Below, in pieces: positions 1-64,000 of a stretch of DNA of 64,000 nt. The translations under genes were made by a program, and so were the position numbers. The stretch's first letter is position 1. Each line of letters starts with the position of its first letter. A model generated the notes under the pieces. It saw nothing but the letters and a program-made list of their open reading frames with translations. It was not told the origin of the DNA and searched no databases. The stretch spans positions 1 to 64,000 of the forward strand of contig FCOD02000017.1 in assembly GCA_001544655.2 (NCBI GenBank). The letters run 5' to 3'. Source of the stretch: Caballeronia turbans (GTDB lineage Bacteria > Pseudomonadota > Gammaproteobacteria > Burkholderiales > Burkholderiaceae).

Positions 1-311
1 CCGCCCAGCCGCAGCATCCGAGGCAGCGGTGAAAAAAACTTACCGTCGTGGGACAAGTACCCCAGGTCCACAAGTGTCAACAAACAGCGCCGGGCGGCCG
101 GACGCGTGACGTTAGCTAACCGGGCCGCCTCGGCGACGGTCATCCGTGGGGATGCCGCACTGAATGCCTCGATGATGGCCAAACCCTTTGCAAGTCCACC
201 CATTCCCTCCCGTAAGCGGGATCCGCCCTCGCCCTCAACTTCAGATTCCTGCTCAAAACCTGGCGCGCCGACGGACTCGTCAGCGTTGACTGCTTCGTTG
301 GGGAATGTCAT
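1..311 (-). CDS. IclR-family transcriptional regulator (5' part, runs off left edge)
   Basis: This is the N-terminal portion (about 103 codons) of an IclR-family regulator; the rest lies outside the window. The ATG is at 311 on the minus strand. After an acidic leader of about 35 residues comes the winged-helix domain: [12 protein letters not shown], then [19 protein letters not shown] as the recognition region, then LGYL and a wing ending in PRMLRLG. This form matches the PcaR/PobR/TphR branch. The gene is divergent from the ring-hydroxylating dioxygenase operon beginning at 430, with a repeat-rich intergenic region between them. The role as effector-responsive regulator of that operon is inferred, and the ligand-binding domain is not visible. 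Confidence 0.85.
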
Positions 312-315
312 GATA

Positions 316-350
316 GTTCCGTATTCGAACACTGTACGGTATTCGAACAC
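316..350. promoter_or_regulatory. Putative IclR operator with three half-sites
   Basis: A 12-bp direct repeat GTATTCGAACAC occurs at 321-332 and 339-350, 18 bp apart. An upstream GTTC at 316-319 forms an inverted repeat with GAAC at 327-330. One palindrome plus one direct copy resembles the three-repeat operators described for PcaU/PobR-type IclR activators. It lies between the divergent IclR gene and the dioxygenase operon, just upstream of the IclR start. The function is inferred from position and symmetry. Confidence 0.5.
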
Positions 351-429
351 ATCCACCCGGCGGTGTCAAATGTCGAGCGGCATGGATTCAAGACGCTCGG
401 CACATCAAATTTCGCGCAAGGAGAAACAC

Positions 430-1689
430 TTGAACTTCATTCCCATCAAACCAGCGCCTCGTGCAGATATCAGGTGGCCCGAAAGAGGCTTGACGCGCGT
501 GCCCTATACGGTGTTCCGAAGCGAAGCGGTGTACGCGGACGAGCAGGACAAAATTTTCCGAGGCGCAAACTGGAATTTTCTTTGCCTCGAAGTGGAAGTG
601 CCGAACGCAGGCGACTTTCGCTCCACGTTCGTTGGCGACACCCCGGTCGTCGTCACGCGCGATGAAGACGGAGAGCTTTATGCGTTCGAGAATCGCTGTG
701 CGCACCGCGGCGCAATGGTGTGCCTGGAGGATCAAGGCAATGCCAAGGACTTCAGCTGTGTCTATCACGCCTGGACCTATAACTTGCAGGGGGACCTGAA
801 GGGTGTCGCCTTCAAGGACGGTATCAACGGCAAGGGGGGCACGAAGCCTGATTTCTGTATGGAAGATCACGGGCTACGCAAGCTACGTATCGAAACGCTG
901 CACGGGCTTGTGTTTGGTAGCTTTTCGGACGATGTGGCGCCGCTGGAGGATTACCTCGGCGAAGAGATCGTGTCACGCGTCGCACGCATTTTGGATGGTC
1001 GGGTTCCGGTGGTGCTCGGCCGATTTACTCAAACGCTTCCAAACAACTGGAAGCTTTACGTTGAGAACGTCAAAGATTCCTATCACGCGAGTATCCTGCA
1101 TCTATTTTTTACTACGTTCCAGTTGAACAAACTTTCGCAGCGCGGTGGAATCATTGTTGACCCAAGCGGAGCGCATCACGTCAGTTTCTCCGCGGTGGAC
1201 CATGCGAAGGATGACGCGGGAAGCGACTATTCGAAGCAGAACATTCGCTCCGAGAGCGGACATCGTTTAGAGGACGTGTCCATCCTCAAAGGCAACGACG
1301 AGTTCGGTGATGGCATTACGCTGCAGATCCTGTCCGCGTTTCCAGGCTTCGTGCTACAGCAGATTCAAAACGCCATCGCCGTGCGTCAGATCTTGCCGAG
1401 AGGCATCGAGGAAACCGAGCTGAACTGGACATATCTCGGATTCGACAATGACACGCCGGAGCTGCGGGAAATGCGCTTGCGGCAAGCTAACCTGGTTGGC
1501 CCCGCGGGATATGTCTCGATGGAAGATGGCTGCGTCGGAGGCTTCGTTCAGCGTGGTATCGAAGGCGCGGAAGGATCCTGCTCGGTACTTGAAATGGGTG
1601 GCGACACAGCCGATAGCAGCGAGAGCCGTGTAACAGAAGCCTCCATTCGAGGCTTTTGGAAGGCGTATCGCCACGCTATGAACTATTGA
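430..1689 (+). CDS. Rieske aromatic ring-hydroxylating dioxygenase, alpha subunit (TphA2-like)
   Basis: Large oxygenase subunit of 419 residues that would dihydroxylate an aromatic carboxylate using electrons from the reductase at 2333. A Rieske centre is visible as CAHRGAM followed by CVYHAW (C-x-H, C-x2-H), and the mononuclear iron site as [13 protein letters not shown]. The TTG at 430 was chosen because AAGGAG precedes it closely and the Rieske domain then begins at the usual distance; upstream in-frame codons would read through the operator. From memory the protein follows Comamonas TphA2 closely along its length ([36 protein letters not shown]). Terephthalate, anthranilate or a hydroxybenzoate are all possible substrates, and sequence alone does not decide. 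Confidence 0.88.
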
Positions 1690-1706
1690 TCGCAGGGAAC
1701 CCCATC

Positions 1707-2174
1707 ATGCAAGACGTTTTTCAGTTGATTGCGCGAGCGCAGGCTGAGTATGTGCGCTGCATAGACGATGGAGATCTCGCCGGATGGCCAGACTTCTTCG
1801 TCGACGAATGCATCTACAAAGTGACTACGGCTGAGAATCACAAGCGAGGTCTCGAGGCAAGTCTGATCTATGCGGCGTCGCGCGGCATGCTAATGGACCG
1901 GGTCGCGTCGCTGCGGGATGCGAACATTTACGAGCGTCATGCGTATCGACATCTACTCGGACAGCCCTACATCGTGTCGGAGGACCTCGACGTCGTCCGC
2001 AGCGAGACTTCGTTTATGGTCGTGCGCATCATGCGCGACGGAACGAAGAGCCTCTTCGTCACAGGGCGCTATCTTGATGCTTACGTGCGTAATGGGAACA
2101 GCGTGCGATTGCGTGAACGCGTTGCCGTGTGTGATAGCTCGCGCATTGATACTCTGCTCGCGTTGCCGTTGTAG
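1707..2174 (+). CDS. Ring-hydroxylating dioxygenase beta subunit (TphA3-like)
   Basis: Small subunit of 155 residues, the normal size for the cone-shaped beta subunit of alpha3beta3 Rieske oxygenases. It starts with MQDVFQLIARAQAEYVRCIDDGDLAGWPDFF, the usual helix-rich opening, and later has LRDANIYERHAYRHLLGQPYI, a conserved family stretch. The ATG at 1707 follows CGCAGGGA and lies 17 nt after the alpha stop, so the two are co-transcribed. Beta subunits have no catalytic centre and mainly support assembly. Nothing unusual is seen. Confidence 0.87.
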   Translation: MQDVFQLIARAQAEYVRCIDDGDLAGWPDFFVDECIYKVTTAENHKRGLEASLIYAASRGMLMDRVASLRDANIYERHAYRHLLGQPYIVSEDLDVVRSETSFMVVRIMRDGTKSLFVTGRYLDAYVRNGNSVRLRERVAVCDSSRIDTLLALPL

Positions 2175-2332
2175 AAGGTATTGCGTCCATGGTTGCGCGG
2201 GGTGTGCGCAGCCTTCATGACATCACGCCGGAATCGATACGAAAGCTAGTACGGACCGGTTAGCGATGAGTGTCCGCGAGCAATGTAAGCGTGCAGGTCA
2301 CTCGTCGCCGTCAATGTTCATAAGGAGTGAAT

Positions 2333-3304
2333 GTGGCTCATCATATCAACGTCGCCGCGAGCGACATCAGCTTCCAGTGCAACGACGGCGAGACCGTTCT
2401 TGATGCCGCCGAGCGGGCCGGCTTTGCACTCCCGTATTCATGTCGCAAGGGTGTGTGCGCCGAGTGTGTCGGAGAGGTACTCAATGCGGAAGGGACGGAG
2501 AAGGCGCTCTTTTGCTGCACGCGTCCGACGACGGACTTGACCATCGTGCCTCGCAAGATCGAGAAGCGGGAGCGCATCGCGCGCAAGAAAGTTGATGCCT
2601 CGGTTTTTCGAATCACGCAGCCTGCGCCGGATGTGACAGTCCTACAACTTCGCCTGCCGATTGGAGTGCGCGCAAAGTTCAGAGCCGGCCAGTACCTGCA
2701 GGTTCATCTCGACGACAACACGGTTCGGAACTATTCGATGGCCAACCCGCCGCACCAGAATGACAGCGTGCATCTACACGTGCGCCGCGTGCCAGGAGGC
2801 CGTTTCTCGGACGGGGTGCTGAAAGAACTCGCAGTGGGAAGCAAGTTGCGGATAGAGTTGCCCTACGGCGAGTTCTTCTTTCGCGACGGGTCTACAAAGC
2901 CGGTAATCCTCGTTGCAACGGGAACGGGTTTCGCGCCGGTGAAGTCCATCATTGAAGATGCGCTCAAGCGCAAGTTTGCGCGTCCGTTGAAGTTGTATTG
3001 GGGCGCTCGCAACGAGAGTGACCTTTATTTTTTGGATCTTGCGCGTAAGTGGCACGTCGAAGGGCACGTCGAACTCGTGCCTGTGTTGTCGCATCCTGAC
3101 GCAATATGGGCTGGCCGCACAGGTCTTGTGCATCGCGCGGTACTTTCGGATCATCCGTCGCTCACTGCGTATCAGGTCTACGCATGCGGTAACCCGGCGA
3201 TGACGCGTGCTGCACGTACGGAGTTCATCCGTGCGGGCCTGCTGGAAGATGAGTTTTTCTGTGACGCCTTCGTCCAGACCGACGTGCTCGAAACTGTGCT
3301 CTAA
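2333..3304 (+). CDS. Dioxygenase reductase: ferredoxin - FAD - NAD(P) (TphA1-like)
   Basis: Electron-transfer component of 323 residues. The N-terminal plant-type [2Fe-2S] ferredoxin shows SCRKGVCAECVGEVL and a distal FCCTRP cysteine (about residues 35-75). A ferredoxin-NADP reductase module follows, with RNYSMANPP (FAD), then TGTGFAPVKS and YACGNP (NAD(P)). The GTG at 2333 is preferred over the GTG at 2327 because TAAGGAG then lies 6 nt upstream. Domain order and motifs agree with TphA1/BenC-type reductases, and RAKF.AGQYL and HVRRVPGGRFS are very TphA1-like. A 158-nt gap separates it from the beta gene. In the Comamonas tph operon the diol dehydrogenase gene tphB sits in this slot; here there is none. 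Confidence 0.87.
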   Translation: MAHHINVAASDISFQCNDGETVLDAAERAGFALPYSCRKGVCAECVGEVLNAEGTEKALFCCTRPTTDLTIVPRKIEKRERIARKKVDASVFRITQPAPDVTVLQLRLPIGVRAKFRAGQYLQVHLDDNTVRNYSMANPPHQNDSVHLHVRRVPGGRFSDGVLKELAVGSKLRIELPYGEFFFRDGSTKPVILVATGTGFAPVKSIIEDALKRKFARPLKLYWGARNESDLYFLDLARKWHVEGHVELVPVLSHPDAIWAGRTGLVHRAVLSDHPSLTAYQVYACGNPAMTRAARTEFIRAGLLEDEFFCDAFVQTDVLETVL

Positions 3305-3609
3305 GAATGGTCGATTCGCCCCAAAAAATTCTGGTCTACGCCCCAGCAGAACGAAGAACTTGCACTACCTTTGTGTTCCCTGGCATGTGGTCGAGCGCAC
3401 GGCTCAACAATGCGACCCTGTCGTTCGTATCCGTACCGTTTTGCCTTCCGACTTATACAGCTTAACCACAAATCCATACGCCATCCGGCTTTGAAAGCTC
3501 TAAATGAGCAGACGTCTGCGATTGTCCGCGCTGACATCTATAATGCTGAGCAATTCCCACGACCCGACGGAAGCGGGGCGAATCCAACAATTTTTCGAAA
3601 AGATCATTC
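3305..3609. other. Intergenic stretch with one perfect 12-bp palindrome
   Basis: No convincing gene is seen here. The only notable element is GCAGACGTCTGC at 3508-3519, about 90 nt before the oxidoreductase start. Its core CAGACGTCTG is identical to the core of the two MarR-type sites near 33.8 and 34.5 kb, but the flanks differ. Confidence 0.4.
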
Positions 3610-4602
3610 ATGAAAGCCGCGTTCTACGAAAGACAAGGCGATGCCGTCGATGTCCTCAGGATCGGCGACTTCCCTGACCCATTACCGGCGCGTGGCGAAG
3701 TACGGGTCAAGATCGCGGTCTCCGGTCTGAATCCGTCCGACATCAAGGCCCGTACCGGCTTCACAGGTGCTCCGATGCGTTTCCCACGGGTGATTCCCCA
3801 CCAGGATGGCAGTGGAACCATTGACGCGGTCGGCTCCGGTGTATCAGAGGAACGGATCGGAGAAAGGGTATGGGTGTTCAAGGCACAAACAGAACGGCCT
3901 TTCGGCACTGCGGCAGAATATGTAGTCCTCCCGTCCCGCCTGGCGGTCCCGCTCGGCAACGATGCATCGTTCGAGACGGGGGCATCTATTGGGATTCCAG
4001 CGATTACCGCTCACCGCTGCCTGTTCGCCGATGGCGATTTGCGTGGAGGGCGTGTGCTAGTGCATGGTGGCGGCGGCGGAGTAGGTACGGCCGCGATTCT
4101 CCTTGCGAAGTGGGCAGGCGCATGGGTCGCCGCGACGGTGAGTAACGAGACCCAGGCCGATGCGGCCAGAAACGCAGGTGCCGATGTCGTAATTTTTCGC
4201 CATTCAGAGGATGTTGCGCAGCGTGTCCTGACGGCCACAGGGGGTGTAGGCGTCGACCGTATCGTTGACGTCGACATAGTCGCGAATGTGCACATCGATC
4301 TTGCCTGTCTTGCAACGGACGGCGTCGTGACTGCTTATTCCAGTAGTCGTTCAGATGCGACGCTTGAAATACCCTTCCGTCCAGCGATGTTTGGCGGTCA
4401 TGTTTTTCGATTCGTGTACCTTTATTCGATGTCCGAGAGGTCGATTCAAGACGCAGTGCGGGATATATCAGCGTGCATCAGCGCCAGGGCATACTCGCCG
4501 ACGATAGGGCAGCAGTTCCCGCTCGAAAAAGTCGTGGATGCGCATCTCGCGCAGGAGAGCGGGACGGTGGTAGGGAAGATTCTTGTGAAAATCGGGAGCT
4601 AG
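3610..4602 (+). CDS. Zinc-independent quinone oxidoreductase-like MDR protein
   Basis: A 330-residue medium-chain dehydrogenase/reductase. The N-terminal GroES-like fold is seen in SGLNPSDIKARTG, followed by a Rossmann domain with VHGGGGGVGTAAILLAKWAGA at about 148-168. The structural and catalytic zinc cysteines of alcohol dehydrogenases are absent, which fits NADPH:quinone oxidoreductases of the QOR/zeta-crystallin group. The likely role is NADPH-dependent reduction of a quinone or enone. The ATG at 3610 begins MKAAFYERQGDAVDVL, the typical start for the family. It stands alone, about 170 nt before an IclR gene, so a link to that regulator's regulon is only suggested. Confidence 0.82.
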   Translation: MKAAFYERQGDAVDVLRIGDFPDPLPARGEVRVKIAVSGLNPSDIKARTGFTGAPMRFPRVIPHQDGSGTIDAVGSGVSEERIGERVWVFKAQTERPFGTAAEYVVLPSRLAVPLGNDASFETGASIGIPAITAHRCLFADGDLRGGRVLVHGGGGGVGTAAILLAKWAGAWVAATVSNETQADAARNAGADVVIFRHSEDVAQRVLTATGGVGVDRIVDVDIVANVHIDLACLATDGVVTAYSSSRSDATLEIPFRPAMFGGHVFRFVYLYSMSERSIQDAVRDISACISARAYSPTIGQQFPLEKVVDAHLAQESGTVVGKILVKIGS

Positions 4603-4771
4603 CCTTCATGGGATGGCTATGATCGGCCCGGGTGTTTAGGTTGCATCGAGGCGTGACGGTTTATCGAGCGATCCAACGTCAGAGTCCGATGGCCCGGTCC
4701 TGCCTTCGTCCGACAGGCTGAGCGAGCTTGGTGAAATGGTAAACTGAGCGTACTTACGGGGGGCGGCGGAG

Positions 4772-5608
4772 ATGAATTCAGAGAAGTCGACAGAAGAAGT
4801 CGCGTATCGCAATCAAGCGGCGCAACGAGTCCTGTCGGTTCTGAGCTTCCTGATCGACGAAGAGGGCAGCACGAGTGTCTCGCGGTTGGAAGCCGAGCTG
4901 TCACTCAGCCGCATTATCATTTCCAGGGCCTTGGATACGCTAGAGTCAGCGGGCTTCGTGATCTCCTCCGGTGACAAGAAAACGGTTTCGTTGGGTTACC
5001 GCGTTCTTGGACTGAGCAACGGCAAGGTCGACGACTTCGACATACGGGCACTTTGCCATCCGTATCTCATTGCCTTGCACGAACTTACCGGCGAGAGCGT
5101 CTTTCTCTCGATTATTGCCGGGGACAACCGAGTGCCGGTCGAGGTGATCGAAGCGAAGGGGCCGCGCGTCGCGCATAGTCAGCGAGGGCTTTCCGTGCCT
5201 TTGCATGTCGGCAAGACGTCCAGGACGCTGCTTGCATTTCTCGATGACCAAGACATTGAAGACTTCTTGCGCGCTGCTGCGCCAATCGATCAATATGTCG
5301 ATTTCTCCACCGCGTCCAAGTACGAAACCGTGGATGACGTCTGGAAAGACATCCAAACCGTTCGAAGAGACGGATCAATCATGTGGCACGGCGCAGAACA
5401 GTTTGGCGCGCTTTACCTCGCATTCCCATTACTTGACCGGGCCAACCGTCCTCACGCGGCTATCACCATTGGCGGTCCGCGTGAAAGGTTCAGTCAAGCG
5501 CGGGCAGAAGAATTACTTCCGCAAATACGGACGATCCTGCGCCCGCTTCAAGAGCGAGCCCGATTGATACCGGCATCGCCGATCTTTGTGACACGTGAAC
5601 ACTCATGA
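4772..5608 (+). CDS. IclR-family regulator 1 of an overlapping pair
   Basis: A 278-residue IclR-type regulator. The helix-turn-helix is at about residues 15-75 (QRVLSVLSFLIDEEGSTSVSRLE, then LSRIIISRALDTLESAGFV), followed by the GAF-like effector domain (LGYRVLGLS, GESVFLSIIAGD, HVGKTSRTLLAFL). The start ATG has GGAG 5 nt upstream. Its stop overlaps the next gene's start in an ATGA arrangement, so the two are translationally coupled. A GTGAAATGG half-site about 40 nt upstream resembles the arms of the palindromes at 8008-8030. Regulation of the transporter/hydrolase genes downstream is inferred. Confidence 0.85.
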   Translation: MNSEKSTEEVAYRNQAAQRVLSVLSFLIDEEGSTSVSRLEAELSLSRIIISRALDTLESAGFVISSGDKKTVSLGYRVLGLSNGKVDDFDIRALCHPYLIALHELTGESVFLSIIAGDNRVPVEVIEAKGPRVAHSQRGLSVPLHVGKTSRTLLAFLDDQDIEDFLRAAAPIDQYVDFSTASKYETVDDVWKDIQTVRRDGSIMWHGAEQFGALYLAFPLLDRANRPHAAITIGGPRERFSQARAEELLPQIRTILRPLQERARLIPASPIFVTREHS

Positions 5609-6411
5609 GCAGTTCCGCGCTTCGAGCTCTGACGCTCCTTGAGATCATATGCACCGCTGAAGCGCCGATCGGCGTCACGGCTCTCGCCAATCAGCTTGGC
5701 CTTTCTGTTGCGACAGTATTTCGCAGTCTAGATGCGCTTGAGCGCCTAGGTTATGTCGCTCGGTTCCAGTCTTCCACTGACTTCGTTGCCGGTGATACGA
5801 CAAAACGATTGCGTCAGACGGGATTCGCGCGTTTTTTTCTTCGCGATGTCGCTCTGCCGTACATGAGACAGATTGCGTTTGCGACTGGAGAGTCGGTGAC
5901 GCTGACTATGCCTGTCGGTTGGTATGGTGTCACGGTTGCGACCGTTGCAGGGACCAATCCAATCAGGACGGCCTCTGCGGTGGGTTCCATCGGCGAATTA
6001 TCGCGTGACCTTCCATCGAAAGTACTCTTGGCTTCGTTGGACGGACTAGAATATCAGCGCTTTGTCGCATGGGCTAGGAAGGAAGGAGTAACGCTCAAGA
6101 ACGATCTGCCTCGCGAGCTGGACGCCATACGCTCCAACGGATATGGATGCGAGGCATTCAAGTTTGCGGAAGGACGAGCATCGATTGCGCTGCCAATCCG
6201 CTTGAGTAGCCGCACGCTAGGCGTCCTCGCCATCGAAGGCCCTGTGCTTGGTTCTCAGAATCAGCGTGCCGACGATAAGAAGATCCGCGACTGGCGTCAG
6301 ATCGTGACGTCGATTGAGACCAGAATCGCGGACCAGCCGGCATTGTTCGAGAATCCGTATGCTCACATCGATCCCGACACTATCAGCTTGCCGGTTACGC
6401 AAGTCCGGTAG
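5605..6411 (+). CDS. IclR-family regulator 2 of an overlapping pair
   Basis: A 268-residue IclR protein whose ATG lies within the stop of the preceding gene (4-nt overlap). The HTH is MSSSALRALTLLEIICTAEAPIGVTALANQ, then LSVATVFRSLDALERLGYV. The effector domain includes ATGESVTLTMPVGWYGVTVATVAG and SKVLLASLDGLE. It differs clearly from its neighbour, so the pair is not a fresh tandem duplication. Two coupled IclR proteins could form a heteromer or sense two intermediates; this is inference. It ends 130 nt before the convergent transporter gene. Confidence 0.85.
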   Translation: MSSSALRALTLLEIICTAEAPIGVTALANQLGLSVATVFRSLDALERLGYVARFQSSTDFVAGDTTKRLRQTGFARFFLRDVALPYMRQIAFATGESVTLTMPVGWYGVTVATVAGTNPIRTASAVGSIGELSRDLPSKVLLASLDGLEYQRFVAWARKEGVTLKNDLPRELDAIRSNGYGCEAFKFAEGRASIALPIRLSSRTLGVLAIEGPVLGSQNQRADDKKIRDWRQIVTSIETRIADQPALFENPYAHIDPDTISLPVTQVR

Positions 6412-6540
6412 CCAGTGCTGTAGTCGCGTGCCGATCGATCCAGATGACTGACCTGACTGACCGGCATTCGCTTATCACCTTGAGTGGGTTGCGCCTCGAA
6501 AGGCGCAGGATTATTCATCGTCTGTGTCGATAGACTGCGA

Positions 6541-7884
6541 TTACGTTACCGCGGCCTCTGTACGCTTGCTCTCGCTGTAAATCCAACGCATCACGAACGT
6601 CACCGCAGCGCCGAGGAGCACTGGAGCCGCCGCGATTCGAAAGATCTCGTCGATTGACAGTTGGGCGCTGTATAGCACGCCAGCGAGCAAGGGCCCGAGA
6701 ATTCCGCCCAGCCGCCCCATGCCAAGGGCCCAGCCTGTTCCGGTCGCTCTTAAGCCCGTGGGATAAAAGTGGATCGCGAGCGCGATTGTTCCCTTTTGTC
6801 CGCCGCTTACGCAAAAGCCAACTGCAAACGCTGCGCACATCAGTACCTTTGGTTCTGCCGAGATAGACGATGCCATCCATAACATTGACGCAGCGCCGCC
6901 GAGATAAAGCGCGGCGAGTGTCAGGTAGGGCCCGGTCCGATCCATCAACGGCCCGATGACAAACGCGGCACAGAAGCCGCCTATCGTAGTCAAGGTCGTT
7001 ACCCATACGATGGAATCTGTCGCGTACTTCAAAGAGTGAAGCATAGTCGGCAGCCAACTTTGAATGAAGTAGAACACGCCCAGATTCAGGAAAACGAGTA
7101 TCCAGAGACAGATGGTGCCTCTGCGCTCGGCCGATCCAAGCAAGCCCAGCACGCCGATACGATCACATTCGGTCGTCGAGTTGACGAAGCGCGCGCCTCG
7201 AATATTGGGCAGGGTGGGGTAGTGACGGCGCAGAAGTTTTTCGACTGTGTCGGTTCGCCCTTTGCGCAGTGCAAAGTAGATCGATTCCGGCAGAAATTTC
7301 CAAAGAAGATACGTCAGGGCGAGCGGTGTTACTCCGCCAACGAGAAACACCGACCCCCAGTGGTAGCGCGACAGCAAGGCGCCAGCAACGAATCCTGACG
7401 CGACAAAACCGAGCGAATAGCAGCAGTAAATCAACATCACCGCCGTGGCACGAAACCTTTTCGGACTGTATTCCGAAGTTAATGCGATCGCGCTCGGAAT
7501 GGCACCACCTAGGCCGATGCCTGCCAGAAACCGGAACGCGATGACCTCCGACACGTTGGTGGCGAAGGCTGTCGCAAGCGTGAACAGCGAGAACACGACC
7601 CAAGAGGCGATCATCAGTCGCTTGTGACCGATGCGCGGGGAAAGTGGCGATACGACGAGAAATCCCACCATCAGTCCGATCAGCGCGGCGGAAAATAACG
7701 GACCGAGTTCCGCGCGCTTGAGCTGCCATTGGGCGGCCATGTGAGGAACCGCATAACTGATGCACTGCGTGTCGAAACCATCGACGAAGAGGACAAGACC
7801 GCAGAGAAGAATGATGAGGTAATGCCGCTTTCCCATCTTCCCTTCATCGATTAAATCTTCGATACATAAAGTGCGTCCCGTCAC
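6541..7884 (-). CDS. MFS aromatic acid:H+ symporter (AAHS family)
   Basis: A 447-residue inner-membrane transporter with about 12 hydrophobic segments. The first segment carries the AAHS signature FVDGFDTQ (compare DGYD/DGFD in PcaK and BenK). The loop SPLSPRIGHKR fits the MFS 2-3 loop, and FRFLAGIGLGGAIPSAIALTSEY is also typical of the family. The start is GTG at 7884, preceded by AAGGAG 6 nt upstream. It is divergent from the hydrolase/monooxygenase operon across a region with two strong palindromes, so it probably imports the substrate of that operon. The substrate is unknown. Confidence 0.87.
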   Translation of the reverse strand: MTGRTLCIEDLIDEGKMGKRHYLIILLCGLVLFVDGFDTQCISYAVPHMAAQWQLKRAELGPLFSAALIGLMVGFLVVSPLSPRIGHKRLMIASWVVFSLFTLATAFATNVSEVIAFRFLAGIGLGGAIPSAIALTSEYSPKRFRATAVMLIYCCYSLGFVASGFVAGALLSRYHWGSVFLVGGVTPLALTYLLWKFLPESIYFALRKGRTDTVEKLLRRHYPTLPNIRGARFVNSTTECDRIGVLGLLGSAERRGTICLWILVFLNLGVFYFIQSWLPTMLHSLKYATDSIVWVTTLTTIGGFCAAFVIGPLMDRTGPYLTLAALYLGGAASMLWMASSISAEPKVLMCAAFAVGFCVSGGQKGTIALAIHFYPTGLRATGTGWALGMGRLGGILGPLLAGVLYSAQLSIDEIFRIAAAPVLLGAAVTFVMRWIYSESKRTEAAVT

Positions 7885-8007
7885 AATCGTCTCCTTGTTT
7901 TCATATAGGAACCCTCATCGATCACCGCGCTTGAAGTGGCATGGGGGGTGTGTCATGCCGCTGGCGGGTTCGCAGTGCGAGGTGAGATCTACGTTGCGAA
8001 CAAACAC

Positions 8008-8030
8008 TATGTGAAATGTCATTTCACATA
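8008..8030. promoter_or_regulatory. Perfect 10-bp inverted repeat, probable operator
   Basis: TATGTGAAAT at 8008-8017 and ATTTCACATA at 8021-8030 form a perfect inverted repeat with a 3-nt spacer. It sits about 125 nt before the transporter start (minus strand) in a divergent promoter region. A related copy is at 8187-8202. The likely binder is one or both IclR proteins encoded at 4772-6411; this is inferred. Confidence 0.55.
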
Positions 8031-8186
8031 TATTCATCCTAGGGTGTGGTGGCGTCCGTTGTCAACTAATCTCTTCCGCCTCATTGGACAGGGCCGTGGC
8101 GATGCCTGCGATTGGACGCTTGGTGACCGAAATCTAAGGATTTGGAGCATTGACGTCGATCCCAGGCAGCTCATATTCTGAATTAA

Positions 8187-8202
8187 GTGAAATGTATTTC
8201 AC
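8187..8202. promoter_or_regulatory. Second inverted repeat with the same arms
   Basis: GTGAAAT at 8187-8193 and ATTTCAC at 8196-8202, with a 2-nt spacer, repeat the core of the palindrome at 8008-8030. The site ends 18 nt before the hydrolase ATG at 8221, a position that would suit repression or overlap the start of transcription. Confidence 0.5.
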
Positions 8203-8220
8203 ATACTGTCAAGGAGAGAT

Positions 8221-9033
8221 ATGGCTACTAGCAGGCTTACCGTCAACAAACTTGATATCGATGTCCTTCGCGCCGGTCATGGCCGTGCGCTGCTCTTTCT
8301 GCATCCGCATCTCGGGCGCGCCAGTTCAGTGGACGTGCTGACTGCTCTAAGCGAGTCATTCGATGTAATCGCACCGTCCCATCCAGGCTTTGATCAGTCG
8401 TCCATCAATGACGATTTCGATTCGGTCGACGACCTCGCGTACTTCTATCTCGATCTGTTGGGGGAGCTCGATCTAAAAGATGTCGTTTTGGTCGGAAGCT
8501 CATTCGGAGGCTGGGTCGCGTTGGAGATGGCGGTGAAGTCCGTCGAGCGCATCGGTCAGGTCGTTTTGATCGACTCAGTAGGCGTCAAGTTCGGACACCC
8601 GACAGATAACGACATTGCCGACGTGTTTTCGATGTCGGAAGCGGCCTTCGCCGAACATGCCTATTTCGATCTTCGCTTCGCGCCTCCGCCGAGGGATCGG
8701 CTCACTGACGAGGAGCTGTTGACCGTTGCCACGAACCGCGAGGCTTCCGCGCGATTCGCATGGCTACCGTGCCTTTACAACCCTAAACTCAGGCAGCGAC
8801 TGGGTCGCGCGGACAGACCTACGTTGGTTATCCAAGGTGCGAATGATGCAATAACCGCGCCTTCATATGGTCGTGAGCTTGCCGCAGCGCTGCCGTGCGC
8901 CGAGTACCGCGAGATCGTCGACGCGGGCCACTTTCCACATATCGAACAGCCTGCCGTGGTTGCGCGGGAGATCGTCAGCTTCGTCCAGCGAGTCGCGTCG
9001 CAACATGAAGCAGCCGTGTCGATCGAGCAGTGA
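8221..9033 (+). CDS. Alpha/beta hydrolase
   Basis: A 270-residue alpha/beta-fold hydrolase. The nucleophile elbow is VGSSFGGWVALE (G-x-S-x-G, Ser near residue 94), preceded by the oxyanion strand LFLHPHLGR. The acid lies in VIQGANDAIT and the catalytic His in VDAGHFPHIEQP. AAGGAGAGAT directly precedes the ATG. It is the first gene of an operon with a flavin monooxygenase (19 nt downstream) and a second hydrolase. The likely job is to hydrolyse an ester, amide or ring-cleavage product made by the monooxygenase. RutD-like and meta-cleavage hydrolases both look like this, so the substrate is undecided. Confidence 0.82.
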   Translation: MATSRLTVNKLDIDVLRAGHGRALLFLHPHLGRASSVDVLTALSESFDVIAPSHPGFDQSSINDDFDSVDDLAYFYLDLLGELDLKDVVLVGSSFGGWVALEMAVKSVERIGQVVLIDSVGVKFGHPTDNDIADVFSMSEAAFAEHAYFDLRFAPPPRDRLTDEELLTVATNREASARFAWLPCLYNPKLRQRLGRADRPTLVIQGANDAITAPSYGRELAAALPCAEYREIVDAGHFPHIEQPAVVAREIVSFVQRVASQHEAAVSIEQ

Positions 9034-9052
9034 AACGTCAAGGAGGTTAATA

Positions 9053-10255
9053 ATGAATGTCTTCTATTTCACCGAGCAGCCTTACCCCGATGCTTGGAAT
9101 CCCGAGGCAACGTCGCTGCGTGTGACGCTGCCGAATAGCGAGTGCGATCCTTCGGTGATGGCCGACTTATATGCTCGCTACTTCGACGAATGGATGCTCG
9201 CGGATGAACTCGGCTTCGACCTTATGGTCAACGAGCATCACGCCACGGCCACCTGCTTGTCATCCGTCGCTGGCGTCACGTTATCGATTCTAGCAAGACA
9301 AACGAAACGCGCCCGCCTGCTCACGCTCGGTTATCCGATCGCCAATCGGCTGGATCCGGTACGAATCGCGGAGGAACTCGCGATGATCGACGTGATCTCC
9401 CACGGCCGGCTGGAAATGGGCTTCGTCAGAGGTGTCCCTTACGAACTCGGTGTCACGCAGAAATCCGCTGTCGGCATGACCGACCGTTTCTGGGAAGCGC
9501 ACGACTTGATCTTGAAGGCGCTGAGCACGCGGGACGGCCCCTTCAACTGGCAGGGAAAGCATTTCCAGGCGCGCAATGTCAACGTCTGGCCTCGACCTTA
9601 CCAGGATCCGCACCCGCCGGTCTGGATCTCCGGACGAAGCCGAAGCAACATCCGCGATATTGCGTCGCGCGGACACGTCTTCGCCACGTTCCTGAGCGGA
9701 AAGCAGACGGCAGGCATGTTCGACTACTACCGGGAGGTTGCGGCCGAGCTCGGACATGCCACGCCTTCTGCGGATCGCTTCGCCTACCTCGGGATCGTCG
9801 CCGTCGCTGATACGCATGACAAAGCCATGCAGCGCGCACGGATCCTCGTGAATTACCTGCGAACCTCGGCGCTGGTTGCCGAGCCATTCGACAATCCGCC
9901 CGGTTATATGTCAGCGGCCGACAGTGCGCGCATGATGCGGGCGAATGGAAAGCGCACCGCGAAGTCAGCATCCGGCAAAGCGGTCGATGTTCATAGCGGC
10001 TCGATCGAAGAACTCATCGATGCCGGTGCGATGTTCGTCGGCACGCCGGATGAGGTGTATGAGCAGATCGCCGCTTTCGATGACGACGTAGGCGGCCTCG
10101 GCAACCTTCTCATGATGGGCCATGCCGCGTCGCTCTCACATGCCGACACGGTGGACAACCTGACTCTGTTTGGCAAGGAAGTATTGCCTCGCCTCAAGCA
10201 GCGCTCGGCGTCGCGCATCACTGTCTCTCGTGAGCTCGAACAGGCAGGCACGTAA
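9053..10255 (+). CDS. LLM-class FMNH2-dependent monooxygenase
   Basis: A 400-residue bacterial-luciferase-like (LLM) flavin monooxygenase with a TIM-barrel fold. Supporting stretches are DELGFDLMVNEHH (N-terminal barrel strand), LTLGYPIANRLDPVRIAEEL, LEMGFVRGVP, and PPVWISGRSRSNI. AAGGAGG lies 8 nt before the ATG at 9053. Enzymes of this class need FMNH2 from a partner reductase, and an FMN reductase gene lies at 12577. Flanking hydrolases suggest oxidative cleavage of a C-N, C-S or C-C bond followed by hydrolysis, as in the RutA and pyridine-cleaving systems. This comparison is inference, and the substrate is unknown. Confidence 0.83.
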   Translation: MNVFYFTEQPYPDAWNPEATSLRVTLPNSECDPSVMADLYARYFDEWMLADELGFDLMVNEHHATATCLSSVAGVTLSILARQTKRARLLTLGYPIANRLDPVRIAEELAMIDVISHGRLEMGFVRGVPYELGVTQKSAVGMTDRFWEAHDLILKALSTRDGPFNWQGKHFQARNVNVWPRPYQDPHPPVWISGRSRSNIRDIASRGHVFATFLSGKQTAGMFDYYREVAAELGHATPSADRFAYLGIVAVADTHDKAMQRARILVNYLRTSALVAEPFDNPPGYMSAADSARMMRANGKRTAKSASGKAVDVHSGSIEELIDAGAMFVGTPDEVYEQIAAFDDDVGGLGNLLMMGHAASLSHADTVDNLTLFGKEVLPRLKQRSASRITVSRELEQAGT

Positions 10256-10334
10256 GCAGCAACGGTGTTGGTGGTGAACCTGTCGGGTCCGAGTGCCGGC
10301 TCAATGGTTCGCCGCCGCTCGTCTAGAACTGTTC

Positions 10335-11198
10335 ATGGTCGCTTCTTACCAATCTACGGATTTGCAATACATGTCTCCAATGCAAAGTGCCCAAAGCCGG
10401 TTCGAGACGGTCAATGGGCTCAAGACGCACTACCTCGAAGGGGGCAAGGGACCGGCCTTGGTTCTTCTTCATAGCGGGGAGTTCGGTGCCTGTGGCGCGT
10501 TGAGCTGGGAATGGAACTTCGACAGGCTGGCAGAACATTTCCGCGTGATCGCGCCCGATTGGCTCGGCTTTGGTCAAAGCGAAAAGGTATTTTTCTTCGA
10601 AGACATGTGGAACGCCAGGGTGAACCACATGAGCGCCTTTCTTCGGCAGATCGGGGTAGAGCGCGCTCATTTCATGGGCAATTCCATGGGCGGCACTGTC
10701 CTCGTCAATGTTGCCGCGAGCGATGACAAGCGTTGGCCGATCGATCGCATGATCCTGGTCAGCGGCGGAGGGCACGTCCCGGAGAACGACGATCGCAAAG
10801 TGCTGACCGACTATGACGGTTCGGAGGAAGCAATGCACCGCATGGTCGACGTGCTCATCAAGCGTCCTTCGCTGCGCAACGACCTCGGATATATCAAGCG
10901 GCGTCACGCCTTGTCAATCGAGAAGGGCGCCTGGGAGTGCGTGGCGGCCGCTCGATTCAAGGCGCCAGTGCGCGCGGCGCGGCCTCTGGTGGACAAGCAT
11001 CCAGACTATTCTCGCATCGATATTCCGACGCTGATCGTCGCGGGACATCAGGACACGCTTCGTGAGCCCGGCTACGCGCGGCAGTTGCAGAAGCAAATCG
11101 GCGGTTCCGAGCTCCTGATGCTCGACGGCGGACATTGCCCGCAAATCGACGTGCCCGACGTGTTCAACGAAAGGGTGCTGACGTTCCTTCTATCGTGA
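10335..11198 (+). CDS. Alpha/beta hydrolase (meta-cleavage-product hydrolase-like)
   Basis: A second alpha/beta hydrolase in the operon. The nucleophile elbow is FMGNSMGGTVLVN, the oxyanion region is LVLLHSGEFGACG, the acid is in IVAGHQDTLREPGY, and the His is in LDGGHCPQIDVP. HSGEFGACGALSWEWN resembles the N-terminal part of BphD/MhpC-type C-C hydrolases (HGxGPGA..W.N), though altered. The start is uncertain: ATG codons at 10335, 10371 and 10380 and a GTG at 10293 all lack a good Shine-Dalgarno sequence, and 10335 is a compromise. Unlike the first hydrolase, it could act on a dienoate-type product. Confidence 0.78.
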   Translation: MVASYQSTDLQYMSPMQSAQSRFETVNGLKTHYLEGGKGPALVLLHSGEFGACGALSWEWNFDRLAEHFRVIAPDWLGFGQSEKVFFFEDMWNARVNHMSAFLRQIGVERAHFMGNSMGGTVLVNVAASDDKRWPIDRMILVSGGGHVPENDDRKVLTDYDGSEEAMHRMVDVLIKRPSLRNDLGYIKRRHALSIEKGAWECVAAARFKAPVRAARPLVDKHPDYSRIDIPTLIVAGHQDTLREPGYARQLQKQIGGSELLMLDGGHCPQIDVPDVFNERVLTFLLS

Positions 11199-11278
11199 AT
11201 TCAAACAGCTGGGCATCGAAGGGTACTCAAGACAAGTCCCTTACGAGCGACTCGCTACAGAAAATATGGAGACAGTCG

Positions 11279-12412
11279 GTGAGGAAAGCCCTAACCCTGA
11301 TAACGTGTTCCTTGTTGGCAAGCTCGGCACATGCACAAAGCGCCGTAACTTTGTACGGTCTGGTCTTCGAGGGCTTTGTCTATACGAGTAATCAGAAGGG
11401 ATCGTCGGTATTTCAAACCGCTACGGCGTTGACGAATCCCAGCCGATGGGGCTTGCGCGGTGAGGAGGAGCTCGGTGCAGGAATCAAGGCTGTCTTCACG
11501 CTGGAGAATGGATTTGACCCGAACAACGGGAAGCTCTCTCAAGGGGGGCGAATGTTCGGTCGTCAGGCTTATGTTGGCTTGACTGGGCCCTTTGGTGGAT
11601 TGACGCTCGGCCGTCAGTACGAGCCGGTGTTCGAGTATATCGGGCTATCGAGTGCGACGGCGCAATGGGGATTCTTTGGATCGCATCCCGGCGACTTCGA
11701 CAACATGAACGCCACAGCCCGGATAAACAACGCAATAAAGTACGCAAGTCCCCGGTTGGGCGGCGTCGCGGTCGAAGGCGTGTTTGCTCCCGGCGGAACG
11801 CCAGGAAACTTTGGCAACAACCGCGTGTACAGCTTCGGAGTCGACTATCAAACAGGCCCGGTTAAAGCGGCGGTTGCCTTCGCCAATTTGAACAATCCGT
11901 CGGTCACCGCGTTCGACGGCAGCGTGTCTCCCGGCTCGCCTGGTTACAGCTCACCGGTAACGAGTCCGGTTTACCGAGGCTATGCGTCAGCTGCATCTTT
12001 GCAGATCTTCGGCGCTGCATTCACATACAAGATAGGTGACGGAAAGGTCGGACTTGTCTACACGAACACCCGCTTCGTCGATATCCGTCCGATCGCCGGT
12101 ATCCCGTATCGGGAACCGCAGGTACGGATCAACAGCTACGAAATCAACTCGTTGTATCGACTGACGCCATCGCTGGCGTTGGCCGGATCGTACGATTTTA
12201 CCGATGCGGACACGGCGCGATATCACCAGGTCGATCTCGGCGCGATCTATTCGCTGTCGAAGAGAACCGATCTCACTTTGGTCGGCGTGTGGCAACGCGC
12301 TGAAGGGATCGATTCGACGGGACAGAAAGCAGTGGCGAACATTACTGGTCTGACGGCTTCCAGCAACGCTACGCAGCTAGCCATCAGAGCGATGATCGCC
12401 CACAGATTCTGA
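11279..12412 (+). CDS. Outer-membrane trimeric porin
   Basis: A Gram-negative porin of the Burkholderia/Bordetella family, 377 residues. The start GTG at 11279 has GGAG 6-7 nt upstream and gives the signal peptide MRKALTLITCSLLASSAHA, then mature QSAVTLYGLVFEGF. Porin hallmarks are WGLRGEEELGAGIKAVFTLE, FGRQAYVGL and LTLGRQYEP, with C-terminal Phe in MIAHRF for Bam recognition. It probably admits the aromatic substrate of this block. Two further porins (30991, 38702) belong to other blocks. Confidence 0.9.
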   Translation: MRKALTLITCSLLASSAHAQSAVTLYGLVFEGFVYTSNQKGSSVFQTATALTNPSRWGLRGEEELGAGIKAVFTLENGFDPNNGKLSQGGRMFGRQAYVGLTGPFGGLTLGRQYEPVFEYIGLSSATAQWGFFGSHPGDFDNMNATARINNAIKYASPRLGGVAVEGVFAPGGTPGNFGNNRVYSFGVDYQTGPVKAAVAFANLNNPSVTAFDGSVSPGSPGYSSPVTSPVYRGYASAASLQIFGAAFTYKIGDGKVGLVYTNTRFVDIRPIAGIPYREPQVRINSYEINSLYRLTPSLALAGSYDFTDADTARYHQVDLGAIYSLSKRTDLTLVGVWQRAEGIDSTGQKAVANITGLTASSNATQLAIRAMIAHRF

Positions 12413-12576
12413 CGTGCTTTCCATACCCCTGATTGTCTCCGCGACGAATCTTTCAGAAGATCGAATCGTGCGCTAAAGAACCGCACAGAAAGGGGAAACG
12501 AGCACAGGCATGTGTTGGAGTTTGACGGCTGTAATTAAATTCGAAACCTGTAGACAGTGAAAAAACGGAGTTCAAA

Positions 12577-13170
12577 ATGGCACGTCCTTTTATTTTGGGT
12601 ATTGGTGGAACTCTGCGTGACGGCTCTACCTCGGAGAGAGCCTTGCGAATCAGCGTCGACGAAGCCCGGTCCAGAGACTGTGAAGTCGAGGTGGTGTCAG
12701 GCGACAACCTCGTATTACCAATGTATGCGCCCGGCGTAACGGCCACACATCACGGTGCGCGCCGCCTCGTCGAACTCATCCGTCGATGCGACGGAATCAT
12801 CGTCTCGACACCGTCTTATCATGGCGGACTTTCTGGACTGCTGAAGAATGCGCTGGACTATCTCGAAGACTTGCGAGACGACAGCCGTCCCTATCTCGAC
12901 GCGCGGCCAGTTGGATGCATCGTTTGCGCGGGCGGTTGGCAAGGAGTCGGATTGACTCTTACTTCTCTGCGATCGATCGTGCATGCGTTGCGCGGATGGC
13001 CGACGCCGCTCGGCGTAGGAATCAACACGATCATTCCGCCGGGCAGCGAAGTACGCGACCCCTTGACGGAGCAGGAAAAACTGCTTCGTGCGGTCGGGGA
13101 ACAGGTCGCTGGCTTCGCCTGGAATCAGCGAGTGTCTTGCCGAGCCGAGAGCGATGCAGAAACGTGCTGA
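12577..13170 (+). CDS. NAD(P)H-dependent FMN reductase
   Basis: A 197-residue flavodoxin-like reductase of the SsuE/NADPH-dependent FMN reductase family. It starts ILGIGGTLRDGSTSERALR, the phosphate-binding loop (G-T-x-R-x-x-S-x-S-x-x), and continues with IIVSTPSYHGGLSGLLKNALDYLE, the FMN-binding and dimer region. A GGAGTTCAAA spacing precedes the ATG. Located just after the porin, it is the natural supplier of FMNH2 to the LLM monooxygenase at 9053. The C-terminal tail (NQRVSCRAESDAETC) is not part of the domain and may vary. Confidence 0.84.
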   Translation: MARPFILGIGGTLRDGSTSERALRISVDEARSRDCEVEVVSGDNLVLPMYAPGVTATHHGARRLVELIRRCDGIIVSTPSYHGGLSGLLKNALDYLEDLRDDSRPYLDARPVGCIVCAGGWQGVGLTLTSLRSIVHALRGWPTPLGVGINTIIPPGSEVRDPLTEQEKLLRAVGEQVAGFAWNQRVSCRAESDAETC

Positions 13171-14151
13171 AGCTCCGGCACGACGATGGCAGGGTCGGCT
13201 GACTGCACTGGCGTTGCGCCGTCACTTGCATTCCGGTGCCTAACACCGACGTCTGCGAACGGAGGAACGACACCTGGCACGTACTTTTGATGTTGTCGAT
13301 GTACCTGACGATCAAGGAACGAATGAAGCGTCCGCACCTTGACACTCGGATGCGAGCGGTGCTGAGATCGTCCCCCTCAAGGTGGCGACGCGCAAGGGGC
13401 TTGCGCATCGCGAGATCGAGCTCACGTCACTCCGCGACTTGAGATTCCGCACGGGGAGGGGTCTACCTCAACGCGCTCCGCTCACAAGCTCGGCGTAGTC
13501 GAGAGGGATTCTGAAATCCGACCCCTCGTTTAGCGTGCGTTCTTGAAAGACTATCGCTGAGGTTGGGCACAAAATTCAGCAGACTCACGAGCCTAAATAA
13601 TCCGCGTTTTTTCATCCGAAGAGCGGGGGGATGTGTTATCTCAATATCGGTTTCGCGGTCACCGAGCGCGGGCGGGGTGCTCCTGCACAAAATGGATCGG
13701 CCGCCGGCGCCTTCGTTGATGTGCATGAATTCAAATGTTGTCGACTCTGATGCTCTGAGATCAAGCGATCGTGTTTATGTCATGGCGCGACGCGCGCCTA
13801 CCGAAGAAGCAAAAGACTGGCTTCTTGCACCCCAACGATTGAGGACCTGGACGCGAACAGACGGCCGAAAAGCACAGGTGATTGAGCATAGCCTCCTTTC
13901 ACCCAAGCGGTTTCCGATGCAAAAAGGGAAGAGAGAGTCGAGGCACTAAGTCAGAGCACTCGACGTGTCGCATCTGCGTACAGGTCCGCGTGTAAAGCGG
14001 TTCTATGCCTCGGCGGCTACCAAGCAACAGCCATTGGACCCGGGCGCTCCGTGCGACCGGCAAAGATTCACTCTGCCTATCTCACGCGGGGCTTTTACTA
14101 CGCGCGATACGGTGCTCACCTGCCCACTGCGGCCAACTCAAGGAAACGACC
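13171..14151. other. Long stretch without an intact gene
   Basis: About 980 nt with no reading frame that looks coding. Some short open segments around 13280-13490 read like eroded protein (for example a frame with VPLKVATRKGLAHREIELTS) but are interrupted by stops and frame changes, and the family cannot be named. No transposase motif or terminal repeat was recognised. Confidence 0.35.
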
Positions 14152-14769
14152 ATGAAACTGTACGTTCATCCGCTGTCCGGTCATTCTCACCGTGCCCGAC
14201 TGCTGATTTCGCTCCTTGCTATTACCCATGAACTCGTCGAAGTCGATCTTGCCGCCGGCGCACACAAGTCCCCGGACTTCTTGAAGTTGAACCGTTTCGG
14301 TCAAGTTCCGGTGCTCGTCGACGGAGACGTGGCGATCGCCGATTCGAACGCGATTCTGGTGTATCTCGCGCGCAAGTCCGGCAGGACTGATTTCCTTCCG
14401 CAGAATCCGGTCGAAGAAGCCGCCGTACAGCGCTGGCTGTCGGTAGCAGCGGGCGAAATCGCTTTTGGGCCGGCGGCCGCGCGGCTCATCACCGTGTTTG
14501 GTGCCAAATTCAATGCCGACGAGGTCATCGCGCGCGCGCATCGTATCCTCAAATTGATCGATGAAGAACTCAGCGGTCGTGACTTCCTCGTCACGTCCAA
14601 ACCGACTATCGCTGACGTCGCGTTGTATGGGTACATCGCGCGTGCGCCCGAGGGCAACGTGGACCTGTCCAGCTATCCAAACGTCAATGCGTGGCTTCGA
14701 CGCATCGAAGCACTGCCGGGCTTCGTCGAATTTGCCAAGACGCCGGTCGGACTTGCCGCCGCTGCATGA
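14152..14769 (+). CDS. Glutathione S-transferase
   Basis: A 205-residue GST. The thioredoxin-like N-terminus is [20 protein letters not shown] with the cis-Pro motif [20 protein letters not shown] (residues about 48-67). The helical C-terminal domain includes [18 protein letters not shown], the N-capping S/T-x-x-D box. AAGGAAA precedes the ATG. A catalytic Ser may be at residue 9 (PLSGHSHR). Detoxification or glutathione-dependent chemistry on an aromatic intermediate is likely, but no particular reaction is indicated. It is 66 nt upstream of the next gene and probably in the same transcript. Confidence 0.84.
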
Positions 14770-14835
14770 CTGCTCCCGCCGCGGAGACGGGTTCTTGCAA
14801 CATCGAACGCGCATTTTCGATCGAGGAGATAGATC

Positions 14836-16905
14836 GTGAGTTCTGTATCGAGCCAAATCGGCTCGCCCTGGCATCCGGGCGAACTACAACTACAAGAGAA
14901 GGTCGGTGTAATGCAGAAGATGGACAGCGTGGGCCGGCGTTTCGTCCGGGATCACATGCCCGAACAGCACCGAAGCTTCTTTTCCCAACTTCCATTCATC
15001 GTCGTTGGCGCAGTAGCAAACGATGGTGACGTGTGGGCGTCCTACGGGTGCGGGCGACCGGGCTTCATGCGTTCGCCTACCGATCGGATCCTCTCTATCG
15101 ATGCCGCGTTCGATCCTAATGATCCAGCCGCCGGTGGCATCGGTGACGGCGCGGCGCTCGGGCTGCTCGGTATCGAGCTGCACACTCGCCGACGCAATCG
15201 GCTGAATGGCATGATCCGCCAGCGGGCCGCGCGCGCATTCGATCTTGAAGTCGTGCAAAGTTTCGGCAATTGTCCGCAATACATCCAGTTGCGCGACTTT
15301 GAGTTCGTGCGGGATCCGGATGTCTTCTCGGAGACGGCGCCGATAGAATACGATCGCATCGACGACCGCGCCCACGAGATGATAACAAGCGCCGACACGT
15401 TGTTTGTCGCCTCGTATCAAGGCGATGGCGACGCGCGCCAGGTCGATGTTTCGCATCGAGGCGGGAAGGCGGGGTTTGTGCGCATCGGCGATGACGGTGT
15501 GCTGACGATTCCCGACTTCGCTGGCAATCTGTTCTTCGCGACGCTTGGCAATTTTCTGGTCAATCCCCGCGCCGGCTTGCTATTCACCGACTTCGAAACC
15601 GGCGATGTCCTGCAAATGGCAGGCGACGCAGAGGTCGATCTCGAGTCGCCAGAGATCGCTGCTTTTCAGGGCGCCGAAAGGCTGTGGCGCTTCAAGCCGC
15701 GCAGAGTGATTCACCGCCGCGGCGCGTTGCCGTTGCGCTGGAAGTTTCAGACGAGCGGTTGGTCGCCCAACTCGCTTATGACAGGGAGTTGGGATGATGC
15801 AGCGAGCCGACTAAGGGCCTCAGACCTCGCGCGTTCATGGCGCCCTTTCAGGGTTGCGAAGATCGTCGACGAAAGCGCAGTGATCCGGTCCTTTCATTTG
15901 GAACCGATCGACGGTGCTGGGCTGATTCCGCACCTTGCGGGTCAGCATCTGCCAATTCGTGTCAGTATCGTGAGCGATGGCACGCCGATTCCGCGCAATT
16001 ACACATTGTCGAGTGCGCCGTCGGACGGCTTTTACCGAATAAGCGTGAAGCGAGAAGGAAGCGTCTCATCATATCTGCACGACACCTTGCGCAATGGCGA
16101 CGTGATTGAGGCGCGTGCCCCGGAGGGCCAATTCACGGTCGATGCACTCGAACGCCGGCCCGCAGTGTTGCTTGCCGCCGGTGTTGGTGTAACGCCGATG
16201 CTCGCCATGTTACGTCACATCGTCTACGAAGGCCTACGCAAGCGCGGAATTCGCAAGACGTGGTTCATACACTCGGCGCGTTCAATCAAGGACCGTGCGT
16301 TCAGCGAGGAGATCAGCCGTCTAGTGGCTTCCGCCGATGGTGCAGTGAAGGTCGTGCGCGCGCTGTCAGACCCGAGCGACGCGCGCGAGGGCGAAGACTT
16401 TGACGTTGCGGGACGTGTTGATATGAATTTGCTGCGTGCGACGCTTCCCTTTGACGACTACGACTTTTATCTGTGCGGGCCAGCGGGTTTCATGCGGTCG
16501 ATTTATGACGGGCTGCGCGACCTCAACGTCGCAGACGCCCGCATCCACGTGGAAGCCTTCGGTCCGTCCGGCGTTAAACGGCGCACCGATGCGACGTTGA
16601 GCGTTTCCTTGCGCGCACCGGCAGATAAGCCGACGCCCGTCGCGTTCGTGAGGACAGGAAAGGAAGCGCGCTGGCAGCCGGATTCCGGATCTCTGCTTGA
16701 ACTGGCCGAAGCACGTGGCTTGGCACCAGACTATGGTTGCCGGAGCGGCAGTTGCGGAAGCTGCCGGACGCGCATTGTTGAAGGCGCAGTGGCCTACACT
16801 GCAAGTCCAGAATTCAAGGTGCCGGAGGACGAGGCGTTGATCTGCTGCGCCGTGCCTGCACATCCCAGCTCGGGCGGTGGGGATCGTCTGCTGCTCGACG
16901 TTTGA
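14836..16905 (+). CDS. PNPOx-like / FNR / [2Fe-2S] ferredoxin fusion oxidoreductase
   Basis: A 689-residue three-module redox protein. Residues about 30-310 form a pyridoxamine-5'-phosphate-oxidase-like FMN domain (RSPTDRILSID, HRGGKAGFVRI, TIPDFAGNLFFATLGNF). Residues about 335-580 form a ferredoxin reductase (PRNYTLSSAP for FAD, AGVGVTPMLAMLRH and YLCGPAGFM for NAD(P)). The C-terminus is a plant-type ferredoxin (DYGCRSGSCGSCRTRIVEG ... ALICCAVP). The start is GTG at 14836 with GAGGAGATAGATC upstream. Such fusions occur in proteobacteria with poorly known roles. It could pass electrons from NAD(P)H to the FMN domain or an external oxygenase. Confidence 0.85.
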   Translation: MSSVSSQIGSPWHPGELQLQEKVGVMQKMDSVGRRFVRDHMPEQHRSFFSQLPFIVVGAVANDGDVWASYGCGRPGFMRSPTDRILSIDAAFDPNDPAAGGIGDGAALGLLGIELHTRRRNRLNGMIRQRAARAFDLEVVQSFGNCPQYIQLRDFEFVRDPDVFSETAPIEYDRIDDRAHEMITSADTLFVASYQGDGDARQVDVSHRGGKAGFVRIGDDGVLTIPDFAGNLFFATLGNFLVNPRAGLLFTDFETGDVLQMAGDAEVDLESPEIAAFQGAERLWRFKPRRVIHRRGALPLRWKFQTSGWSPNSLMTGSWDDAASRLRASDLARSWRPFRVAKIVDESAVIRSFHLEPIDGAGLIPHLAGQHLPIRVSIVSDGTPIPRNYTLSSAPSDGFYRISVKREGSVSSYLHDTLRNGDVIEARAPEGQFTVDALERRPAVLLAAGVGVTPMLAMLRHIVYEGLRKRGIRKTWFIHSARSIKDRAFSEEISRLVASADGAVKVVRALSDPSDAREGEDFDVAGRVDMNLLRATLPFDDYDFYLCGPAGFMRSIYDGLRDLNVADARIHVEAFGPSGVKRRTDATLSVSLRAPADKPTPVAFVRTGKEARWQPDSGSLLELAEARGLAPDYGCRSGSCGSCRTRIVEGAVAYTASPEFKVPEDEALICCAVPAHPSSGGGDRLLLDV

Positions 16906-16965
16906 CAATACTGCTCGTCCCTTAGCGACTAGCCTCAAGTCCTCACCCTTAGAAAGGAATTGATC

Positions 16966-17445
16966 ATGAAAGATGTCGACGCAGCGCGGCCGCCGTTTCC
17001 GCCCTTTTCGCTGGAAACCGCCATTGAGAAGGTGCGTCTTGCAGAGGACGGATGGAATTCGCGCAATCCTGAGAAGGTATCGTTTGCGTACAGCGCGGAC
17101 AGCGTGTGGCGCAATCGAGCAGAGTTCGCTACGGGTCGCACTGCGATCGTGGCACTGCTTACGCGCAAATGGCAACGCGAGCTCGACTACCGTCTTATCA
17201 AGGAATTGTGGGCATATGAGGGCGCACGCATTGCCGTTCGCTTTGCATACGAGTGGCACGACGACGCGCAGAACTGGTATCGCTCTTACGGCAACGAAAA
17301 CTGGGAATTCGGCGCCGACGGGCTTATGCATCACCGCTATGCCTGCATTAACGACCTGCCCATCAAGGAGAGTGAACGGAAGTTCTTCTGGCCGCTAGGG
17401 CGCAGACCCGACGACCACCCCGGACTGAGCGATCTGGGTCTGTAA
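16966..17445 (+). CDS. NTF2-like protein, DUF1348 family
   Basis: A 159-residue protein of the nuclear-transport-factor-2-like superfamily, DUF1348 branch. The family is recognised from [69 protein letters not shown] and [23 protein letters not shown] lies about 8 nt before the ATG at 16966. The biochemical function of DUF1348 is not established. It follows the fusion oxidoreductase by 60 nt and precedes an MFS transporter by 40 nt, suggesting one operon. Members are commonly near redox or stress genes. Confidence 0.83.
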
Positions 17446-17485
17446 GAGCCTGCCCCCGCCGCAACCATGCAGGAGTCTCATCGTC

Positions 17486-18724
17486 ATGAACACTGCCTCC
17501 TATGTAGGATCTCCCGTCGAACGTGAAGCTTTGCTACGAAGGCTGGCCGGTGTCACGTTCGTGATCTTCTTCCAGGCTTACATGGTTGCCCCTATCGTGC
17601 CAGCGCTTTCGCACATCTTCGCGGCACCACAAACAGCTGTCGCTCACATCGTGCCGGCCTATCTTATTCCGTACGGTGTCGCGACGTTGATCTACGGCTT
17701 GGTTGCGGATTGGGCCGGCATCCATCGCGTGTTGTACGGGTCGCTCGCCGCGTTCGCAGGACTCACGCTCCTGAGCGCGAGCGCAACGAGTGTCGATCAG
17801 CTTGCGGCCTGGCGAATCGCGACGGGCCTCGGCGCAGGCGGCGTCGTGCCTCTTGCACTCGTCCTAGTCGGCCGCGCCTTTCCCTACGAACAGCGTGGGC
17901 GGCCGCTAGGCTGGCTTTTTGGCGCGATGGCAGGTGGCATGGCGTTCGGTTCCCCCTGCGGTGCCTTGCTCATGCCGCTCATTGGCTGGCGCGGACTGTT
18001 CGTCATGGTGGGACTTGTCGGCGCCATGCTTCTGCTTGTGCTGCTTCCTTATCGCAGATTCCTTGCAGCGGCGACACCACCACAAACCATAAAGCTTCCC
18101 GACGTTTTTTCTGGATACAGGCAGCTGCTCCGCAATGCTCGCGCTCGACGCACCTACGGCTATGTGCTGGTGAACTCGATGTTTCACTCCGGCGTCTTTA
18201 CTTGGCTCGCGGTATATCTGGAACAGCGCTATCGACTTGATGCCGTGCATGTCGGCCTCGCCTTGCTCGGATACGGGGTTCCCGGTTTCCTGCTGGGGCC
18301 GTTTATCGGACGGCTGGCGGACCGGTATGGCCGCGCGCGCATCGTTCCGCTCGGTCTGGCCCTGAGCGCGCTGGGAGCGGCTGCCCTTTGCATGAGCGTG
18401 CCAGTGCAGGCAATTCCGCTCGTCGCGATGATCCTTTCGCTCGGATATGACATGACGCAGCCGCTTTTCGGCGGCATTGTTACTTCTCTTGGCGGTCAAC
18501 GCCCGGGACAAGCAATGGGGCTCAACGTCTTCACGTTGTTCGTCGGATTCGGCCTCGGTAGTCTGCTCTTCGGCGTGATCCTCGCCCATGGATTTGAGAT
18601 GGCCTTGGGCCTCTTCGCCGCCTGTGAACTCGTCGCCGCAGCGGTCTCATTGAGCCTGTTCAACTCTGAAAGGCGAACAGACGCAAGCGGTGGAAAGGCT
18701 GCTACGGCGGAAAGGCCTCGATGA
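17486..18724 (+). CDS. MFS transporter (DHA1-like)
   Basis: A 412-residue major facilitator with about 12 membrane segments. VTFVIFFQAYMVAPIVPALSH is the first helix, VADWAGIHR the cytoplasmic 2-3 loop, and GRPLGWLFGAMAGGMAFGSPCG the fifth-helix region of drug:H+ antiporter-like MFS proteins. AGGAGTCTC precedes the ATG. It closes the GST/fusion/DUF1348 set. It may export a toxic intermediate or import a substrate; the fold does not distinguish these. There is no relation to the AAHS signature of the transporter at 6541. Confidence 0.82.
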   Translation: MNTASYVGSPVEREALLRRLAGVTFVIFFQAYMVAPIVPALSHIFAAPQTAVAHIVPAYLIPYGVATLIYGLVADWAGIHRVLYGSLAAFAGLTLLSASATSVDQLAAWRIATGLGAGGVVPLALVLVGRAFPYEQRGRPLGWLFGAMAGGMAFGSPCGALLMPLIGWRGLFVMVGLVGAMLLLVLLPYRRFLAAATPPQTIKLPDVFSGYRQLLRNARARRTYGYVLVNSMFHSGVFTWLAVYLEQRYRLDAVHVGLALLGYGVPGFLLGPFIGRLADRYGRARIVPLGLALSALGAAALCMSVPVQAIPLVAMILSLGYDMTQPLFGGIVTSLGGQRPGQAMGLNVFTLFVGFGLGSLLFGVILAHGFEMALGLFAACELVAAAVSLSLFNSERRTDASGGKAATAERPR

Positions 18725-19007
18725 GTTATCGACTTCCGATTGCGCACCCAAATATCGGCGCCCGGATGGAAGCCCGTAACGACCCGCGACGATACAGTAT
18801 TGATTCGACCGCGCTCACATCGACGCTCCGGCTCCTTCAGACCAAGAGTCGCAGGCGGTTATAGCGCTCTACACACCAGACCTCAAAGAAAAGCGGGGTA
18901 CAACATGAAGCGGCCAAATCGACTGTGGTCGGCTTGACCAGGAAATCCATATGGAATCCCTGTAAAACGAGCATGCTGTACCGGGTGAGGCGTCCGCGGG
19001 TCCGGCG

Positions 19008-19253
19008 CTACGCGAATCTGGGATAGGTCAGAGATGGGAATGAGCGGCGCGGTGGGAAGACGCGCCAGGTGCCGTCATCGTGCCGAAAGAAGTACATTTC
19101 CGCAGCCCTGCCGCTTTCCGAGGTTATGACCTTCACGAAGCACTCGTTCGTGCGTCCACGATTCTTAAACCGCAGTATGCGCACGAGCGCAGCAGGGGAC
19201 GGCGAAAGCCAATACTCAACTGTCTTTCGCAGGGAATGTTTCCAGTCGTTCAT
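19008..19253 (-). CDS. Small conserved-looking hypothetical protein (81 aa)
   Basis: A short gene reading MNDWKHSLRKTVEYWLSP at its start and ending in FPSLTYPRFA. GGAGAG lies 5 nt before the ATG at 19253, which decides this start over upstream codons. The middle contains CFVKVITSESGRAAEMYFFRHDDGTW, a beta-rich pattern that looks like real protein. No family is recognised. It stands alone, 140 nt beyond the end of the FAH operon. Confidence 0.55.
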   Translation of the reverse strand: MNDWKHSLRKTVEYWLSPSPAALVRILRFKNRGRTNECFVKVITSESGRAAEMYFFRHDDGTWRVFPPRRSFPSLTYPRFA

Positions 19254-19395
19254 CGATCTCTCCATATCGCGGCAGCTGCCGCTAGCGTGATGCGAGGTTC
19301 GCCGCACGGATCGGATGTTCGATTTACGGCGCAGGCACGAAATGTCGGCCACATAAATGCGGAGGCGCCAGATTGACGCAGTCCGCGTAGTATTA

Positions 19396-20361
19396 TCAGA
19401 CGATTGTCGTCTCGAGTTCGCCGAGCGCCTCGATCCATACCTTCATGACGTCGCCGCGCTTGAGGAACGTCCCAGTTTCCATGCCAACGCCGGCCGGGGT
19501 GCCGGTCAACAGAATATCGCCGGGAAACAACGTCATCCGCTGGCTCAGGTAAGCAATCTGGTCGGCCACGGAGTAGAGATGATTTGACGTATTCGAGTCC
19601 TGCTTGATCGCATCGTTGAGCCAGAGCTTGATGCCGAGCTTTTCCGGCGATGCCACGAACTGGGCTGGCGTGAAGTAAGGTCCGAGAGGACATGCGCCGG
19701 TAAAGCACTTGTGGCCGATCCAGTCGAAACGGAACGGCGACGATTCGTCCACCTTGTCGCGCTTAAGGTTATCCCGCGCCGATAGATCGTTCGCGATGCT
19801 GTAGCCCGCCACGTAGTCTAGGGCGTTTTCGACCGCGACGTTGTCCGCGCGCTTGCCGATGATCACTGCGAGCTCCGCTTCCCAGTCCAGCAACTGCGTG
19901 TGGCCCGGATACCTGACTTTCTGGCGGTGACCCGCTAGCGTGCCGCGTCCGGCTTTGATGAAATGCCAGGGCGGAATGCCGTCCCCGCGTGGGTCGAGCG
20001 TGATGCGCATGTTGAATGCGCGCGCCATGGCCTCCACGTGGTCCCGATAGTTTGCGCCGCATGCGTAAATGACACCGGGGCGGGTGACCGGTGCGTCGAA
20101 CGAGAGGGCGTCCGCCTGAAGCCGCGCGGGCGCACTGTCAAAGGCGGCGTTGTCCAACGCCTGGACCAGGGCCTCCAGTTGCGCGTGAGCGCCCGCCCAG
20201 TTTCCGATCAGTTCATCGATACCGGCGTCCGAGCGATCAAAGAGCGCAGGACCCGCCCATGCAGAGTTGAGGGCCCGGAGGCTGAAGTGTTGTCCGCGAT
20301 GCAGGAGACCCGGACAGGTGGCGCCTGACGAGTCGATGTAGGTGAAAAGCTGATAAGTCAT
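19396..20361 (-). CDS. Fumarylacetoacetate hydrolase-family protein
   Basis: A 321-residue FAH-fold hydrolase. The core starts at ACGANYRDHVEAM and has LLDWEAELAVIIGKRADNV (metal ligands E and D), GYSIANDLSARDNL, and the C-terminal LLTGTPAGVGM. Members hydrolyse or isomerise acylpyruvates, or hydrate and decarboxylate oxo-dienoates, with Mg2+. The ATG at 20361 is preceded by a GTG in frame, with GAGAGC just upstream. It is the last gene of a minus-strand operon with YciI, an extradiol-type VOC dioxygenase, NIPSNAP and a HIBADH-like enzyme, so it probably acts after ring cleavage. Confidence 0.87.
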   Translation of the reverse strand: MTYQLFTYIDSSGATCPGLLHRGQHFSLRALNSAWAGPALFDRSDAGIDELIGNWAGAHAQLEALVQALDNAAFDSAPARLQADALSFDAPVTRPGVIYACGANYRDHVEAMARAFNMRITLDPRGDGIPPWHFIKAGRGTLAGHRQKVRYPGHTQLLDWEAELAVIIGKRADNVAVENALDYVAGYSIANDLSARDNLKRDKVDESSPFRFDWIGHKCFTGACPLGPYFTPAQFVASPEKLGIKLWLNDAIKQDSNTSNHLYSVADQIAYLSQRMTLFPGDILLTGTPAGVGMETGTFLKRGDVMKVWIEALGELETTIV

Positions 20362-20370
20362 CACATGCTC

Positions 20371-20736
20371 TCAGTCGATGCTGGCTCTCTGGTTTGACAG
20401 GATGATCGTGCAGTTGAGGCTTCCTTCCATCAAAAGCCACGGCCTCAACTCCGCTTCGAACACGCCTTCGGCGATGAAGGGATCTTGTGCAATAAGGCGC
20501 TGCGCTTCCTCGATCGACGGCGCGCGCAGTATGCTCATGCCCCCTTGCGAACCGGGCGGGCCGTCGCCGGTGAACGGCCCCGAGAGGAAGACTTCGCCGG
20601 TACGCTCGGCCTCAAGCATCCACTCGATATGGCGCGGTAGCACATCGGCCACGCGCTTAAGATCGAGTGGCTTGCGCAACGCAACGTAGAACGTCTTGTT
20701 GAGCATGTTTCGCAGAACGGTCTGAAGGTCGCTCAT
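20371..20736 (-). CDS. YciI-family protein
   Basis: A 121-residue YciI-like protein (ferredoxin-like alpha/beta barrel fold). Typical features are TFYVALRKP, HIEWMLEAERTGEVFLSGPFTGDGP with the conserved His, and IEEAQRLIAQDPFIAEGVFEAEL, the D-P-F motif. YciI homologues include chlorohydroquinone dehydrochlorinase TftG and muconolactone-isomerase-like folds, so lyase or isomerase chemistry is possible. A second start (MLNKTFYVAL) at 20703 is also plausible, as neither has a strong ribosome site. It is packed tightly between the VOC and FAH genes. Confidence 0.82.
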   Translation of the reverse strand: MSDLQTVLRNMLNKTFYVALRKPLDLKRVADVLPRHIEWMLEAERTGEVFLSGPFTGDGPPGSQGGMSILRAPSIEEAQRLIAQDPFIAEGVFEAELRPWLLMEGSLNCTIILSNQRASID

Positions 20737-20787
20737 GGTCGCTTCGAAGATTCAGGTGACAGTCGTGGGGGACGCAAGACAGCGCGA

Positions 20788-21723
20788 TCAATCGGGTTCT
20801 TCAAAGTTCATGATGAATTCCTTGGGCGCCGGCATGCCCGACCAGACTGCTTCGAGTACGGCCCGTACTTCATTCTCCGTCGAACCCATCGGTGTCCAGT
20901 CCGCGCCTTCGGGAATCACGTCGATATCCCAAAAGTATTCGATCATGCTGTTCCACGGGTCGCGAATGTAGTGAAAGTAGTTCGATCCGGCGCCGTGCCG
21001 TCCGAGGCCATATCCGTCGCGGTATCCGGAAGCGAGCAAGTGCTGAGCGCCCATTTCGATCTCGTCGATGTCGCTCACCTCGAAGCTCATGTGATGTAAG
21101 CCGGTATGCGACGATTTGGCGATGCCGAGCATATGATGATCCCCACCGAATGGCGAGCGCATGAACGCGATGATGTCCAAAGCACGGTCGGAAATCAGCA
21201 GGCCGAGCACGTCGGTATAGAAACGTACGGCACGGTCGACGTCCGGCGAGAACTTGATGAGGTGCCCGAGACGGCGCGGACGCGTGCGCTTTTGCGACGA
21301 CGTTGCATCACATGCCCGCACGCCGAGACGACGGTAGCGCTGCGGTGAATTCACTTCTACCGGGGCGGGCAACGTCGAGGGCACATCGTCGGCCTCCTGC
21401 ACGTTGATCCAGTCGCCGTCCGGATCCTTGAACCAGATGCCGTCGAAGGGCACGGCAAAAGGCGCATCGTGCAGTTGAACGTCAGCCGCTTTGAGCCGCG
21501 CGCGGAGTTCGGCAAGGCCACCCTTTGGCGTGCCGAACGATACATAAGCGAGGCGCTTCTTCGGACCTTGAATGAGACGGACTTGGTCCTGGTCGCGACC
21601 TTCGCAACGACAAACCAGATGGCCTTCGGACATGCGGGTCTCGAGGCCGGCGCATTCATAGAAAGCTCGACCGATTTCGAGCGAAGGAACGATCAGTCCT
21701 ATGTGGTTCAGGCTGTGGATCAT
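20788..21723 (-). CDS. VOC-family extradiol-type ring-cleavage dioxygenase
   Basis: A 311-residue two-domain vicinal-oxygen-chelate protein. The second domain keeps an intact iron triad: H154 (RLGHLIKF), H210/H211 (LHHMSFE) and E262 (NSMIEYFWD). That is the type I extradiol dioxygenase arrangement, with the usual FYTDVLGL strand. The N-terminal domain (HIGLIVPSLEIGRAFYE) is the degenerate copy. It should open a catechol-like ring beside a hydroxyl. The substrate is unknown but is probably the product of the VanAB-like and SDR enzymes at 25744-28622. A GAGG precedes the ATG. Confidence 0.85.
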   Translation of the reverse strand: MIHSLNHIGLIVPSLEIGRAFYECAGLETRMSEGHLVCRCEGRDQDQVRLIQGPKKRLAYVSFGTPKGGLAELRARLKAADVQLHDAPFAVPFDGIWFKDPDGDWINVQEADDVPSTLPAPVEVNSPQRYRRLGVRACDATSSQKRTRPRRLGHLIKFSPDVDRAVRFYTDVLGLLISDRALDIIAFMRSPFGGDHHMLGIAKSSHTGLHHMSFEVSDIDEIEMGAQHLLASGYRDGYGLGRHGAGSNYFHYIRDPWNSMIEYFWDIDVIPEGADWTPMGSTENEVRAVLEAVWSGMPAPKEFIMNFEEPD

Positions 21724-21730
21724 GTCGGCC

Positions 21731-22045
21731 TCAGCGGATAGGAGAGAAGGGCGCAGGCATCAGCAGTTCGCTGCGCTGTTCGATTACATATGACCCGGCT
21801 TTTGTGAGAAAAGCCCGCCACGCCTCGGACTGCGACAGCGCCCGGCGGCGTTGAAGGCGGTCCTCGAAGGTCTCGAAGCCCCACAGCTGTACGACACGGT
21901 TAAGCTCGCCGGTCTCTGTGACGAAATACCCGACCAGGTTGCCGAGCGCTTGGGCTTGCACGTCAAGTCCGTCGGACTGATAGAGCGCGAGGAACGGTTG
22001 CACGGTTCCGGGCTTAAGGGTGTAGGTTCGTTGCTCGATGATCAT
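21731..22045 (-). CDS. NIPSNAP-family protein
   Basis: A 104-residue NIPSNAP-domain protein. It opens MIIEQRTYTLKPGTVQPFLALY, the family signature, and has GNLVGYFVTETGELNRVVQLWGF and YVIEQRSELLMPAPFSP. GAGGATATTTC precedes the ATG, and 9 nt separate it from the stop of the upstream gene. NIPSNAP proteins have a dimeric alpha/beta-barrel fold and recur in bacterial catabolic operons, but no reaction is assigned to the group. Its tight placement beside the dioxygenase suggests a helper role in this pathway. Confidence 0.85.
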   Translation of the reverse strand: MIIEQRTYTLKPGTVQPFLALYQSDGLDVQAQALGNLVGYFVTETGELNRVVQLWGFETFEDRLQRRRALSQSEAWRAFLTKAGSYVIEQRSELLMPAPFSPIR

Positions 22046-22054
22046 GAAATATCC

Positions 22055-22930
22055 TCACGCGTTTCTGGACTCTTGCTCGAGTAATGTGATGACCGCTGAG
22101 ATGTCCTTCTGCCCGATGCCCTGATCGACGGCACGGCGAAAGTACGGTGCAGCGGCTGAAAAGAGCGGCATGGCGCTGCCGGTCTCGCCCGCCATTTCAG
22201 AGGCAAGATGTAAATACTTCTCCAACGCCGTGAAGGGGCCTGGCGCGGGCTCAAAGCGCCGGTCCGCCATCATCGGAGCGCGGATGTTGAACATGGTCGA
22301 GGCGCCCGCGCTTTTGCCGATCGCCTCCACCAGCACATGCGGATCGATGCCCGCGCGCACGCCGAGATTCATCGCTTCAGCGGCCGCGAGGGTATGCACT
22401 GCGAGGAGCGCATTCGCGATCAGCTTCATGCTCAGCGCGGCGCCGATCGGTCCGAGGTGGAACTGGGTCGGCGCGATCAGATCGAGCACGTCCTTGCAGC
22501 GGGCGTAGAGTTCCTGTGATCCGCCAACGAAGAGTGCCGCCTTCTTCTGCAGCACCATCGGCGGTGAGCCGCTCACTTCGCATTCGAGCAAATCAAGGCC
22601 GGCGTCCCGCAGGCGCTGTTGCATCTCGAGCTTGAATGCAAGGCTGTACGTGCCGAGCTCGACGACAATCTTGCCTCGCACGCCCGCTTCCAGGAGTCCG
22701 TGCTCGCCGCCGAGTACCTCAAGCTGCGCCTCCTCGCCAGGCAGACAGAGCAGCACGATGTCTGCGTCGCGCAGAAGCGTCGCAGGATCTGCAACGGCAA
22801 CGCCGCCTATATTGCGGAATTCCTCCATGCTGCCACGTGCAACGCCCAGCACACGCGCTCCGGCCTGGACCAGATTGGACGCAACGGGGAGGCCGAGTTG
22901 CCCTAGGCCGATCATTCCCACTGTCTTCAT
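22055..22930 (-). CDS. 3-hydroxyisobutyrate dehydrogenase-like NAD(P) oxidoreductase
   Basis: A 291-residue beta-hydroxyacid dehydrogenase. The N-terminal Rossmann motif is GMIGLGQLGLPVASNLVQAG, the substrate-binding loop contains CEVSGSPPMVLQKKA, and the catalytic Lys is in SMKLIANALLAVHTLAAAEA. GAGGGAGA precedes the ATG. It is the first gene of the operon ending with FAH at 19396, transcribed away from the LysR gene. It may reduce a semialdehyde or oxidise a hydroxyacid arising from ring cleavage. The exact substrate cannot be read from the sequence. Confidence 0.85.
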   Translation of the reverse strand: MKTVGMIGLGQLGLPVASNLVQAGARVLGVARGSMEEFRNIGGVAVADPATLLRDADIVLLCLPGEEAQLEVLGGEHGLLEAGVRGKIVVELGTYSLAFKLEMQQRLRDAGLDLLECEVSGSPPMVLQKKAALFVGGSQELYARCKDVLDLIAPTQFHLGPIGAALSMKLIANALLAVHTLAAAEAMNLGVRAGIDPHVLVEAIGKSAGASTMFNIRAPMMADRRFEPAPGPFTALEKYLHLASEMAGETGSAMPLFSAAAPYFRRAVDQGIGQKDISAVITLLEQESRNA

Positions 22931-23023
22931 GCCGCTGTCTCCCTCTTTATCGATCTGATGTGTTTGACGAAATTCTGATCGTGAGGTTGAACGCCGTCGA
23001 GGAAGTGGCGCTTATTCAAATGG

Positions 23024-23040
23024 ATAAATGTGATTTATAG
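23024..23040. promoter_or_regulatory. Probable LysR box (T-N11-A), site 1
   Basis: ATAAATGTGATTTATAG contains ATAAA-TGTGA-TTTAT, a palindrome with T-N11-A spacing as expected for LysR-type regulators. It lies between the divergent HIBADH-like and LysR genes. A 15-of-17 match is present at 28893-28909 in another divergent promoter. Confidence 0.6.
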
Positions 23041-23176
23041 CCCGCCGAGGGCCGTTCTGAACGGGAACTTCGGCGCAGACGTGTAAACCCCAGTGCATGC
23101 CTGCCACCGGTCGTCTATAAACTGGATTAATAGCTGCAACGAGTCGAGCATTTCAAGTGAGAGACAGCTGGCAGAA

Positions 23177-24181
23177 ATGAAAGACCTCAATTTGCTTTAC
23201 GTTTTCGAGGCCATGTGGCGTGATCGGTCCGTCACGGCAGCGGCCGAGAATCTCGGGCTGACGCAGGCCGCCGTCAGTGCGTCGCTCAAACGGTTACGGG
23301 AAACGTACGGAGACAAGCTTTTTGTGCTTGTCGGAAGGCGGATGGAGCCGACCGCAGTGGCGCTGGAGCTAGCCGGGCCATTGATCGAATCGCTCAACCT
23401 TGTGCGCGGCACGACAGGCGTGCCACAGCCCTTTCGGCCCGAGAAATCAGATCGAACGTTCACCATTAGGACACGCGACATCGGCGAGGTCGTCCTATTG
23501 CCGATGCTATATCGAGAGCTCCAACGTACAGCGCCCGACATCAAACTGCATACGATGTTCACGCGCATCGAAGACACGATTCCAGCGCTCGGTAACGGGC
23601 GGATCGATGTGGCGGTGGGTTATCTGCCGACGCTTGAGCAGGACATTCACCGCAAACCGCTTTTCAAGCAACGTTATGTCTGCGTGATGCGAAAAGGTCA
23701 TCCGCTCGCACACGGAACGCTGGATGCGCATGCATTCGGTCAGCTCGATCATTTGCTGGTCGAATACGGCGGCAGCGGGCATCTGTTGCTCGAACGGGCA
23801 TTATTCGAAGCAGGGGCCAAGAACCGCATAAAAGTGCGCATCCCGCAGTACCTTGCCGCGCCACATTGCCTACTGAGTTCGGATCTCATCTGGGTAGCGC
23901 CCGAGATCCTCGCCGCCACGTTGAGCCGTCATTTTCCATTGACGTACCGGCCCGAGCCTCTCGGGCTCGAAGCGTTCGAGATCGCGCTGTACTGGCACGA
24001 CCGTTACCATCACGACCCAGCAAATCGCTGGTTCCGGTCGTTGATTGTCGACCTCTTTCGCAAGGAAATCTCAAAACCGATGTCAGGTGGCCGAGAGATG
24101 TCAGGCGACCGCGACCTCGAAGTTCTTGCCAAGCCCTTCCAGCCGTCAGACATGGGTGACGAACCTCGCTACCAGGCCTAA
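23177..24181 (+). CDS. LysR-family regulator (NahR/LinR-like)
   Basis: A 334-residue LysR-type regulator. The HTH begins MKDLNLLYVFEAMWRDRSVTAAAENLGL and continues AAVSASLKRLRETYGDKLFV, the NahR/NodD-like pattern. The inducer domain follows from about residue 90 (DRTFTIRTRDIGEVVLLPML). The ATG at 23177 starts at the canonical distance before the HTH, and the upstream in-frame ATG at 23093 would give an unusual leader. It is divergent from the FAH/VOC operon and convergent with the SSADH operon. Matching boxes at 23024 and 28893 suggest it controls both minus operons and the plus operon at 29022. Confidence 0.86.
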   Translation: MKDLNLLYVFEAMWRDRSVTAAAENLGLTQAAVSASLKRLRETYGDKLFVLVGRRMEPTAVALELAGPLIESLNLVRGTTGVPQPFRPEKSDRTFTIRTRDIGEVVLLPMLYRELQRTAPDIKLHTMFTRIEDTIPALGNGRIDVAVGYLPTLEQDIHRKPLFKQRYVCVMRKGHPLAHGTLDAHAFGQLDHLLVEYGGSGHLLLERALFEAGAKNRIKVRIPQYLAAPHCLLSSDLIWVAPEILAATLSRHFPLTYRPEPLGLEAFEIALYWHDRYHHDPANRWFRSLIVDLFRKEISKPMSGGREMSGDRDLEVLAKPFQPSDMGDEPRYQA

Positions 24182-24182
24182 G

Positions 24183-24205
24183 CCATGGGTGCAGTGCACC
24201 CATGG
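24183..24205. repeat. Perfect 11-bp inverted repeat after the LysR stop
   Basis: CCATGGGTGCA at 24183-24193 and TGCACCCATGG at 24195-24205 are exact inverse complements around a single G. The repeat starts directly after the LysR stop, between convergent genes. A transcript hairpin is possible, but no T-run follows, so it is not called a Rho-independent terminator. Confidence 0.45.
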
Positions 24206-24268
24206 CATGGTTGTTCAACGAGCTAGAAGTGCTTAGCGATGCGTCTTGCTGCGGGCTATCGAATGGCG

Positions 24269-25732
24269 TCACGCGGAGAATGCTTGGCAGAGGAACTTTG
24301 TCTCCATGAACTCGTCGATGCCTTCACGCGCACCTTCCCGGCCAACCCCTGATTCCTTGTAACCGCCGAACGGTGCGACTTCGGTTGCGATCATGCCAGT
24401 ATTGATGCCGACGATGCCCGCGTGCAATGCACGGGACACGCGGTGGATGCGCGAAGCGTCACGGCTGAACAGGTAGGATGCGAGGCCCATGCGCGTGGCA
24501 TTGGCGCGTGCGATCAATTCGCGCTCGTCGCTGAAAGTGGCGAGTGCCAGCACTGGCCCGAAGGTCTCCTCGCACGACATCGCCATGGACTCGGTGATGC
24601 CGCTCATCAGGGTGGGCTCGAAGAAGTGGCCCTTGCGCTGAGCACGCTTGCCGCCGGCAAGAAGAGATGCACCGAGTTCCAGCGCGTTTTCGACATGCCG
24701 CTCGATCTTGCGAAGCGCCTCCTCGCTGATGACCGGGCCGAGCGTAACGCCAGCCTCCGTGCCGTCGCCAAGTTTGAGCGATTCCATCGCCTTGAGCATG
24801 CGCGCGACGAACTCGTCGTGCACAGAAGCCTCGACCAGAAAGCGATTCGGCGCGATGCACGTCTGGCCAGCATTGCGGAACTTGGCGAACAGTGCGCTGG
24901 ACACGGCGACGTCGAGGTCGGCATCGGCAAAAACGATGAACGGCGAATTGCCGCCGAGTTCGAGCGATACCCGTTTCATCGTCGCCGCGCATTGCGCGGA
25001 GAGGATCTTGCCAACTGAGGTCGATCCCGTGAAGCTCAATTTGCCAACTGCCTCGCTGGAGGTCAGCGTCCGTCCGATCGCCTCGGCCGCGCTGCGGTCA
25101 GCAGTGACGACGTTGAGCACGCCTGGCGGAATCCCCGCGCGTTCAGCGAGTGCGCACAGCGCGAGTGCGGACAGCGGCGTGTGCTCGGCGGGTTTGAGCA
25201 CCATCGTGCAGCCAGCGGCGAGCGCGGGCGCGGCCTTGCGGGTAACCATCGCAGAGGGCAGGTTCCACGGCGTGATGCCCGCGGTCACGCCGATCGGCTC
25301 CTTCACCGTCGTGAAACTCATGTTGCGGCGCGCAGCAGGAATAGTGTCGCCGTAGGTCCGACGCGCTTCTTCCGCGAACCATTCGACGAAGGACGCTGCG
25401 AAAATCACCTCGTTCTTCGCATCCGACAACGGCTTGCCCTGTTCGCTCGTCAGGATTGCTGCGAGTTCGTCCGCATGGTCAACAATGAGACGCGCCCACT
25501 TTTTAAGCGGCCCGGCACGCTCTGTGGCCGTGCGCTCGCTCCACTCGTCGAATGCACGTTGCGCGCTCGTGATGGCGTGCTCGACATCCTCGGCCGACAT
25601 GTGTGGCACGGTGCCGACGAGTTCGCCGGTGGCTGGGTTGCGGACCTCGAAGGTCTCGCCGCTCAGGGCGGCGACCCATTCGCCACCAACATAAGCGCGG
25701 TCGCGCAACAGGGTTTGATGGTTCGATTTCAT
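24269..25732 (-). CDS. NAD(P)-dependent succinate-semialdehyde dehydrogenase-like ALDH
   Basis: A 487-residue aldehyde dehydrogenase of the GabD type. Visible are TPWNLPSAMVTRKAAPALAAG (cofactor site), SFTGSTSVGKIL, the general base in LELGGNSPFIVF, the nucleophile Cys in NAGQTCIAPNRFLV, and EVAPFGGYKESGVGREG near the end. AAGGAAACA precedes the ATG at 25732, so the longer upstream frame is rejected. It is the last gene of the operon SDR-VanA-VanB-ALDH and converges with LysR. It likely oxidises a semialdehyde from ring cleavage or side-chain removal. Confidence 0.86.
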   Translation of the reverse strand: MKSNHQTLLRDRAYVGGEWVAALSGETFEVRNPATGELVGTVPHMSAEDVEHAITSAQRAFDEWSERTATERAGPLKKWARLIVDHADELAAILTSEQGKPLSDAKNEVIFAASFVEWFAEEARRTYGDTIPAARRNMSFTTVKEPIGVTAGITPWNLPSAMVTRKAAPALAAGCTMVLKPAEHTPLSALALCALAERAGIPPGVLNVVTADRSAAEAIGRTLTSSEAVGKLSFTGSTSVGKILSAQCAATMKRVSLELGGNSPFIVFADADLDVAVSSALFAKFRNAGQTCIAPNRFLVEASVHDEFVARMLKAMESLKLGDGTEAGVTLGPVISEEALRKIERHVENALELGASLLAGGKRAQRKGHFFEPTLMSGITESMAMSCEETFGPVLALATFSDERELIARANATRMGLASYLFSRDASRIHRVSRALHAGIVGINTGMIATEVAPFGGYKESGVGREGAREGIDEFMETKFLCQAFSA

Positions 25733-25743
25733 TGTTTCCTTGA

Positions 25744-26712
25744 TTACAAGTCCAGTGTCAGGTCGCCGCACCGTGCCCGGGACACGCACACGCACATTTG
25801 CTTGCGGCTGGTTTTGTCATCGGGAGAAAGCACGTAATCGCGATGGTCGACCTCGCCTTCGATCACCGTAGTCGCGCATAGGCCGCACTCGCCGCGCTTG
25901 CAGTCGTAAATCGGTTCGACCCCCTGGCGGATTAGCGCATCGAGAATCGACTCGTCGCTTGCTACCTCGACCGTCTGCCCGCTTTGCTGAAGCACGACTC
26001 GAAAGGCGGCGTCACCGTCGGCGGGGGCCGCTGCGCCGAAGAACTCGAAGTGGATTCGTTCGTCCGGCCAATGCGCACGCCGTGCCGCGCCGATTACGGC
26101 TTCGTTCAGTCCGCGGGGACCGCATACATAGACGTCCGCGCCCGCAGGCGCATTGCGCAGCAGGAGGTCAAGGTCCACGCCACGGGTGGGGTCACCGCCG
26201 TCGCAATGGAGTGTCAGCTTGTCGCCGGCAAGGGCCTTCAATTCGTCGACAAACGCCGCGTCATCTGCGCTGCGCACGCAATAGTGGATGCTGAACGTGC
26301 GCGCCTGGGCGGCAAGGACATGCACCATTGAAAGGATCGGCGTAATGCCTATGCCACCTGCTACCAAAAGATAATGGGGCGATTCCGGCACGAGCGGAAA
26401 GTGATTCTTCGGAAGGCTGCACGTCAACAGCTGCCCGGCCTGCACGCGTCCGTGCATCGCAGCGGACCCGCCCTTTCCCGCGTCCTCGCGTAAGACGCCA
26501 AGCAGATAGTGGCTGCGGTCCGCGGGCGAACTCGCGATGGAATACGATCGCACCGCCAGCTCGCCGGTCGCGAGGGGAATCGATACGTCGAGATGCGCGC
26601 CTGCCTCGAAGGCGGGCAACGCATCGCCCTGCGGATGGCGCAGAACAAAGCGGCGGATGCGAGCCGTCGCCTGCAGCACTTCGGAGACGACTAGCTGTTG
26701 ACTGTCTTTCAT
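25744..26712 (-). CDS. VanB-like Rieske oxygenase reductase (FNR + [2Fe-2S])
   Basis: A 322-residue PDR/VanB-family reductase. The order is FMN-binding barrel (VRSYSIASSP), NAD-binding domain (GGIGITPILSMVH, VYVCGPRGLNEAV), then a C-terminal plant-type ferredoxin with CKRGECGLCATTVIEGE and a distal CVCVSRA cysteine. This is the class IA demethylase reductase order, the reverse of the TphA1-like reductase at 2333. GGGAG precedes the ATG. It sits between the VanA-like oxygenase and the aldehyde dehydrogenase in one operon and should supply electrons to the oxygenase. Confidence 0.88.
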   Translation of the reverse strand: MKDSQQLVVSEVLQATARIRRFVLRHPQGDALPAFEAGAHLDVSIPLATGELAVRSYSIASSPADRSHYLLGVLREDAGKGGSAAMHGRVQAGQLLTCSLPKNHFPLVPESPHYLLVAGGIGITPILSMVHVLAAQARTFSIHYCVRSADDAAFVDELKALAGDKLTLHCDGGDPTRGVDLDLLLRNAPAGADVYVCGPRGLNEAVIGAARRAHWPDERIHFEFFGAAAPADGDAAFRVVLQQSGQTVEVASDESILDALIRQGVEPIYDCKRGECGLCATTVIEGEVDHRDYVLSPDDKTSRKQMCVCVSRARCGDLTLDL

Positions 26713-26763
26713 ACGCTTTACTCCCGGGTATCACCTAACCGCCGCCTGACTGACGCGGCCCGC

Positions 26764-27783
26764 TCACGACGCCAGCGCGGTCGATTGCTGCTTCACCAGC
26801 TTCTCGACGATCCGGCGTGCCGCAACCGAGCCGCCGTCCGCGCGCACGCCAACTTCGGCCTTCATCGAATCGTCGGTGTCGATCATGATCTGCTGAGCTT
26901 CCAGAACCTCGACGTCTTCCATGAACGTGGTGTAGATCGAGTCATGAATCGTCTTCGTGACCTCCGCGTCGTCCTGGGCGAAGCAGCGCGTAATGGTCCA
27001 GTAGTACTTGCTCGTGCGCGCGTCGACGGGCGTGATCGTGTTGACGGAGAACCAGCGCAAGCCGCGTTCGAGATCGTCGGTGCCTGCCGGATAGGCGCGC
27101 GCATCGATGGTCACGCTCGCCGGCGGCTGGAAGCGAATGACCTGCCAGCGGTCGATGTTGCCCTCGAGCTTGCGAACGCGCGAGAACAGGGGCGGCGGCG
27201 GGGCGTTCTTGATGATTCGTTGCACATGCACTTCGTTGCCCTCGACACGCTGTGTCATCGGCGTTTCGACGATCTCGTTGGTACCGATGGTCCGCGTATG
27301 CACATACGTCTCGTGGGTGAGGTCCAGCAGGTTGTCGGTGAGAAGCTGATAGTTCGCCTTCACGTCGATGCAACCGCCGGTCGAAACCCAGCCCGGCTCG
27401 CTGTTGTAGCGGAAATCAGGAATCAGCGATTCATCTGCGGCCTCGGGATCGCCCATCCAGACCCAGATCCATTGCCACTTTTCGACCACCGGATAAGTGC
27501 GGACCTTCATGGAAGGAGGAATCTGCTGCTGGCCCGGAATGGCCACGCACGCGCCGCTGCAATCGAGCGTGACGCCGTGATAGCCGCATTGCACGGTATC
27601 GCCAATCAGATTGCCCTTGGAGAGCGCCGCGCGCCGGTGCGGGCAGCGGTCCGTCAACGCGACAACCTTGCCTGCCTGGGTGCGATACAGCACGAGCGGC
27701 TCGCCGATAATCCAGCGTTGCGTCAGAGAGCGCTGGATCTCGTTGCTCCAGCCAGCCACATACCATGAATTCTTGAGGAACAT
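26764..27783 (-). CDS. VanA-like Rieske oxygenase (aromatic O-demethylase or hydroxylase)
   Basis: A 339-residue Rieske non-heme iron oxygenase. It starts MFLKNSWYVAGWSNEI, close to the usual VanA opening. The Rieske motif is CPHRRAALSKG ... CGYHGVTLD, and the iron site is DNLLDLTHETYVH. Enzymes of this length and type O-demethylate vanillate-like ethers or hydroxylate benzoates. The ATG at 27783 was taken because the in-frame TTG 9 nt upstream would add only three residues. The substrate is unknown; a methoxylated aromatic acid is the leading guess because an SDR of the coniferyl-alcohol dehydrogenase type is adjacent. Confidence 0.87.
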   Translation of the reverse strand: MFLKNSWYVAGWSNEIQRSLTQRWIIGEPLVLYRTQAGKVVALTDRCPHRRAALSKGNLIGDTVQCGYHGVTLDCSGACVAIPGQQQIPPSMKVRTYPVVEKWQWIWVWMGDPEAADESLIPDFRYNSEPGWVSTGGCIDVKANYQLLTDNLLDLTHETYVHTRTIGTNEIVETPMTQRVEGNEVHVQRIIKNAPPPPLFSRVRKLEGNIDRWQVIRFQPPASVTIDARAYPAGTDDLERGLRWFSVNTITPVDARTSKYYWTITRCFAQDDAEVTKTIHDSIYTTFMEDVEVLEAQQIMIDTDDSMKAEVGVRADGGSVAARRIVEKLVKQQSTALAS

Positions 27784-27830
27784 TCTTTTCAACCTTGATT
27801 AGAGTGATTAGGCGACAGGAGGGAGCAACC

Positions 27831-28622
27831 TCAGACGGGGTCGAGAATGCGGGAGGCGACCAAGCCCCCGTCGACCGGCAGATTCACGCCATTGATCCAG
27901 GCGCTTTGCGCTTGCAGCAGGAAGACAATTGCGGGCGCCATCGCTTCCGGCGTGCCGACCCCGCCTGCACGGCGAATCGCGTCGTCGACGTTCGCGGCAC
28001 CGAGTGATGCACGGAAGTCCTTCAGGATCGGCGTGTCGGTCGGCCCCGGGCTGATGCAGTTCATGCGGATGCCAGCGGCACTGCGCAGGGTCGTGGCGCG
28101 CGCCATGGTCCAGACGATCAGCGCTTCCTTGAAGTACGCGTAGGCGCCCGCGTCCGGGACCGGATGCTGTTCGAGCCACTGCAGACCTTCCGTGAAGTCG
28201 CGGGTGGCCGCGAGCTCGACGTGAAGCGCGCGCCGCGCCTGCCAGTTTTGGCCGGCCGTAGAAGCCACATTGACGATGGAGCCGTCTGCGCGGAGCTTGG
28301 GCAATACGGCTTCAGTGAGCCGGCGCAGGCCGAGATAGTTCACACGGGCAACGATGTCGCCTCCCGCATTGCCGGGAACGCCCGCGACGTTACACAACCC
28401 GTCGAGCGTGCCAGGCAATTGAGCGGCGGCGGCGTCGATCGACAGCGGGTCGGCAAGATCGATCTGGATGAAACGGGTGACGTCGAAGTCGGGTGCGTGA
28501 CGATCGAGTGCAATGACCTCGATATCCTGTGCGATAAGCAGACGAGCGGTGTGCGCACCGATACCGGACGCGGCGCCGGTGATCGCAACCGTCTTCAGCT
28601 GCCCGGATTGGGACGCTGACAT
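27831..28622 (-). CDS. SDR-family dehydrogenase (coniferyl-alcohol/3-alpha-HSD-like)
   Basis: A 263-residue short-chain dehydrogenase. The cofactor motif is VAITGAASGIGAHTARLL, the active site Y-x3-K is in GAYAYFKEALIVWTMA, and the C-terminus has MNCISPGPTDTPIL and VDGGLVASRI. The unusually long loop before the catalytic Tyr, and the pattern IDLADPLSIDAA...LDGLCNVAGVPG, match coniferyl-alcohol dehydrogenase and 3-alpha-hydroxysteroid dehydrogenase of Comamonas. It is the first gene of the operon SDR-VanA-VanB-ALDH, divergent from DUF1857. It would oxidise a benzylic or ring alcohol. Confidence 0.85.
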   Translation of the reverse strand: MSASQSGQLKTVAITGAASGIGAHTARLLIAQDIEVIALDRHAPDFDVTRFIQIDLADPLSIDAAAAQLPGTLDGLCNVAGVPGNAGGDIVARVNYLGLRRLTEAVLPKLRADGSIVNVASTAGQNWQARRALHVELAATRDFTEGLQWLEQHPVPDAGAYAYFKEALIVWTMARATTLRSAAGIRMNCISPGPTDTPILKDFRASLGAANVDDAIRRAGGVGTPEAMAPAIVFLLQAQSAWINGVNLPVDGGLVASRILDPV

Positions 28623-28892
28623 GTGTTCTCCTGTTTCAGAAGCGAAGTGGCTGAGCTTTCTTTTCCAGCTTCACTTTGATGATGTGTCTCTTGATCTATT
28701 TCGTTCTATGTCTGTATCGGCCGGTCGCACTCGAAGTAGCAGTCTTGCGATGCGGCGATGTAATGATTGTCGAAGCGCTTGATTGACGAGTCCATATAAC
28801 GAGGTTGATAGCGCACGTTCGATGCCGTTTATACGAGCCGAAGATGCAAGCCGGGATGGTGCCGTGGAGCCGAATAACCACAGAAGTCGCGA

Positions 28893-28909
28893 ATAAATGT
28901 GATCGATAG
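28893..28909. promoter_or_regulatory. Probable LysR box, site 2
   Basis: ATAAATGTGATCGATAG keeps the T-N11-A spacing and matches site 23024-23040 at 15 of 17 positions. It lies in the roughly 400-nt divergent region between the SDR/VanAB operon (minus) and the DUF1857 operon (plus). No gene is seen in the rest of 28623-29021. Confidence 0.6.
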
Positions 28910-29021
28910 CTGAATATTGGCCGTGCCAATGGTTGTTCCAGCATGGCCCACCTAGAATCAAATCCAGTGCATGGAACGTGTCCATCGCTGCAGAACCATA
29001 TTTCACTCAAAGGAGACAGTA

Positions 29022-29489
29022 ATGATCAGCGTCAGCCGCAAGCTGGAAGTCAATCCTGCAGACGGTTCCGAAAAGGTTCGCCTCAATCGTCAGCAAGTGT
29101 GGGAAGGTCTGGTCCGCAAGGCGGAGAACGCCGTGCCATACGTTGAAGCCATCGAGAAGTGCGACATCGTCGAACAGAAGCCGGACCGTTTAATTCGTGA
29201 AGTCGTGCTCCATGGGGAAACCCTGCGCGAGCTGATCCTGTTCTTCCCGCAGGAGCGTGTCGAGTTCGTGCGCCTCTCGGGACATGCGAAAGGACAGATC
29301 AAGAACATCATTGAGGAAGATGCCGACGGCACGCTATCGCTGCGCTTCACGTTCGATATTGTGCTCGAGGGCGAGGAGCCGGGTAGTAAGAAGGAAGCGG
29401 AATTCGCAGCAGGCATGGAGCAAGCCTACCTAGACGCCGTTCGCACCACGCTGCGACGCATTCGCGAGGATGCTACAACGCAGGTTTGA
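29022..29489 (+). CDS. DUF1857 (AtaL-like, SRPBCC) protein, paralogue A
   Basis: A 155-residue protein of the DUF1857/AtaL-like family in the START/SRPBCC superfamily, which usually forms a hydrophobic ligand cavity. It begins MISVSRKLEVNPADGSEKVRL and contains QQVWEGLVRKAENAVPYVEAIEKCDI and a beta-rich centre (ERVEFVRLSG). AAAGGAGA precedes the ATG at 29022. A second copy of roughly 40% identity by eye is at 40367, also beside FAH and VOC genes. The biochemical role is not known; binding or enzymatic change of an aromatic intermediate is possible. Confidence 0.82.
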   Translation: MISVSRKLEVNPADGSEKVRLNRQQVWEGLVRKAENAVPYVEAIEKCDIVEQKPDRLIREVVLHGETLRELILFFPQERVEFVRLSGHAKGQIKNIIEEDADGTLSLRFTFDIVLEGEEPGSKKEAEFAAGMEQAYLDAVRTTLRRIREDATTQV

Positions 29490-29534
29490 ACGATCGCCCG
29501 ACCGCGGCAAGCAATTACAAGAAAGGAGACAGAT

Positions 29535-29903
29535 ATGCGCTGCAATATCGAAGCAATGTTCACCGATATCGACGCGAAGAACGTGCAAGGCTTCCTCTCG
29601 AATCTCGCAGATGACGTGGTATTCCAGTTCGCCAATGCCACGCCGTTGAAGGGAAAGCGTGAGGTGGAGGAGGGTGTCAGCGGCTTCTACGCGAGCATTG
29701 CCGGACTGAATCACGAAATGACGGGCAAATGGGAAATCGATGAAACGACCGTATTGCGCTTCAGAACGGTCTACACCCGGCACGATGGCGGTGCTATCGA
29801 AGTGCCGTGCTCCGTGATCCTGCATCATGCCGAGGACGGCCGCATCGACGATTACCGCATTTATACCGACCTCTCCCCTGTCTTTGCTCCTCAGATGCAC
29901 TAG
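29535..29903 (+). CDS. SnoaL/NTF2-like protein
   Basis: A 122-residue NTF2-like protein. The opening MRCNIEAMFTDIDAKNVQGFLSNLADDVVFQFANATPLKG is the standard SnoaL/ketosteroid-isomerase-like pattern, followed by VEEGVSGFYASIAGLNHEM and a C-terminal strand ending DYRIYTDLSPVF. AAGGAGACAGAT precedes the ATG. It lies between the DUF1857 gene (45 nt upstream) and an SDR (21 nt downstream) in one operon. Such proteins may be isomerases, cyclases or lyases; nothing here selects one. Confidence 0.82.
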   Translation: MRCNIEAMFTDIDAKNVQGFLSNLADDVVFQFANATPLKGKREVEEGVSGFYASIAGLNHEMTGKWEIDETTVLRFRTVYTRHDGGAIEVPCSVILHHAEDGRIDDYRIYTDLSPVFAPQMH

Positions 29904-29924
29904 CCCGTTAACCCGGAGGATGAA

Positions 29925-30692
29925 ATGCAACATCCATTGGATGGCAAGGCGATCATCGTCACGGGCGCCGCGCGTGGGATCGGGCGTGCGGCGGCGTACG
30001 CATTGGGCGAGGCGGGCGCTTCACTCGCGCTGGCCGATCTCGATGAAGAGGGCCTGCAGGAAACCGCGGAGTACCTGAAGCGCTCTGGCGTGCAGGTAAT
30101 GGCCGTCAAGACGAACGTGGCGCGGGAACCCGACGTTGCGGCGCTGGTCGAGCGTGCCGTGACGAAGTTCGGACGCATTCACGGGGCGTTCAACAACGCG
30201 GGCGTCGAACAGCGTAATGCGGCGCTGCATGAGATGACCGAGGAGCAGTGGGACGTCGTGATGGACGTTAACCTGAAGGGCGTCTTCCTCTGCCTCAAGC
30301 ATGAGATCGCTGCGATGCTGAAGTCGGGCGGCGGCGCAATCGTCAATACGTCGTCGGGTCTCGGCCGTGTGGCGATTCCGAACGCGGCGGAATACTGCGC
30401 ATCCAAGGCTGCGGTTCTCGGCGTCACAAAAAGCGCGGCGGTCGAATACGGTGCTCGCGGTATTCGTGTGAACGCGGTCTTACCGGGCATTATCCGCACG
30501 CCGATGATTGAGTCGCTCATTAGTCAGCCGCAGTTCTCGGACCTTTTGCCTCAGCTCGAGTCGCGACATCCAATCGGCCGTCTCGGGTCGCCCCACGAGG
30601 TCGGAGACGCCGTGGTTTGGTTGCTCTCCGATCAGTCTTCATTCGTTACTGGGGCGGAAATCGCCGTCGACGGCGGATATCTCGCGCTGTAG
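29925..30692 (+). CDS. SDR-family oxidoreductase
   Basis: A 255-residue classical short-chain dehydrogenase. TGAARGIGRAAAYALGEAG is the cofactor motif, NNAGVEQ the structural N-N-A-G, SSGLGRVAIPNAAEYCASKAA holds the Ser and Y-x3-K active site, and the end is FVTGAEIAVDGGYLAL. GGAGGATGAA precedes the ATG. It is the last gene of the plus-strand DUF1857 operon, followed 33 nt later by a strong terminator. It may dehydrogenate a diol or ketone in the same pathway as the minus-strand SDR at 27831. Confidence 0.86.
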   Translation: MQHPLDGKAIIVTGAARGIGRAAAYALGEAGASLALADLDEEGLQETAEYLKRSGVQVMAVKTNVAREPDVAALVERAVTKFGRIHGAFNNAGVEQRNAALHEMTEEQWDVVMDVNLKGVFLCLKHEIAAMLKSGGGAIVNTSSGLGRVAIPNAAEYCASKAAVLGVTKSAAVEYGARGIRVNAVLPGIIRTPMIESLISQPQFSDLLPQLESRHPIGRLGSPHEVGDAVVWLLSDQSSFVTGAEIAVDGGYLAL

Positions 30693-30724
30693 CCAATAAA
30701 CATTCGCAGTCCGGTCACCCTTCG

Positions 30725-30772
30725 ACGCTTCCTGGCTCACGTTGCAACGTGAGTCCCGGAAGCGTTTTTTTT
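30725..30772 (+). terminator. Rho-independent terminator
   Basis: A long stem starting ACGCTTCC pairs with GGAAGCGT, enclosing the perfect inner palindrome CTCACGTTGCAACGTGAG, and is followed by eight T residues (30765-30772). It ends the DUF1857-SnoaL-SDR transcript. Confidence 0.8.
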
Positions 30773-30990
30773 GGCCTTCGAAGGCTCGCGATATAGACCG
30801 GATTTGTATCGAACCTTAGAGCGTAGCGAATGGTTTATCAAAGCGCACACCCATAGAATCGAATCGCCGTCTGTCTCTCTGGACAGGTGGAGCAAGCCAT
30901 CCATCCACTTCGGAAATCATTCAAGCCTGCCTTGATCAAGTGAAAAAGATAAGACCAATCTTGTAACGCATATACAGGAGGAGACGGTCG

Positions 30991-32067
30991 ATGTTAAAGA
31001 GGAAATCGGCGGCGCACGTGGCGACCGCCTTAGGTGTTTGCGTGTGCAGTACGCATGCTGAAGCACAAAGCAATGTCACGCTGTATGGGATTGTGGATAG
31101 CGGATTTTTCTACTCTAGTAAATCGATTGATTCATCGGGGAATAGAACAGGAAAGAAATTTGCATTGATTGATAGCGGTCTTTCCCCTTCGCAATTCGGC
31201 TTGAAGGGCACCGAGGATCTTGGCGGGGGATTAAAGCTCGATTTCGATCTGGAAAGCGGCATTAACATGACCAACGGGGGGTACAACAGCTCCAATGGCA
31301 ATTTTTTTGGTCGGCAAGCCTGGATGCAGTTGCGCAGCGATATCGGCAACTTGAAGATGGGTCTGCAATTCTCCCCCTTCTTTCTGACTCTCTATGATCT
31401 TGATCCACGTGGCCTCGCACCGTTCGGCACCAGCGTCGTGCATTACATTGACAACGTGGTGGGGACAGGCCTGGCCAACGCCAACGCGATCTCTTACACC
31501 ACCCCGGTCATGGCTGGTCTACAGGCGAGCGTCATGTATGCATTTGGTGGCTCGCCAGGCGATTTCCAAGCCGGCCAGCAGTACTCAGCCAGCGTGAAAT
31601 ACGACAACGGAAGCCTGCTGCTCGCCGCTTCGATTTACAACGGTAATGCAGGCGGCACTGCGGCCTCGACTCCTGTGCCTACGACCGTTGAATTCGCCGG
31701 CCGGATGATCGGCGGAGGCTATCGCTTCGGGAAACTGACGGTCAAAGCTTCCTACACGAGCTACAAGGTCGCTGGCGCAATGAGCAATAACGTCTGGGGC
31801 GGAGGCGCCGATTTTCTGGCTACTCCTGAAATCGATGTGAACGCTGGCGTCTGGTACGCCAGCGACCGCAATAACACGGCCAACCATTCATTGCTCGGAT
31901 CCGCGGGGATTAACTACTACTTGTCAAAGGCCACCACCTTGTACGGTCAGGTAGCCGTCGTCAACAATCACGGCGCGATGACTACCGGGCTGTCCGTCAA
32001 TGGCGCGCTGAAAGAGGGAGCCGGTACCTCGGTGGGCGGCGCAATCGGCGTTCGGCACATGTTTTAA
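30991..32067 (+). CDS. Outer-membrane trimeric porin
   Basis: A 358-residue porin of the Burkholderia/Bordetella family. The signal peptide covers about the first 25 residues (MLKRKSAAHVATALGVCVCS...AEA), then QSNVTLYGIVDSGFFYSS. Hallmarks are FGLKGTEDLGGGLKLDFDLE and FFGRQAWMQL, with the C-terminal Phe in GVRHMF. GGAGGAGA lies upstream of the ATG. Located just after the DUF1857 operon, it probably serves the same substrate. A BON protein gene follows 18 nt later. Confidence 0.9.
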   Translation: MLKRKSAAHVATALGVCVCSTHAEAQSNVTLYGIVDSGFFYSSKSIDSSGNRTGKKFALIDSGLSPSQFGLKGTEDLGGGLKLDFDLESGINMTNGGYNSSNGNFFGRQAWMQLRSDIGNLKMGLQFSPFFLTLYDLDPRGLAPFGTSVVHYIDNVVGTGLANANAISYTTPVMAGLQASVMYAFGGSPGDFQAGQQYSASVKYDNGSLLLAASIYNGNAGGTAASTPVPTTVEFAGRMIGGGYRFGKLTVKASYTSYKVAGAMSNNVWGGGADFLATPEIDVNAGVWYASDRNNTANHSLLGSAGINYYLSKATTLYGQVAVVNNHGAMTTGLSVNGALKEGAGTSVGGAIGVRHMF

Positions 32068-32085
32068 TTTGGCGGGAGATAACGC

Positions 32086-32448
32086 ATGAACAGAAAGCAC
32101 ATGAGCGCCGGCTTGGCTGTCCTGCTTTCGCTGGCGGGAATCGGGGGCGTGAGCGCTCAGGGTAATGAAGCGGTTGCGTCGGATGTTGCCCCGTCCAGCG
32201 CGGTCCCGTCGGCAAGAGAAGCAAGACTTGCCAATCGACGGCTCGCGAAAACGGTGCGAAGCCGACTCGCGAAGGTGAAGGGCATCGACGTGCTCAATAT
32301 CGTTGTGGTCGCGAAAAACGGTACGATCACGCTTGGAGGTTCGGTACCGGAGGCCGGTCAGATAGAGCTCGTCGTCGCTGCCGCGCGTGATACACCCGGC
32401 GTGGAGGCGGTCAATAACGCACTACGAGTAAAGGCAGCTGGGCAGTGA
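32086..32448 (+). CDS. BON-domain periplasmic protein
   Basis: A 120-residue exported protein. The signal peptide is MNRKHMSAGLAVLLSLAGIG with a likely cut near VSAQ. The BON domain follows at about residues 50-118: RLAKTVRSRLAKVKGIDVLNIVVVAKNGTITLGGSVPEAGQI ends in the conserved G-x-V, then VVAAARDTPGVEAVNNALRV. BON domains bind phospholipid surfaces. It sits 18 nt after the porin stop and is probably co-transcribed, so a role in envelope stability during uptake of aromatic compounds is inferred. Confidence 0.83.
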   Translation: MNRKHMSAGLAVLLSLAGIGGVSAQGNEAVASDVAPSSAVPSAREARLANRRLAKTVRSRLAKVKGIDVLNIVVVAKNGTITLGGSVPEAGQIELVVAAARDTPGVEAVNNALRVKAAGQ

Positions 32449-32457
32449 AGGCAGCGT

Positions 32458-32476
32458 CCCTCGCGTATAGCGAGGG
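32458..32476. terminator. Short hairpin between convergent genes
   Basis: CCCTCGC at 32458-32464 pairs with GCGAGGG at 32470-32476 around a 5-nt loop, between the convergent BON and monooxygenase genes. No T-run follows on the plus strand, so terminator function is uncertain. Confidence 0.35.
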
Positions 32477-32493
32477 ATCTGTCGTGCTTTACC

Positions 32494-33753
32494 TTAGGCG
32501 CCGGACGAAGCCTCCAGTCCTTTCACTGTATAACCGGCGACTTGCTTGTAACTCGCAGTAATACTCTGAAGCTCGGCCTCGTCGATAATTCCTGCAAGCG
32601 ACGTGAACGGCTGCCCATTCGTCCTTTCATGCACCACTTGCAGGATCTTGTCGGGCGGCGCCTTGCGATTGGTAAGCACCACCTCGCCCGTCGCCTTCAC
32701 GCGTTCCCTGTCGTAAGCCATAAGTGCCTCCGGACCGACGCCGATGTCGACGAGATATGCGCTGAGCACATCGGCATCGACGATCGCTTGACCCGCGCCG
32801 TTGGAACCACGCGGCACCATCGGATGAGCCGCGTCGCCAAGCAGCGTGAGCCGACCGAACGTCCACCGCGGCAGCGGGTCTTGATCCACCATCGGGAACT
32901 GCAAAATGCCTTCCGTTGATTCGATCATGGCCGCCACGTCGAGCCAGTCGAAGTGCCAGTCAGCGAACGCTGGGAAGAAATCCTCAAGGCGTCCGGCACC
33001 ATTCCAGTCGCGACGCGCAGGCTGTGGCGCATTGATTTCCGCCACCCAGTTCACGAGCTGACGGCCCTGTTCGTCGACATTGTCGCGAATCGGGTAAATG
33101 ACCATCTTGCCGACGCCTGGCACCAGCGCGCCGGCGCGCACCATCGTAGCGCCGCTGAGAAAGGGCTTCCAGTGAACCGCGCCGCGCCACATGTTCACGC
33201 CCGAGTAACGCGGCGCCCCTTCATCCGGATAGAACTGCTTGCGCAGCGCCGAATGCAAGCCGTCACATGCGACGGCAACCGAAGCTCTAACGGCGTACGC
33301 GCGATCGTTCGAATCCACGAAGTTGACGATGGCTTCGTCATCCGAACTCGATGCACCAACGCACTTACGATCGAGCACGACGGCATCGTCACCGAGGCGT
33401 TCGCGTACCGCTTCCAAGAGCGTGGTTTGGAGATCTCCGCGATGAATCGAGAACTGTGGTGTCGCATAGCCGGCAGCAACGCCCGACGGCTCACGATAAA
33501 TCAGTTGGCCGTGTCTGTTAAAGAAGGCAGCTTCCTTCGTTGCCACTGCGACTTGAGCCAGCCGTTCGTTAAGGCCGAGACGCCCCAACACCTTCGTGGC
33601 ATGCGGCAACACGTTAATGCCCACGCCAAGCGGACGAAGCTCTGGCACCGCTTCATATACGCGGCAACTGATTCCTGCATCGTGCAGTGCAAGCGCGAGC
33701 GTCAATCCGCCGATGCCCGCACCGATCACCGCGACTTCACATTCCTTTGACAT
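32494..33753 (-). CDS. FAD-dependent aromatic monooxygenase (PhzS-like)
   Basis: A 419-residue group A flavoprotein monooxygenase. The FAD motif is VAVIGAGIGGLTLALALHDAG, the DG motif is VACDGLHSALRK, and the second FAD motif is LTLLGDAAHPMVPRGSNGAGQ. LGVGINVLPHA and FSIHRGDLQTTLLEAVRERLG match PhzS-type enzymes, which hydroxylate with loss of a carboxyl. GGAGGAG lies just before the ATG at 33753. It faces the MarR gene across an operator at 33814. With gentisate dioxygenase nearby, it likely makes gentisate or a similar hydroquinone from a hydroxybenzoate; this is inferred. Confidence 0.84.
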   Translation of the reverse strand: MSKECEVAVIGAGIGGLTLALALHDAGISCRVYEAVPELRPLGVGINVLPHATKVLGRLGLNERLAQVAVATKEAAFFNRHGQLIYREPSGVAAGYATPQFSIHRGDLQTTLLEAVRERLGDDAVVLDRKCVGASSSDDEAIVNFVDSNDRAYAVRASVAVACDGLHSALRKQFYPDEGAPRYSGVNMWRGAVHWKPFLSGATMVRAGALVPGVGKMVIYPIRDNVDEQGRQLVNWVAEINAPQPARRDWNGAGRLEDFFPAFADWHFDWLDVAAMIESTEGILQFPMVDQDPLPRWTFGRLTLLGDAAHPMVPRGSNGAGQAIVDADVLSAYLVDIGVGPEALMAYDRERVKATGEVVLTNRKAPPDKILQVVHERTNGQPFTSLAGIIDEAELQSITASYKQVAGYTVKGLEASSGA

Positions 33754-33813
33754 ATCTCCTCCGTGCACAATCGTGCGATTCACGAACGACACCAGTTCTT
33801 GGCATCGGCGATA

Positions 33814-33833
33814 ATTGACAGACGTCTGCCGAA
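33814..33833. promoter_or_regulatory. MarR-type operator, site A
   Basis: ATTGACAGACGTCTGCCGAA, with core palindrome CAGACGTCTG, lies between the divergent monooxygenase and MarR genes. The same 20 bases occur without change at 34519-34538 and in relaxed form (16 of 20) at 49292-49311. Confidence 0.65.
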
Positions 33834-33942
33834 TATTAGTGAGAGCCGCGCGCCGTGTCAACAACGTTCGGAAGACTAGACGAGCTTGCTGCAAGCGCTA
33901 GGTTAAACTTGCTCGGCACAGACCTTATAACCCTTACGCGGA

Positions 33943-34446
33943 ATGACAAAGAGAACCGCCCAATCGCCCACTTCCGACCCGGCGCTCGATGAACTCTATC
34001 GGCGCCCGGGCTTTTTGATTCGCCGGGCGCACCAGATTGCGATGGACATGTTCATCGAGGCGTGCGCGCCGATCGATCTGACGCCAAGTCAGTATGGCGT
34101 GCTCTATATTCTCAACGTAGCCGGGCCGATGAGTCAGATCGGCGTCGCACGTCTGATCGGTCTTGACCGGTCGACCACTGCGCTCGTCATCAAGCTGCTC
34201 ACCGAACGCGGCTTAACGATGAAATCGCCCAGTCCGCTCGACGCGCGCAAGGTCGAAATACTGATTACGGCGGACGGCAAGCACGCGCTGCGCCAGGCCG
34301 CAAAGTTCGCCGAACGGGAGCGTAAGTCGCTGCTTGCGCCGTTCAGCGCGGAAGAAGCGTCCACTTTTCTCCGATTGCTCGAGAAGTTTGTGACGCACCA
34401 TAACGAGAATACGCGCGTGAGTATCGTCGGATCCACCGACGCATAA
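33943..34446 (+). CDS. MarR-family regulator of the gentisate block
   Basis: A 167-residue MarR regulator with the winged-helix core LIRRAHQIAMDMFIEA, LTPSQYGVLYILNVAGPMSQIGVARLIGLDRSTTALV, and the wing LTMKSPSPLDARKVEILITADG (D-x-R motif). It lies between the monooxygenase (divergent) and the AAHS transporter/gentisate operon (downstream). Perfect copies of one 20-bp palindrome lie on both sides of the gene, so it very probably represses both directions and is relieved by an aromatic acid or gentisate. A third site near 49.3 kb suggests it also controls the FAH/VOC pair. Confidence 0.87.
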   Translation: MTKRTAQSPTSDPALDELYRRPGFLIRRAHQIAMDMFIEACAPIDLTPSQYGVLYILNVAGPMSQIGVARLIGLDRSTTALVIKLLTERGLTMKSPSPLDARKVEILITADGKHALRQAAKFAERERKSLLAPFSAEEASTFLRLLEKFVTHHNENTRVSIVGSTDA

Positions 34447-34518
34447 CTCACTCAGTCTGAAGCCCCGGTTCAATCGGTCTGCGACGAAGCATGCAGTCAT
34501 GCATCGTCGCATTCCTAT

Positions 34519-34538
34519 ATTGACAGACGTCTGCCGAA
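34519..34538. promoter_or_regulatory. MarR-type operator, site B
   Basis: An exact second copy of ATTGACAGACGTCTGCCGAA, about 105 nt before the AAHS transporter ATG at 34643 and 73 nt after the MarR stop. It is the expected control site for the transporter-gentisate operon. Confidence 0.65.
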
Positions 34539-34642
34539 ATGTGACTATCGCTTCGTGATTGCGAGAGCGTGCTGTCGAAGAGTCGATGCGGGCCGTCGCG
34601 ACACCTCGTCAAAACAATGCTCGTGGCGGAGCAGGAGACTGT

Positions 34643-35992
34643 ATGCAACATATCGATATCACCCGGCTCGTCGACGAAGGCCCATTCGGCAAGACACGCT
34701 TTCTCGTGGCACTGCTGTGCTGTCTAGCTGTGTTCTGCGATGGCTTCGACACCCAAGCCATCGCGTACATCGCGCCGGCGCTCGCGGCGGAATGGCATGT
34801 GAGCAAGTCGGCCTTCGGCCCTGTGTTCGCCGCGAGCCTCGCCGGTCTGATGGTCGGGGCTCTATTGTTCGGTTCGCTGTCCGACAGGCGTGGCCGCAAA
34901 ATCGGACTAATCCTGAGCGTGGTCGTGTTCGGCGTGTTTTCACTTCTGACCGCAAGCGTCGATTCGGTCGGCGCGCTTCTCGTCATGCGATTCCTGACTG
35001 GCCTAGGTCTTGGCGGCGTGATGCCGAACGCGATCGCGCTGACGTCCGAATACGCCCCAGCACGAATTCGCAGCACGGTCGTGATGGTCATGTTCTGCGG
35101 GTTCTCGCTGGGCGCGGCGCTGGGTGGCGTGGTGGCGGCATCGCTGATCGGCCATTTCGGATGGCGCAGCGTGCTGATAGCCGGGGGAATCGCACCGTTG
35201 TTGCTTACACCCGTGCTAATGCGCTATCTACCGGAATCGCTCGACTACATGGTGGCGAAGGGCATGGCGCGGGAGCGGATCGTAGCGGCGTTGGCGCGCA
35301 TCGCGCCAACCGTCGACATCGATCCCGACGACCGGTTCATCCGCCATGCGCGTGATGCGGCCCGGTCATCGGTGGCCGAGTTGTTCTCGAAGGATCGCGC
35401 GCGCACGACAGTGCTGTTTTGGCTGATCTTCTTCATGAGTCTGCTCGAGGTGTATCTGTTTTCGAGTTGGCTGCCTATTTTGCTCAGCGAAAGCGGGCTG
35501 TCTGTCGATCGCGCGGTGACGACCAGCAGCCTATTCCAAGTTGGAGGCGTGGCGGGCACCTTGCTGCTCGGGCGCTTTATTGACCGTCGCTGGCCGTTCG
35601 CGCTGCTGTCGCTTGTCTATGCGGGGGCGTCGGCCGCCGTGCTGCTGCTCGGCTTGAATGTGCACGGCGCTTTTTCGGTGATGGTCTGCGCCATCCTTGC
35701 GGCGGGCTTCTGCATCGTCGGTGGTCAAATTGCCGCGAACGCCCTGGTCGCGCGCAGCTATCCGACTGCGATTCGCGCGACTGGTGTCGGCTGGGCATTC
35801 GGTGTCGGGCGCATCGGCTCCATCATGGGGCCGCTCATTGGCGGCGCCTTGCTCGAGATGCGATGGGATCCCGCGCATCTGTTCATGCTCGGCTGCGTTC
35901 CCGCGCTCGTGTCCGCTGGCGCCGCATGGGCACTCCACGCGCGCCGGGTAGCGGACAACGCGGTCACAGCGCTGGAGCAAGGCAGCGCCTGA
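34643..35992 (+). CDS. MFS aromatic acid:H+ symporter (AAHS family)
   Basis: A 449-residue transporter with 12 predicted membrane segments. VFCDGFDTQAIAYIAPALA is the AAHS signature, LSDRRGRKIG the MFS 2-3 loop, and MRFLTGLGLGGVMPNAIALTSEYAP the family helix 4-5 stretch. GGAG lies 7 nt before the ATG at 34643. It heads the operon with gentisate dioxygenase, fumarylpyruvate hydrolase and maleylpyruvate isomerase, so it most likely imports a hydroxybenzoate or gentisate. Confidence 0.88.
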   Translation: MQHIDITRLVDEGPFGKTRFLVALLCCLAVFCDGFDTQAIAYIAPALAAEWHVSKSAFGPVFAASLAGLMVGALLFGSLSDRRGRKIGLILSVVVFGVFSLLTASVDSVGALLVMRFLTGLGLGGVMPNAIALTSEYAPARIRSTVVMVMFCGFSLGAALGGVVAASLIGHFGWRSVLIAGGIAPLLLTPVLMRYLPESLDYMVAKGMARERIVAALARIAPTVDIDPDDRFIRHARDAARSSVAELFSKDRARTTVLFWLIFFMSLLEVYLFSSWLPILLSESGLSVDRAVTTSSLFQVGGVAGTLLLGRFIDRRWPFALLSLVYAGASAAVLLLGLNVHGAFSVMVCAILAAGFCIVGGQIAANALVARSYPTAIRATGVGWAFGVGRIGSIMGPLIGGALLEMRWDPAHLFMLGCVPALVSAGAAWALHARRVADNAVTALEQGSA

Positions 35993-36093
35993 TGCCGGCT
36001 AATGAACGTCGCGGATTCATCGCGGAGCAAGACGCAGCATAGGGCGTTCCTACGCGTCGCACTCGATCGACCAACGTCAGAAGGAGACATGCA

Positions 36094-37140
36094 ATGTCCA
36101 CGGAACAGATCCGCGCATCGCGCGCGGCGTACTACACAAAGATTTCACAGCAACGCATGGCACCGCTGTGGGAATCGCTGCATAACTTGGTGCCGAAGTC
36201 ACCGCAGCCGAAGGCCGAGCCGGCCATCTGGAAGTATGCGCAAGTGCGCGAGCTCGTCATGCAGGCGGGCGACGTCATCAGCGCCGAGGAAGCCGTGCGG
36301 CGCGTGCTGGTGCTCGAAAACCCAGGGCTGCCGGGAAAGTCGAGCATGACGCCGAATCTATACGCCGGGCTGCAACTGATTTTACCCGGCGAGATTGCAC
36401 CGAGTCATCGCCATACGCAGTCGGCGCTGCGATTCATCGTCGAGGGCAAGGGGGCGTGGACGGCGGTTGATGGTGAGCGCACCACGATGCATCCAGGCGA
36501 CTTCATCATCACGCCGTCATGGACCTGGCACGACCACGGCAATCCTTCAGTCGACGAGGGCGGCGAGCCAGTCGTTTGGCTTGACGGTCTGGACATTCCC
36601 TTGCTAGCGCAGATTGACGCAGGCTTCGCCGAGAATTATCCGGAGAAGACGCAGCCTGTGTCACGCGCGGAAGGCGAGAGCTTTGCGCGCTTCGGGCACA
36701 ACATGGCCCCGGTGCGGCATCGCGTAAGCGATCCGACCTCGCCGATCTTTAGTTACCCCTACGCACGCAGCCGCGAAGCGCTGGACACTCTGTATCGCAA
36801 CGGAGCAGTCGACGAGTGGGACGGCGTGAAGCTGCGCTATGTGAATCCGACGACCGGCGGCTGGCCGATGCCGACGATCGCCACGTTCATGCAGTACCTG
36901 CCGGCGGGCTTCAACGGACGCACCTACCGCAGTACCGACGCTACGGTGTATTGCGTCGTCGAAGGCAACGGCGAGGTGGCCATCGGCGAGCGCGTGTTCA
37001 GCTTCGCACCGCATGACGTGTTCGTGGCACCGTCGTGGGCACCGGTTCGGTTGAATGCGTCCGCGGAGAGCGTGGTGTTTAGCTACTCGGATCGCCCGGT
37101 GCTGTCCGCACTCAATCTCCTTCGCGAAGAGCGTCACTAA
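36094..37140 (+). CDS. Gentisate 1,2-dioxygenase
   Basis: A 348-residue bicupin dioxygenase that opens gentisate between C1 and C2 to maleylpyruvate using Fe(II) and O2. The first cupin holds the metal histidines in [22 protein letters not shown] and later [15 protein letters not shown]. The second cupin includes [19 protein letters not shown] and [13 protein letters not shown] and lacks the full His set, as is usual. The length is that of proteobacterial enzymes. AAGGAGACATGCA precedes the ATG. It is followed by genes for the next two steps. Confidence 0.9.
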
Positions 37141-37198
37141 ATTCATATTCACGAGCGTACTGCGCTTCCAATTTTCTCCATTTCGAGTCGATACCATC

Positions 37199-37897
37199 AT
37201 GGCATTCGTTTTCCCTCCCGAAGCACCGGTCGCGGTTCCTGTCGCGGGCCGCGATGCCCACTTTGCCGTACGCCGCGTTTACTGCGTGGGCCGCAACTAT
37301 GCCGCGCATGCGCGCGAAATGGGTTTCGATCCCGATCGCGAGCCGCCGTTCTTCTTCTGCAAGCCCGCCGACGCCATCGTGCCCGTCGGCTATGACGAGA
37401 CCCTCGAACTTGCGTACCCGTCGGAAACCCAGAACTATCACTACGAAGCCGAACTGGTTGCAGTGATCGGCAAGGGCGGCTCAGACATCACGCTCGAGAA
37501 CTCGTTGAGTCACGTATGGGGCTACGCGGTCGGTCTCGACATGACCCGCCGCGACCTACAAATGAAGATGCGCGAGATGGGCCGTCCCTGGGAAATTGGC
37601 AAGGCGTTTGACCGTTCTGCGCCGCTCGGCCCGATTCATCCGGTAAGCGACGTCGGCCACTTTGAACAAGCCGGGCTCTGGCTCGATGTCGACGGCGTCA
37701 CAAAGCAGAAGAGCGATGTGTCGCATTTGATCTGGTCGGTCGCGGAGACGGTCGCATATCTGTCGAAATTCTTCCGACTGGAACCGGGCGACGTGATCTT
37801 CACCGGCACGCCGGAAGGTGTCGGCGCCGTCAAGCCGGGCAACACGATGAAAGTCGGCGTGGAACGCCTCGGCGAACTGACCGTACGCGTCGTGTAG
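37199..37897 (+). CDS. Fumarylpyruvate hydrolase (FAH family)
   Basis: A 232-residue FAH-fold hydrolase that would split fumarylpyruvate into fumarate and pyruvate, the last gentisate step. The core has VYCVGRNYAAHAREMG, FFCKPADAIVP, YHYEAELVAVIGKGG (metal ligands), GYAVGLDMTRRDLQ and FTGTPEGVGAV. The short length and MTRRDLQ motif match NagK-type fumarylpyruvate hydrolases rather than the longer FAH proteins at 19396 or 40844. The ATG at 37199 starts MAFVFPP. It is 58 nt after the dioxygenase and 23 nt before the isomerase. Confidence 0.88.
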   Translation: MAFVFPPEAPVAVPVAGRDAHFAVRRVYCVGRNYAAHAREMGFDPDREPPFFFCKPADAIVPVGYDETLELAYPSETQNYHYEAELVAVIGKGGSDITLENSLSHVWGYAVGLDMTRRDLQMKMREMGRPWEIGKAFDRSAPLGPIHPVSDVGHFEQAGLWLDVDGVTKQKSDVSHLIWSVAETVAYLSKFFRLEPGDVIFTGTPEGVGAVKPGNTMKVGVERLGELTVRVV

Positions 37898-37920
37898 CGC
37901 GACATCCGTCATCATCGACC

Positions 37921-38574
37921 ATGGGATCCGCCGTGCAATTACATAGCTTCTTCAACAGCTCGACGTCATATCGCGTGCGCATCGCGCTGGCGCTCAAGGG
38001 TGTCGCTTTTGATACGCTGCCGGTCAACATACGCAAGGGCGAGCACCGCGCCGTCAACTACATCGCGAACGTAAATCCATCCGCCGCGGTGCCGGCTATT
38101 GTCGACGACGGCTTCACACTGGGTCAGTCCATCGCGATCATCGACTATCTCGACCAGGTTCATCCTGAGCCACGGTTGATTCCGTTGCAAACGCACAGCC
38201 GCGCGCGCGTGCTCGAGTTCGCTTCGCTGATCGCCTGCGACATTCATCCGGTGAACAACCTCCGAGTGCTGCGGTATCTGGAGACTGAACTGGGCGTGAC
38301 GGCGCAGCAAAAGAGCGACTGGTACCGTCACTGGATCGCGGAGGGCATGGAAAGTGTGGAGCGAATGCTCGCTCGCGAGTATTCCGGACCGTGGTGCTTC
38401 GGCAACCAGCCGACGCTCGCGGATGTGTGCCTCGTGCCGCAAATCTCGAACGCCTTGCGGATGGGCTGCGATCTCCGTCCCTACGCGCGCAGCCTGGCGG
38501 TGTATGAATTTGCCGCGGATCATCCGGCGTTCGTACGCGCGGCGCCGGCGCGCCAGCCGGATTTCGTGGCCTGA
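37921..38574 (+). CDS. Maleylpyruvate isomerase (zeta-class GST)
   Basis: A 217-residue zeta GST that isomerises maleylpyruvate to fumarylpyruvate with glutathione. The active-site motif is FFNSSTSYRVRIALALKGV (S-S-x-S-x-R-V-R-I-A-L), followed by NPSAAVPAIVDDGFTLGQSIAI and C-terminal FGNQPTLADVCLVPQI. It completes the gentisate route from ring cleavage to central metabolism. A strong terminator follows after 26 nt, marking the operon end. Maleylacetoacetate isomerase activity is the alternative, but context favours maleylpyruvate. Confidence 0.88.
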   Translation: MGSAVQLHSFFNSSTSYRVRIALALKGVAFDTLPVNIRKGEHRAVNYIANVNPSAAVPAIVDDGFTLGQSIAIIDYLDQVHPEPRLIPLQTHSRARVLEFASLIACDIHPVNNLRVLRYLETELGVTAQQKSDWYRHWIAEGMESVERMLAREYSGPWCFGNQPTLADVCLVPQISNALRMGCDLRPYARSLAVYEFAADHPAFVRAAPARQPDFVA

Positions 38575-38600
38575 CAGAAGCTCGTGGATGAATGGTTCAG

Positions 38601-38630
38601 GGCAGATCCATGACTGGATCTGCCTTTTTT
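38601..38630 (+). terminator. Rho-independent terminator of the gentisate operon
   Basis: GGCAGATCCA (38601-38610) pairs perfectly with TGGATCTGCC (38615-38624) around a 4-nt loop, followed by six T residues. Confidence 0.85.
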
Positions 38631-38701
38631 CATTGGTTGGTCGGCAGACGGAAGCTCCCCGATCCGCGCGGTAGCTCAACCACGATTCGTGAATCGGCAG
38701 G

Positions 38702-39745
38702 TCAGAACTTATGCACCAACCCGAGTTGCATGCCGCGTGCGGGAGCGCCCGGATAGGCGACCGGAATGCCCGCGGTCGTCGCACCGTTCATGGCGAAGGT
38801 AGCGCGGTTGTGGTTCTCGATCCAAGATGCGGCAACGTACACGTTGGTCCGCTTGGAAAGGAAATAGTTAAGCATCACGCCTACCTGATCAGCGTTATTG
38901 TCTAGGTTCGACTTGTCGTGCAAGTGTGCTGCTCCGAAGGAGAAGAACGTCGCCGGATTGAACATGTAGCGCACCGATGCCGTGAGCACGTCTCGATTTA
39001 GCGGCGTGTCCGATTGCCGGTTGTTGTTGTAGCCGAGATAGAAGGTGAGATTGCCCAAATCGTACGAGGCGCCGGCATAAAGCGCTTTCAAGACTGTGCC
39101 GGCACTTGAACCTGGCCAGACAACTCCCACCGGGTCTTCGACGCGCTGATAGCCGATTACCGCGCCTACCGGCCCTTTTGCGTATTGGATGCCGATGTGA
39201 TAACTAGCGATTCCGTTCTGCGACGAATTGCTCGCATCGCGAAGACTGATCATCAACTGCGCCTTGGTACCTGCTATCTCAGGCGACTGGTAGGAGATGG
39301 CATTGCTCACCCGGGGCACGATTGCAAGAAAACTGATTAGGCCGGAACCAATTGTCTGGCCGTTGAACGCGTCGAGCGCGCCGGAGACCGGAATATACAC
39401 AGGCGAGTTCTGTCGCCCGAAGCGGACCTCGCCATAGGGACTGCCGAACCCAACCCAAGCTTGACGGCCGAAGGCCGAGTTGGGAACACTTGCCGCGCCC
39501 GTCGTGGTGAGGATGCCTTGCTCCAAGATGAAATTAATGGAGTACCCGCCGCCAATATCTTCCTTTCCGAGCATGCCGAATCGCGAACCGAGGTACATGC
39601 CGGGATCCATGCGCGCAGTCGTGCCGCCGCCAGTGTTCGCTACTTCTATGCTGTTATCCAGCAAACCATAAAGCGTGACGCTCTGTGCATGGGCTTGCGA
39701 GGCGCAAGCGATCAGGGCGGCGCAAAACAAGTGCTTCGTCTCCAT
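38702..39745 (-). CDS. Outer-membrane trimeric porin
   Basis: A 347-residue porin of the Burkholderia/Bordetella family. The signal peptide is METKHLFCAALIACASQAHA, then QSVTLYGLLDNSIEV. Hallmarks are GMLGKEDIGGGYSINFILE, FGRQAWVGFGSPYGEVRFGRQ and a C-terminal Phe in LGLVHKF. It is divergent from the tautomerase operon at 40091 across a region with two TTTGTGCA-type sites, so it is probably part of the GntR regulon defined by those sites. Confidence 0.9.
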   Translation of the reverse strand: METKHLFCAALIACASQAHAQSVTLYGLLDNSIEVANTGGGTTARMDPGMYLGSRFGMLGKEDIGGGYSINFILEQGILTTTGAASVPNSAFGRQAWVGFGSPYGEVRFGRQNSPVYIPVSGALDAFNGQTIGSGLISFLAIVPRVSNAISYQSPEIAGTKAQLMISLRDASNSSQNGIASYHIGIQYAKGPVGAVIGYQRVEDPVGVVWPGSSAGTVLKALYAGASYDLGNLTFYLGYNNNRQSDTPLNRDVLTASVRYMFNPATFFSFGAAHLHDKSNLDNNADQVGVMLNYFLSKRTNVYVAASWIENHNRATFAMNGATTAGIPVAYPGAPARGMQLGLVHKF

Positions 39746-39900
39746 TCCGTATTCCTATTTTTTGATGCGCGCTTGGCAGGGAAACGACGGCGCGATGGTT
39801 TCGTGACTTCGAACGGGTTTCTATGTGACGGTCGCAACACTTCGCGAGGAGGTATGGCAGACGCGGCACCCGCACCAGTCGCCTATCGTCACTCAACAAG

Positions 39901-39927
39901 TTTGTGCATAAAACATATTTTGTGCAA
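39901..39927. promoter_or_regulatory. GntR-type operator pair near the divergent porin promoter
   Basis: TTTGTGCATAAA (39901-39912) and TTTTGTGCAA (39918-39927) are variants of the palindrome TTTGTGCACAAA found exactly at 43734-43745 and 43839-43850. They lie in the 345-nt region between the porin (minus) and tautomerase (plus). No gene is seen in that region. Confidence 0.55.
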
Positions 39928-40090
39928 GTAAGGCTAATCCCCGACCAGTGGCGGCGCTTCGATAAACGCGTGGAACGACAACGTAGCCCATGCGCAGGCG
40001 CAGTTTGATGCCCAGCTAGGGGCAAACCCTTTGTTTGCAGAATCCTTTAGAACATGCATACTTTGTCCAAGTCATTTCGAGGAGACAACC

Positions 40091-40330
40091 GTGCCGTTCG
40101 TAAATGTCCAGCATCTGGCGGGTGCGTTCACCCGAGAGCAACAACTGGCAATCATGGAAGACATCGTTGCGGCCGTCGTGCGACAGGGCGGCGAGGGCAT
40201 CCGCCCCGCAACGATCGTCACGATTACCGAAGTTGCGGACGGACTTTGGTCAGTAGGCGGTCAGAGTCTGACTATGAAGGAAGTCGAGCGGCGCCGGGCT
40301 GCCCGTGCCGCCTCGTCCGATAAATCTTGA
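40091..40330 (+). CDS. 4-oxalocrotonate tautomerase-family protein
   Basis: A 79-residue tautomerase. The GTG at 40091 is followed by CCG, so that after removal of Met the catalytic Pro-1 is exposed (PFVNVQHLAGAF). CGAGGAGACAACC precedes it, which decides the start over the upstream in-frame ATG. The remaining pattern (REQQLAIMEDIVAAVVRQGGEGIRPATIVTITE) fits the beta-alpha-beta fold. Tautomerases convert 2-hydroxymuconate-type dienols to the keto form in meta-cleavage pathways. It heads the operon with DUF1857, FAH, MDR reductase and GntR. Confidence 0.8.
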   Translation: MPFVNVQHLAGAFTREQQLAIMEDIVAAVVRQGGEGIRPATIVTITEVADGLWSVGGQSLTMKEVERRRAARAASSDKS

Positions 40331-40366
40331 GTCTCGCCATCTTCAATCGTTAAGGAGAATCAGCCG

Positions 40367-40828
40367 ATGTACGCCATTTCTGCAGCTTTCGAAGTAAATA
40401 CGGCCAACGAGCCCGTTCAACTAACACGCGCCCAGATGTGGAAGGGCCTGGTTCAGAAGGCCGAATACGCGGTTCCGTTCGTGCCCGCGATGAAAGAGTG
40501 CGAGGTCATCGAGAGGTTCGAGGACGGGTTCATTCGCCAGATTTCGCTGCGCGGCAAGACGGTCCGCGAGCGCATCACGTTCACGCCCGAGGTGCAGGTG
40601 CACTTTCAGCGCATCGAATCGGCAGACAACGGCTGGATCACGAATGTGCTGAGCGATTCTGAGCGCGGTCTCACGCTGACGTTCACATTCGCGCTGGTGT
40701 TCGACGGCATCGCGGCCGGGTCGGAGGACGAAAAGCGCAAGGGTGAAGAAGTGCGCGAGAGTTATGTTGAAGCGATTTCGGCAACCATCGCGGAGACGCG
40801 CCGCCGCGTGCAGGCCGGTGAGATCTGA
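40367..40828 (+). CDS. DUF1857 (AtaL-like, SRPBCC) protein, paralogue B
   Basis: A 153-residue protein of the same family as that at 29022, with corresponding segments such as RAQMWKGLVQKAEYAVPFVPAMKECEV and LTFTFALVFDGIAAGS. AAGGAGAATCAGCCG precedes the ATG. It lies between a tautomerase and an FAH hydrolase, separated by 36 and 15 nt, in one operon. Two copies beside two different ring-cleavage gene sets suggest a fixed role in this type of pathway. No activity is known for the bacterial proteins. Confidence 0.82.
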   Translation: MYAISAAFEVNTANEPVQLTRAQMWKGLVQKAEYAVPFVPAMKECEVIERFEDGFIRQISLRGKTVRERITFTPEVQVHFQRIESADNGWITNVLSDSERGLTLTFTFALVFDGIAAGSEDEKRKGEEVRESYVEAISATIAETRRRVQAGEI

Positions 40829-40843
40829 TCACAAGACCCGACG

Positions 40844-41782
40844 ATGAACAGAGATACTTTCGCAAACGTTCCTGCGTATCCGGTGCTCGTCTCGTATGAG
40901 TCGAGCCGTGGCGCGCGAACCGGTGTGCTGGTGAACGACCGGGTTCACGACCTTGCGGGCGTGTCCGGCAAAGAAGAATACGCCGAGATGAAGGCGGTGC
41001 TCGAGAGCTGGGCCGACGTTGTGCCGTGGCTTGCCAGCTTCGACCCCGCGCGGGCAGGCGAGTCGCTGGCCCAAAGTTCTGTCCGGTTGCTGCCGCCGAT
41101 TGCAAACCCCGGCGGCATCTACGGCGCCGGTGCGAACTACACCGACCATGCCGAAGAGATGGCCAAAATCACGGGCTCGGGCACGCCGGCGGCCCGCGGC
41201 GATCGCTCGTGGCACTTTCTTAAGAGTTCGCATTCGATCGTCGGCCCGGAAGCGACCGTGAGACTGCCGGAGGGCGCAACATCAATCGATTGGGAAGTGG
41301 AGCTAGCGGCGGTAATCGGACGTCAAGGCAAGAACATCGCGCTGGAAGATGCGCTGAATCACGTCGCCGCGTACACCGTCGCTATCGACTTTTCGGCGCG
41401 AGACTGGAGCCGCCGCACCGATCTGTCGGAGCGTTCCCCCTTCCGTATGGACTGGCTCTCGCACAAGAGTTTTGACGGCGCTTGTCCGATCGGGCCTTGG
41501 CTCGTTCCCGCCTTCCGCGTGCTGGATCCTCAGAACCTCGGGCTGCAGTTGTCGGTCAACGAGGTCGTAAAGCAGAACTCGAACACCGGCAAAATGATCT
41601 TCTCGCTTGCCGAACAGATTCGCGATTTGTCGACGCGCATCACGCTTTGGCCGGGCGACCTCGTACTGACCGGCACGCCTGCAGGCGTGGGCAGCAGCCG
41701 CGGCGAATTCTTGCGTAATGGCGATGTGGTGGATGCAGCGGTCTCCGGACTCGGCGTCCTGCGCGTGAAAATTTCTGCTTGA
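40844..41782 (+). CDS. Fumarylacetoacetate hydrolase-family protein
   Basis: A 312-residue FAH-fold protein. The core includes YGAGANYTDHAEEM, TSIDWEVELAAVIGRQGKNI (metal ligands), YTVAIDFSARDWS and VLTGTPAGVGSSRGE. The N-terminal half (VLVSYESSRGARTGVLVNDRVHDLAG) is the small lid domain of the longer FAH type. It resembles the protein at 19396 in layout. Placed directly after DUF1857, it should hydrolyse or isomerise the dienoate formed by the VOC dioxygenase at 46172. The start ATG at 40844 is 15 nt past the preceding stop. Confidence 0.86.
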   Translation: MNRDTFANVPAYPVLVSYESSRGARTGVLVNDRVHDLAGVSGKEEYAEMKAVLESWADVVPWLASFDPARAGESLAQSSVRLLPPIANPGGIYGAGANYTDHAEEMAKITGSGTPAARGDRSWHFLKSSHSIVGPEATVRLPEGATSIDWEVELAAVIGRQGKNIALEDALNHVAAYTVAIDFSARDWSRRTDLSERSPFRMDWLSHKSFDGACPIGPWLVPAFRVLDPQNLGLQLSVNEVVKQNSNTGKMIFSLAEQIRDLSTRITLWPGDLVLTGTPAGVGSSRGEFLRNGDVVDAAVSGLGVLRVKISA

Positions 41783-41798
41783 CCCAGGCGATTGCACC

Positions 41799-42842
41799 AT
41801 GAAAAGCACCATGAAAGCCATTGTGATCCGCCGTTTCGGCGGTCCGGAAACGTTGGAACTGGCCGAGGTGCCGCGCCCCGTGCCGCAAGCGGACGAAGTC
41901 CTGATTCGGGTGCACGCGGTCACCGTGAATCGAACGCTCGATCTCGCTGTGAGAGCCGGGCGGTACGGCCGGCCAGTAACGCTCCCGCATGTGCTCGGCG
42001 CCGACCCGGTCGGCGAGATCGTCGAAATCGGCGATGACGTGGTCGATCGTAAGATCGGCGATCGTGTGGCGACCTCGCCGTTCGTCAAGGCCGCGACCGG
42101 ATCCGCGCCTCCGGTGCTGCTCGGCGTTTCAGCATGGGGCGGCTATGCCGAATTCGTCGCGGTTCCGGCGCGCATCACGCATCTCGTTCCTGCGAAACTG
42201 GATTTTGCAGATGCAGCCGTCGTCGCGCGTCACGCTCCGCTTGCGCTGCATCTGCTGGAGACAAAAGCGAGAGTATGCCCTGGCGAGACGGTTTTAGTGA
42301 TGGGTGCGAGCGGAGGACTGGGTTCTGTAGGCGTGCAGGTGGCGAAATCACTGGGGGCAACGGTCATCGCGGGGGCCGGTGCACCCGAACGCGTCGCGCG
42401 TGCGGTCGCCGCAGGTGCGGATTATGGCATCGACTACCGGCGCTCCGACCTTGTGCAGGAGGTCATGGTGCTGACGGGCGGACGCGGCGTGGATGTCGTG
42501 TTCGAGAACATCGGCGATCCGGATCTCTTTCCGCAAGCGGTCTCGAGTCTTGCGCGGGGCGGGCGTCTGGTCACCGCAGGGTCTCATGGCGGCGGAAAGG
42601 TCACGCTCAACGTGACGGAGTTGTATCAGAAGCAGCTCACGCTGTATGGATCGACAGGACAGACGAGCGGCGACCTCGACCGGGCCCTCGCGCTGGCAGC
42701 GAATGGTCTTCTTCAAGCGGAGATCGCCGACACGTTTCCGCTGTCGAGCGCCGCCCGGGCGCATGAGGACTTGGAAGAAGGGCGGATCACTGGAAAAATC
42801 GTACTGCTGCCGCAGCATATAAAAGTTCCTCTATCGAGCTAG
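41799..42842 (+). CDS. MDR-family quinone oxidoreductase-like protein
   Basis: A 347-residue medium-chain oxidoreductase without zinc-binding cysteines. The GroES-like part has HAVTVNRTLDLAVRAGRYG, and the Rossmann domain has VMGASGGLGSVGVQVAKSLGA and GRGVDVVFENIGDPDLFPQ. It starts at 41799 (or 41811, MKAIVIRRFGG); neither has a good ribosome site. Its stop overlaps the GntR reading region. In context it could reduce an enone or quinone in the pathway. It is only distantly similar to the protein at 3610. Confidence 0.83.
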   Translation: MKSTMKAIVIRRFGGPETLELAEVPRPVPQADEVLIRVHAVTVNRTLDLAVRAGRYGRPVTLPHVLGADPVGEIVEIGDDVVDRKIGDRVATSPFVKAATGSAPPVLLGVSAWGGYAEFVAVPARITHLVPAKLDFADAAVVARHAPLALHLLETKARVCPGETVLVMGASGGLGSVGVQVAKSLGATVIAGAGAPERVARAVAAGADYGIDYRRSDLVQEVMVLTGGRGVDVVFENIGDPDLFPQAVSSLARGGRLVTAGSHGGGKVTLNVTELYQKQLTLYGSTGQTSGDLDRALALAANGLLQAEIADTFPLSSAARAHEDLEEGRITGKIVLLPQHIKVPLSS

Positions 42843-42862
42843 TGCGCCATAATGTCGACATC

Positions 42863-43582
42863 ATGAAACGCGACGAGCCCATCACCATCCAGTCAGCCTT
42901 GCCGCATGCGGGCGGCAAGAGCCGGCCGCTTTCAGAGCAGGCATTCAACACGCTGCGGCGCCGCATCCTGCGCGGCGAAATCGCGCCGGGTACCAAGTTG
43001 CGCATCGAGGTTTTGCAACAGGAGCATTCGCTGTCGAGCAGCCCGCTTCGCGAAGCCCTGAACCGGCTCGTAGCGGAAGGACTTGTGACGGCGGACGACA
43101 ACAAGGGATTCCGCGCGGCCACCGTGTCCGCCGAAGACCTCAAGGACATCACCAATTTCAGGCTGCTGGTTGAGCCCGCCGCGCTGGCGCAATCCATCGC
43201 CAACGGAGACGGCGAGTGGGAGGGGCGCATCGTCGCAGAGTTCCATCAGCTCGAGCGCCTGCGCAAGCGTGTGGCTTCAGGAGGCGACTGGCCCGACGAA
43301 GAATGGACCGAGCGTCACAAGCTCTTCCATATGGCCATGCTCTCAGCTGCGGAGTCGCCGCGCCTGCTCGCGCTGTGTTCGAGCCTATTCGATCAGTCGG
43401 AACGCTATCGGCGTTTTTCGGTTATGAACCGGAAAGAGCCGCGCAATACGGACGAAGAGCATCGCCGTATGATGGAAGCGGTTCTTGACCGGAAGTCGGA
43501 GCTCGCCTGCGCGATCCTTCGGGACCATATCGCGCAAACCGCCCGAAATGTCATGCTGATCAAAAGCGTCCAGGACGCGTAA
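42863..43582 (+). CDS. GntR/FadR-family (FCD) regulator
   Basis: A regulator of about 239 residues. The winged helix is RPLSEQAFNTLRRRILRGEIAPGTKLRIE with SSSPLREALNRLVAEGLV, and the C-terminal FCD ligand domain has DITNFRLLVEPAALAQSIANG and HKLFHMAMLSAAESPRLLALC (metal-binding His). The start is uncertain: ATG at 42863 or GTG at 42842, which overlaps the previous stop. It ends its operon and precedes the transporter operon. FadR-type regulators bind short palindromes; TTTGTGCACAAA sites upstream of 43882 and around 39.9 kb are the likely targets. Confidence 0.86.
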   Translation: MKRDEPITIQSALPHAGGKSRPLSEQAFNTLRRRILRGEIAPGTKLRIEVLQQEHSLSSSPLREALNRLVAEGLVTADDNKGFRAATVSAEDLKDITNFRLLVEPAALAQSIANGDGEWEGRIVAEFHQLERLRKRVASGGDWPDEEWTERHKLFHMAMLSAAESPRLLALCSSLFDQSERYRRFSVMNRKEPRNTDEEHRRMMEAVLDRKSELACAILRDHIAQTARNVMLIKSVQDA

Positions 43583-43733
43583 GCGTCTAGGATGCACGCG
43601 TTTGCCTCCCTGCGTTCGTCAGGAACGCCGCGGCACCACGGCCGCCCTCGCCATCGAGCCACTCGCGCTACATCAATTCTGTTCTTTCGTTTTTAGACCG
43701 AGCGCTCCCGTAAGCGGCTCGCTTTCTCCCATT

Positions 43734-43745
43734 TTTGTGCACAAA
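43734..43745. promoter_or_regulatory. GntR-type operator TTTGTGCACAAA
   Basis: An exact 12-bp palindrome about 150 nt after the GntR stop and 137 nt before the MFS start. The same 12-mer recurs at 43839-43850. Confidence 0.6.
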
Positions 43746-43823
43746 GTTTTCGGTAGACTTAGTCGACTACGCTGGCTCGGCTCTCTGCCTGTGGTCTCCG
43801 TTTGTTATAGGGAACATCTCTAC

Positions 43824-43850
43824 TTGCACAAAACCGTCTTTGTGCACAAA
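43824..43850. promoter_or_regulatory. GntR-type operator pair before the MFS operon
   Basis: The half-like site TTGCACAAAA (43824-43833) is followed by the exact palindrome TTTGTGCACAAA (43839-43850), ending 31 nt before the MFS ATG. This position fits repression of the MFS-SDR-VOC operon. Confidence 0.6.
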
Positions 43851-43881
43851 ATAATTTCATAACGAACCGGAGGAAGACAGC

Positions 43882-45330
43882 ATGGCAACGAGCGACAGCC
43901 CGCGGTGGGGGCAACAAGTCAGGCCGATCAGCGGTCAGGATGCATCCAGGGAAGGTTTAGAAGCGGCGGCTTCGAACGAAGAGAACGGCATGGCACATCG
44001 CGCGGCGTCGACGGATTCGAAAGCCGCGGCATCGATGTTGCCGCTGTCCAGGGGTTACACCACGCTCGCGGTTCTCATCGTCGCGTACATCATTTCGCTG
44101 GTCGACCGCCAAGTCATGTCGTTGATGGTCGCGCCGATCAAGCAGACCCTTCATATCAACGATGTTGAGATCGGTCTTCTTCAGGGATTTTCGTTTGCGC
44201 TTTTTTACTGCATCCTGGGTCTGCCACTCGGGCGGATTGCAGATCGCAGCAGCCGGCGCATTCTGATCGCCGCAGGGATGGCGTTTTGGAGTGCCGCAAC
44301 GATCGCTTGCGCCTTCGCCCACAGCTTCACGGAATTGTTCGTCGCGCGCATGTGCGTCGGCATCGGCGAAGCTGCGCTCGCGCCGGCCGCCTATTCCCTA
44401 CTCGCCGATCTGTTCCCGCCGAAGCGGCTGATCCGCGCCAACGCGCTTTTCTCGATGGGCGCGATGCTGGGTGGCGGCCTTGCGCTCGTGGTCGGGGGTA
44501 CGGCGCTCGACTACGCGGCGAAGTTCGCGGGAGTATTGTTCGGCGGGCAGTTCCAAGCATGGCAACTGGTGTTCATCGCGGTTGGTCTGCCCGGGATCCT
44601 GCTCACAGGCGCGTTGCTCGCGCTCGTGAAGGAGCCCAAGCGTCTGGACGACACGCCGGTTCCCTCCATCCGTGAAGCCTGCGGTCAACTGTGGGCCCTG
44701 CGCGGTCATCTGGTGCCGCTCTACACATGCGCGACCTTGTTGTCGATCGTCATGTTCGCGAATCTCGGCTGGCTGCCGACGCACTTCATCCGCGTCTTCC
44801 ACATGACGGCCAGCCAGACCGGAATGGGCCTGGGGATCGCACTCATGGCCGGATGCGTGATCGGCGCATATTTCGGCCCGTCGCTTACTGGCATGCTGCT
44901 GCGCCGCGGTCAACAGGACGCACATATGCGCACGGTGCTCATCGCTTCGCTCGTCATCATCGTGCCTGTGATGGGGCCGCTTATGGACAACCGTTATGCA
45001 GCCCTGTTCGCAGCCTTCTTGTACTACCTCGTGCAGAACTCGTACTTTGGCGCAATAACCGCGTCGGCCCAGTCCGTCACGCCGAACCGAATTCGCGCGA
45101 TCAACTCGGGCATTCTGTTCCTCGTCATGAATCTGGTTGGCCTGGGTGGAGCCTCGGTCATCGTCGCCTGGGTTGCCGGTCACGTATTCGGGGGCGGCCC
45201 CAATGCGATCGGTCATTCAATTGCGCTCGTCAGTGCCGTTGCCGCGCTTGCTTCGTCCGTCATCGCCCTAAGGACGATGAAGCGCTATCGTCAGCCGGCG
45301 GGTATCGTCAACTTCACGGAGAACCGCTGA
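43882..45330 (+). CDS. MFS transporter (Spinster-like)
   Basis: A 482-residue MFS protein with an unusually long hydrophilic N-terminus (about 55 residues) before the first helix TTLAVLIVAYIISLVDRQV. The L-V-D-R-Q motif is typical of Spinster-like bacterial MFS members. GRIADRSSRR is the 2-3 loop, and LFVARMCVGIGEAALAPAAYSLLADLFP the fifth-helix region. CGGAGGAAGACAGC precedes the ATG; a shorter start (MAHRAAS) at 43990 is possible. It overlaps the next gene by ATGA-type coupling. It should import the substrate of the GntR-controlled pathway. Confidence 0.85.
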   Translation: MATSDSPRWGQQVRPISGQDASREGLEAAASNEENGMAHRAASTDSKAAASMLPLSRGYTTLAVLIVAYIISLVDRQVMSLMVAPIKQTLHINDVEIGLLQGFSFALFYCILGLPLGRIADRSSRRILIAAGMAFWSAATIACAFAHSFTELFVARMCVGIGEAALAPAAYSLLADLFPPKRLIRANALFSMGAMLGGGLALVVGGTALDYAAKFAGVLFGGQFQAWQLVFIAVGLPGILLTGALLALVKEPKRLDDTPVPSIREACGQLWALRGHLVPLYTCATLLSIVMFANLGWLPTHFIRVFHMTASQTGMGLGIALMAGCVIGAYFGPSLTGMLLRRGQQDAHMRTVLIASLVIIVPVMGPLMDNRYAALFAAFLYYLVQNSYFGAITASAQSVTPNRIRAINSGILFLVMNLVGLGGASVIVAWVAGHVFGGGPNAIGHSIALVSAVAALASSVIALRTMKRYRQPAGIVNFTENR

Positions 45331-46142
45331 TGTCATTGGAAAAGGAACACGGCCTCGCGAACCTCGAATTTCCTGCGCTCGCCCCGGCCGACGGGTACAG
45401 GCTCGTTGTCGTGGGCAGTCACGGCGGCATCGGTTCGGCGCTGTGCCGAGCCGCCGAGGCAAACGGCATGCAGGTCGTGGGACTGGATACGGAACAGGCG
45501 ATCCGCGACAAGCCGGCCGCGTTGGCTGGACCAGCCATCGCCGTGGACGTGCGCGACGAAGTGTCGATCGCGGCGGCCTTTAAACAGGTCGGCGAGTTGC
45601 ATGGTCGGATCGATGGGCTTGCCTATGTCACCGGGATCGGCATTCCGCCTACGCCTGCGGTGGATCATCAGATCGGGCAGTGGGACAAGACGATGGAGGT
45701 GAACCTCCGCGGTGCATTTCTGACTGCGGTAAGCGCACGGCCATTGCTGAAGCCTGACGCTTCGGTTGTTTTCGTCTCGTCGGGTCTTGCGGTTCAGGCG
45801 GATCCCGGTTTCGCCGCCTACAGCGCGTCCAAGGCGGGCCTGCTTGCGCTTGCGAAAACGCTTGCAAAAGAGTGGGCGCCGGTACGTGTAAATTCCGTCG
45901 CTCCAGGCCTCGTCAATACCGCCTTCCTGGGCGGTGGGAGCGGGCAAGGCAAGGCTGTCGATGGAACCGTCGAGGACTGGTTCGGACCCGAGCGGGCTCG
46001 CGCGATCTTGGAGACCATTCCGCTGAAGCGGATTGCCGTTCCGGACGACGTTGTCGCGCCGATGCTCTTTCTCCTGGGGGCGGGTTCTCGGTTCGTCACT
46101 GGACAGACCCTGCACGTGAACGGTGGAAGGCTGTCGCTCTAA
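45330..46142 (+). CDS. SDR-family oxidoreductase
   Basis: A 270-residue short-chain dehydrogenase. Its ATG (45330) shares a base with the transporter's TGA. The cofactor region is LVVVGSHGGIGSALCRAAEANG (a variant of T-G-x3-G-x-G with His), followed by LAYVTGIGIPPTPA in place of N-N-A-G, and the active site FVSSGLAVQADPGFAAYSASKAG with Y-x3-K. FVTGQTLHVNGGRLSL is the usual end. The altered NNAG motif is odd and may change specificity. It precedes the VOC dioxygenase by 29 nt and likely acts just before it. Confidence 0.84.
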   Translation: MSLEKEHGLANLEFPALAPADGYRLVVVGSHGGIGSALCRAAEANGMQVVGLDTEQAIRDKPAALAGPAIAVDVRDEVSIAAAFKQVGELHGRIDGLAYVTGIGIPPTPAVDHQIGQWDKTMEVNLRGAFLTAVSARPLLKPDASVVFVSSGLAVQADPGFAAYSASKAGLLALAKTLAKEWAPVRVNSVAPGLVNTAFLGGGSGQGKAVDGTVEDWFGPERARAILETIPLKRIAVPDDVVAPMLFLLGAGSRFVTGQTLHVNGGRLSL

Positions 46143-46171
46143 CGGCATCATTTTTTCATGGATCCAATAGC

Positions 46172-47116
46172 ATGAGTATCATCAAATGTAACGAGCTGCT
46201 CTACATCCGGCGCAGCGTGCCGGACGTCACGCAAGTCGAGACATTCCTCAATCGCTTCGGTCTTATCACCTGCGCAAAGCAGGGCGAATCCGTGTACTTG
46301 CGCGCCACCGATCCCGTTCACCACTGCTATATCCTAGAACAGGGTTCGGCCCGCCTGTTGGGATTCGCCTTCTTGGCCAAATGTGAGGCGGATCTAAGAA
46401 CGCTCGCGGCGGGCACCGGCCGTGACGTTGAAGAGATCGCCGAGCCGGGCGGTGGTCTGCGAGTGCGCCTGAAAGAGCCGAATGGCTATGACGTGGATAT
46501 CGTCTACGGCATCGCCGTGCCCGCGCCGATCAACGTCGAGCGTCAGGCCGTCAACACCGGCCGCGAGCCGACGCTTCGTGCCGACGAACCGCTGCGCTTG
46601 CCTCGCGGCCAGGCAACGCCGGTCAAGCGGATCGCGCATGTCGTCCTCGGGACGCCGCTCGTCGAAGAAACCGCCGCATGGTTTCGCGAAACGCTCGGCA
46701 TGCTGCCCTCGGACGAAGTCTTTCGCACGGCCGGCGGTGAACAGATTGCGTCGTTCTTGCGCGTCGATAAAGGCGCCGAGCATGTCGATCATCACGCGTT
46801 TCTGCCGATGCGTTCGGATACCGCCGGCTTCCAGCACGTTTCGTTCGAAGCGCAGGATATCGATGCCGTGATGGCCGACCACCATTATCTGAAGTCGATG
46901 GGCTATGAGCACCTGTGGGGTATTGGTCGCCACTTGCTTGGAAGCCAACTCTTCGATTACTGGAACGACCCGCTAGGCTATGCACACGAGCATTGGGCCG
47001 ACTCGGACCGTCTTTCGGCGACTGCAACCACCGGAGTATGGGAGGCCAAGGAAGGCATGGTCACGCAGTGGGGTGAGGGCGCAAGCGAGCAATTCCGCCA
47101 TAACGTGAAGCCGTGA
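46172..47116 (+). CDS. VOC-family extradiol-type ring-cleavage dioxygenase
   Basis: A 314-residue two-domain VOC protein. The second domain has the iron triad H156 (KRIAHVVLG), H222 (FQHVSFE) and E273 (GYAHEHWAD), as in type I extradiol dioxygenases. The first domain starts CNELLYIRRSVPDVTQVETFLNRFGL. The ATG at 46172 is at the normal distance before this. It ends the MFS-SDR-VOC operon; strong terminators lie about 100 nt beyond. The FAH at 40844 and tautomerase at 40091 would process its product. The substrate is unknown. Confidence 0.84.
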   Translation: MSIIKCNELLYIRRSVPDVTQVETFLNRFGLITCAKQGESVYLRATDPVHHCYILEQGSARLLGFAFLAKCEADLRTLAAGTGRDVEEIAEPGGGLRVRLKEPNGYDVDIVYGIAVPAPINVERQAVNTGREPTLRADEPLRLPRGQATPVKRIAHVVLGTPLVEETAAWFRETLGMLPSDEVFRTAGGEQIASFLRVDKGAEHVDHHAFLPMRSDTAGFQHVSFEAQDIDAVMADHHYLKSMGYEHLWGIGRHLLGSQLFDYWNDPLGYAHEHWADSDRLSATATTGVWEAKEGMVTQWGEGASEQFRHNVKP

Positions 47117-47218
47117 CTCTAGTTCGTTCAGGAGTAACCGACTTACCAGGGTCGTGCGCAAGCCAATTGTACATAGCGAGCCGGACGAAATAGTCGACCG
47201 TCGTAAGCGTCTCTCAGG

Positions 47219-47265
47219 GGCTCCGCTCGGAGCCTTTTTCCGACGCTCCGGCGTCGGCTTTTTTT
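47219..47265 (+). terminator. Two tandem Rho-independent terminators
   Basis: First hairpin GGCTCC-gctc-GGAGCC (47219-47234) then TTTTT; second CCGACGC-tccg-GCGTCGG (47240-47257) then C and seven T residues. They close the MFS-SDR-VOC operon. The remaining 250 nt to the VOC gene end at 47517 hold nothing recognisable. Confidence 0.85.
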
Positions 47266-47516
47266 GTGTGGCTTGAATGGAATTTACGATTCGGACAGGA
47301 AGTCTATTGAGCCCGGGGCACCAAAGGTCAGCTCGACGCCTGTTCGCAAACTCCCATGCGGGGGCTGAGCAACTTTTCGTTTCGTCGCAGAAGTGGGGGA
47401 CCCCGCCATACGCTAAATTGGGGCATCCAGTTATTCCCCGACGGAGGGAACGGTGGCCTGCGGCGCCGACGACACTGAGTCGTCGGCCGCGCGCGAGGGA
47501 GTTGCCAACGGTAGCC

Positions 47517-48374
47517 TCAACTTCTCATCCAAGCGCGGCCCCAGCTATTTAGCGTGCGTTCGCCGTGAGGCCAAACACCGGGCTTGGCGCCGACCGCGAC
47601 GCGTGCGAGTTCCGCCGAAAATTCGAGTCGGTTTCCATCGGGGTCGGTGACCATGAAGAAGAGGTTGTTACCCGGTCCATGACGTCCCGGCCCGAAGAAG
47701 ATCGGCACATCAATTGCCGCGAACCGGTCGCCCCAATCGCGGATGTCGTTCCATTTATCGGTTTCGTAGCAATGGTGATCCCATTCGTTTCGCGAGCCCT
47801 GGAAGAACGCGAGGCTGTGATGCTCGTCGTCCGAGCGGAGGAATACCACTGCGACACGGCCGTTATCATCCACTACTTCGTCGGAAATAGAGAAACCGAC
47901 GATATCGGTGTAGAAGGTCACAACGCGTTCGAGTTCGGTCGTTTGAAAAACGGTGTGCTGCAGGCGGGCCGGAAGACCGTCGCGACTAGCGACCGATGCC
48001 GCGTCGGACATCTCAAGTCCGAACGCCATCCGGCGACCTTGCGGATCGCCAATCACGAATGCGCCGGGTTGAAACAGCGAGGCGGTCAGAGCCTGGCAGG
48101 CTAGCCCATGATTCTGCAGTCGCTTACGCAGCGCGTTGAGTTCCTCCTGATTTCGCATCGCGTAGCCGAAATGCGGCCCCTGCCCGCTCGAACGCGCGGT
48201 GATCTCCATCGCGCGGTCCCGACCGACCAGGACAACCCGATCATGGCCTGTTCCACCCACAGAGGTCATCTGCATCTGCGATGTATAGAACTCGGCGAGC
48301 CGCCCGGGGTTGTCCGACACGACGTGGAGGTGATGCAGGCGCGCGGGCGTGCTTTGCTGAAGCGAAAAAGTCAA
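47517..48374 (-). CDS. VOC-family catechol 2,3-dioxygenase-like protein
   Basis: A 285-residue two-domain VOC protein with the triad H140 (ARLQHTVF), H200/H201 (EWDHHCYE) and E251 (NRLEFSAE). The start is a TTG at 48374 with AGGAGGG just before it; no ATG lies nearby in frame. It is downstream of the FAH gene at 48423 (48-nt gap) and presumably shares its MarR-type operator at 49292. It should open a catecholic ring whose product the FAH enzyme handles. It differs from the VOC enzymes at 20788 and 46172 and so may use another substrate. Confidence 0.84.
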   Translation of the reverse strand: MTFSLQQSTPARLHHLHVVSDNPGRLAEFYTSQMQMTSVGGTGHDRVVLVGRDRAMEITARSSGQGPHFGYAMRNQEELNALRKRLQNHGLACQALTASLFQPGAFVIGDPQGRRMAFGLEMSDAASVASRDGLPARLQHTVFQTTELERVVTFYTDIVGFSISDEVVDDNGRVAVVFLRSDDEHHSLAFFQGSRNEWDHHCYETDKWNDIRDWGDRFAAIDVPIFFGPGRHGPGNNLFFMVTDPDGNRLEFSAELARVAVGAKPGVWPHGERTLNSWGRAWMRS

Positions 48375-48422
48375 ATGACCCTCCTGTTTATGTCCCTGAA
48401 GCGTTCCAAGCCGATCTGTCGG

Positions 48423-49277
48423 TCATAGCAGTTCGTCGACGACGATGTTTCTCAGCGTGCCGACGCGCGAGATCTCGACCTCCACAACATCGCCCGGCTT
48501 CATCCACAGCGGCGGATCGCGAAACGCTCCGACGCCGCCGGTCGTGCCTGTGATGATCACGTCGCCCGGCAAGAGCTCGGTGAATACCGAGCAGTACTCG
48601 ATCAGCCGTGCGACGTCGAAAATTAGGTCATTCGTGAACGCTTCCTGGACGATCGCGCCGTTCAGGCGGGTGATGAGCTTGAGGGACGACGGGTCGCCCA
48701 CTTCGTCGGGCGTGACAAGGCAAGGCCCGAAGCCGCCCGTGGCGGGGAAGTTCTTGCCCGGCGTGAACTGGATCGTATGTTTCTGCCAGTCGCGCACGGT
48801 GCCGTCGTTGTAGCAGGCATATCCTGCAACGTGTTGCAGGGCGTCGGCCTGCTTTACATGCCGCGCCCGCTTCCCGATGACGACGGCCAGCTCGCCTTCG
48901 AAGTCGAGCTTCTCCGAGACGTTAGGGCGCACGATGTGCCCCTCGTGACCGGTTTGGGAGTCGGCCCACCGCGTGAAGATCATAGGATGCTTTGGGACTT
49001 CGCGCCCTGTCTCCTGCACGTGCGACAGATAGTTGATCCCTACGCATAGGATCTTTTGCGGGTCCGGAATCACCGGCAGGAGGTTGACATTTGCAAGCTG
49101 AAGCGCAGCGTCGGCGGTTGCAGCCCAACCACCCAGGTCGGACAACGTGTCCTTCTGCAGCGCTTCTTTCAAAGTCGCGCCGAATCGCGATGCGAGCGGT
49201 CCGGCATCGATGACGCGCGCGCCATCGAGCAAGCCCCATGACGCCGTACCCTGGTGTTCAAAGCTAATCAATCTCAT
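48423..49277 (-). CDS. Fumarylacetoacetate hydrolase-family protein
   Basis: A 284-residue FAH-fold enzyme. It has LCVGINYLSHVQETG, KLDFEGELAVVIGKRARHV (metal ligands), GYACYNDGTVRDWQ and IITGTTGGVGAFRDP. N-terminal MRLISFEHQGTASWGLLDGARVID is typical of HpaG/2-hydroxyhepta-diene-dioate isomerase and ureidoglycolate-lyase-like branches. AGGAAG precedes the ATG. A MarR-type site (49292-49311) lies 15 nt upstream, placing it in the gentisate regulon. It may act on the product of the VOC enzyme encoded next to it. Confidence 0.86.
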   Translation of the reverse strand: MRLISFEHQGTASWGLLDGARVIDAGPLASRFGATLKEALQKDTLSDLGGWAATADAALQLANVNLLPVIPDPQKILCVGINYLSHVQETGREVPKHPMIFTRWADSQTGHEGHIVRPNVSEKLDFEGELAVVIGKRARHVKQADALQHVAGYACYNDGTVRDWQKHTIQFTPGKNFPATGGFGPCLVTPDEVGDPSSLKLITRLNGAIVQEAFTNDLIFDVARLIEYCSVFTELLPGDVIITGTTGGVGAFRDPPLWMKPGDVVEVEISRVGTLRNIVVDELL

Positions 49278-49291
49278 GTTTGGCTTCCTAG

Positions 49292-49311
49292 AATGACAGA
49301 CGTATGCTAAA
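49292..49311. promoter_or_regulatory. MarR-type operator, site C
   Basis: AATGACAGACGTATGCTAAA matches the two sites near 34 kb at 16 of 20 positions and keeps TGACAGACGT. It lies 15 nt upstream of the FAH start codon, well placed to block transcription. A second unrelated inverted repeat (CACACG-c-CGTGTG, 49478-49490) lies nearer the divergent SDR gene. Confidence 0.55.
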
Positions 49312-49518
49312 TTTTTGATGAGGCTGCCGTCAACAGAATTATGGCGGTCCGAGATAGTTTCCGGAGGTTCGAAAACATGTCGGAAGGCGCATGCCCTTGA
49401 GCTTTTTTCATTTATTAGGACACCGTTCCTTGAGCTAGAAGAGTGATCGGTGCTGCGTTTTCAGTATCACGCGGCGGCACACGCCGTGTGATAGCAGATA
49501 CACACGGAGGAGATTGAG

Positions 49519-50283
49519 ATGGCGCGACGACTCGAAGGGAAGGTGGCTGTCATAACCGGAATTGGCAGCGGCATGGGACGCGCTGCGGCGATTCTATTCG
49601 CTGCAGAAGGGGCGAAAGTGGTGGGATGCGACATCGACGAGGAGAGCGGCAGCGCGACGATCGATTCGATTCGCGAAGCTGGCGGGATCGCTGTGGCGCT
49701 TGCTCCCTGCGACCCTTCCGAAGCGGATCAGGCTCAGGCGCTGATTGACTCCGCCGTGGCAAGTTATGGTGCCATCGACATCGTCTACAACAACGCTGCA
49801 AAGGTGCACTTCGCGCCCATCGAAGAGATGACTATCGAGATGTGGCGTGGCACGATGAAGGGCGAACTCGATATAGTGTTCAACGTGTGCAAGGCCGCGT
49901 GGGGACACCTCAAGGAGCGGGGCGGGTCGATCATCAATTGTGGATCGGTATCCGGGAAAATGGCCTATGAGGTGCTTCCCGCACTTGCGCACTCCGCGGG
50001 CAAGGGCGGGGTCATCGCAATGACGCGTCACCTGGCCATGGAAGGCGGCAAACATGGCATTCGGGTAAACAGTATTTCACCTGGGCTCGTGAGAACCGCG
50101 GCTACCGCTGCACTCATGGAAAACCCTGCATGGTTCGAGCCCATGAAACGCAAGCTGATGTTGAATGGACGTGTCGGAACGCCCGAGGACGTCGCGTATT
50201 GCGCGCTGTACCTCGCCAGCGACGAAGCCGGCTGGGTCACGGGCGCCGACTTCGCTATCGACGGCGGTACTACTGCATGGTGA
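49519..50283 (+). CDS. SDR-family oxidoreductase
   Basis: A 254-residue classical SDR. The cofactor motif is VAVITGIGSGMGRAAAILFAAEG, then YNNAAKVHFAP, and the active site INCGSVSGKMAYEVLPALAHSAGKGG, in which the usual Tyr of Y-x3-K is replaced by His (HSAGK). The end is VTGADFAIDGGTTAW. The missing Tyr is a real oddity: either another residue serves or the enzyme is altered. CGGAGGAGATTGAG precedes the ATG. It is divergent from the FAH-VOC pair and may share its control. Confidence 0.83.
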   Translation: MARRLEGKVAVITGIGSGMGRAAAILFAAEGAKVVGCDIDEESGSATIDSIREAGGIAVALAPCDPSEADQAQALIDSAVASYGAIDIVYNNAAKVHFAPIEEMTIEMWRGTMKGELDIVFNVCKAAWGHLKERGGSIINCGSVSGKMAYEVLPALAHSAGKGGVIAMTRHLAMEGGKHGIRVNSISPGLVRTAATAALMENPAWFEPMKRKLMLNGRVGTPEDVAYCALYLASDEAGWVTGADFAIDGGTTAW

Positions 50284-51183
50284 TGTGCCGCACGTCGCAT
50301 CCTTCTTACGGATGTAGCCCTGCGATCCGGTGTGCGGTCCGAAGCGGCGATGGCGATCGAAGATCGAAAATCGCCGCGGTGCTGACTCGCGGTATCACAT
50401 CTTCTATCGGGACAAGATGCGCGACGCCTTTAACGAACGGGACGTCGCCGCGTCCGCATTCAAGCGGCTGTAACTGAACGATCCGCTGAATGTGCCGGTC
50501 GTTTGAGAAGAGTCATGCGGCGGCGGCGCCGCGCTGAGGAGCTGCTCTGGACGGGCAGCGAGCGGGCGTCTTGGTGGACGGCGCAGTCTCGTGTCATCTG
50601 TCAGCAATCCGCCCGCATTCGCTGCGGGCGGCCGTCGACTTCATCCAACGGGCCGTGGCGGTGGTCTGATAGAAGCGCTTCTTGTTACCCGCCGTGATTG
50701 ACACGCCGTCGAGCTTGTTGAGTTCGTCGACCGTGTGGCAGATCAAACGGCCATCAAAGCCACCCACGGTATGAGTGGCACGGACCGTGTCATGTATGCG
50801 ATCGACTATCCCTATAAGCGGATCATCTTGGTTCACATGCTGCCGCGCGCCGCCCCGCGCCTTTATGCCTAACACGACGAGACGTCTTGAGCGCTTGCCT
50901 CGGCAGCACGATCGTCGACGTGCCCGCCACTCGCCCCGATGCGGCAGGCGCGCTGGACGGCGAGCGAAGGCTTAAGGAGGCTGAAACGGACGTGCCGCAC
51001 CGATGCTGCACAACGAAGGCACAATCGTCGGCAGTCTGAGTATGACCATCAGCAAGACGTTGATGAAATTCGAGAGATCCAACGCATTCCTAAAAGCCTC
51101 ACGTTCTCGGCCGCATTATGTCGAACCCGATATCGCAAACGGCGTGCGGCTAGCTCGCGCTTCGTGGCCAAGCATTCGTGAGC
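50284..51183. other. 900-nt region of eroded sequence
   Basis: No intact gene is visible. A short open tail at 50384-50473 reads DSRYHIFYRDKMRDAFNERD and ends in FKRL, like the end of a real protein of unknown family. The minus strand at 50594-50875 is open for 93 codons but lacks a recognisable motif. Amidohydrolase-like fragments lie at 50762-50899. Together these suggest decayed genes between the SDR and the cyn locus. Confidence 0.4.
50762..50899 (+). pseudogene. Possible amidohydrolase (PF04909-type) remnant
   Basis: One frame reads THGMSGTDRVMYAIDYPYKR, close to the G-x-D-R-v-m-f-a-x-D-y-P segment of amidohydrolase-2 decarboxylases and hydrolases. A second frame soon after reads RAFMPNTTRRLERL, similar to the N-A-x-R-l-F-x-L end of that family. 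The linking part is missing and the frame changes, so the gene would be broken. The opposite strand is also open here, so the call is tentative. Confidence 0.35.
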
Positions 51184-51654
51184 TCAGAACGGCTTCGTGG
51201 GAAGATATTTCCCGTCCAGTGTGATCACCGCCCGATGGCCGCCTTCCGGATCGTCGACCTTCTTGATGTCGAGCTTGAAGTTGATCGCACTGATGATGCC
51301 GTCGCCGAATTCTTCATGTACCAGAGCCTTTAGCGTCGAGCCATAGACCTGCACCATTTCGTAGAAGCGGTAGATCGTCGGGTCGGTGGGTACGCCGCCC
51401 GGAATGCTGCCACGCATCGGAATCGTCTGCAGGGCGCGCGCCGCGTCCGAGTCGAGACCGAGCCTGTCGGCCACGACTCTTGCCACATCCGCCGGCAGGG
51501 GATGCTGTCCGAGAAGCGCGGCGGTCACGAAGGCGATGCTGAGTCCGGTGCCTTCCGTGAGTTGCTTGAAGGTTAGGTTCTTCGCGATCTTGGCGTCGAT
51601 GATTGCGTCGGACAGCGTTGCACGCGCGTTCTGACGGTACTGGGACTGACTCAT
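51184..51654 (-). CDS. cynS: Cyanase (cyanate hydratase)
   Basis: A 156-residue cyanase, which converts cyanate and bicarbonate to ammonia and CO2. The N-terminal helical DNA-binding-like fold ([26 protein letters not shown]) is followed by the highly conserved catalytic part: [40 protein letters not shown] and INFKLDIKK, with the catalytic Arg, Glu and Ser in the expected places (YRFYE and GDGIIS). The length is the family norm. It follows the carbonic anhydrase gene by 33 nt in one operon. Confidence 0.96.
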
Positions 51655-51687
51655 GATGAATCTCCGGATGGGAAGTTAAGGTGCTGG

Positions 51688-52347
51688 TCAGGCGGCAAGG
51701 CTCGCACGGGCCGGTTCTGCACACGCGTTCGGATGCTTCGAAAGTGAGACGAAACGATGGGTGGCACCATCGAGCGCGTCGACGGATCCCGTTTCAATGT
51801 CATAGACCCAGCCATGGATCGCGAGGACGCCTTGCTCGATCGCGAGCCGCACGGAGGGATGAGTCTTGATGTTGGCAAGCTGGGCGATGACGTTTTCGCG
51901 AATCATCGAGTCGATGCGGTCGCGTTCGCTCGAATGCTTGCGTGCTTCGTTCACGACCCGCGCTGAGTCCGCATACTTGAGCCAGCTCCGGACCGACGGC
52001 ATGTGATCCATGCAGGCACATGTCGCGATTGCAGTCATGGCGCCGCAGTCCGAATGGCCGCAAATGACGATGTCGGTCACGCCGAGTCCCGCGACGGCAT
52101 ATTCGACGGTCGCGGTCACGCCGCCCGGTTCCGGACCATGAGAAGGAACGATGTTGCCGGCATTACGGATGACGAACAGGTCGCCCGGTTCACGCTGCGT
52201 CACGAGTTCGGGCACGAGCCGGCTGTCTGAACACGAGATAAACAGCGCGCGGGGATTTTGGCTCGTTGCAAGCCTCTTAAAGAGTTTCGTGCGCTGCGGG
52301 AAGGCTTCCCGCTGAAACCTGAGAAATCCGTCGATGATGTCTCGCAT
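51688..52347 (-). CDS. cynT: Beta-carbonic anhydrase (cyanate operon)
   Basis: A 219-residue beta-class carbonic anhydrase. Zinc ligands are visible as SCSDSR and GHSDCGA (C-x-D-x-R, H-x-x-C), with [11 protein letters not shown] and the C-terminal GWVYDIETG. Next to cyanase it supplies bicarbonate and limits its loss when CO2 is released, the known role of CynT. The Cys-rich segment [11 protein letters not shown] is not part of the active site. It is divergent from the LysR-type regulator at 52472. Confidence 0.93.
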
Positions 52348-52471
52348 CTTTCACTCCGCGATTGTGAACGGTGACTCGATGAGGTGAATGCTCGACGGTT
52401 TCGGCTATAGTGTCCAAGACCGGTTTCTTATCCGATCTATAGGGAAGACCAATACCGAAGGAGTCGCAACC

Positions 52472-53404
52472 ATGCTGCTACGACATATCCGGTATCTGCT
52501 GGCCGTAGCGGAGCATCGCAATTTCACGCGCGCCGCGCAGGCCCTGCACGTATCTCAGCCCACGCTCTCGCAGCAGATCCGACAACTCGAAGAAGCCCTC
52601 GGCGCTCTCTTGCTGGATCGGACTGGGCGTTCTATTCGCCTGACCGACGCAGGGGAGGCCTATGTCAGCCACGCGCGGCGTGCGCTGCAGCAACTCGAGT
52701 CCGGCAAGCGCGCCATTTCCGATGTTCAGGACCTCAGCCGCGGCGTTCTGCGCATCGCGGCAACCCCAACGTTCACCGCTTACTTCGTCGGACCGTTGAT
52801 TGAGGCATTTAACCGTCTGCATCCGAAAATCATGCTGAGCTTCACGGAGATGCCGCAAGATCGGATGGAGGCCTTGCTGTCCGACGACGCGCTGGACGTC
52901 GGAATCGCATTCGACACGGTCTCGAATGAGGAAATCGAGCCGCAGGTACTTTTCGTCGAGGAACTGGCGCTGATGATCGGCAAGGCGCATCCCCGAGCAA
53001 GAGGGCAGCTTGGCATGACGCTCAACGAACTCAAGGAGGAGCCGCTGATCTTGTTGAACGGAGAATTCGCGACGCGCCGATACATCGACCGTTATTTCCG
53101 CGAGAACGGCGTGGCGCCGCGGCTTGCAATGGAAGTCAATTCGATCAGCGCCGCGATTGAAGTCGTCAGCCGCAGTGCACTTGCGACGCTGCTTCCAGCC
53201 GCAATCACGCGTGAGCATCGCGAGCTGTGCAGCGTCCAGCTTGAGCCGGCACTGCCGCAGCGGACGGCCGCGCTGCTGCTTCGCAAGAGTGGGTACAGGA
53301 GCGCGGCGACACGGGCTTTCGTGGCTTTATCGGTGCTGCAAAGCGATGCCGAGCGTGCCGCTGGGAAGCGGGTCAAGCGGAGCAAACGTCCTACTACCGA
53401 GTGA
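52472..53404 (+). CDS. cynR: LysR-family regulator of the cyanate operon (CynR)
   Basis: A 310-residue LysR-type activator. It opens MLLRHIRYLLAVAEHRNFTRAAQALHVSQPTLSQQIRQLE, the CynR-like HTH, followed by the effector domain from about residue 90. AAGGAGTCGCAACC precedes the ATG at 52472. It is divergent from cynT-cynS, as in E. coli. The 124-nt intergenic region has two CTATAG elements (52405-52410 and 52437-52442) that may mark its binding site. No cyanate transporter (cynX) is seen in the window. Confidence 0.88.
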   Translation: MLLRHIRYLLAVAEHRNFTRAAQALHVSQPTLSQQIRQLEEALGALLLDRTGRSIRLTDAGEAYVSHARRALQQLESGKRAISDVQDLSRGVLRIAATPTFTAYFVGPLIEAFNRLHPKIMLSFTEMPQDRMEALLSDDALDVGIAFDTVSNEEIEPQVLFVEELALMIGKAHPRARGQLGMTLNELKEEPLILLNGEFATRRYIDRYFRENGVAPRLAMEVNSISAAIEVVSRSALATLLPAAITREHRELCSVQLEPALPQRTAALLLRKSGYRSAATRAFVALSVLQSDAERAAGKRVKRSKRPTTE

Positions 53405-53514
53405 CGGTCTTGCATCTTCCGGCGGTTGGTTCGACGTTTGGCGACAATGCGACGAAGGTGTCAGGCGGACTCGAACGCCGACGATTAACAAATGCTTTAA
53501 GCAAACTGCTTTTC

Positions 53515-53524
53515 GCATACAATC
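53515..53524. promoter_or_regulatory. Putative MocR site GCATACAATC, upstream of the regulator
   Basis: GCATACAATC lies 6 nt before the MocR ATG at 53531. The same 10-mer is at 55377-55386, and inverted or near copies lie at 55514-55541, before the binding-protein gene. MocR proteins commonly recognise repeated ATACA-type elements. Confidence 0.45.
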
Positions 53525-53530
53525 TTCCGA

Positions 53531-54943
53531 ATGTATGTATCGAGAGCGATGATGATCAAGCGGTGGGTTCCGGATATCAAAGCGCGTAAGGGTCCAATCT
53601 ATCAGCGCATTGCCGATGCGATGGCCGCCGACATCTCGCATGGAACGCTAAATCGGGGCGACCGGCTTCCACCTCAACGAGCTCTGGCCGCGGCGATCGG
53701 CGTCGATTTTTCGACCATCAGCCGCGCCTATGCGGAGGCGCAGCGGCGCGGCCTTATCGATGCGCGAGTCGGCAGGGGCACATTTGTCCGTCATTTGCGC
53801 GACCGAGCGCCCACGCCGTCGTCCAATGCATCGACGGATTTCATGGTGAACTCGCCGCCCAATGTTTTCGAGGGCGAGGCGGGTAATACTCTCTGGAACG
53901 AGGTGTCAAGGGCAACGGTCGCACTCGATGCCAAGGCATTCATGCGGTATCAGCCACCGGCGGGAACGATCCACGACCGCGACGTGGGCGCGCAATGGCT
54001 GCGCCAGCGCCTGAGCGCGGTCTCGGCGGAGCAGGTGCTTGTCTGTCCAGGAACGCAATCCGCATTGCTCGTGGTCATCATGATGCTTGCTGCAAAGGAC
54101 GACGTCCTGTGCGTCGAAAACCTCACTTATCCTGGCATCATTCTCATCGCGCGCTATCTTGGGATCCGCCTGGTAGGTGTCGAAATGGACGATCAGGGCG
54201 CTATTCCGGAATCTCTTGACAAGGTGTGCAAGGAACATCGGGTGAAGGCGTTCTATTGTATGCCGACCTTGCACAATCCCACCACGCGGAGCATGTCGCT
54301 GAAACGCAGGATGGCGATTGCCAGCGTGCTGTCACGCCATCGCGTTTCGCTGATCGAGGATGACAACTATTGGCCGCTTCTCGCTGAGCGTGGCAACGAG
54401 TTGCCGCCGCTTTCGAGTTTCTTGCCCGACCAGTCTTTCTATCTTTCGGGGCTCTCCAAATGTCTCACGCCGGCGCTGCGAATTGCCTATCTGGCGACGC
54501 CGGAAAAGTCTTTCGCCGAGCGTGCTGCTGTCATTTTGCGCGCGACCGCGTCGATGGCGTCACCTCTGAGCGCTGCGTTAGCAACCCGATGGATCGAAGA
54601 TGGCACCGCGTCAACCTTACTTGCCGCAATATGCCAAGAGGTCGCAGCGCGGCAGTCGTTGGCGCGGGACATTTTGCCCGAACGGACGAAACACACGGAC
54701 CTGCGAGCGTTTCACACCTGGTTGGTACTGCCGAAAATCTGGACCCGAGCGGCTTTCGCCGAGCGGCTTCGAGCCGACGGCATCAACCTCGCCTTGAGCG
54801 ATGCTTTTTGCGTCGGCGTAGCAGAGGAGGCCGTGCGCCTCTCATTGGGTGGGCCGCCCACCATCGGCGACCTGAAGTTCGGGCTCGAAAAGATCGCATC
54901 GCTGCTCCGCTCTGACCTATCTGAGCCCAGCGTGATCGTGTGA
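53531..54943 (+). CDS. MocR-type regulator (GntR HTH + aminotransferase-like domain)
   Basis: A 470-residue MocR protein. The N-terminal GntR winged helix has GPIYQRIADAMAADISHGTLNRGDRLPPQRALAAAIGV, and a fold-type-I aminotransferase-like domain follows (VLVCPGTQSALLVVIMML, FYCMPTLHNPTTRSMSLKRR, VSLIEDDNY, YLSGLSKCLTPALRIAYLA with the PLP Lys in SGLSK). ATG at 53531 is taken; 53549 or 53552 is possible. MocR regulators bind PLP or amine/amino-acid aldimines. EnuR, which controls ectoine catabolism, is one, and an EctC-like gene lies downstream. Control of the amidase/EctC-like operon is inferred. Confidence 0.88.
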   Translation: MYVSRAMMIKRWVPDIKARKGPIYQRIADAMAADISHGTLNRGDRLPPQRALAAAIGVDFSTISRAYAEAQRRGLIDARVGRGTFVRHLRDRAPTPSSNASTDFMVNSPPNVFEGEAGNTLWNEVSRATVALDAKAFMRYQPPAGTIHDRDVGAQWLRQRLSAVSAEQVLVCPGTQSALLVVIMMLAAKDDVLCVENLTYPGIILIARYLGIRLVGVEMDDQGAIPESLDKVCKEHRVKAFYCMPTLHNPTTRSMSLKRRMAIASVLSRHRVSLIEDDNYWPLLAERGNELPPLSSFLPDQSFYLSGLSKCLTPALRIAYLATPEKSFAERAAVILRATASMASPLSAALATRWIEDGTASTLLAAICQEVAARQSLARDILPERTKHTDLRAFHTWLVLPKIWTRAAFAERLRADGINLALSDAFCVGVAEEAVRLSLGGPPTIGDLKFGLEKIASLLRSDLSEPSVIV

Positions 54944-55587
54944 GCTCGGCGTGCTGCGAGTACGCCGGCCTCGCCGGATGCGCCAGTCGTTACCGAAGCA
55001 GTTCGGCTGCAGTCGTCCTTTTACTGGGACGAAGATGCCGAGCGGTCGCAGCGAGACCGATACCCCTTTGTTCGACCCGCTGCGATACGGCCGACACTGC
55101 CGCCGTATCGCCCCCCGGTCCAGTTCCGACCCGTTGCATGCTGTGACGGCAATGGACGTCTTCTCACTTTAGTTTAAAGCCGACCGCCCTCAGTGTTTGT
55201 GACCACTGGCCCGCACCCTTGGAAGGATTGCTATCCCTCAGCGGATTGCACGATTGCACTCATCATGGGCGATGCGACCTAATGAATCTAAGACGCATAT
55301 CCGGAGGAGCGCCCGGTACACCGATCCCAAGATTCTGCGAACATGTTTCTCATAGCGTTCGTTCGCCAGCGTGGCTGCATACAATCGATTTAATGTCTGC
55401 ATCTCGCAATCTGAAAGAGACAGGCGTCCTGGTCCATATCGCCGGGTGTGCTTTCTAACTATTATGAAACTGGTTGCCTAGCCGAAGCTTTGCCAGCATC
55501 ATCACGTCATGCCATTGTATGTATCTGTGTATGCGTACAATTGACCAGTTAACCAAACAACCGACGCTGGATGGATGGGAGCGAGCA
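54944..55587. promoter_or_regulatory. Long promoter region with repeated MocR-like sites
   Basis: There is no convincing gene. Sites present are GCATACAATC (55377-55386), ATTGTATG (55514-55521, inverted) and TGCGTACAAT (55532-55541). The last two form an imperfect inverted repeat about 50 nt before the binding-protein ATG at 55588. The rest shows no recognisable feature. Confidence 0.45.
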
Positions 55588-56733
55588 ATGAGGGCTATAA
55601 CGGGTTTTATTGGCGGTGCGTTGTCGCTGACGCTGGCGCTCGCGCCGATTGCGGGGCGGGCAGACGATGCGATCGTCAAGATCGGCTTTGCGGCGCCGCT
55701 TACCGGGCCGTCCGCGGCCGACGGCAAGGAAATGGAAAACGCCGCGCGGCTGGCGGTCGAAGATGCGAATTCACGCCGTCCGACGCTCAAGGGAAAGGCG
55801 GTTCGATTCGAACTCGAACCGCAAGACGATCAAGGCGATCCTCGCATCGCTTCGCAGATTGCCCAGCGATTCGCCGACATCGGAGTGTCGGGCGTTGTAG
55901 GGCACTTCAATTCCACCTGTAGCATCGCCGCTGCGAGAACGTATTCGGCAGCCAACATTGCCCAGGTCAGTCCAAGTTCGACTAGCGCGTCCTATACGCA
56001 GCAGGGCTACAAGACGACCTTCAGGGTGGTGGGTCACGATGCCGTAGCCGGCGCGACGCTCGGCAACTATCTGGTCGATCAGCTGAAGGCCAAGCGAATC
56101 GCGATCATCGACGATCAGACTGACTTCGGGCGAGGCCTCGCCGACCGGGTCGAGGCGACCCTGCGCGAGCGCCACGCGAACGTTGTGGCGCATGAATATG
56201 TGACCGATAAGACCATCGACTTTAGCGCCGTGCTCACTAAGCTGCGCGCCAAGAACCCCGATGTCATTGTCTTCGGCGGCTTCGACGCGCAGGCGGCTCA
56301 GGTGGTAAGACGGATGCGCAGTTTGGGTCTGACGGCGACGCTCGTCGGCGAGGGGTTCAACAACGAGATCTTTCTTGACCTTGCCAAAGGCGAGGGAGAG
56401 GGTTCGCTGGCCGTTCAGCCCGGTATACCGTTTTCGCAGATGCCCGGAACGGACTTCGTCAATCGTTATCGCACGCGCTTCGGTACGAGTCTGAAAGGCT
56501 TCCAGGGGCCGTATGCCTACGACGCCGCGTCGGTGATCATCGAAGCGGTGCTTAAGGCTCAGTCGAAGGATCCGGCCAAAGTGCTGGCTGCTGTCGCCGA
56601 CAGCAGCATCAAAGGCGCCACCGGACCTATCGCATTCGATGCACGCGGCGATCTGGCCAGCGCTCCATACACGCTCTACAAGCTAGAAGGAAAAGACTGG
56701 CGCGACATCGACGTGATCCGGGCGAAGCAATGA
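55588..56733 (+). CDS. Branched-chain amino acid-type ABC substrate-binding protein (orphan)
   Basis: A 381-residue periplasmic binding protein of the LivK/type I family. The signal peptide is MRAITGFIGGALSLTLALAPIAGRAD, then DAIVKIGFAAPLTGPSAADGKEMENAARLAVEDA. Typical later parts are VVGHFNSTCSIAAARTYSAANIAQVSPS, FRVVGHDAVAGATLGNYLV and FDARGDLASAPYTLYKLEG. GGGAGCGAGCA lies before the ATG at 55588; longer upstream frames would hide the signal peptide. No permease or ATPase genes are nearby, so it must use a distant transporter or act as a sensor. Likely ligands are amino acids, amides or ectoine-like compounds. Confidence 0.87.
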   Translation: MRAITGFIGGALSLTLALAPIAGRADDAIVKIGFAAPLTGPSAADGKEMENAARLAVEDANSRRPTLKGKAVRFELEPQDDQGDPRIASQIAQRFADIGVSGVVGHFNSTCSIAAARTYSAANIAQVSPSSTSASYTQQGYKTTFRVVGHDAVAGATLGNYLVDQLKAKRIAIIDDQTDFGRGLADRVEATLRERHANVVAHEYVTDKTIDFSAVLTKLRAKNPDVIVFGGFDAQAAQVVRRMRSLGLTATLVGEGFNNEIFLDLAKGEGEGSLAVQPGIPFSQMPGTDFVNRYRTRFGTSLKGFQGPYAYDAASVIIEAVLKAQSKDPAKVLAAVADSSIKGATGPIAFDARGDLASAPYTLYKLEGKDWRDIDVIRAKQ

Positions 56734-56794
56734 CATGCAGGCTTAATGCGTTGGCAAGCGAAGTAAGGTCTCGCACGCGGGAGGGCTGAGACAG

Positions 56795-58099
56795 ATGTCG
56801 GGCGAATCGAGGGTCGAGCAAAGCCGAGCGGTTTCGTTGGCATTCAGTGGGCTGGACAAAGTGTTCCTGCGCACGCGATTCGATGCCGCTGCAGCCGATG
56901 CCATCGCGATTGACCAGGCAGTCGCATCCGGCGCAAGCCTCCCGCTGAACGGACTGATTCTGGCCGTGAAGGCGTGCTTCGATGTCGCCGGATGGGTCAC
57001 CGACGCGGCTTCGGCCGTTCTATCGGACCAGCCCGAAGCGACGCGCGATGCTCCGGTCGTTGCTGGGCTGCGCGCCGCCGGTGCAACACTGGTGGCGCAC
57101 ACTAACATGACCGAATTCGCCTTCGGCGCTCTTGGCATCAACAACACCACGGGCACGCCCGTTACTCCGCTCGATGCGCATGGAGAACGGGTTGCCGGCG
57201 GATCGACTTCCGGCGGCGCCGTTGCAGTTGCAAGAGGTTTTGCGGACATTGCGCTCGGTACCGACACGAGCGGTTCGATCAGGATTCCGGCGGCGTTTTG
57301 CGGGATCGTAGGCTTCAAGCCTTCGACGAATGTTATCTCGACGCAAGGGTGCATTCCGCTGTCGACCACCTTCGATGCGCCAGGCTTCATTGCCCGCGAT
57401 GTAAGCACCATTGTCAGGGTGGTAGAGGCGTTGAAACTTTACAGGACACCCGTCGTGCGGGTTCGGCCGACGAGGCAGCTTGAAGGGATCCGGCTGGCTC
57501 TGCCCGTGGATTTCGCACTGACTGGTTGCGATCCGACTGTCGTCGCAGCGTTTGAAGCGTGTGTCAATCGCCTTGCCAGCCTTGGTGCTTCGATCGTTGA
57601 GACCGACTTCATGGACCTTAGAGCGCCGTCGCGTATTGCCGCCGAAAGCGGGATCATTGTGGCGGACGCCTTCGCATGGCACGAACCGTGGATTCGTACG
57701 CGACTGGCGCGTTACGACCCGCTCGTCGGGCCCAGGATATTGCGCGGTGAATCGATTCCGGCTTATCGATACCTGAAGGGCGCGGCAGCGCTCAAGCACG
57801 AAGCCAATGTGTTTGACGCAGAAATGGCGCGCTACGATGCTCTGTTGACCCCGACAGTGCCCATTGTTCCGCCTCGGATCGCAGACGTGACCGCGGACGA
57901 GATCGAGTATCTGCGTGTGAACGCGCTATCTTTCAGTCTCACCGAGCTGGCGAATCGCCTTGACGCGCCGAGCATCGCCATGCAGTTCGATCCGGCCATG
58001 CCGCGACCGTTCGGGCTGATGCTCACTGGACGCCGCCATCGCGACATCGATCTGCTCTCCGTGGCGCGCCGAGTCGAGGCGGCGCTGTCGAAACCTTAA
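56795..58099 (+). CDS. Amidase (amidase signature family)
   Basis: A 434-residue amidase-signature hydrolase. The catalytic Lys is K59 (ILAVKACFDV), the cis-Ser lies in GGSTSGGAVAVARGFADIAL (S137/S139), and the nucleophile is S161 in TDTSGSIRIPAAFCG. It hydrolyses a C-N amide bond with release of ammonia or an amine. The ATG at 56795 is 61 nt after the binding-protein stop. Together with the DUF2817 protein it offers two amide- or peptide-cleaving activities in one operon. The substrate is unknown, but an N-acyl diamine or ring-opened amide would fit the EctC-like neighbour. Confidence 0.88.
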   Translation: MSGESRVEQSRAVSLAFSGLDKVFLRTRFDAAAADAIAIDQAVASGASLPLNGLILAVKACFDVAGWVTDAASAVLSDQPEATRDAPVVAGLRAAGATLVAHTNMTEFAFGALGINNTTGTPVTPLDAHGERVAGGSTSGGAVAVARGFADIALGTDTSGSIRIPAAFCGIVGFKPSTNVISTQGCIPLSTTFDAPGFIARDVSTIVRVVEALKLYRTPVVRVRPTRQLEGIRLALPVDFALTGCDPTVVAAFEACVNRLASLGASIVETDFMDLRAPSRIAAESGIIVADAFAWHEPWIRTRLARYDPLVGPRILRGESIPAYRYLKGAAALKHEANVFDAEMARYDALLTPTVPIVPPRIADVTADEIEYLRVNALSFSLTELANRLDAPSIAMQFDPAMPRPFGLMLTGRRHRDIDLLSVARRVEAALSKP

Positions 58100-58127
58100 T
58101 GCGAGATCCATCGAAGAGGAAACAGAG

Positions 58128-58520
58128 ATGATTGTCAGAGACGTTGCATCGATCGTTGGAACGGCACGGCACGCCTCCGGAAAAGGGTGGGAGAGCAAGC
58201 GGCTCATCGTCGCGAGCGATGACGTGGGATTTTCGGTTCATGACACCACGGTCCTCGAAGGAACTGAGCTGGAACTGGAGTACAAGCATCACATCGAGGC
58301 TAACTACTGTTTCGCAGGAGTAGGAGAAGTCGTCAACCTCGCCACCGGCGACACGCACACCATTCAGGCCGGATCCATCTACGTCCTCGATAAGCACGAC
58401 CGTCATAAAGTGCGCGCTGTCAAAGGCGATCTTCGTTTGGTCTGCGTTTTCAATCCGCCTCTCGTCGGTGATGAAACGCATCGCGATGACGGCAGTTACG
58501 CACCTTCGCGAGATCAGTAG
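58128..58520 (+). CDS. Solitary ectoine-synthase-like cupin (EctC family)
   Basis: A 130-residue cupin of the ectoine synthase family. MIVRDVASIVGTARHASGKGW is followed by ELEYKHHIEANYCFAGVGEV, IYVLDKHDRHKVRA and VFNPPLVGDETHRDDGSYAP, which follow EctC closely. E57, Y85 and H93 fall at the positions described as iron ligands in EctC of Sphingopyxis (from memory), and W21, T40 and H118 are also kept. EctA and EctB are absent. EctC closes N-gamma-acetyl-diaminobutyrate to ectoine and can act in reverse. Here, between an amidase and a metallohydrolase, it could cyclise or open a related compound. Function is open. Confidence 0.82.
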   Translation: MIVRDVASIVGTARHASGKGWESKRLIVASDDVGFSVHDTTVLEGTELELEYKHHIEANYCFAGVGEVVNLATGDTHTIQAGSIYVLDKHDRHKVRAVKGDLRLVCVFNPPLVGDETHRDDGSYAPSRDQ

Positions 58521-58566
58521 CCCACCGCTGATCGACGCGGCTCATTAAGGCGGACGGGGCGCACTC

Positions 58567-59667
58567 ATGTTCTTCGCAAACACCGACTACTTTTCTCCGA
58601 CATATGCTGTCGCACGCGATAAGTTTCGCGCCGCGGCAAGCGGCGCGGGGGCGGATCTAGACGTCTACGATTACGATCGCTCGCCCGGGATCGAGGAGGA
58701 GCGTCTGAGCATCGACGTCGCGTGTTTAGGAAGCGCAACGAGCCGGCACAAACTTGTGGTCATCAGCGGAACGCATGGAACTGAAGGCTACGCCGGCTCC
58801 GCGCTCCAGACCGCGTGGCTTCGGCTCTGTGCCTCGCGGCGAGAGCTCGACCACATTGGCGTGATTCTCGTCCACGCACTTAATCCCTATGGCTTCTCGT
58901 ATGGCGTTCGGACCAACGAAGACGGCATCGACCTCAATCGTAATTTCGTGGACTTCTCGAGGGGCAGGCCGGAAAACCGGATCTACGACGAAGTGCATCG
59001 CTTCCTGAACGCGGACATTGCCGACGCGGATCGGTGTTCGCACGCCGAAGCAGGGCTCAGCGCCGCGCGCAACCGTCTCGGAGAGGACGCGCTTTTTGAC
59101 GCGATCGCACGCGGCCAGTACGCGCACCCGGACGGCGTGTTCTTCGGAGGCACGCGGCGGACATGGGAAAACCATACGCTGCAAAGAATTGTGCAGGCGC
59201 ATCTTCTACCGGCGGAGAAGGTGGCGGTAATCGACTGGCACACCGGCATCGGCGATTACGGCGAGGCATTTTTCCTGCCGTTCGCTGACGCCGAATCCGA
59301 TGCATACCGGCGAACCACGCAATGGTGGGAGAAGGATGGCTTGCCTGCTGCGCGTCCGCATGGACGCAGCTGCCCCCGCTACCAGGGTCTGGTTTTTGAC
59401 GGCATCCGGAAGCTTCTGCCGCATGCGGAAGTGGCAGGCGGCGTCATCGAGTGGGGCACGCGCGGCCGCGAGCCGGGCGAGCTGGCCATCCGGCAGGACC
59501 TATGGCTACGCCGGTTCAGCGATCGCTATCCGCGAGAGGCGGTCGTACAAGTGCGCGCAGACCTTCTCGACTCATTTGTTCCCACATCCTATGTCTGGCG
59601 TAATTCGGTGCTTTCGTCGGGTACGGGGATCGTCGATAAGACCGTGGACGGACTAATCCAATGGTAA
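58567..59667 (+). CDS. DUF2817 (M14-like zinc metallohydrolase)
   Basis: A 366-residue protein of the DUF2817 family, related to M14 carboxypeptidases and the AstE/aspartoacylase group. The zinc motif H-x-x-E is in ISGTHGTEGYAG (H70, E73), DLNRNFVDF supplies the substrate-binding Arg, a third ligand lies in VIDWHTGIGDYG, and a catalytic Glu may be in VIEWGTRG. In ectoine degradation an AstE/AspA-type enzyme (DoeB/EutE) deacylates acetyl-diaminobutyrate; this protein could do a parallel step. That is inference. It is 46 nt after the EctC-like gene and 28 nt before the VOC gene. Confidence 0.83.
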   Translation: MFFANTDYFSPTYAVARDKFRAAASGAGADLDVYDYDRSPGIEEERLSIDVACLGSATSRHKLVVISGTHGTEGYAGSALQTAWLRLCASRRELDHIGVILVHALNPYGFSYGVRTNEDGIDLNRNFVDFSRGRPENRIYDEVHRFLNADIADADRCSHAEAGLSAARNRLGEDALFDAIARGQYAHPDGVFFGGTRRTWENHTLQRIVQAHLLPAEKVAVIDWHTGIGDYGEAFFLPFADAESDAYRRTTQWWEKDGLPAARPHGRSCPRYQGLVFDGIRKLLPHAEVAGGVIEWGTRGREPGELAIRQDLWLRRFSDRYPREAVVQVRADLLDSFVPTSYVWRNSVLSSGTGIVDKTVDGLIQW

Positions 59668-59695
59668 GTTCTTTTGACCAGGGATCGTTAGGTAA

Positions 59696-60553
59696 ATGAA
59701 GACGCCATTCCGGTTTGACCACCTCGTCGTGGCAGTGCATTCCTTAGAGGCGGCTGTGTTGGACTATCGGCGACTGGGCTTCAACGTTTCTGCCGGTGGA
59801 CGGCACACCCATGCGCCGACGCGCAATGCGCTCATTTATTTTCACGACGGCGCTTATATCGAGTTGATCGAATGGGTCAACCCCGCGAACGGCGAGAAAT
59901 GGTACGAACGTCTGACGAGACGAGGCGAAGGCGTCATCGACTTCGCGCTCTGCCCTGCGGATTTCTCGATCGAAACGCAACGGTCGGACAGGCGCTACGA
60001 CTTCTACAAGAACGCTTCTGCAGGCTCGCGCGTTCAGGCGGACGGCGCGGAGATGCACTGGCTACTTGGCTGGCCGACAGACGAGGCGCTTCCATTCCTC
60101 TGCGCCGATGTGACTGCGAGACACCTTCGCGTCCCTGAGGGAGACTGTCGTGTTCATTCGAATGGCACGCTAGGAATTCGCAGCGTTTCGGTTCAGGTGC
60201 TCAATCTCGACAAGGCGGTGCAACGTTACGAACGCTTGCTTCTGTCGACCGCTGAGCGCATTGATCTTCCCTGGCTGGAGGATGTAGGTCTCGAGGCCGC
60301 GTCTTTGATGGTCTGCACGACGCGGATTTTCCTTGTATCGCCGAGAACCCACAGCAAGGTGGACATCGCGCAAGCGCTGGCACGCGATCTGTCGACCTAT
60401 GGCTCGAGAGTGTATCGAGTTGCACTAGCGCATGACCGGCAGAATGCTCCGCCGACAATGCCGCTCGATCTGACGCACGGCGCGCACCTGACGACGCCCG
60501 AAGCGGACGATGATATCGAATCGCAACTGCTTCCTCTTCGCGCCGCGCGCTGA
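59696..60553 (+). CDS. VOC/glyoxalase-like domain protein (PF13468-type)
   Basis: A 285-residue glyoxalase-like protein. The first module is FRFDHLVVAVHSLEAAVLDYRRLGFNVSAGGRHTHAPTRNALIYF and DGAYIELIEWVN, the pattern of the Glyoxalase_3 family. The second half is less regular (LGIRSVSVQVLNLDKAVQRYERL). The full H-H-E iron set of extradiol dioxygenases is not evident, so this may be an isomerase or lyase. GGTAAATG at 59690 contains the start region; the ATG at 59696 is the only sensible start. It is co-transcribed with DUF2817. Confidence 0.8.
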   Translation: MKTPFRFDHLVVAVHSLEAAVLDYRRLGFNVSAGGRHTHAPTRNALIYFHDGAYIELIEWVNPANGEKWYERLTRRGEGVIDFALCPADFSIETQRSDRRYDFYKNASAGSRVQADGAEMHWLLGWPTDEALPFLCADVTARHLRVPEGDCRVHSNGTLGIRSVSVQVLNLDKAVQRYERLLLSTAERIDLPWLEDVGLEAASLMVCTTRIFLVSPRTHSKVDIAQALARDLSTYGSRVYRVALAHDRQNAPPTMPLDLTHGAHLTTPEADDDIESQLLPLRAAR

Positions 60554-60641
60554 ATACCGCGGCAGACGTTCCGGCAAATCGCGGCGGCGGCGTCGGGGCG
60601 ACAGCCTTGCGTCATAAGAGAATTGATATCGAGGGGAACAG

Positions 60642-61400
60642 ATGAAAGCACTAGTCGTTTTCGCCCACCCGGAAGCACAATCGTTCAACGGGCAACTTAA
60701 GGAAACTATCGTCGCGGCGCTTCGCGAACAAGGAGCCGACGTTCATGTTTCCGATCTGTACGCGATGGGCTTCGATCCGGTCGAAGGACCCACACATTTC
60801 GAGCATCGCGCGCGGCCTGATGTCTTCGATGTACAGACAGAACAGCGCCATGCCTTCGACGAGCAACTGATGAGTGAGGACATACGCGCGGAAATCGCCA
60901 AGCTGCTGGAAGCGGACCTCGTCGTCTTCCAGTTTCCGATCTGGTGGTTCTCGATGCCAGCGATGCTTAAGGGATGGCTGGATCGCGTATTCGTGTATGG
61001 GCTTTTCACGAGCAGGCGACGCTACGACGAGGGCTTCTTTGTCGGACGCCGCGCGCTGGTATCCGTGACCGCGGGCGGCCCGGAGTCGACCTTCAGCCAC
61101 AACGGACGCAACGGCGACCTCGATCTTATTCTCTGGCCGCTGCACTTCACATTGCACTACATGGGGTACACAGTGCTGCCATTTTTTGCGACCTTCGGGA
61201 TCTCAGCGTCTATACGCTACGCGGGTATATCAGCCGATGCGCCGCGTCTCGAGCGCTACAAGGCGGATTTGCGGGCGCATATTGCGAAGATCGACCATAT
61301 GACGCCGCTTCGGTTCAACGGCTGGCAAGACTGGGATGCGCTGGGTCAACTGAAGCCCGACGCGCCGAGCTTCAGTCCGTTCATGCGCCATGCTTTTTGA
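60642..61400 (+). CDS. NAD(P)H quinone oxidoreductase (NQO/flavodoxin-like fold)
   Basis: A 252-residue flavodoxin-like FAD-binding reductase of the NQO1/KefF/MdaB group. It starts MKALVVFAHPEAQSFNGQLKE, the adenine/phosphate-binding motif, then DLYAMGFDPV, and LVVFQFPIWWFSMPAMLKGWLDRVFVYG, the family signature. VSVTAGGPESTFSHNGRNGDL follows. The ATG is 88 nt after the VOC gene. It may reduce quinones by two electrons and protect against redox cycling. It ends the cluster; the following 1 kb has no intact gene. Confidence 0.86.
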   Translation: MKALVVFAHPEAQSFNGQLKETIVAALREQGADVHVSDLYAMGFDPVEGPTHFEHRARPDVFDVQTEQRHAFDEQLMSEDIRAEIAKLLEADLVVFQFPIWWFSMPAMLKGWLDRVFVYGLFTSRRRYDEGFFVGRRALVSVTAGGPESTFSHNGRNGDLDLILWPLHFTLHYMGYTVLPFFATFGISASIRYAGISADAPRLERYKADLRAHIAKIDHMTPLRFNGWQDWDALGQLKPDAPSFSPFMRHAF

Positions 61401-62412
61401 TCTTGTGTGCGTAGGCTCCTAGTAACGCTGAAGTGGCTTGGACTTTTTGGCCGTATCTTGTCAGAGTCCAAGTTCGCCGAGACTGGCGGTGGTTGCCCGG
61501 ATGCGTCCGTACGGTCAGAAAAATTCCGATCGCTTCCTTGATACGGAAGTCGTTAATCCGTCCTGTGAGCCGAACGTTCAGAACGGCGGACGGCCGACGA
61601 AAGGCGGATAGGGCAGGCTTCACTGTTACAGAGTCATTCGACGCTAAAGCAAGTACAGCGATTCCATGCGGCCAAGTGCCAGCTCGGGGCAACAAGTGCG
61701 CAATCCATGGTGGTCTGTTGCAGTCACCGACCGGCACGTGGTGCGGCGGCCCAATCGAAGACATTGTATGCGCCTGCTTCAACGTGGTCGGCGAGGGCGC
61801 TCGCCAAGATCATCGCGTCGGAGTTGACCGGGCCTCCAACGCCCCTCCGAGATGGGCGGAAGACATCCGCGCCGCGCGTGACGGACTGGCCCGACAGAGA
61901 GCATATTCCGGCGCGCCGCGCTTTGCCTCTGCGCCATTTCTGATCCTCGTAATGACAAGCGGTAGAGTCATGCCACGACAGGGTCGCCGTTCGGGCGCTG
62001 AGCTCGGCGATGCGGATTCGAACGCAGTCATTCCTCGCCTGACTCTCGGCCGTTGGCGCGACCGCCTCTTTCCACCGCCTTGTCGCTTGAATGGTCCGTG
62101 ACTTATAGCGCGGTGTCACCACGTTCAATCCCGCGCATTCGGGAAGCCGTCTTAACCGCTCGAGCGTGTCCTGCCAGACAAGAAAGTCGTTTTCTCGATC
62201 ATTCATTCCTGACATCCCTCTGTGGCGACTGGTCAGCGTTTGATAGGAGCCGCTCCTCGCATGTTTTCACACACAAAAGCTGTCGGTCTTTCAATCCCGC
62301 GCGCTGCGTGGGGCATGAATTTCAAAAAAAGAAGAGCGGCCGCGGACATCTACAAGCGTCGTTCTCACATCGTGGGCAAACCGAACATCAGTCGAGGGGA
62401 CCGACCGGCTGG
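61401..62412. other. 1-kb region without an intact gene
   Basis: No reading frame looks complete. At about 61759-61790 one frame reads IEDIVCACFNV, which resembles the C-x-C-F-x-V opening of the BFD-like [2Fe-2S] domain in nitrite/nitrate reductases, and the next frame continues ARALAKIIASELTG. A frameshifted remnant is possible but weak. The rest shows no repeats or transposase. Confidence 0.3.
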
Positions 62413-63381
62413 TCACGGTGCTTCGACTTGGGCAGCGGAAGCGGCGCTCAGTCGCCATCGTTGCGGCGTCATGCCGGTCACTTTCCGAAACACGGTCGTG
62501 AAGTGTGCTTGCGAATTGAAGCCGACAGATATCGCGATTTGAGCGATGGGCATACGATTTTCCGCCAGCAGGCCCTTGGCGGTTTCCAGTCGCATGACAG
62601 TGAGGTATGTGTGAGGGCTTAGTCCTGTCAAGCGCTTGAACTGCGACGCGAAATGCATTCGGCTGAGGCCGGCGAGGTCAGCGATGTCACTGAGCGTCAC
62701 CCGCTCGCCTAATCGGCTCTCCATATACGCGATCGTCCGTTCGAGCCACCACGGAGGCAGCGCTTGCCTCGGCTTGTCGTCAAGCTGCGACCCATTCTCC
62801 ATCGCGCGGGTGAGAATGGCCATCGCGAGACTGTTAGAAAAAGCGTGTGCGTACGGGTTCCTGAGAGCCTCGGTCTCAAGCAGCATGCACGCGAGCTTGC
62901 CCATCATCGTATCGGCCGCAAAACCCGGATCCACAAGCCGATAATCCGGCGCAGCCGCCTTTCCGTGCAACTGGAGATGCACCGAAGCAACCACCGACCG
63001 AGGCACAAACACGTGAATAGCTTCGGCACTCCGGGTGAAGCTTGCCGCTAGCTGATCCTCCGGCGCGGTTACTTGCGTGGCGCCAAACGCAACGGGGCCA
63101 TTACGCAGGTTTCTTCCGTTTTTGGAACACGTAATGGTGGTTGCCCGCAGCAGCACTTCAATGATGTAGTGCGAGCTCTGAGTCGGGGCGGAATACCGAC
63201 GTTCGACGTGCGTCTCGTCTTTCCAGTAAGCAATGTTTATTCGATCGCCGCGGTGATCCATCGACGCTGCGATGGATCTCCACGAAACCTCCTTGATCAG
63301 GACGGGCAATTCGAAGTGTGGCGAAAGAAAATCATAAGCGGCAGCACGGTCAACCAACACAGGATCAGTCGTAGTCACCAT
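62413..63381 (-). CDS. AraC-family transcriptional regulator
   Basis: A 322-residue regulator with a C-terminal double HTH: LGERVTLSDIADLAGLSRMHFASQFKRLTGLSPHTYL, then AKGLLAENRMPIAQIAISVGFNSQAHFTTVFRKVTGMTPQRWR. The N-terminal part (about 200 residues) is a cupin-like sensory region without a clear motif. The ATG at 63381 starts MVTTTDPVLVDRAAAYDF. It lies between the quinone reductase region and an aldehyde dehydrogenase on the same strand whose start is off the window, so a regulatory link to that gene cannot be decided. Confidence 0.86.
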   Translation of the reverse strand: MVTTTDPVLVDRAAAYDFLSPHFELPVLIKEVSWRSIAASMDHRGDRINIAYWKDETHVERRYSAPTQSSHYIIEVLLRATTITCSKNGRNLRNGPVAFGATQVTAPEDQLAASFTRSAEAIHVFVPRSVVASVHLQLHGKAAAPDYRLVDPGFAADTMMGKLACMLLETEALRNPYAHAFSNSLAMAILTRAMENGSQLDDKPRQALPPWWLERTIAYMESRLGERVTLSDIADLAGLSRMHFASQFKRLTGLSPHTYLTVMRLETAKGLLAENRMPIAQIAISVGFNSQAHFTTVFRKVTGMTPQRWRLSAASAAQVEAP

Positions 63382-63795
63382 CGAGCGCGTAGTAGCTGAA
63401 GCAATGTTTCAATCGGCACTTGCGGACTATTCCGGCGAGAGCCGGATTGATTCCCTGCGAACCACAACGTCAGTCGGCGACGATGGCCAGGACTGGAAGT
63501 GCCACCCGAAGTCCGAGGAGCCAAGCTTTCAGCGAATCAACGCCGCCTGGCTCGCTCGATGATTGCAGCGAACGCATCGTCCAGACAAGCCGCGGCCGAA
63601 GACCGGCGGCGATCAACGTCCGGTTGATACTTACATTACTTGCGTTCGCAGAATAATGCAAACAATTTGATTCTATGCTGCATTGAGTGCATACATTTCG
63701 ACGCTGATCACATATTCGTCTGCATCGCGCTAACAGGCCGGCCACCGCAGCCCGGCGAAATCGCACGGAGATGTGGGTGGGCTTGAATCGCGGGC
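63382..63795. other. Intergenic region before the AraC gene
   Basis: About 410 nt between the aldehyde dehydrogenase stop and the AraC start, both on the minus strand. No convincing gene is present. An A/T-rich stretch near 63625-63670 may hold the AraC promoter, but no clear -35/-10 pair is claimed. Confidence 0.35.
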
Positions 63796-64000
63796 TTAAC
63801 GGACGCCCAGCAGTGCCTTCGGTTCGAGGAACGCTTCGATGCCGAACGTGCCGTATTCGCGGCCGATGCCCGATTGCTTGAATCCGCCGAACGGCGCAGC
63901 AGGTTCATGCGCGAGCGTGTTGACGAGCACGCGCCCCGCGTCGATGCGCGACGCCACTGCGTTCGCTCGCGCGGCGTCCGATGAAGCGATGTACGCCTGC
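63796..64000 (-). CDS. NAD(P)-dependent aldehyde dehydrogenase (C-terminal part)
   Basis: The last 67 codons of an aldehyde dehydrogenase, truncated by the right edge. It reads AYIASSDAARANAVASRIDA, then GRVLVNTLAHEPAAPFGGFK, QSGIGREYGTFGIEAFLEPK and ends ALLGVR with TAA at 63796-63798. The P-F-G-G-F-K-x-S-G-x-G-R-E motif and the L-E-P-K-A end place it in the ALDH superfamily, in the branch of benzaldehyde/coniferaldehyde-type and related enzymes. The catalytic Cys is outside the window, so the substrate class is open. Confidence 0.85.
   Translation of the reverse strand, partial: QAYIASSDAARANAVASRIDAGRVLVNTLAHEPAAPFGGFKQSGIGREYGTFGIEAFLEPKALLGVR

Follow-up and report, generated by a model that had tools for sequence, protein, structure and literature searches.

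The systems closest to the locus described here are ectABC biosynthesis, the ehu/ueh-eutABCDE/doeABCD clusters of ectoine and hydroxyectoine catabolism with EnuR, the orphan EctC proteins and guanidine/urea-type modules, in which DUF1989 proteins go with an allophanate hydrolase. Ectoine is broken down by a known alpha route (DoeA, N-alpha-acetyl-DABA, DoeB). According to the available portions of two papers, DoeA of H. elongata gives the alpha and gamma isomers in a 2:1 ratio, the gamma isomer is seemingly not used by DoeB, and H. elongata EctC hydrolyses ectoine to a negligible extent (PMC3187862, PMC5924519). In their accessible parts, three studies (Widderich 2014, Czech 2018 and 2019; PMC3979721, PMC5924519, PMC6344544) describe the role of solitary EctC proteins as unresolved. 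A search of titles and abstracts found no report that pairs EctC with an amidase, which does not prove that there is none, and the word "amidase" is absent from the main text of PMC5924519, PMC6344544 and PMC13188858, as far as that text is available. While the EctC described below is one of these orphans, it stands apart from orphan EctCs in general as a member of a defined subclade in which an amidase, an importer and an operator recur.

The window, a stretch of 64,000 nucleotides of Caballeronia turbans (contig FCOD02000017.1, positions 1 to 64,000), was analysed with Pfam and NCBIfam models run against the nine proteins encoded at 52388-63381. A gene for a MocR/GabR-type regulator with a GntR helix-turn-helix and an aminotransferase-like domain (Pfam GntR and Aminotran_1_2; 53531-54943) lies 644 bases upstream of a gene for a LivK-type periplasmic solute-binding protein (Peripla_BP_6; 55588-56733), beside which there are no permease or ATPase genes. 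The two core genes follow, encoding an amidase-signature hydrolase (PF01425; 56795-58099) and the solitary EctC, a cupin of the ectoine synthase family (PF06339, Ectoine_synth; 58128-58520). Behind them are two accessory genes, for a DUF2817 protein distantly resembling M14/AstE-AspA metallohydrolases (58567-59667) and for a VOC/Glyoxalase_3 protein (59696-60553), and a gene for a Flavodoxin_2 NAD(P)H-dependent oxidoreductase (60642-61400). All of these genes are on the plus strand, and the gaps from LivK through Flavodoxin_2, taken from the ORF coordinates, are 61, 28, 46, 28 and 88 bases. The run of consecutive plus-strand genes with short gaps from 55588, described in the original prediction, thus matches the ORFs, and Pfam backs every assignment made there.

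Starting from the observed gene content, clade membership, co-occurrence, operator and residue conservation and fold match, we propose that these genes form an inducible module for the uptake and breakdown of an ectoine-type solute, in which EctC and the amidase are linked by a common N-gamma-acyl-diamine. We hold this reading tentatively, at somewhat less than an even chance. The solute would be a cyclic amidine or its open-chain N-acyl-diaminobutyrate counterpart, delivered by a binding protein that is of LivK type here, Ehu in Rhizobium and SBP3 in Burkholderia and Achromobacter. EctC would convert the cyclic amidine to the open N-gamma-acyl-diamine and back, and the amidase would irreversibly strip the acyl group from the open form. 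For ectoine, the EctC equilibrium favours the ring, and the amidase would pull it to opening. Such a gamma route (ring to N-gamma-acyl-diamine to diamine and acid) would parallel the alpha route. MocR may sense a primary-amine product via PLP and act at a site before LivK, and the DUF2817, VOC and flavodoxin-fold reductase proteins would be lineage-specific helpers. The likeness to the ehu/ueh-eut/doe systems lies in solute-binding-protein-dependent import, in a MocR regulator and possibly in the logic of hydrolysing both the ring and the amide, in two steps. The negligible hydrolysis of ectoine by H. elongata EctC counts against the proposal.

The window EctC matches the EctC cupin fold and scores 174.3 bits with PF06339 (cut-off 27) and 175.5 bits with NF009806 (cut-off 128). 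No other protein of the 7.35-Mb genome matches PF06339, the EctA model TIGR02406 has no match there at all, and neither ectA nor ectB adjoins the ectC gene, as expected of a solitary EctC without ectA. The residues E57, Y85 and H93, which had been reported as retained, align to the iron ligands E57, Y84 and H92 of P. lautus EctC. The known substrate and product residues (W21, S23, R25, N/H38, T40, Y52 and F106 in P. lautus numbering), whose loss had been named as an argument against the prediction, are all present. At position 59, Asn replaces Val: Val occupies it in 52 of 53 EctA/B-linked EctCs and Asn in 42/42 clade members, and N59 is also common to solitary EctCs with other neighbours. Since N59 shares a predicted strand with the ligand E57, two residues away, its side chain should face the barrel, which suggests an altered pocket. 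With no EctA in the genome and N59 instead of V59, the window EctC departs from the biosynthetic ect-cluster type in these two features, and the unit differs from ectABC also by its amidase and importer context. This neighbourhood suggests that an ectoine-like compound is taken up and processed, and not that ectoine is made.

The changed pocket to which N59 points counts against our proposal. It argues for a different substrate handled by the same architecture, that is, for degradation of another small cyclic amidine or of an N-acyl or ureido amino acid (for instance, one whose ring bears a polar substituent at position 2 or derives from glutamine), with EctC as a ring opener or closer only. 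We regard this as possible but rather doubtful, given the retention of the remaining known EctC residues and the occurrence of N59 beside other neighbours. The intact active site and the presence of importers would suit osmoprotection salvage as well, in which imported N-gamma-acetyl-DABA, from plants or ectoine decay, is closed to ectoine by EctC in the normal direction, while the amidase shortens a longer precursor or restricts the size of the pool. Such salvage is unlikely in our opinion. P. syringae, which has a solitary EctC, produced ectoine when given host leaves, but feeding of N-gamma-acetyl-DABA in the same study yielded none, according to the available parts of the reports (PMC5924519, PMC3979721); moreover, an amidase together with a regulator of the MocR or GntR-FCD kind would fit nutrient use better than osmotic stress.

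The amidase scores 244.9 bits with PF01425, over the cut-off. Its K59, S137 and S161 fit, by motif position, a Lys-cisSer-Ser triad, so that the triad may be regarded as intact, as noted earlier; the choice of serines follows the triad of FAAH. The EctC-linked amidases form one clade in the tree. The nearest solved relatives of the window amidase are allophanate hydrolase, a "probable amidase" and biuret hydrolase, which favours a substrate other than ectoine.

In the EctC tree, the window protein falls within a supported clade of solitary EctCs, represented by 43 loci (L169 included) in seven Pseudomonadota families of several classes, many of the loci being close kin. The amidase adjoins EctC in 39 of the 43 loci, and an import solute-binding protein is present in 38; with neighbours of this kind in seven bacterial families, the amidase-EctC pairing is more than chance. 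Three importer/regulator sets accompany the pair. The first is LivK, alone or together with MocR. The second, seen in Burkholderia and Achromobacter, combines SBP3 and a fused ABC protein with GntR-FCD and often DUF1989. The third, carried by two Rhizobium plasmids, joins an importer of the Ehu (ectoine) type to an EnuR-like MocR, which counts against a different substrate. The conserved core is amidase, EctC and importer, not the full gene list. Thus, the setting of a solitary EctC with an amidase and an importer is conserved well past close relatives, as is the co-occurrence of the amidase, while DUF2817 (4/43) and MocR (7/43), also expected to co-occur, are not part of the core. Confinement of the pairing to close kin, which had been named as a ground for refuting the prediction, is therefore not observed. 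Units of this clade occur in many soil and plant bacteria.

The distribution of the units is sporadic, and in Caballeronia zhejiangensis and Rhizobium they are plasmid-borne, as might be expected of a plasmid-moved cassette of genes without a common pathway. We consider such hitch-hiking very improbable: the pair is retained with three different importer/regulator sets across classes, the operator is conserved, and the DUF2817 and VOC proteins have diverged between two genera (55% and 50% identity, respectively) yet remain syntenic. Less favourable to a joint breakdown function are the four clade loci without an amidase (L032, L089, L093 and L169; the last two carry an identical EctC, in L169 behind an aconitase gene) and L033 with a truncated EctC from the same genus, which also lacks one. 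L033 was excluded from the trees, the EctC pieces of genomes G347 and G286 (L033, L057) being too short, and four EctC-positive genomes (G017, G112, G225, G248) were left outside the neighbour analysis. An amidase is also near three non-clade solitary EctCs (L129, L134, L215) and, as a weak match, near that of L209; these are outside the 39 paired loci. In a phylum sample, EctC was present in 60 of 398 genomes. Among 50 stretches inspected there (one place twice), 39 had EctA/B, two a weak amidase match, one an AMP-binding neighbour and eight none of these, two of them being only 3.4 kb long.

The DUF2817 protein scores 332.2 bits with its own family model. With AstE_AspA_cat (PF24827; cut-off 25), the superfamily of DoeB, it gives a match of 26.2 bits that spans part of the domain. 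The H-x-x-E motif noticed earlier is present as H70-x-x-E73 and, like H225, is conserved in the three proteins aligned. DUF2817 accompanies EctC in Caballeronia and Paraburkholderia units only. Of 125 matching plasmid records, four were examined; DUF2817 occurs together with a Rieske oxygenase and ABC permeases in three (L170, L172, L173) and among unrelated genes in L171, and these neighbourhoods name no substrate. Flavodoxin_2 homologues (71% and 58% identity) directly follow EctC in the Rhizobium Ehu units. DUF1989, absent from the window unit, is found in 25 of the 43 clade loci. Together with the allophanate-hydrolase-like amidase, it gives the Burkholderia and Achromobacter units a likeness to guanidine/urea-type modules, from which they differ in that their single-copy DUF1989, although related to UAAP1/UAAP2, is far below both cut-offs. 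DUF1989 has no obvious part in ectoine chemistry; it weighs against an ectoine-type solute and in favour of a different substrate.

The best NCBIfam model for the window MocR is EhuR/EnuR (NF052286), and its K310 is at the expected PLP lysine site of the S-K motif. The score of 425.6 bits is under the cut-off of 480, and the genome's true EnuR reaches 622.8; hence, of the predicted kinship to EnuR, the best model stands, but the protein is not EnuR itself. Because two further paralogues in the genome match the same model (401 and 372 bits) and the regulators of the window-type and of the Rhizobium units do not group together in the MocR tree (2 changes), the EnuR likeness is weakened as proof of ectoine. 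As read from translations, the paralogues adjoin either a PfpI-like gene or a cluster of nitrilase type, both unrelated to the unit. The sub-cut-off score, these paralogues and the split tree all count against our reading of the unit.

A putative operator for MocR, ATTGT-N18-ACAAT (55514-55541, unstranded; inner core TTGTATG-N12-CGTACAA, 55515-55540), lies 46 bp before the LivK start. Its half-sites are like those of the EnuR consensus ATTGT-N6-ACAAT, as given in the available text of PMC8739950, but the spacing is 18 instead of 6; no spacing-6 site with at most one mismatch is present in the window. A palindrome of this type, with EnuR-like half-sites and different spacing, precedes six of the seven MocR-linked units. 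The seventh, L032 (MocR, LivK, EctC and VOC, without the amidase), has half-sites only and no paired operator, a further point against the proposed module. Spacing-6 sites with one mismatch are present in L048, L032 and the genome's own EnuR region. A scan of the C. turbans genome gave one site at one mismatch and six more at two mismatches, one of the latter in the window (63671-63696), and the reversed control gave one. Exact sites occur in six of 398 family genomes (the reversed control pattern in three). In G295 the site belongs to an EctC unit; around the other five, roughly 1.5 kb of flanking sequence holds none of the unit genes. The use of the operator to trace a broader regulon was rejected.

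The canonical ectoine catabolic cluster is located elsewhere in the genome (contig C72, locus L152), with EnuR, EutD/DoeA (770.2 bits) and DoeB (575 bits) all above cut-off, whereas neither EutD/DoeA nor EutE/DoeB is among the nine proteins scanned. The original prediction that the amidase and DUF2817 replace DoeA and DoeB is rejected, since the genome holds both; the rarity of DUF2817 among the clade loci also speaks against it. With DoeA and DoeB already encoded, this genome would have no need of another ectoine route, which argues against our proposal and for a different substrate. The presence of DoeA and DoeB could also point to a clean-up branch, in which EctC and the amidase handle the N-gamma-acetyl-DABA that DoeA can make and DoeB seemingly skips. 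We find this quite improbable: the unit has an importer gene to itself, the annotation shows no doe gene in the stretches around three annotated plasmid units, and in the family sample EutD is missing from half of the clade-bearing genomes (9 of 18). A link between the clade and EutD, present in 9 of these 18 genomes vs. 76 of 380 others (kinship by genus being ignored), was likewise rejected.

For the orphan-EctC clade as a whole, the corresponding idea is that of a catabolic ring-handling enzyme on the gamma route for ectoine-type solutes, coupled to a dedicated amidase and importer, pulled backwards by the amidase and, in part of the clade, under an EnuR-like regulator that has its own operator; this is conceivable, though we have considerable doubt about it. 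If true, the gamma route would be the first function given to these solitary EctC proteins. The amidase partner, the importer, the candidate operator and the diagnostic residue 59 turn the role of solitary EctC into a testable question. If EctC runs backwards in nature, cupin ring closure would be a two-way step, and some bacteria with a lone ectC, deemed possible ectoine makers, would be consumers.

The gene order set out in the original prediction agrees with the open reading frames and their Pfam and NCBIfam assignments: a MocR gene (53531-54943, plus strand) is followed on the same strand at 55588-61400 by six tandem genes, with gaps of 28-88 bases, for a LivK-type SBP, an amidase, the ectoine synthase family cupin EctC, DUF2817 and VOC proteins, and a Flavodoxin_2 oxidoreductase. 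This EctC is indeed solitary: a genome-wide search found no second EctC in the C. turbans genome, and a profile search found no EctA there. The closest named relatives are Caballeronia cordobensis and C. zhejiangensis; C. zhejiangensis carries the unit on a 666-kb plasmid, p3. Cyanase-like (cynS), carbonic-anhydrase-like, and CynR genes lie upstream of the unit in the window (51184-53404) and in C. zhejiangensis, and CynR also in C. cordobensis; since they were not found ahead of the Paraburkholderia unit, they are probably not unit members.

EctC loci were collected from 398 genomes of the family (35 with a match), a scan of 84,980 species (the best 80 of 103 confirmed relatives), 121 plasmid records (10 regions around EctC matches examined, one without annotation), and a phylum sample. 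In a tree of 102 sequences, built after removal of nine duplicate loci and two short ones and with one identical pair retained, the clade that includes the window EctC has 38 members (support 96/87). Once the plasmid and phylum rows were included, the smallest group to contain them all had 44 rows (SH-aLRT 95), of which one is a window copy and 43 are loci: the original 38, L169, and four loci from plasmids (L165, L166, L167, and L174). Neighbors were assigned by homology search for 42 loci; for L169 they were taken from the annotation and from a search for the amidase. Close kin are numerous (14 Burkholderia-type, 7 Achromobacter), so these loci are not independent events.

The amidase adjoins EctC in 39 of the 43 loci, from Burkholderiaceae, Alcaligenaceae, Rhizobiaceae, Brucellaceae, Paracoccaceae, Acetobacteraceae, and Pseudomonadaceae, and is absent beside it in L032, L089, L093, and L169. 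An import SBP is present in 38 (SBP3 with a fused permease-ATPase in 29, LivK type in 7, Ehu type in 2), a count that leaves out an opposite-strand glycine-betaine ABC set in L169. GntR-FCD occurs in 30 loci, DUF1989 in 25 (on the EctC strand in 4), the MocR of the unit in 7, Flavodoxin_2 in 6, VOC in 5, and DUF2817 in 4. Of the three partners expected to co-occur with solitary EctC, the amidase is a core part; MocR and DUF2817 are not. The EctC-linked amidases form one clade, separate from eight C. turbans paralogues (the closest 42% identical), in a 38-row tree that gave long-branch warnings. The two Shinella loci, L169 (5244-8381) and L093, with EctCs identical across 124 columns, carry a clade EctC without amidase, in L169 behind a gene annotated as aconitase (acnA); this EctC has either lost its partner or has another role. 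The amidase-EctC pairing may have had more than one origin, since at L215 (5019-6887) an amidase from a different clade is followed immediately by a distant solitary EctC, in a genome that has a canonical ect cluster as well (L218). DUF2817 proteins annotated at about 655 aa are also encoded on rhizobial plasmids (L170:4965-6932, L172:4974-6938, L173:4980-6947), where their operons include genes for ABC permeases and a Rieske oxygenase; a transaminase, HisC-type or otherwise of class I/II, is encoded close by, and this setting hints at the breakdown of amines.

By alignment, the window protein has kept all the residues through which P. lautus EctC is reported (PMC6344544) to contact iron, N-gamma-ADABA, or ectoine. 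At position 38 it has His, the residue also found in S. alaskensis EctC, and the best matches of its predicted model are EctC structures. Position 59 is Val in 52 of 53 EctA/B-linked EctCs, the exception (L116) belonging to another lineage of the 102-EctC tree, whereas it is Asn in all 42 labelled clade members; further, milder differences exist between the two groups. The 67 other rows, including a copy of the window and L169 itself, have 35 Asn, 25 Cys, and 7 Val. N59 is compatible with a single change on the tree and therefore marks a wider solitary lineage, beyond the amidase-linked EctCs. Strand 56-70 of the model contains E57, so residue 59 should face the same side.

Solitary EctCs also occur in other surroundings. 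Sixteen Roseobacter-type loci with neighbors in common (L085, L091, L094-L099, L103, L105, L112, L113, L117, L120, L122, L124) have EctC ahead of secY in an apparent ribosomal spc operon (e.g., L095:8001-8387, the only locus where SecY was identified); none keeps Trp21, which is Phe in 14 loci and Leu in the other two. AMP-binding enzymes accompany EctC in L168:2903-7399, L041:4186-10209, L050:8542-13364, and L056:8167-11440, and in Rhizobium gallicum such an enzyme is joined by carrier protein and GNAT genes; these neighbors suggest that some orphan EctCs form a second kind, with a biosynthetic role. In two actinobacterial MAGs (L106:6457-8381 and, alike, L132), EctC lies behind a glutamine-synthetase-family gene (by Pfam in L106, by the same cluster in L132), which recalls the reported EctC side reaction from glutamine to ADPC.

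The proposal that amidase and DUF2817 replace DoeA and DoeB is contradicted by contig C72 of the same genome, which encodes EnuR, EutD/DoeA (770.2 bits), and DoeB (575 bits) and, by reading of translations, EutB, EutC, an AsnC-type regulator, a dehydrogenase, and an aminotransferase. EutD is found in 85 of the 398 family genomes and in 9 of the 18 that carry a clade EctC. The unit thus neither replaces the canonical route here nor needs it elsewhere. Another EnuR-like MocR gene of C. turbans (contig C65, L162:9351-16571) is flanked by an apparent nitrilase-type cluster and an ABC importer, the importer side also having a PhyH/EctD-like dioxygenase and an AtzE-like amidase; a second MocR in L166 adjoins an annotated Nit6803 nitrilase cluster.

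A pattern search (TTGTATG-N2..24-CATACAA, at most one mismatch) revealed a putative MocR operator, ATTGTATG-N12-CGTACAAT, upstream of LivK (55514-55541). The pattern occurs in six of the seven MocR-linked units (window, L031, L048, L165, L166, and L167; not L032), always ahead of the SBP gene, with an extra copy in L167 ahead of another ehuB. It was not found in the MocR-less LivK units L039 and L049 or in the canonical EnuR region (L152), and the only hits in other, partly overlapping loci (2,290,403 bases in all) were in two copies of the window itself. When up to two mismatches were allowed, the 12-spaced form had 2 matches in the window against 0.04 expected from shuffling. The EnuR consensus, as published in PMC8739950, is in contrast the short-spaced ATTGT-N6-ACAAT; the EnuR region of C. 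turbans has a one-mismatch site of this form and lacks the long-spaced one, and the window shows the reverse. L048 has both forms, and L032 a one-mismatch short-spaced site.

Two Rhizobium plasmids carry a divergent MocR gene, ehuB-ehuC-ehuD-ehuA, amidase, EctC, and a homologous Flavodoxin_2 gene. On re-scoring, EhuB exceeds its cut-off of 190.9 (227.4 and 225.8 bits), EhuA falls on either side of 345.4 (328.4 and 346.4 bits), and MocR has EhuR as its best model, below the cut-off of 480 (367 and 376.8 bits). By annotation model only, the Ehu genes tie the amidase-EctC pair to an ectoine-type solute.

An N-gamma-acyl-diamine is a metabolite that EctC and the amidase could share. The importer and the substrate-type regulator favor breakdown of a solute as the simpler reading, in which the importer would take up the solute, EctC would open the ring, the amidase would remove the acyl group, and MocR would sense a primary amine. 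Against breakdown speaks the negligible ectoine hydrolysis reported for H. elongata EctC (PMC5924519, PMC3187862), although coupling to the amidase or a different ring could relieve this objection. Action of the unit on a different substrate, to which N59 and DUF1989 point, is nearly as likely as this reading. The observation behind the original prediction is confirmed and its first interpretation partly supported: the amidase-EctC unit is a recurrent and testable one, built around solitary EctC proteins.
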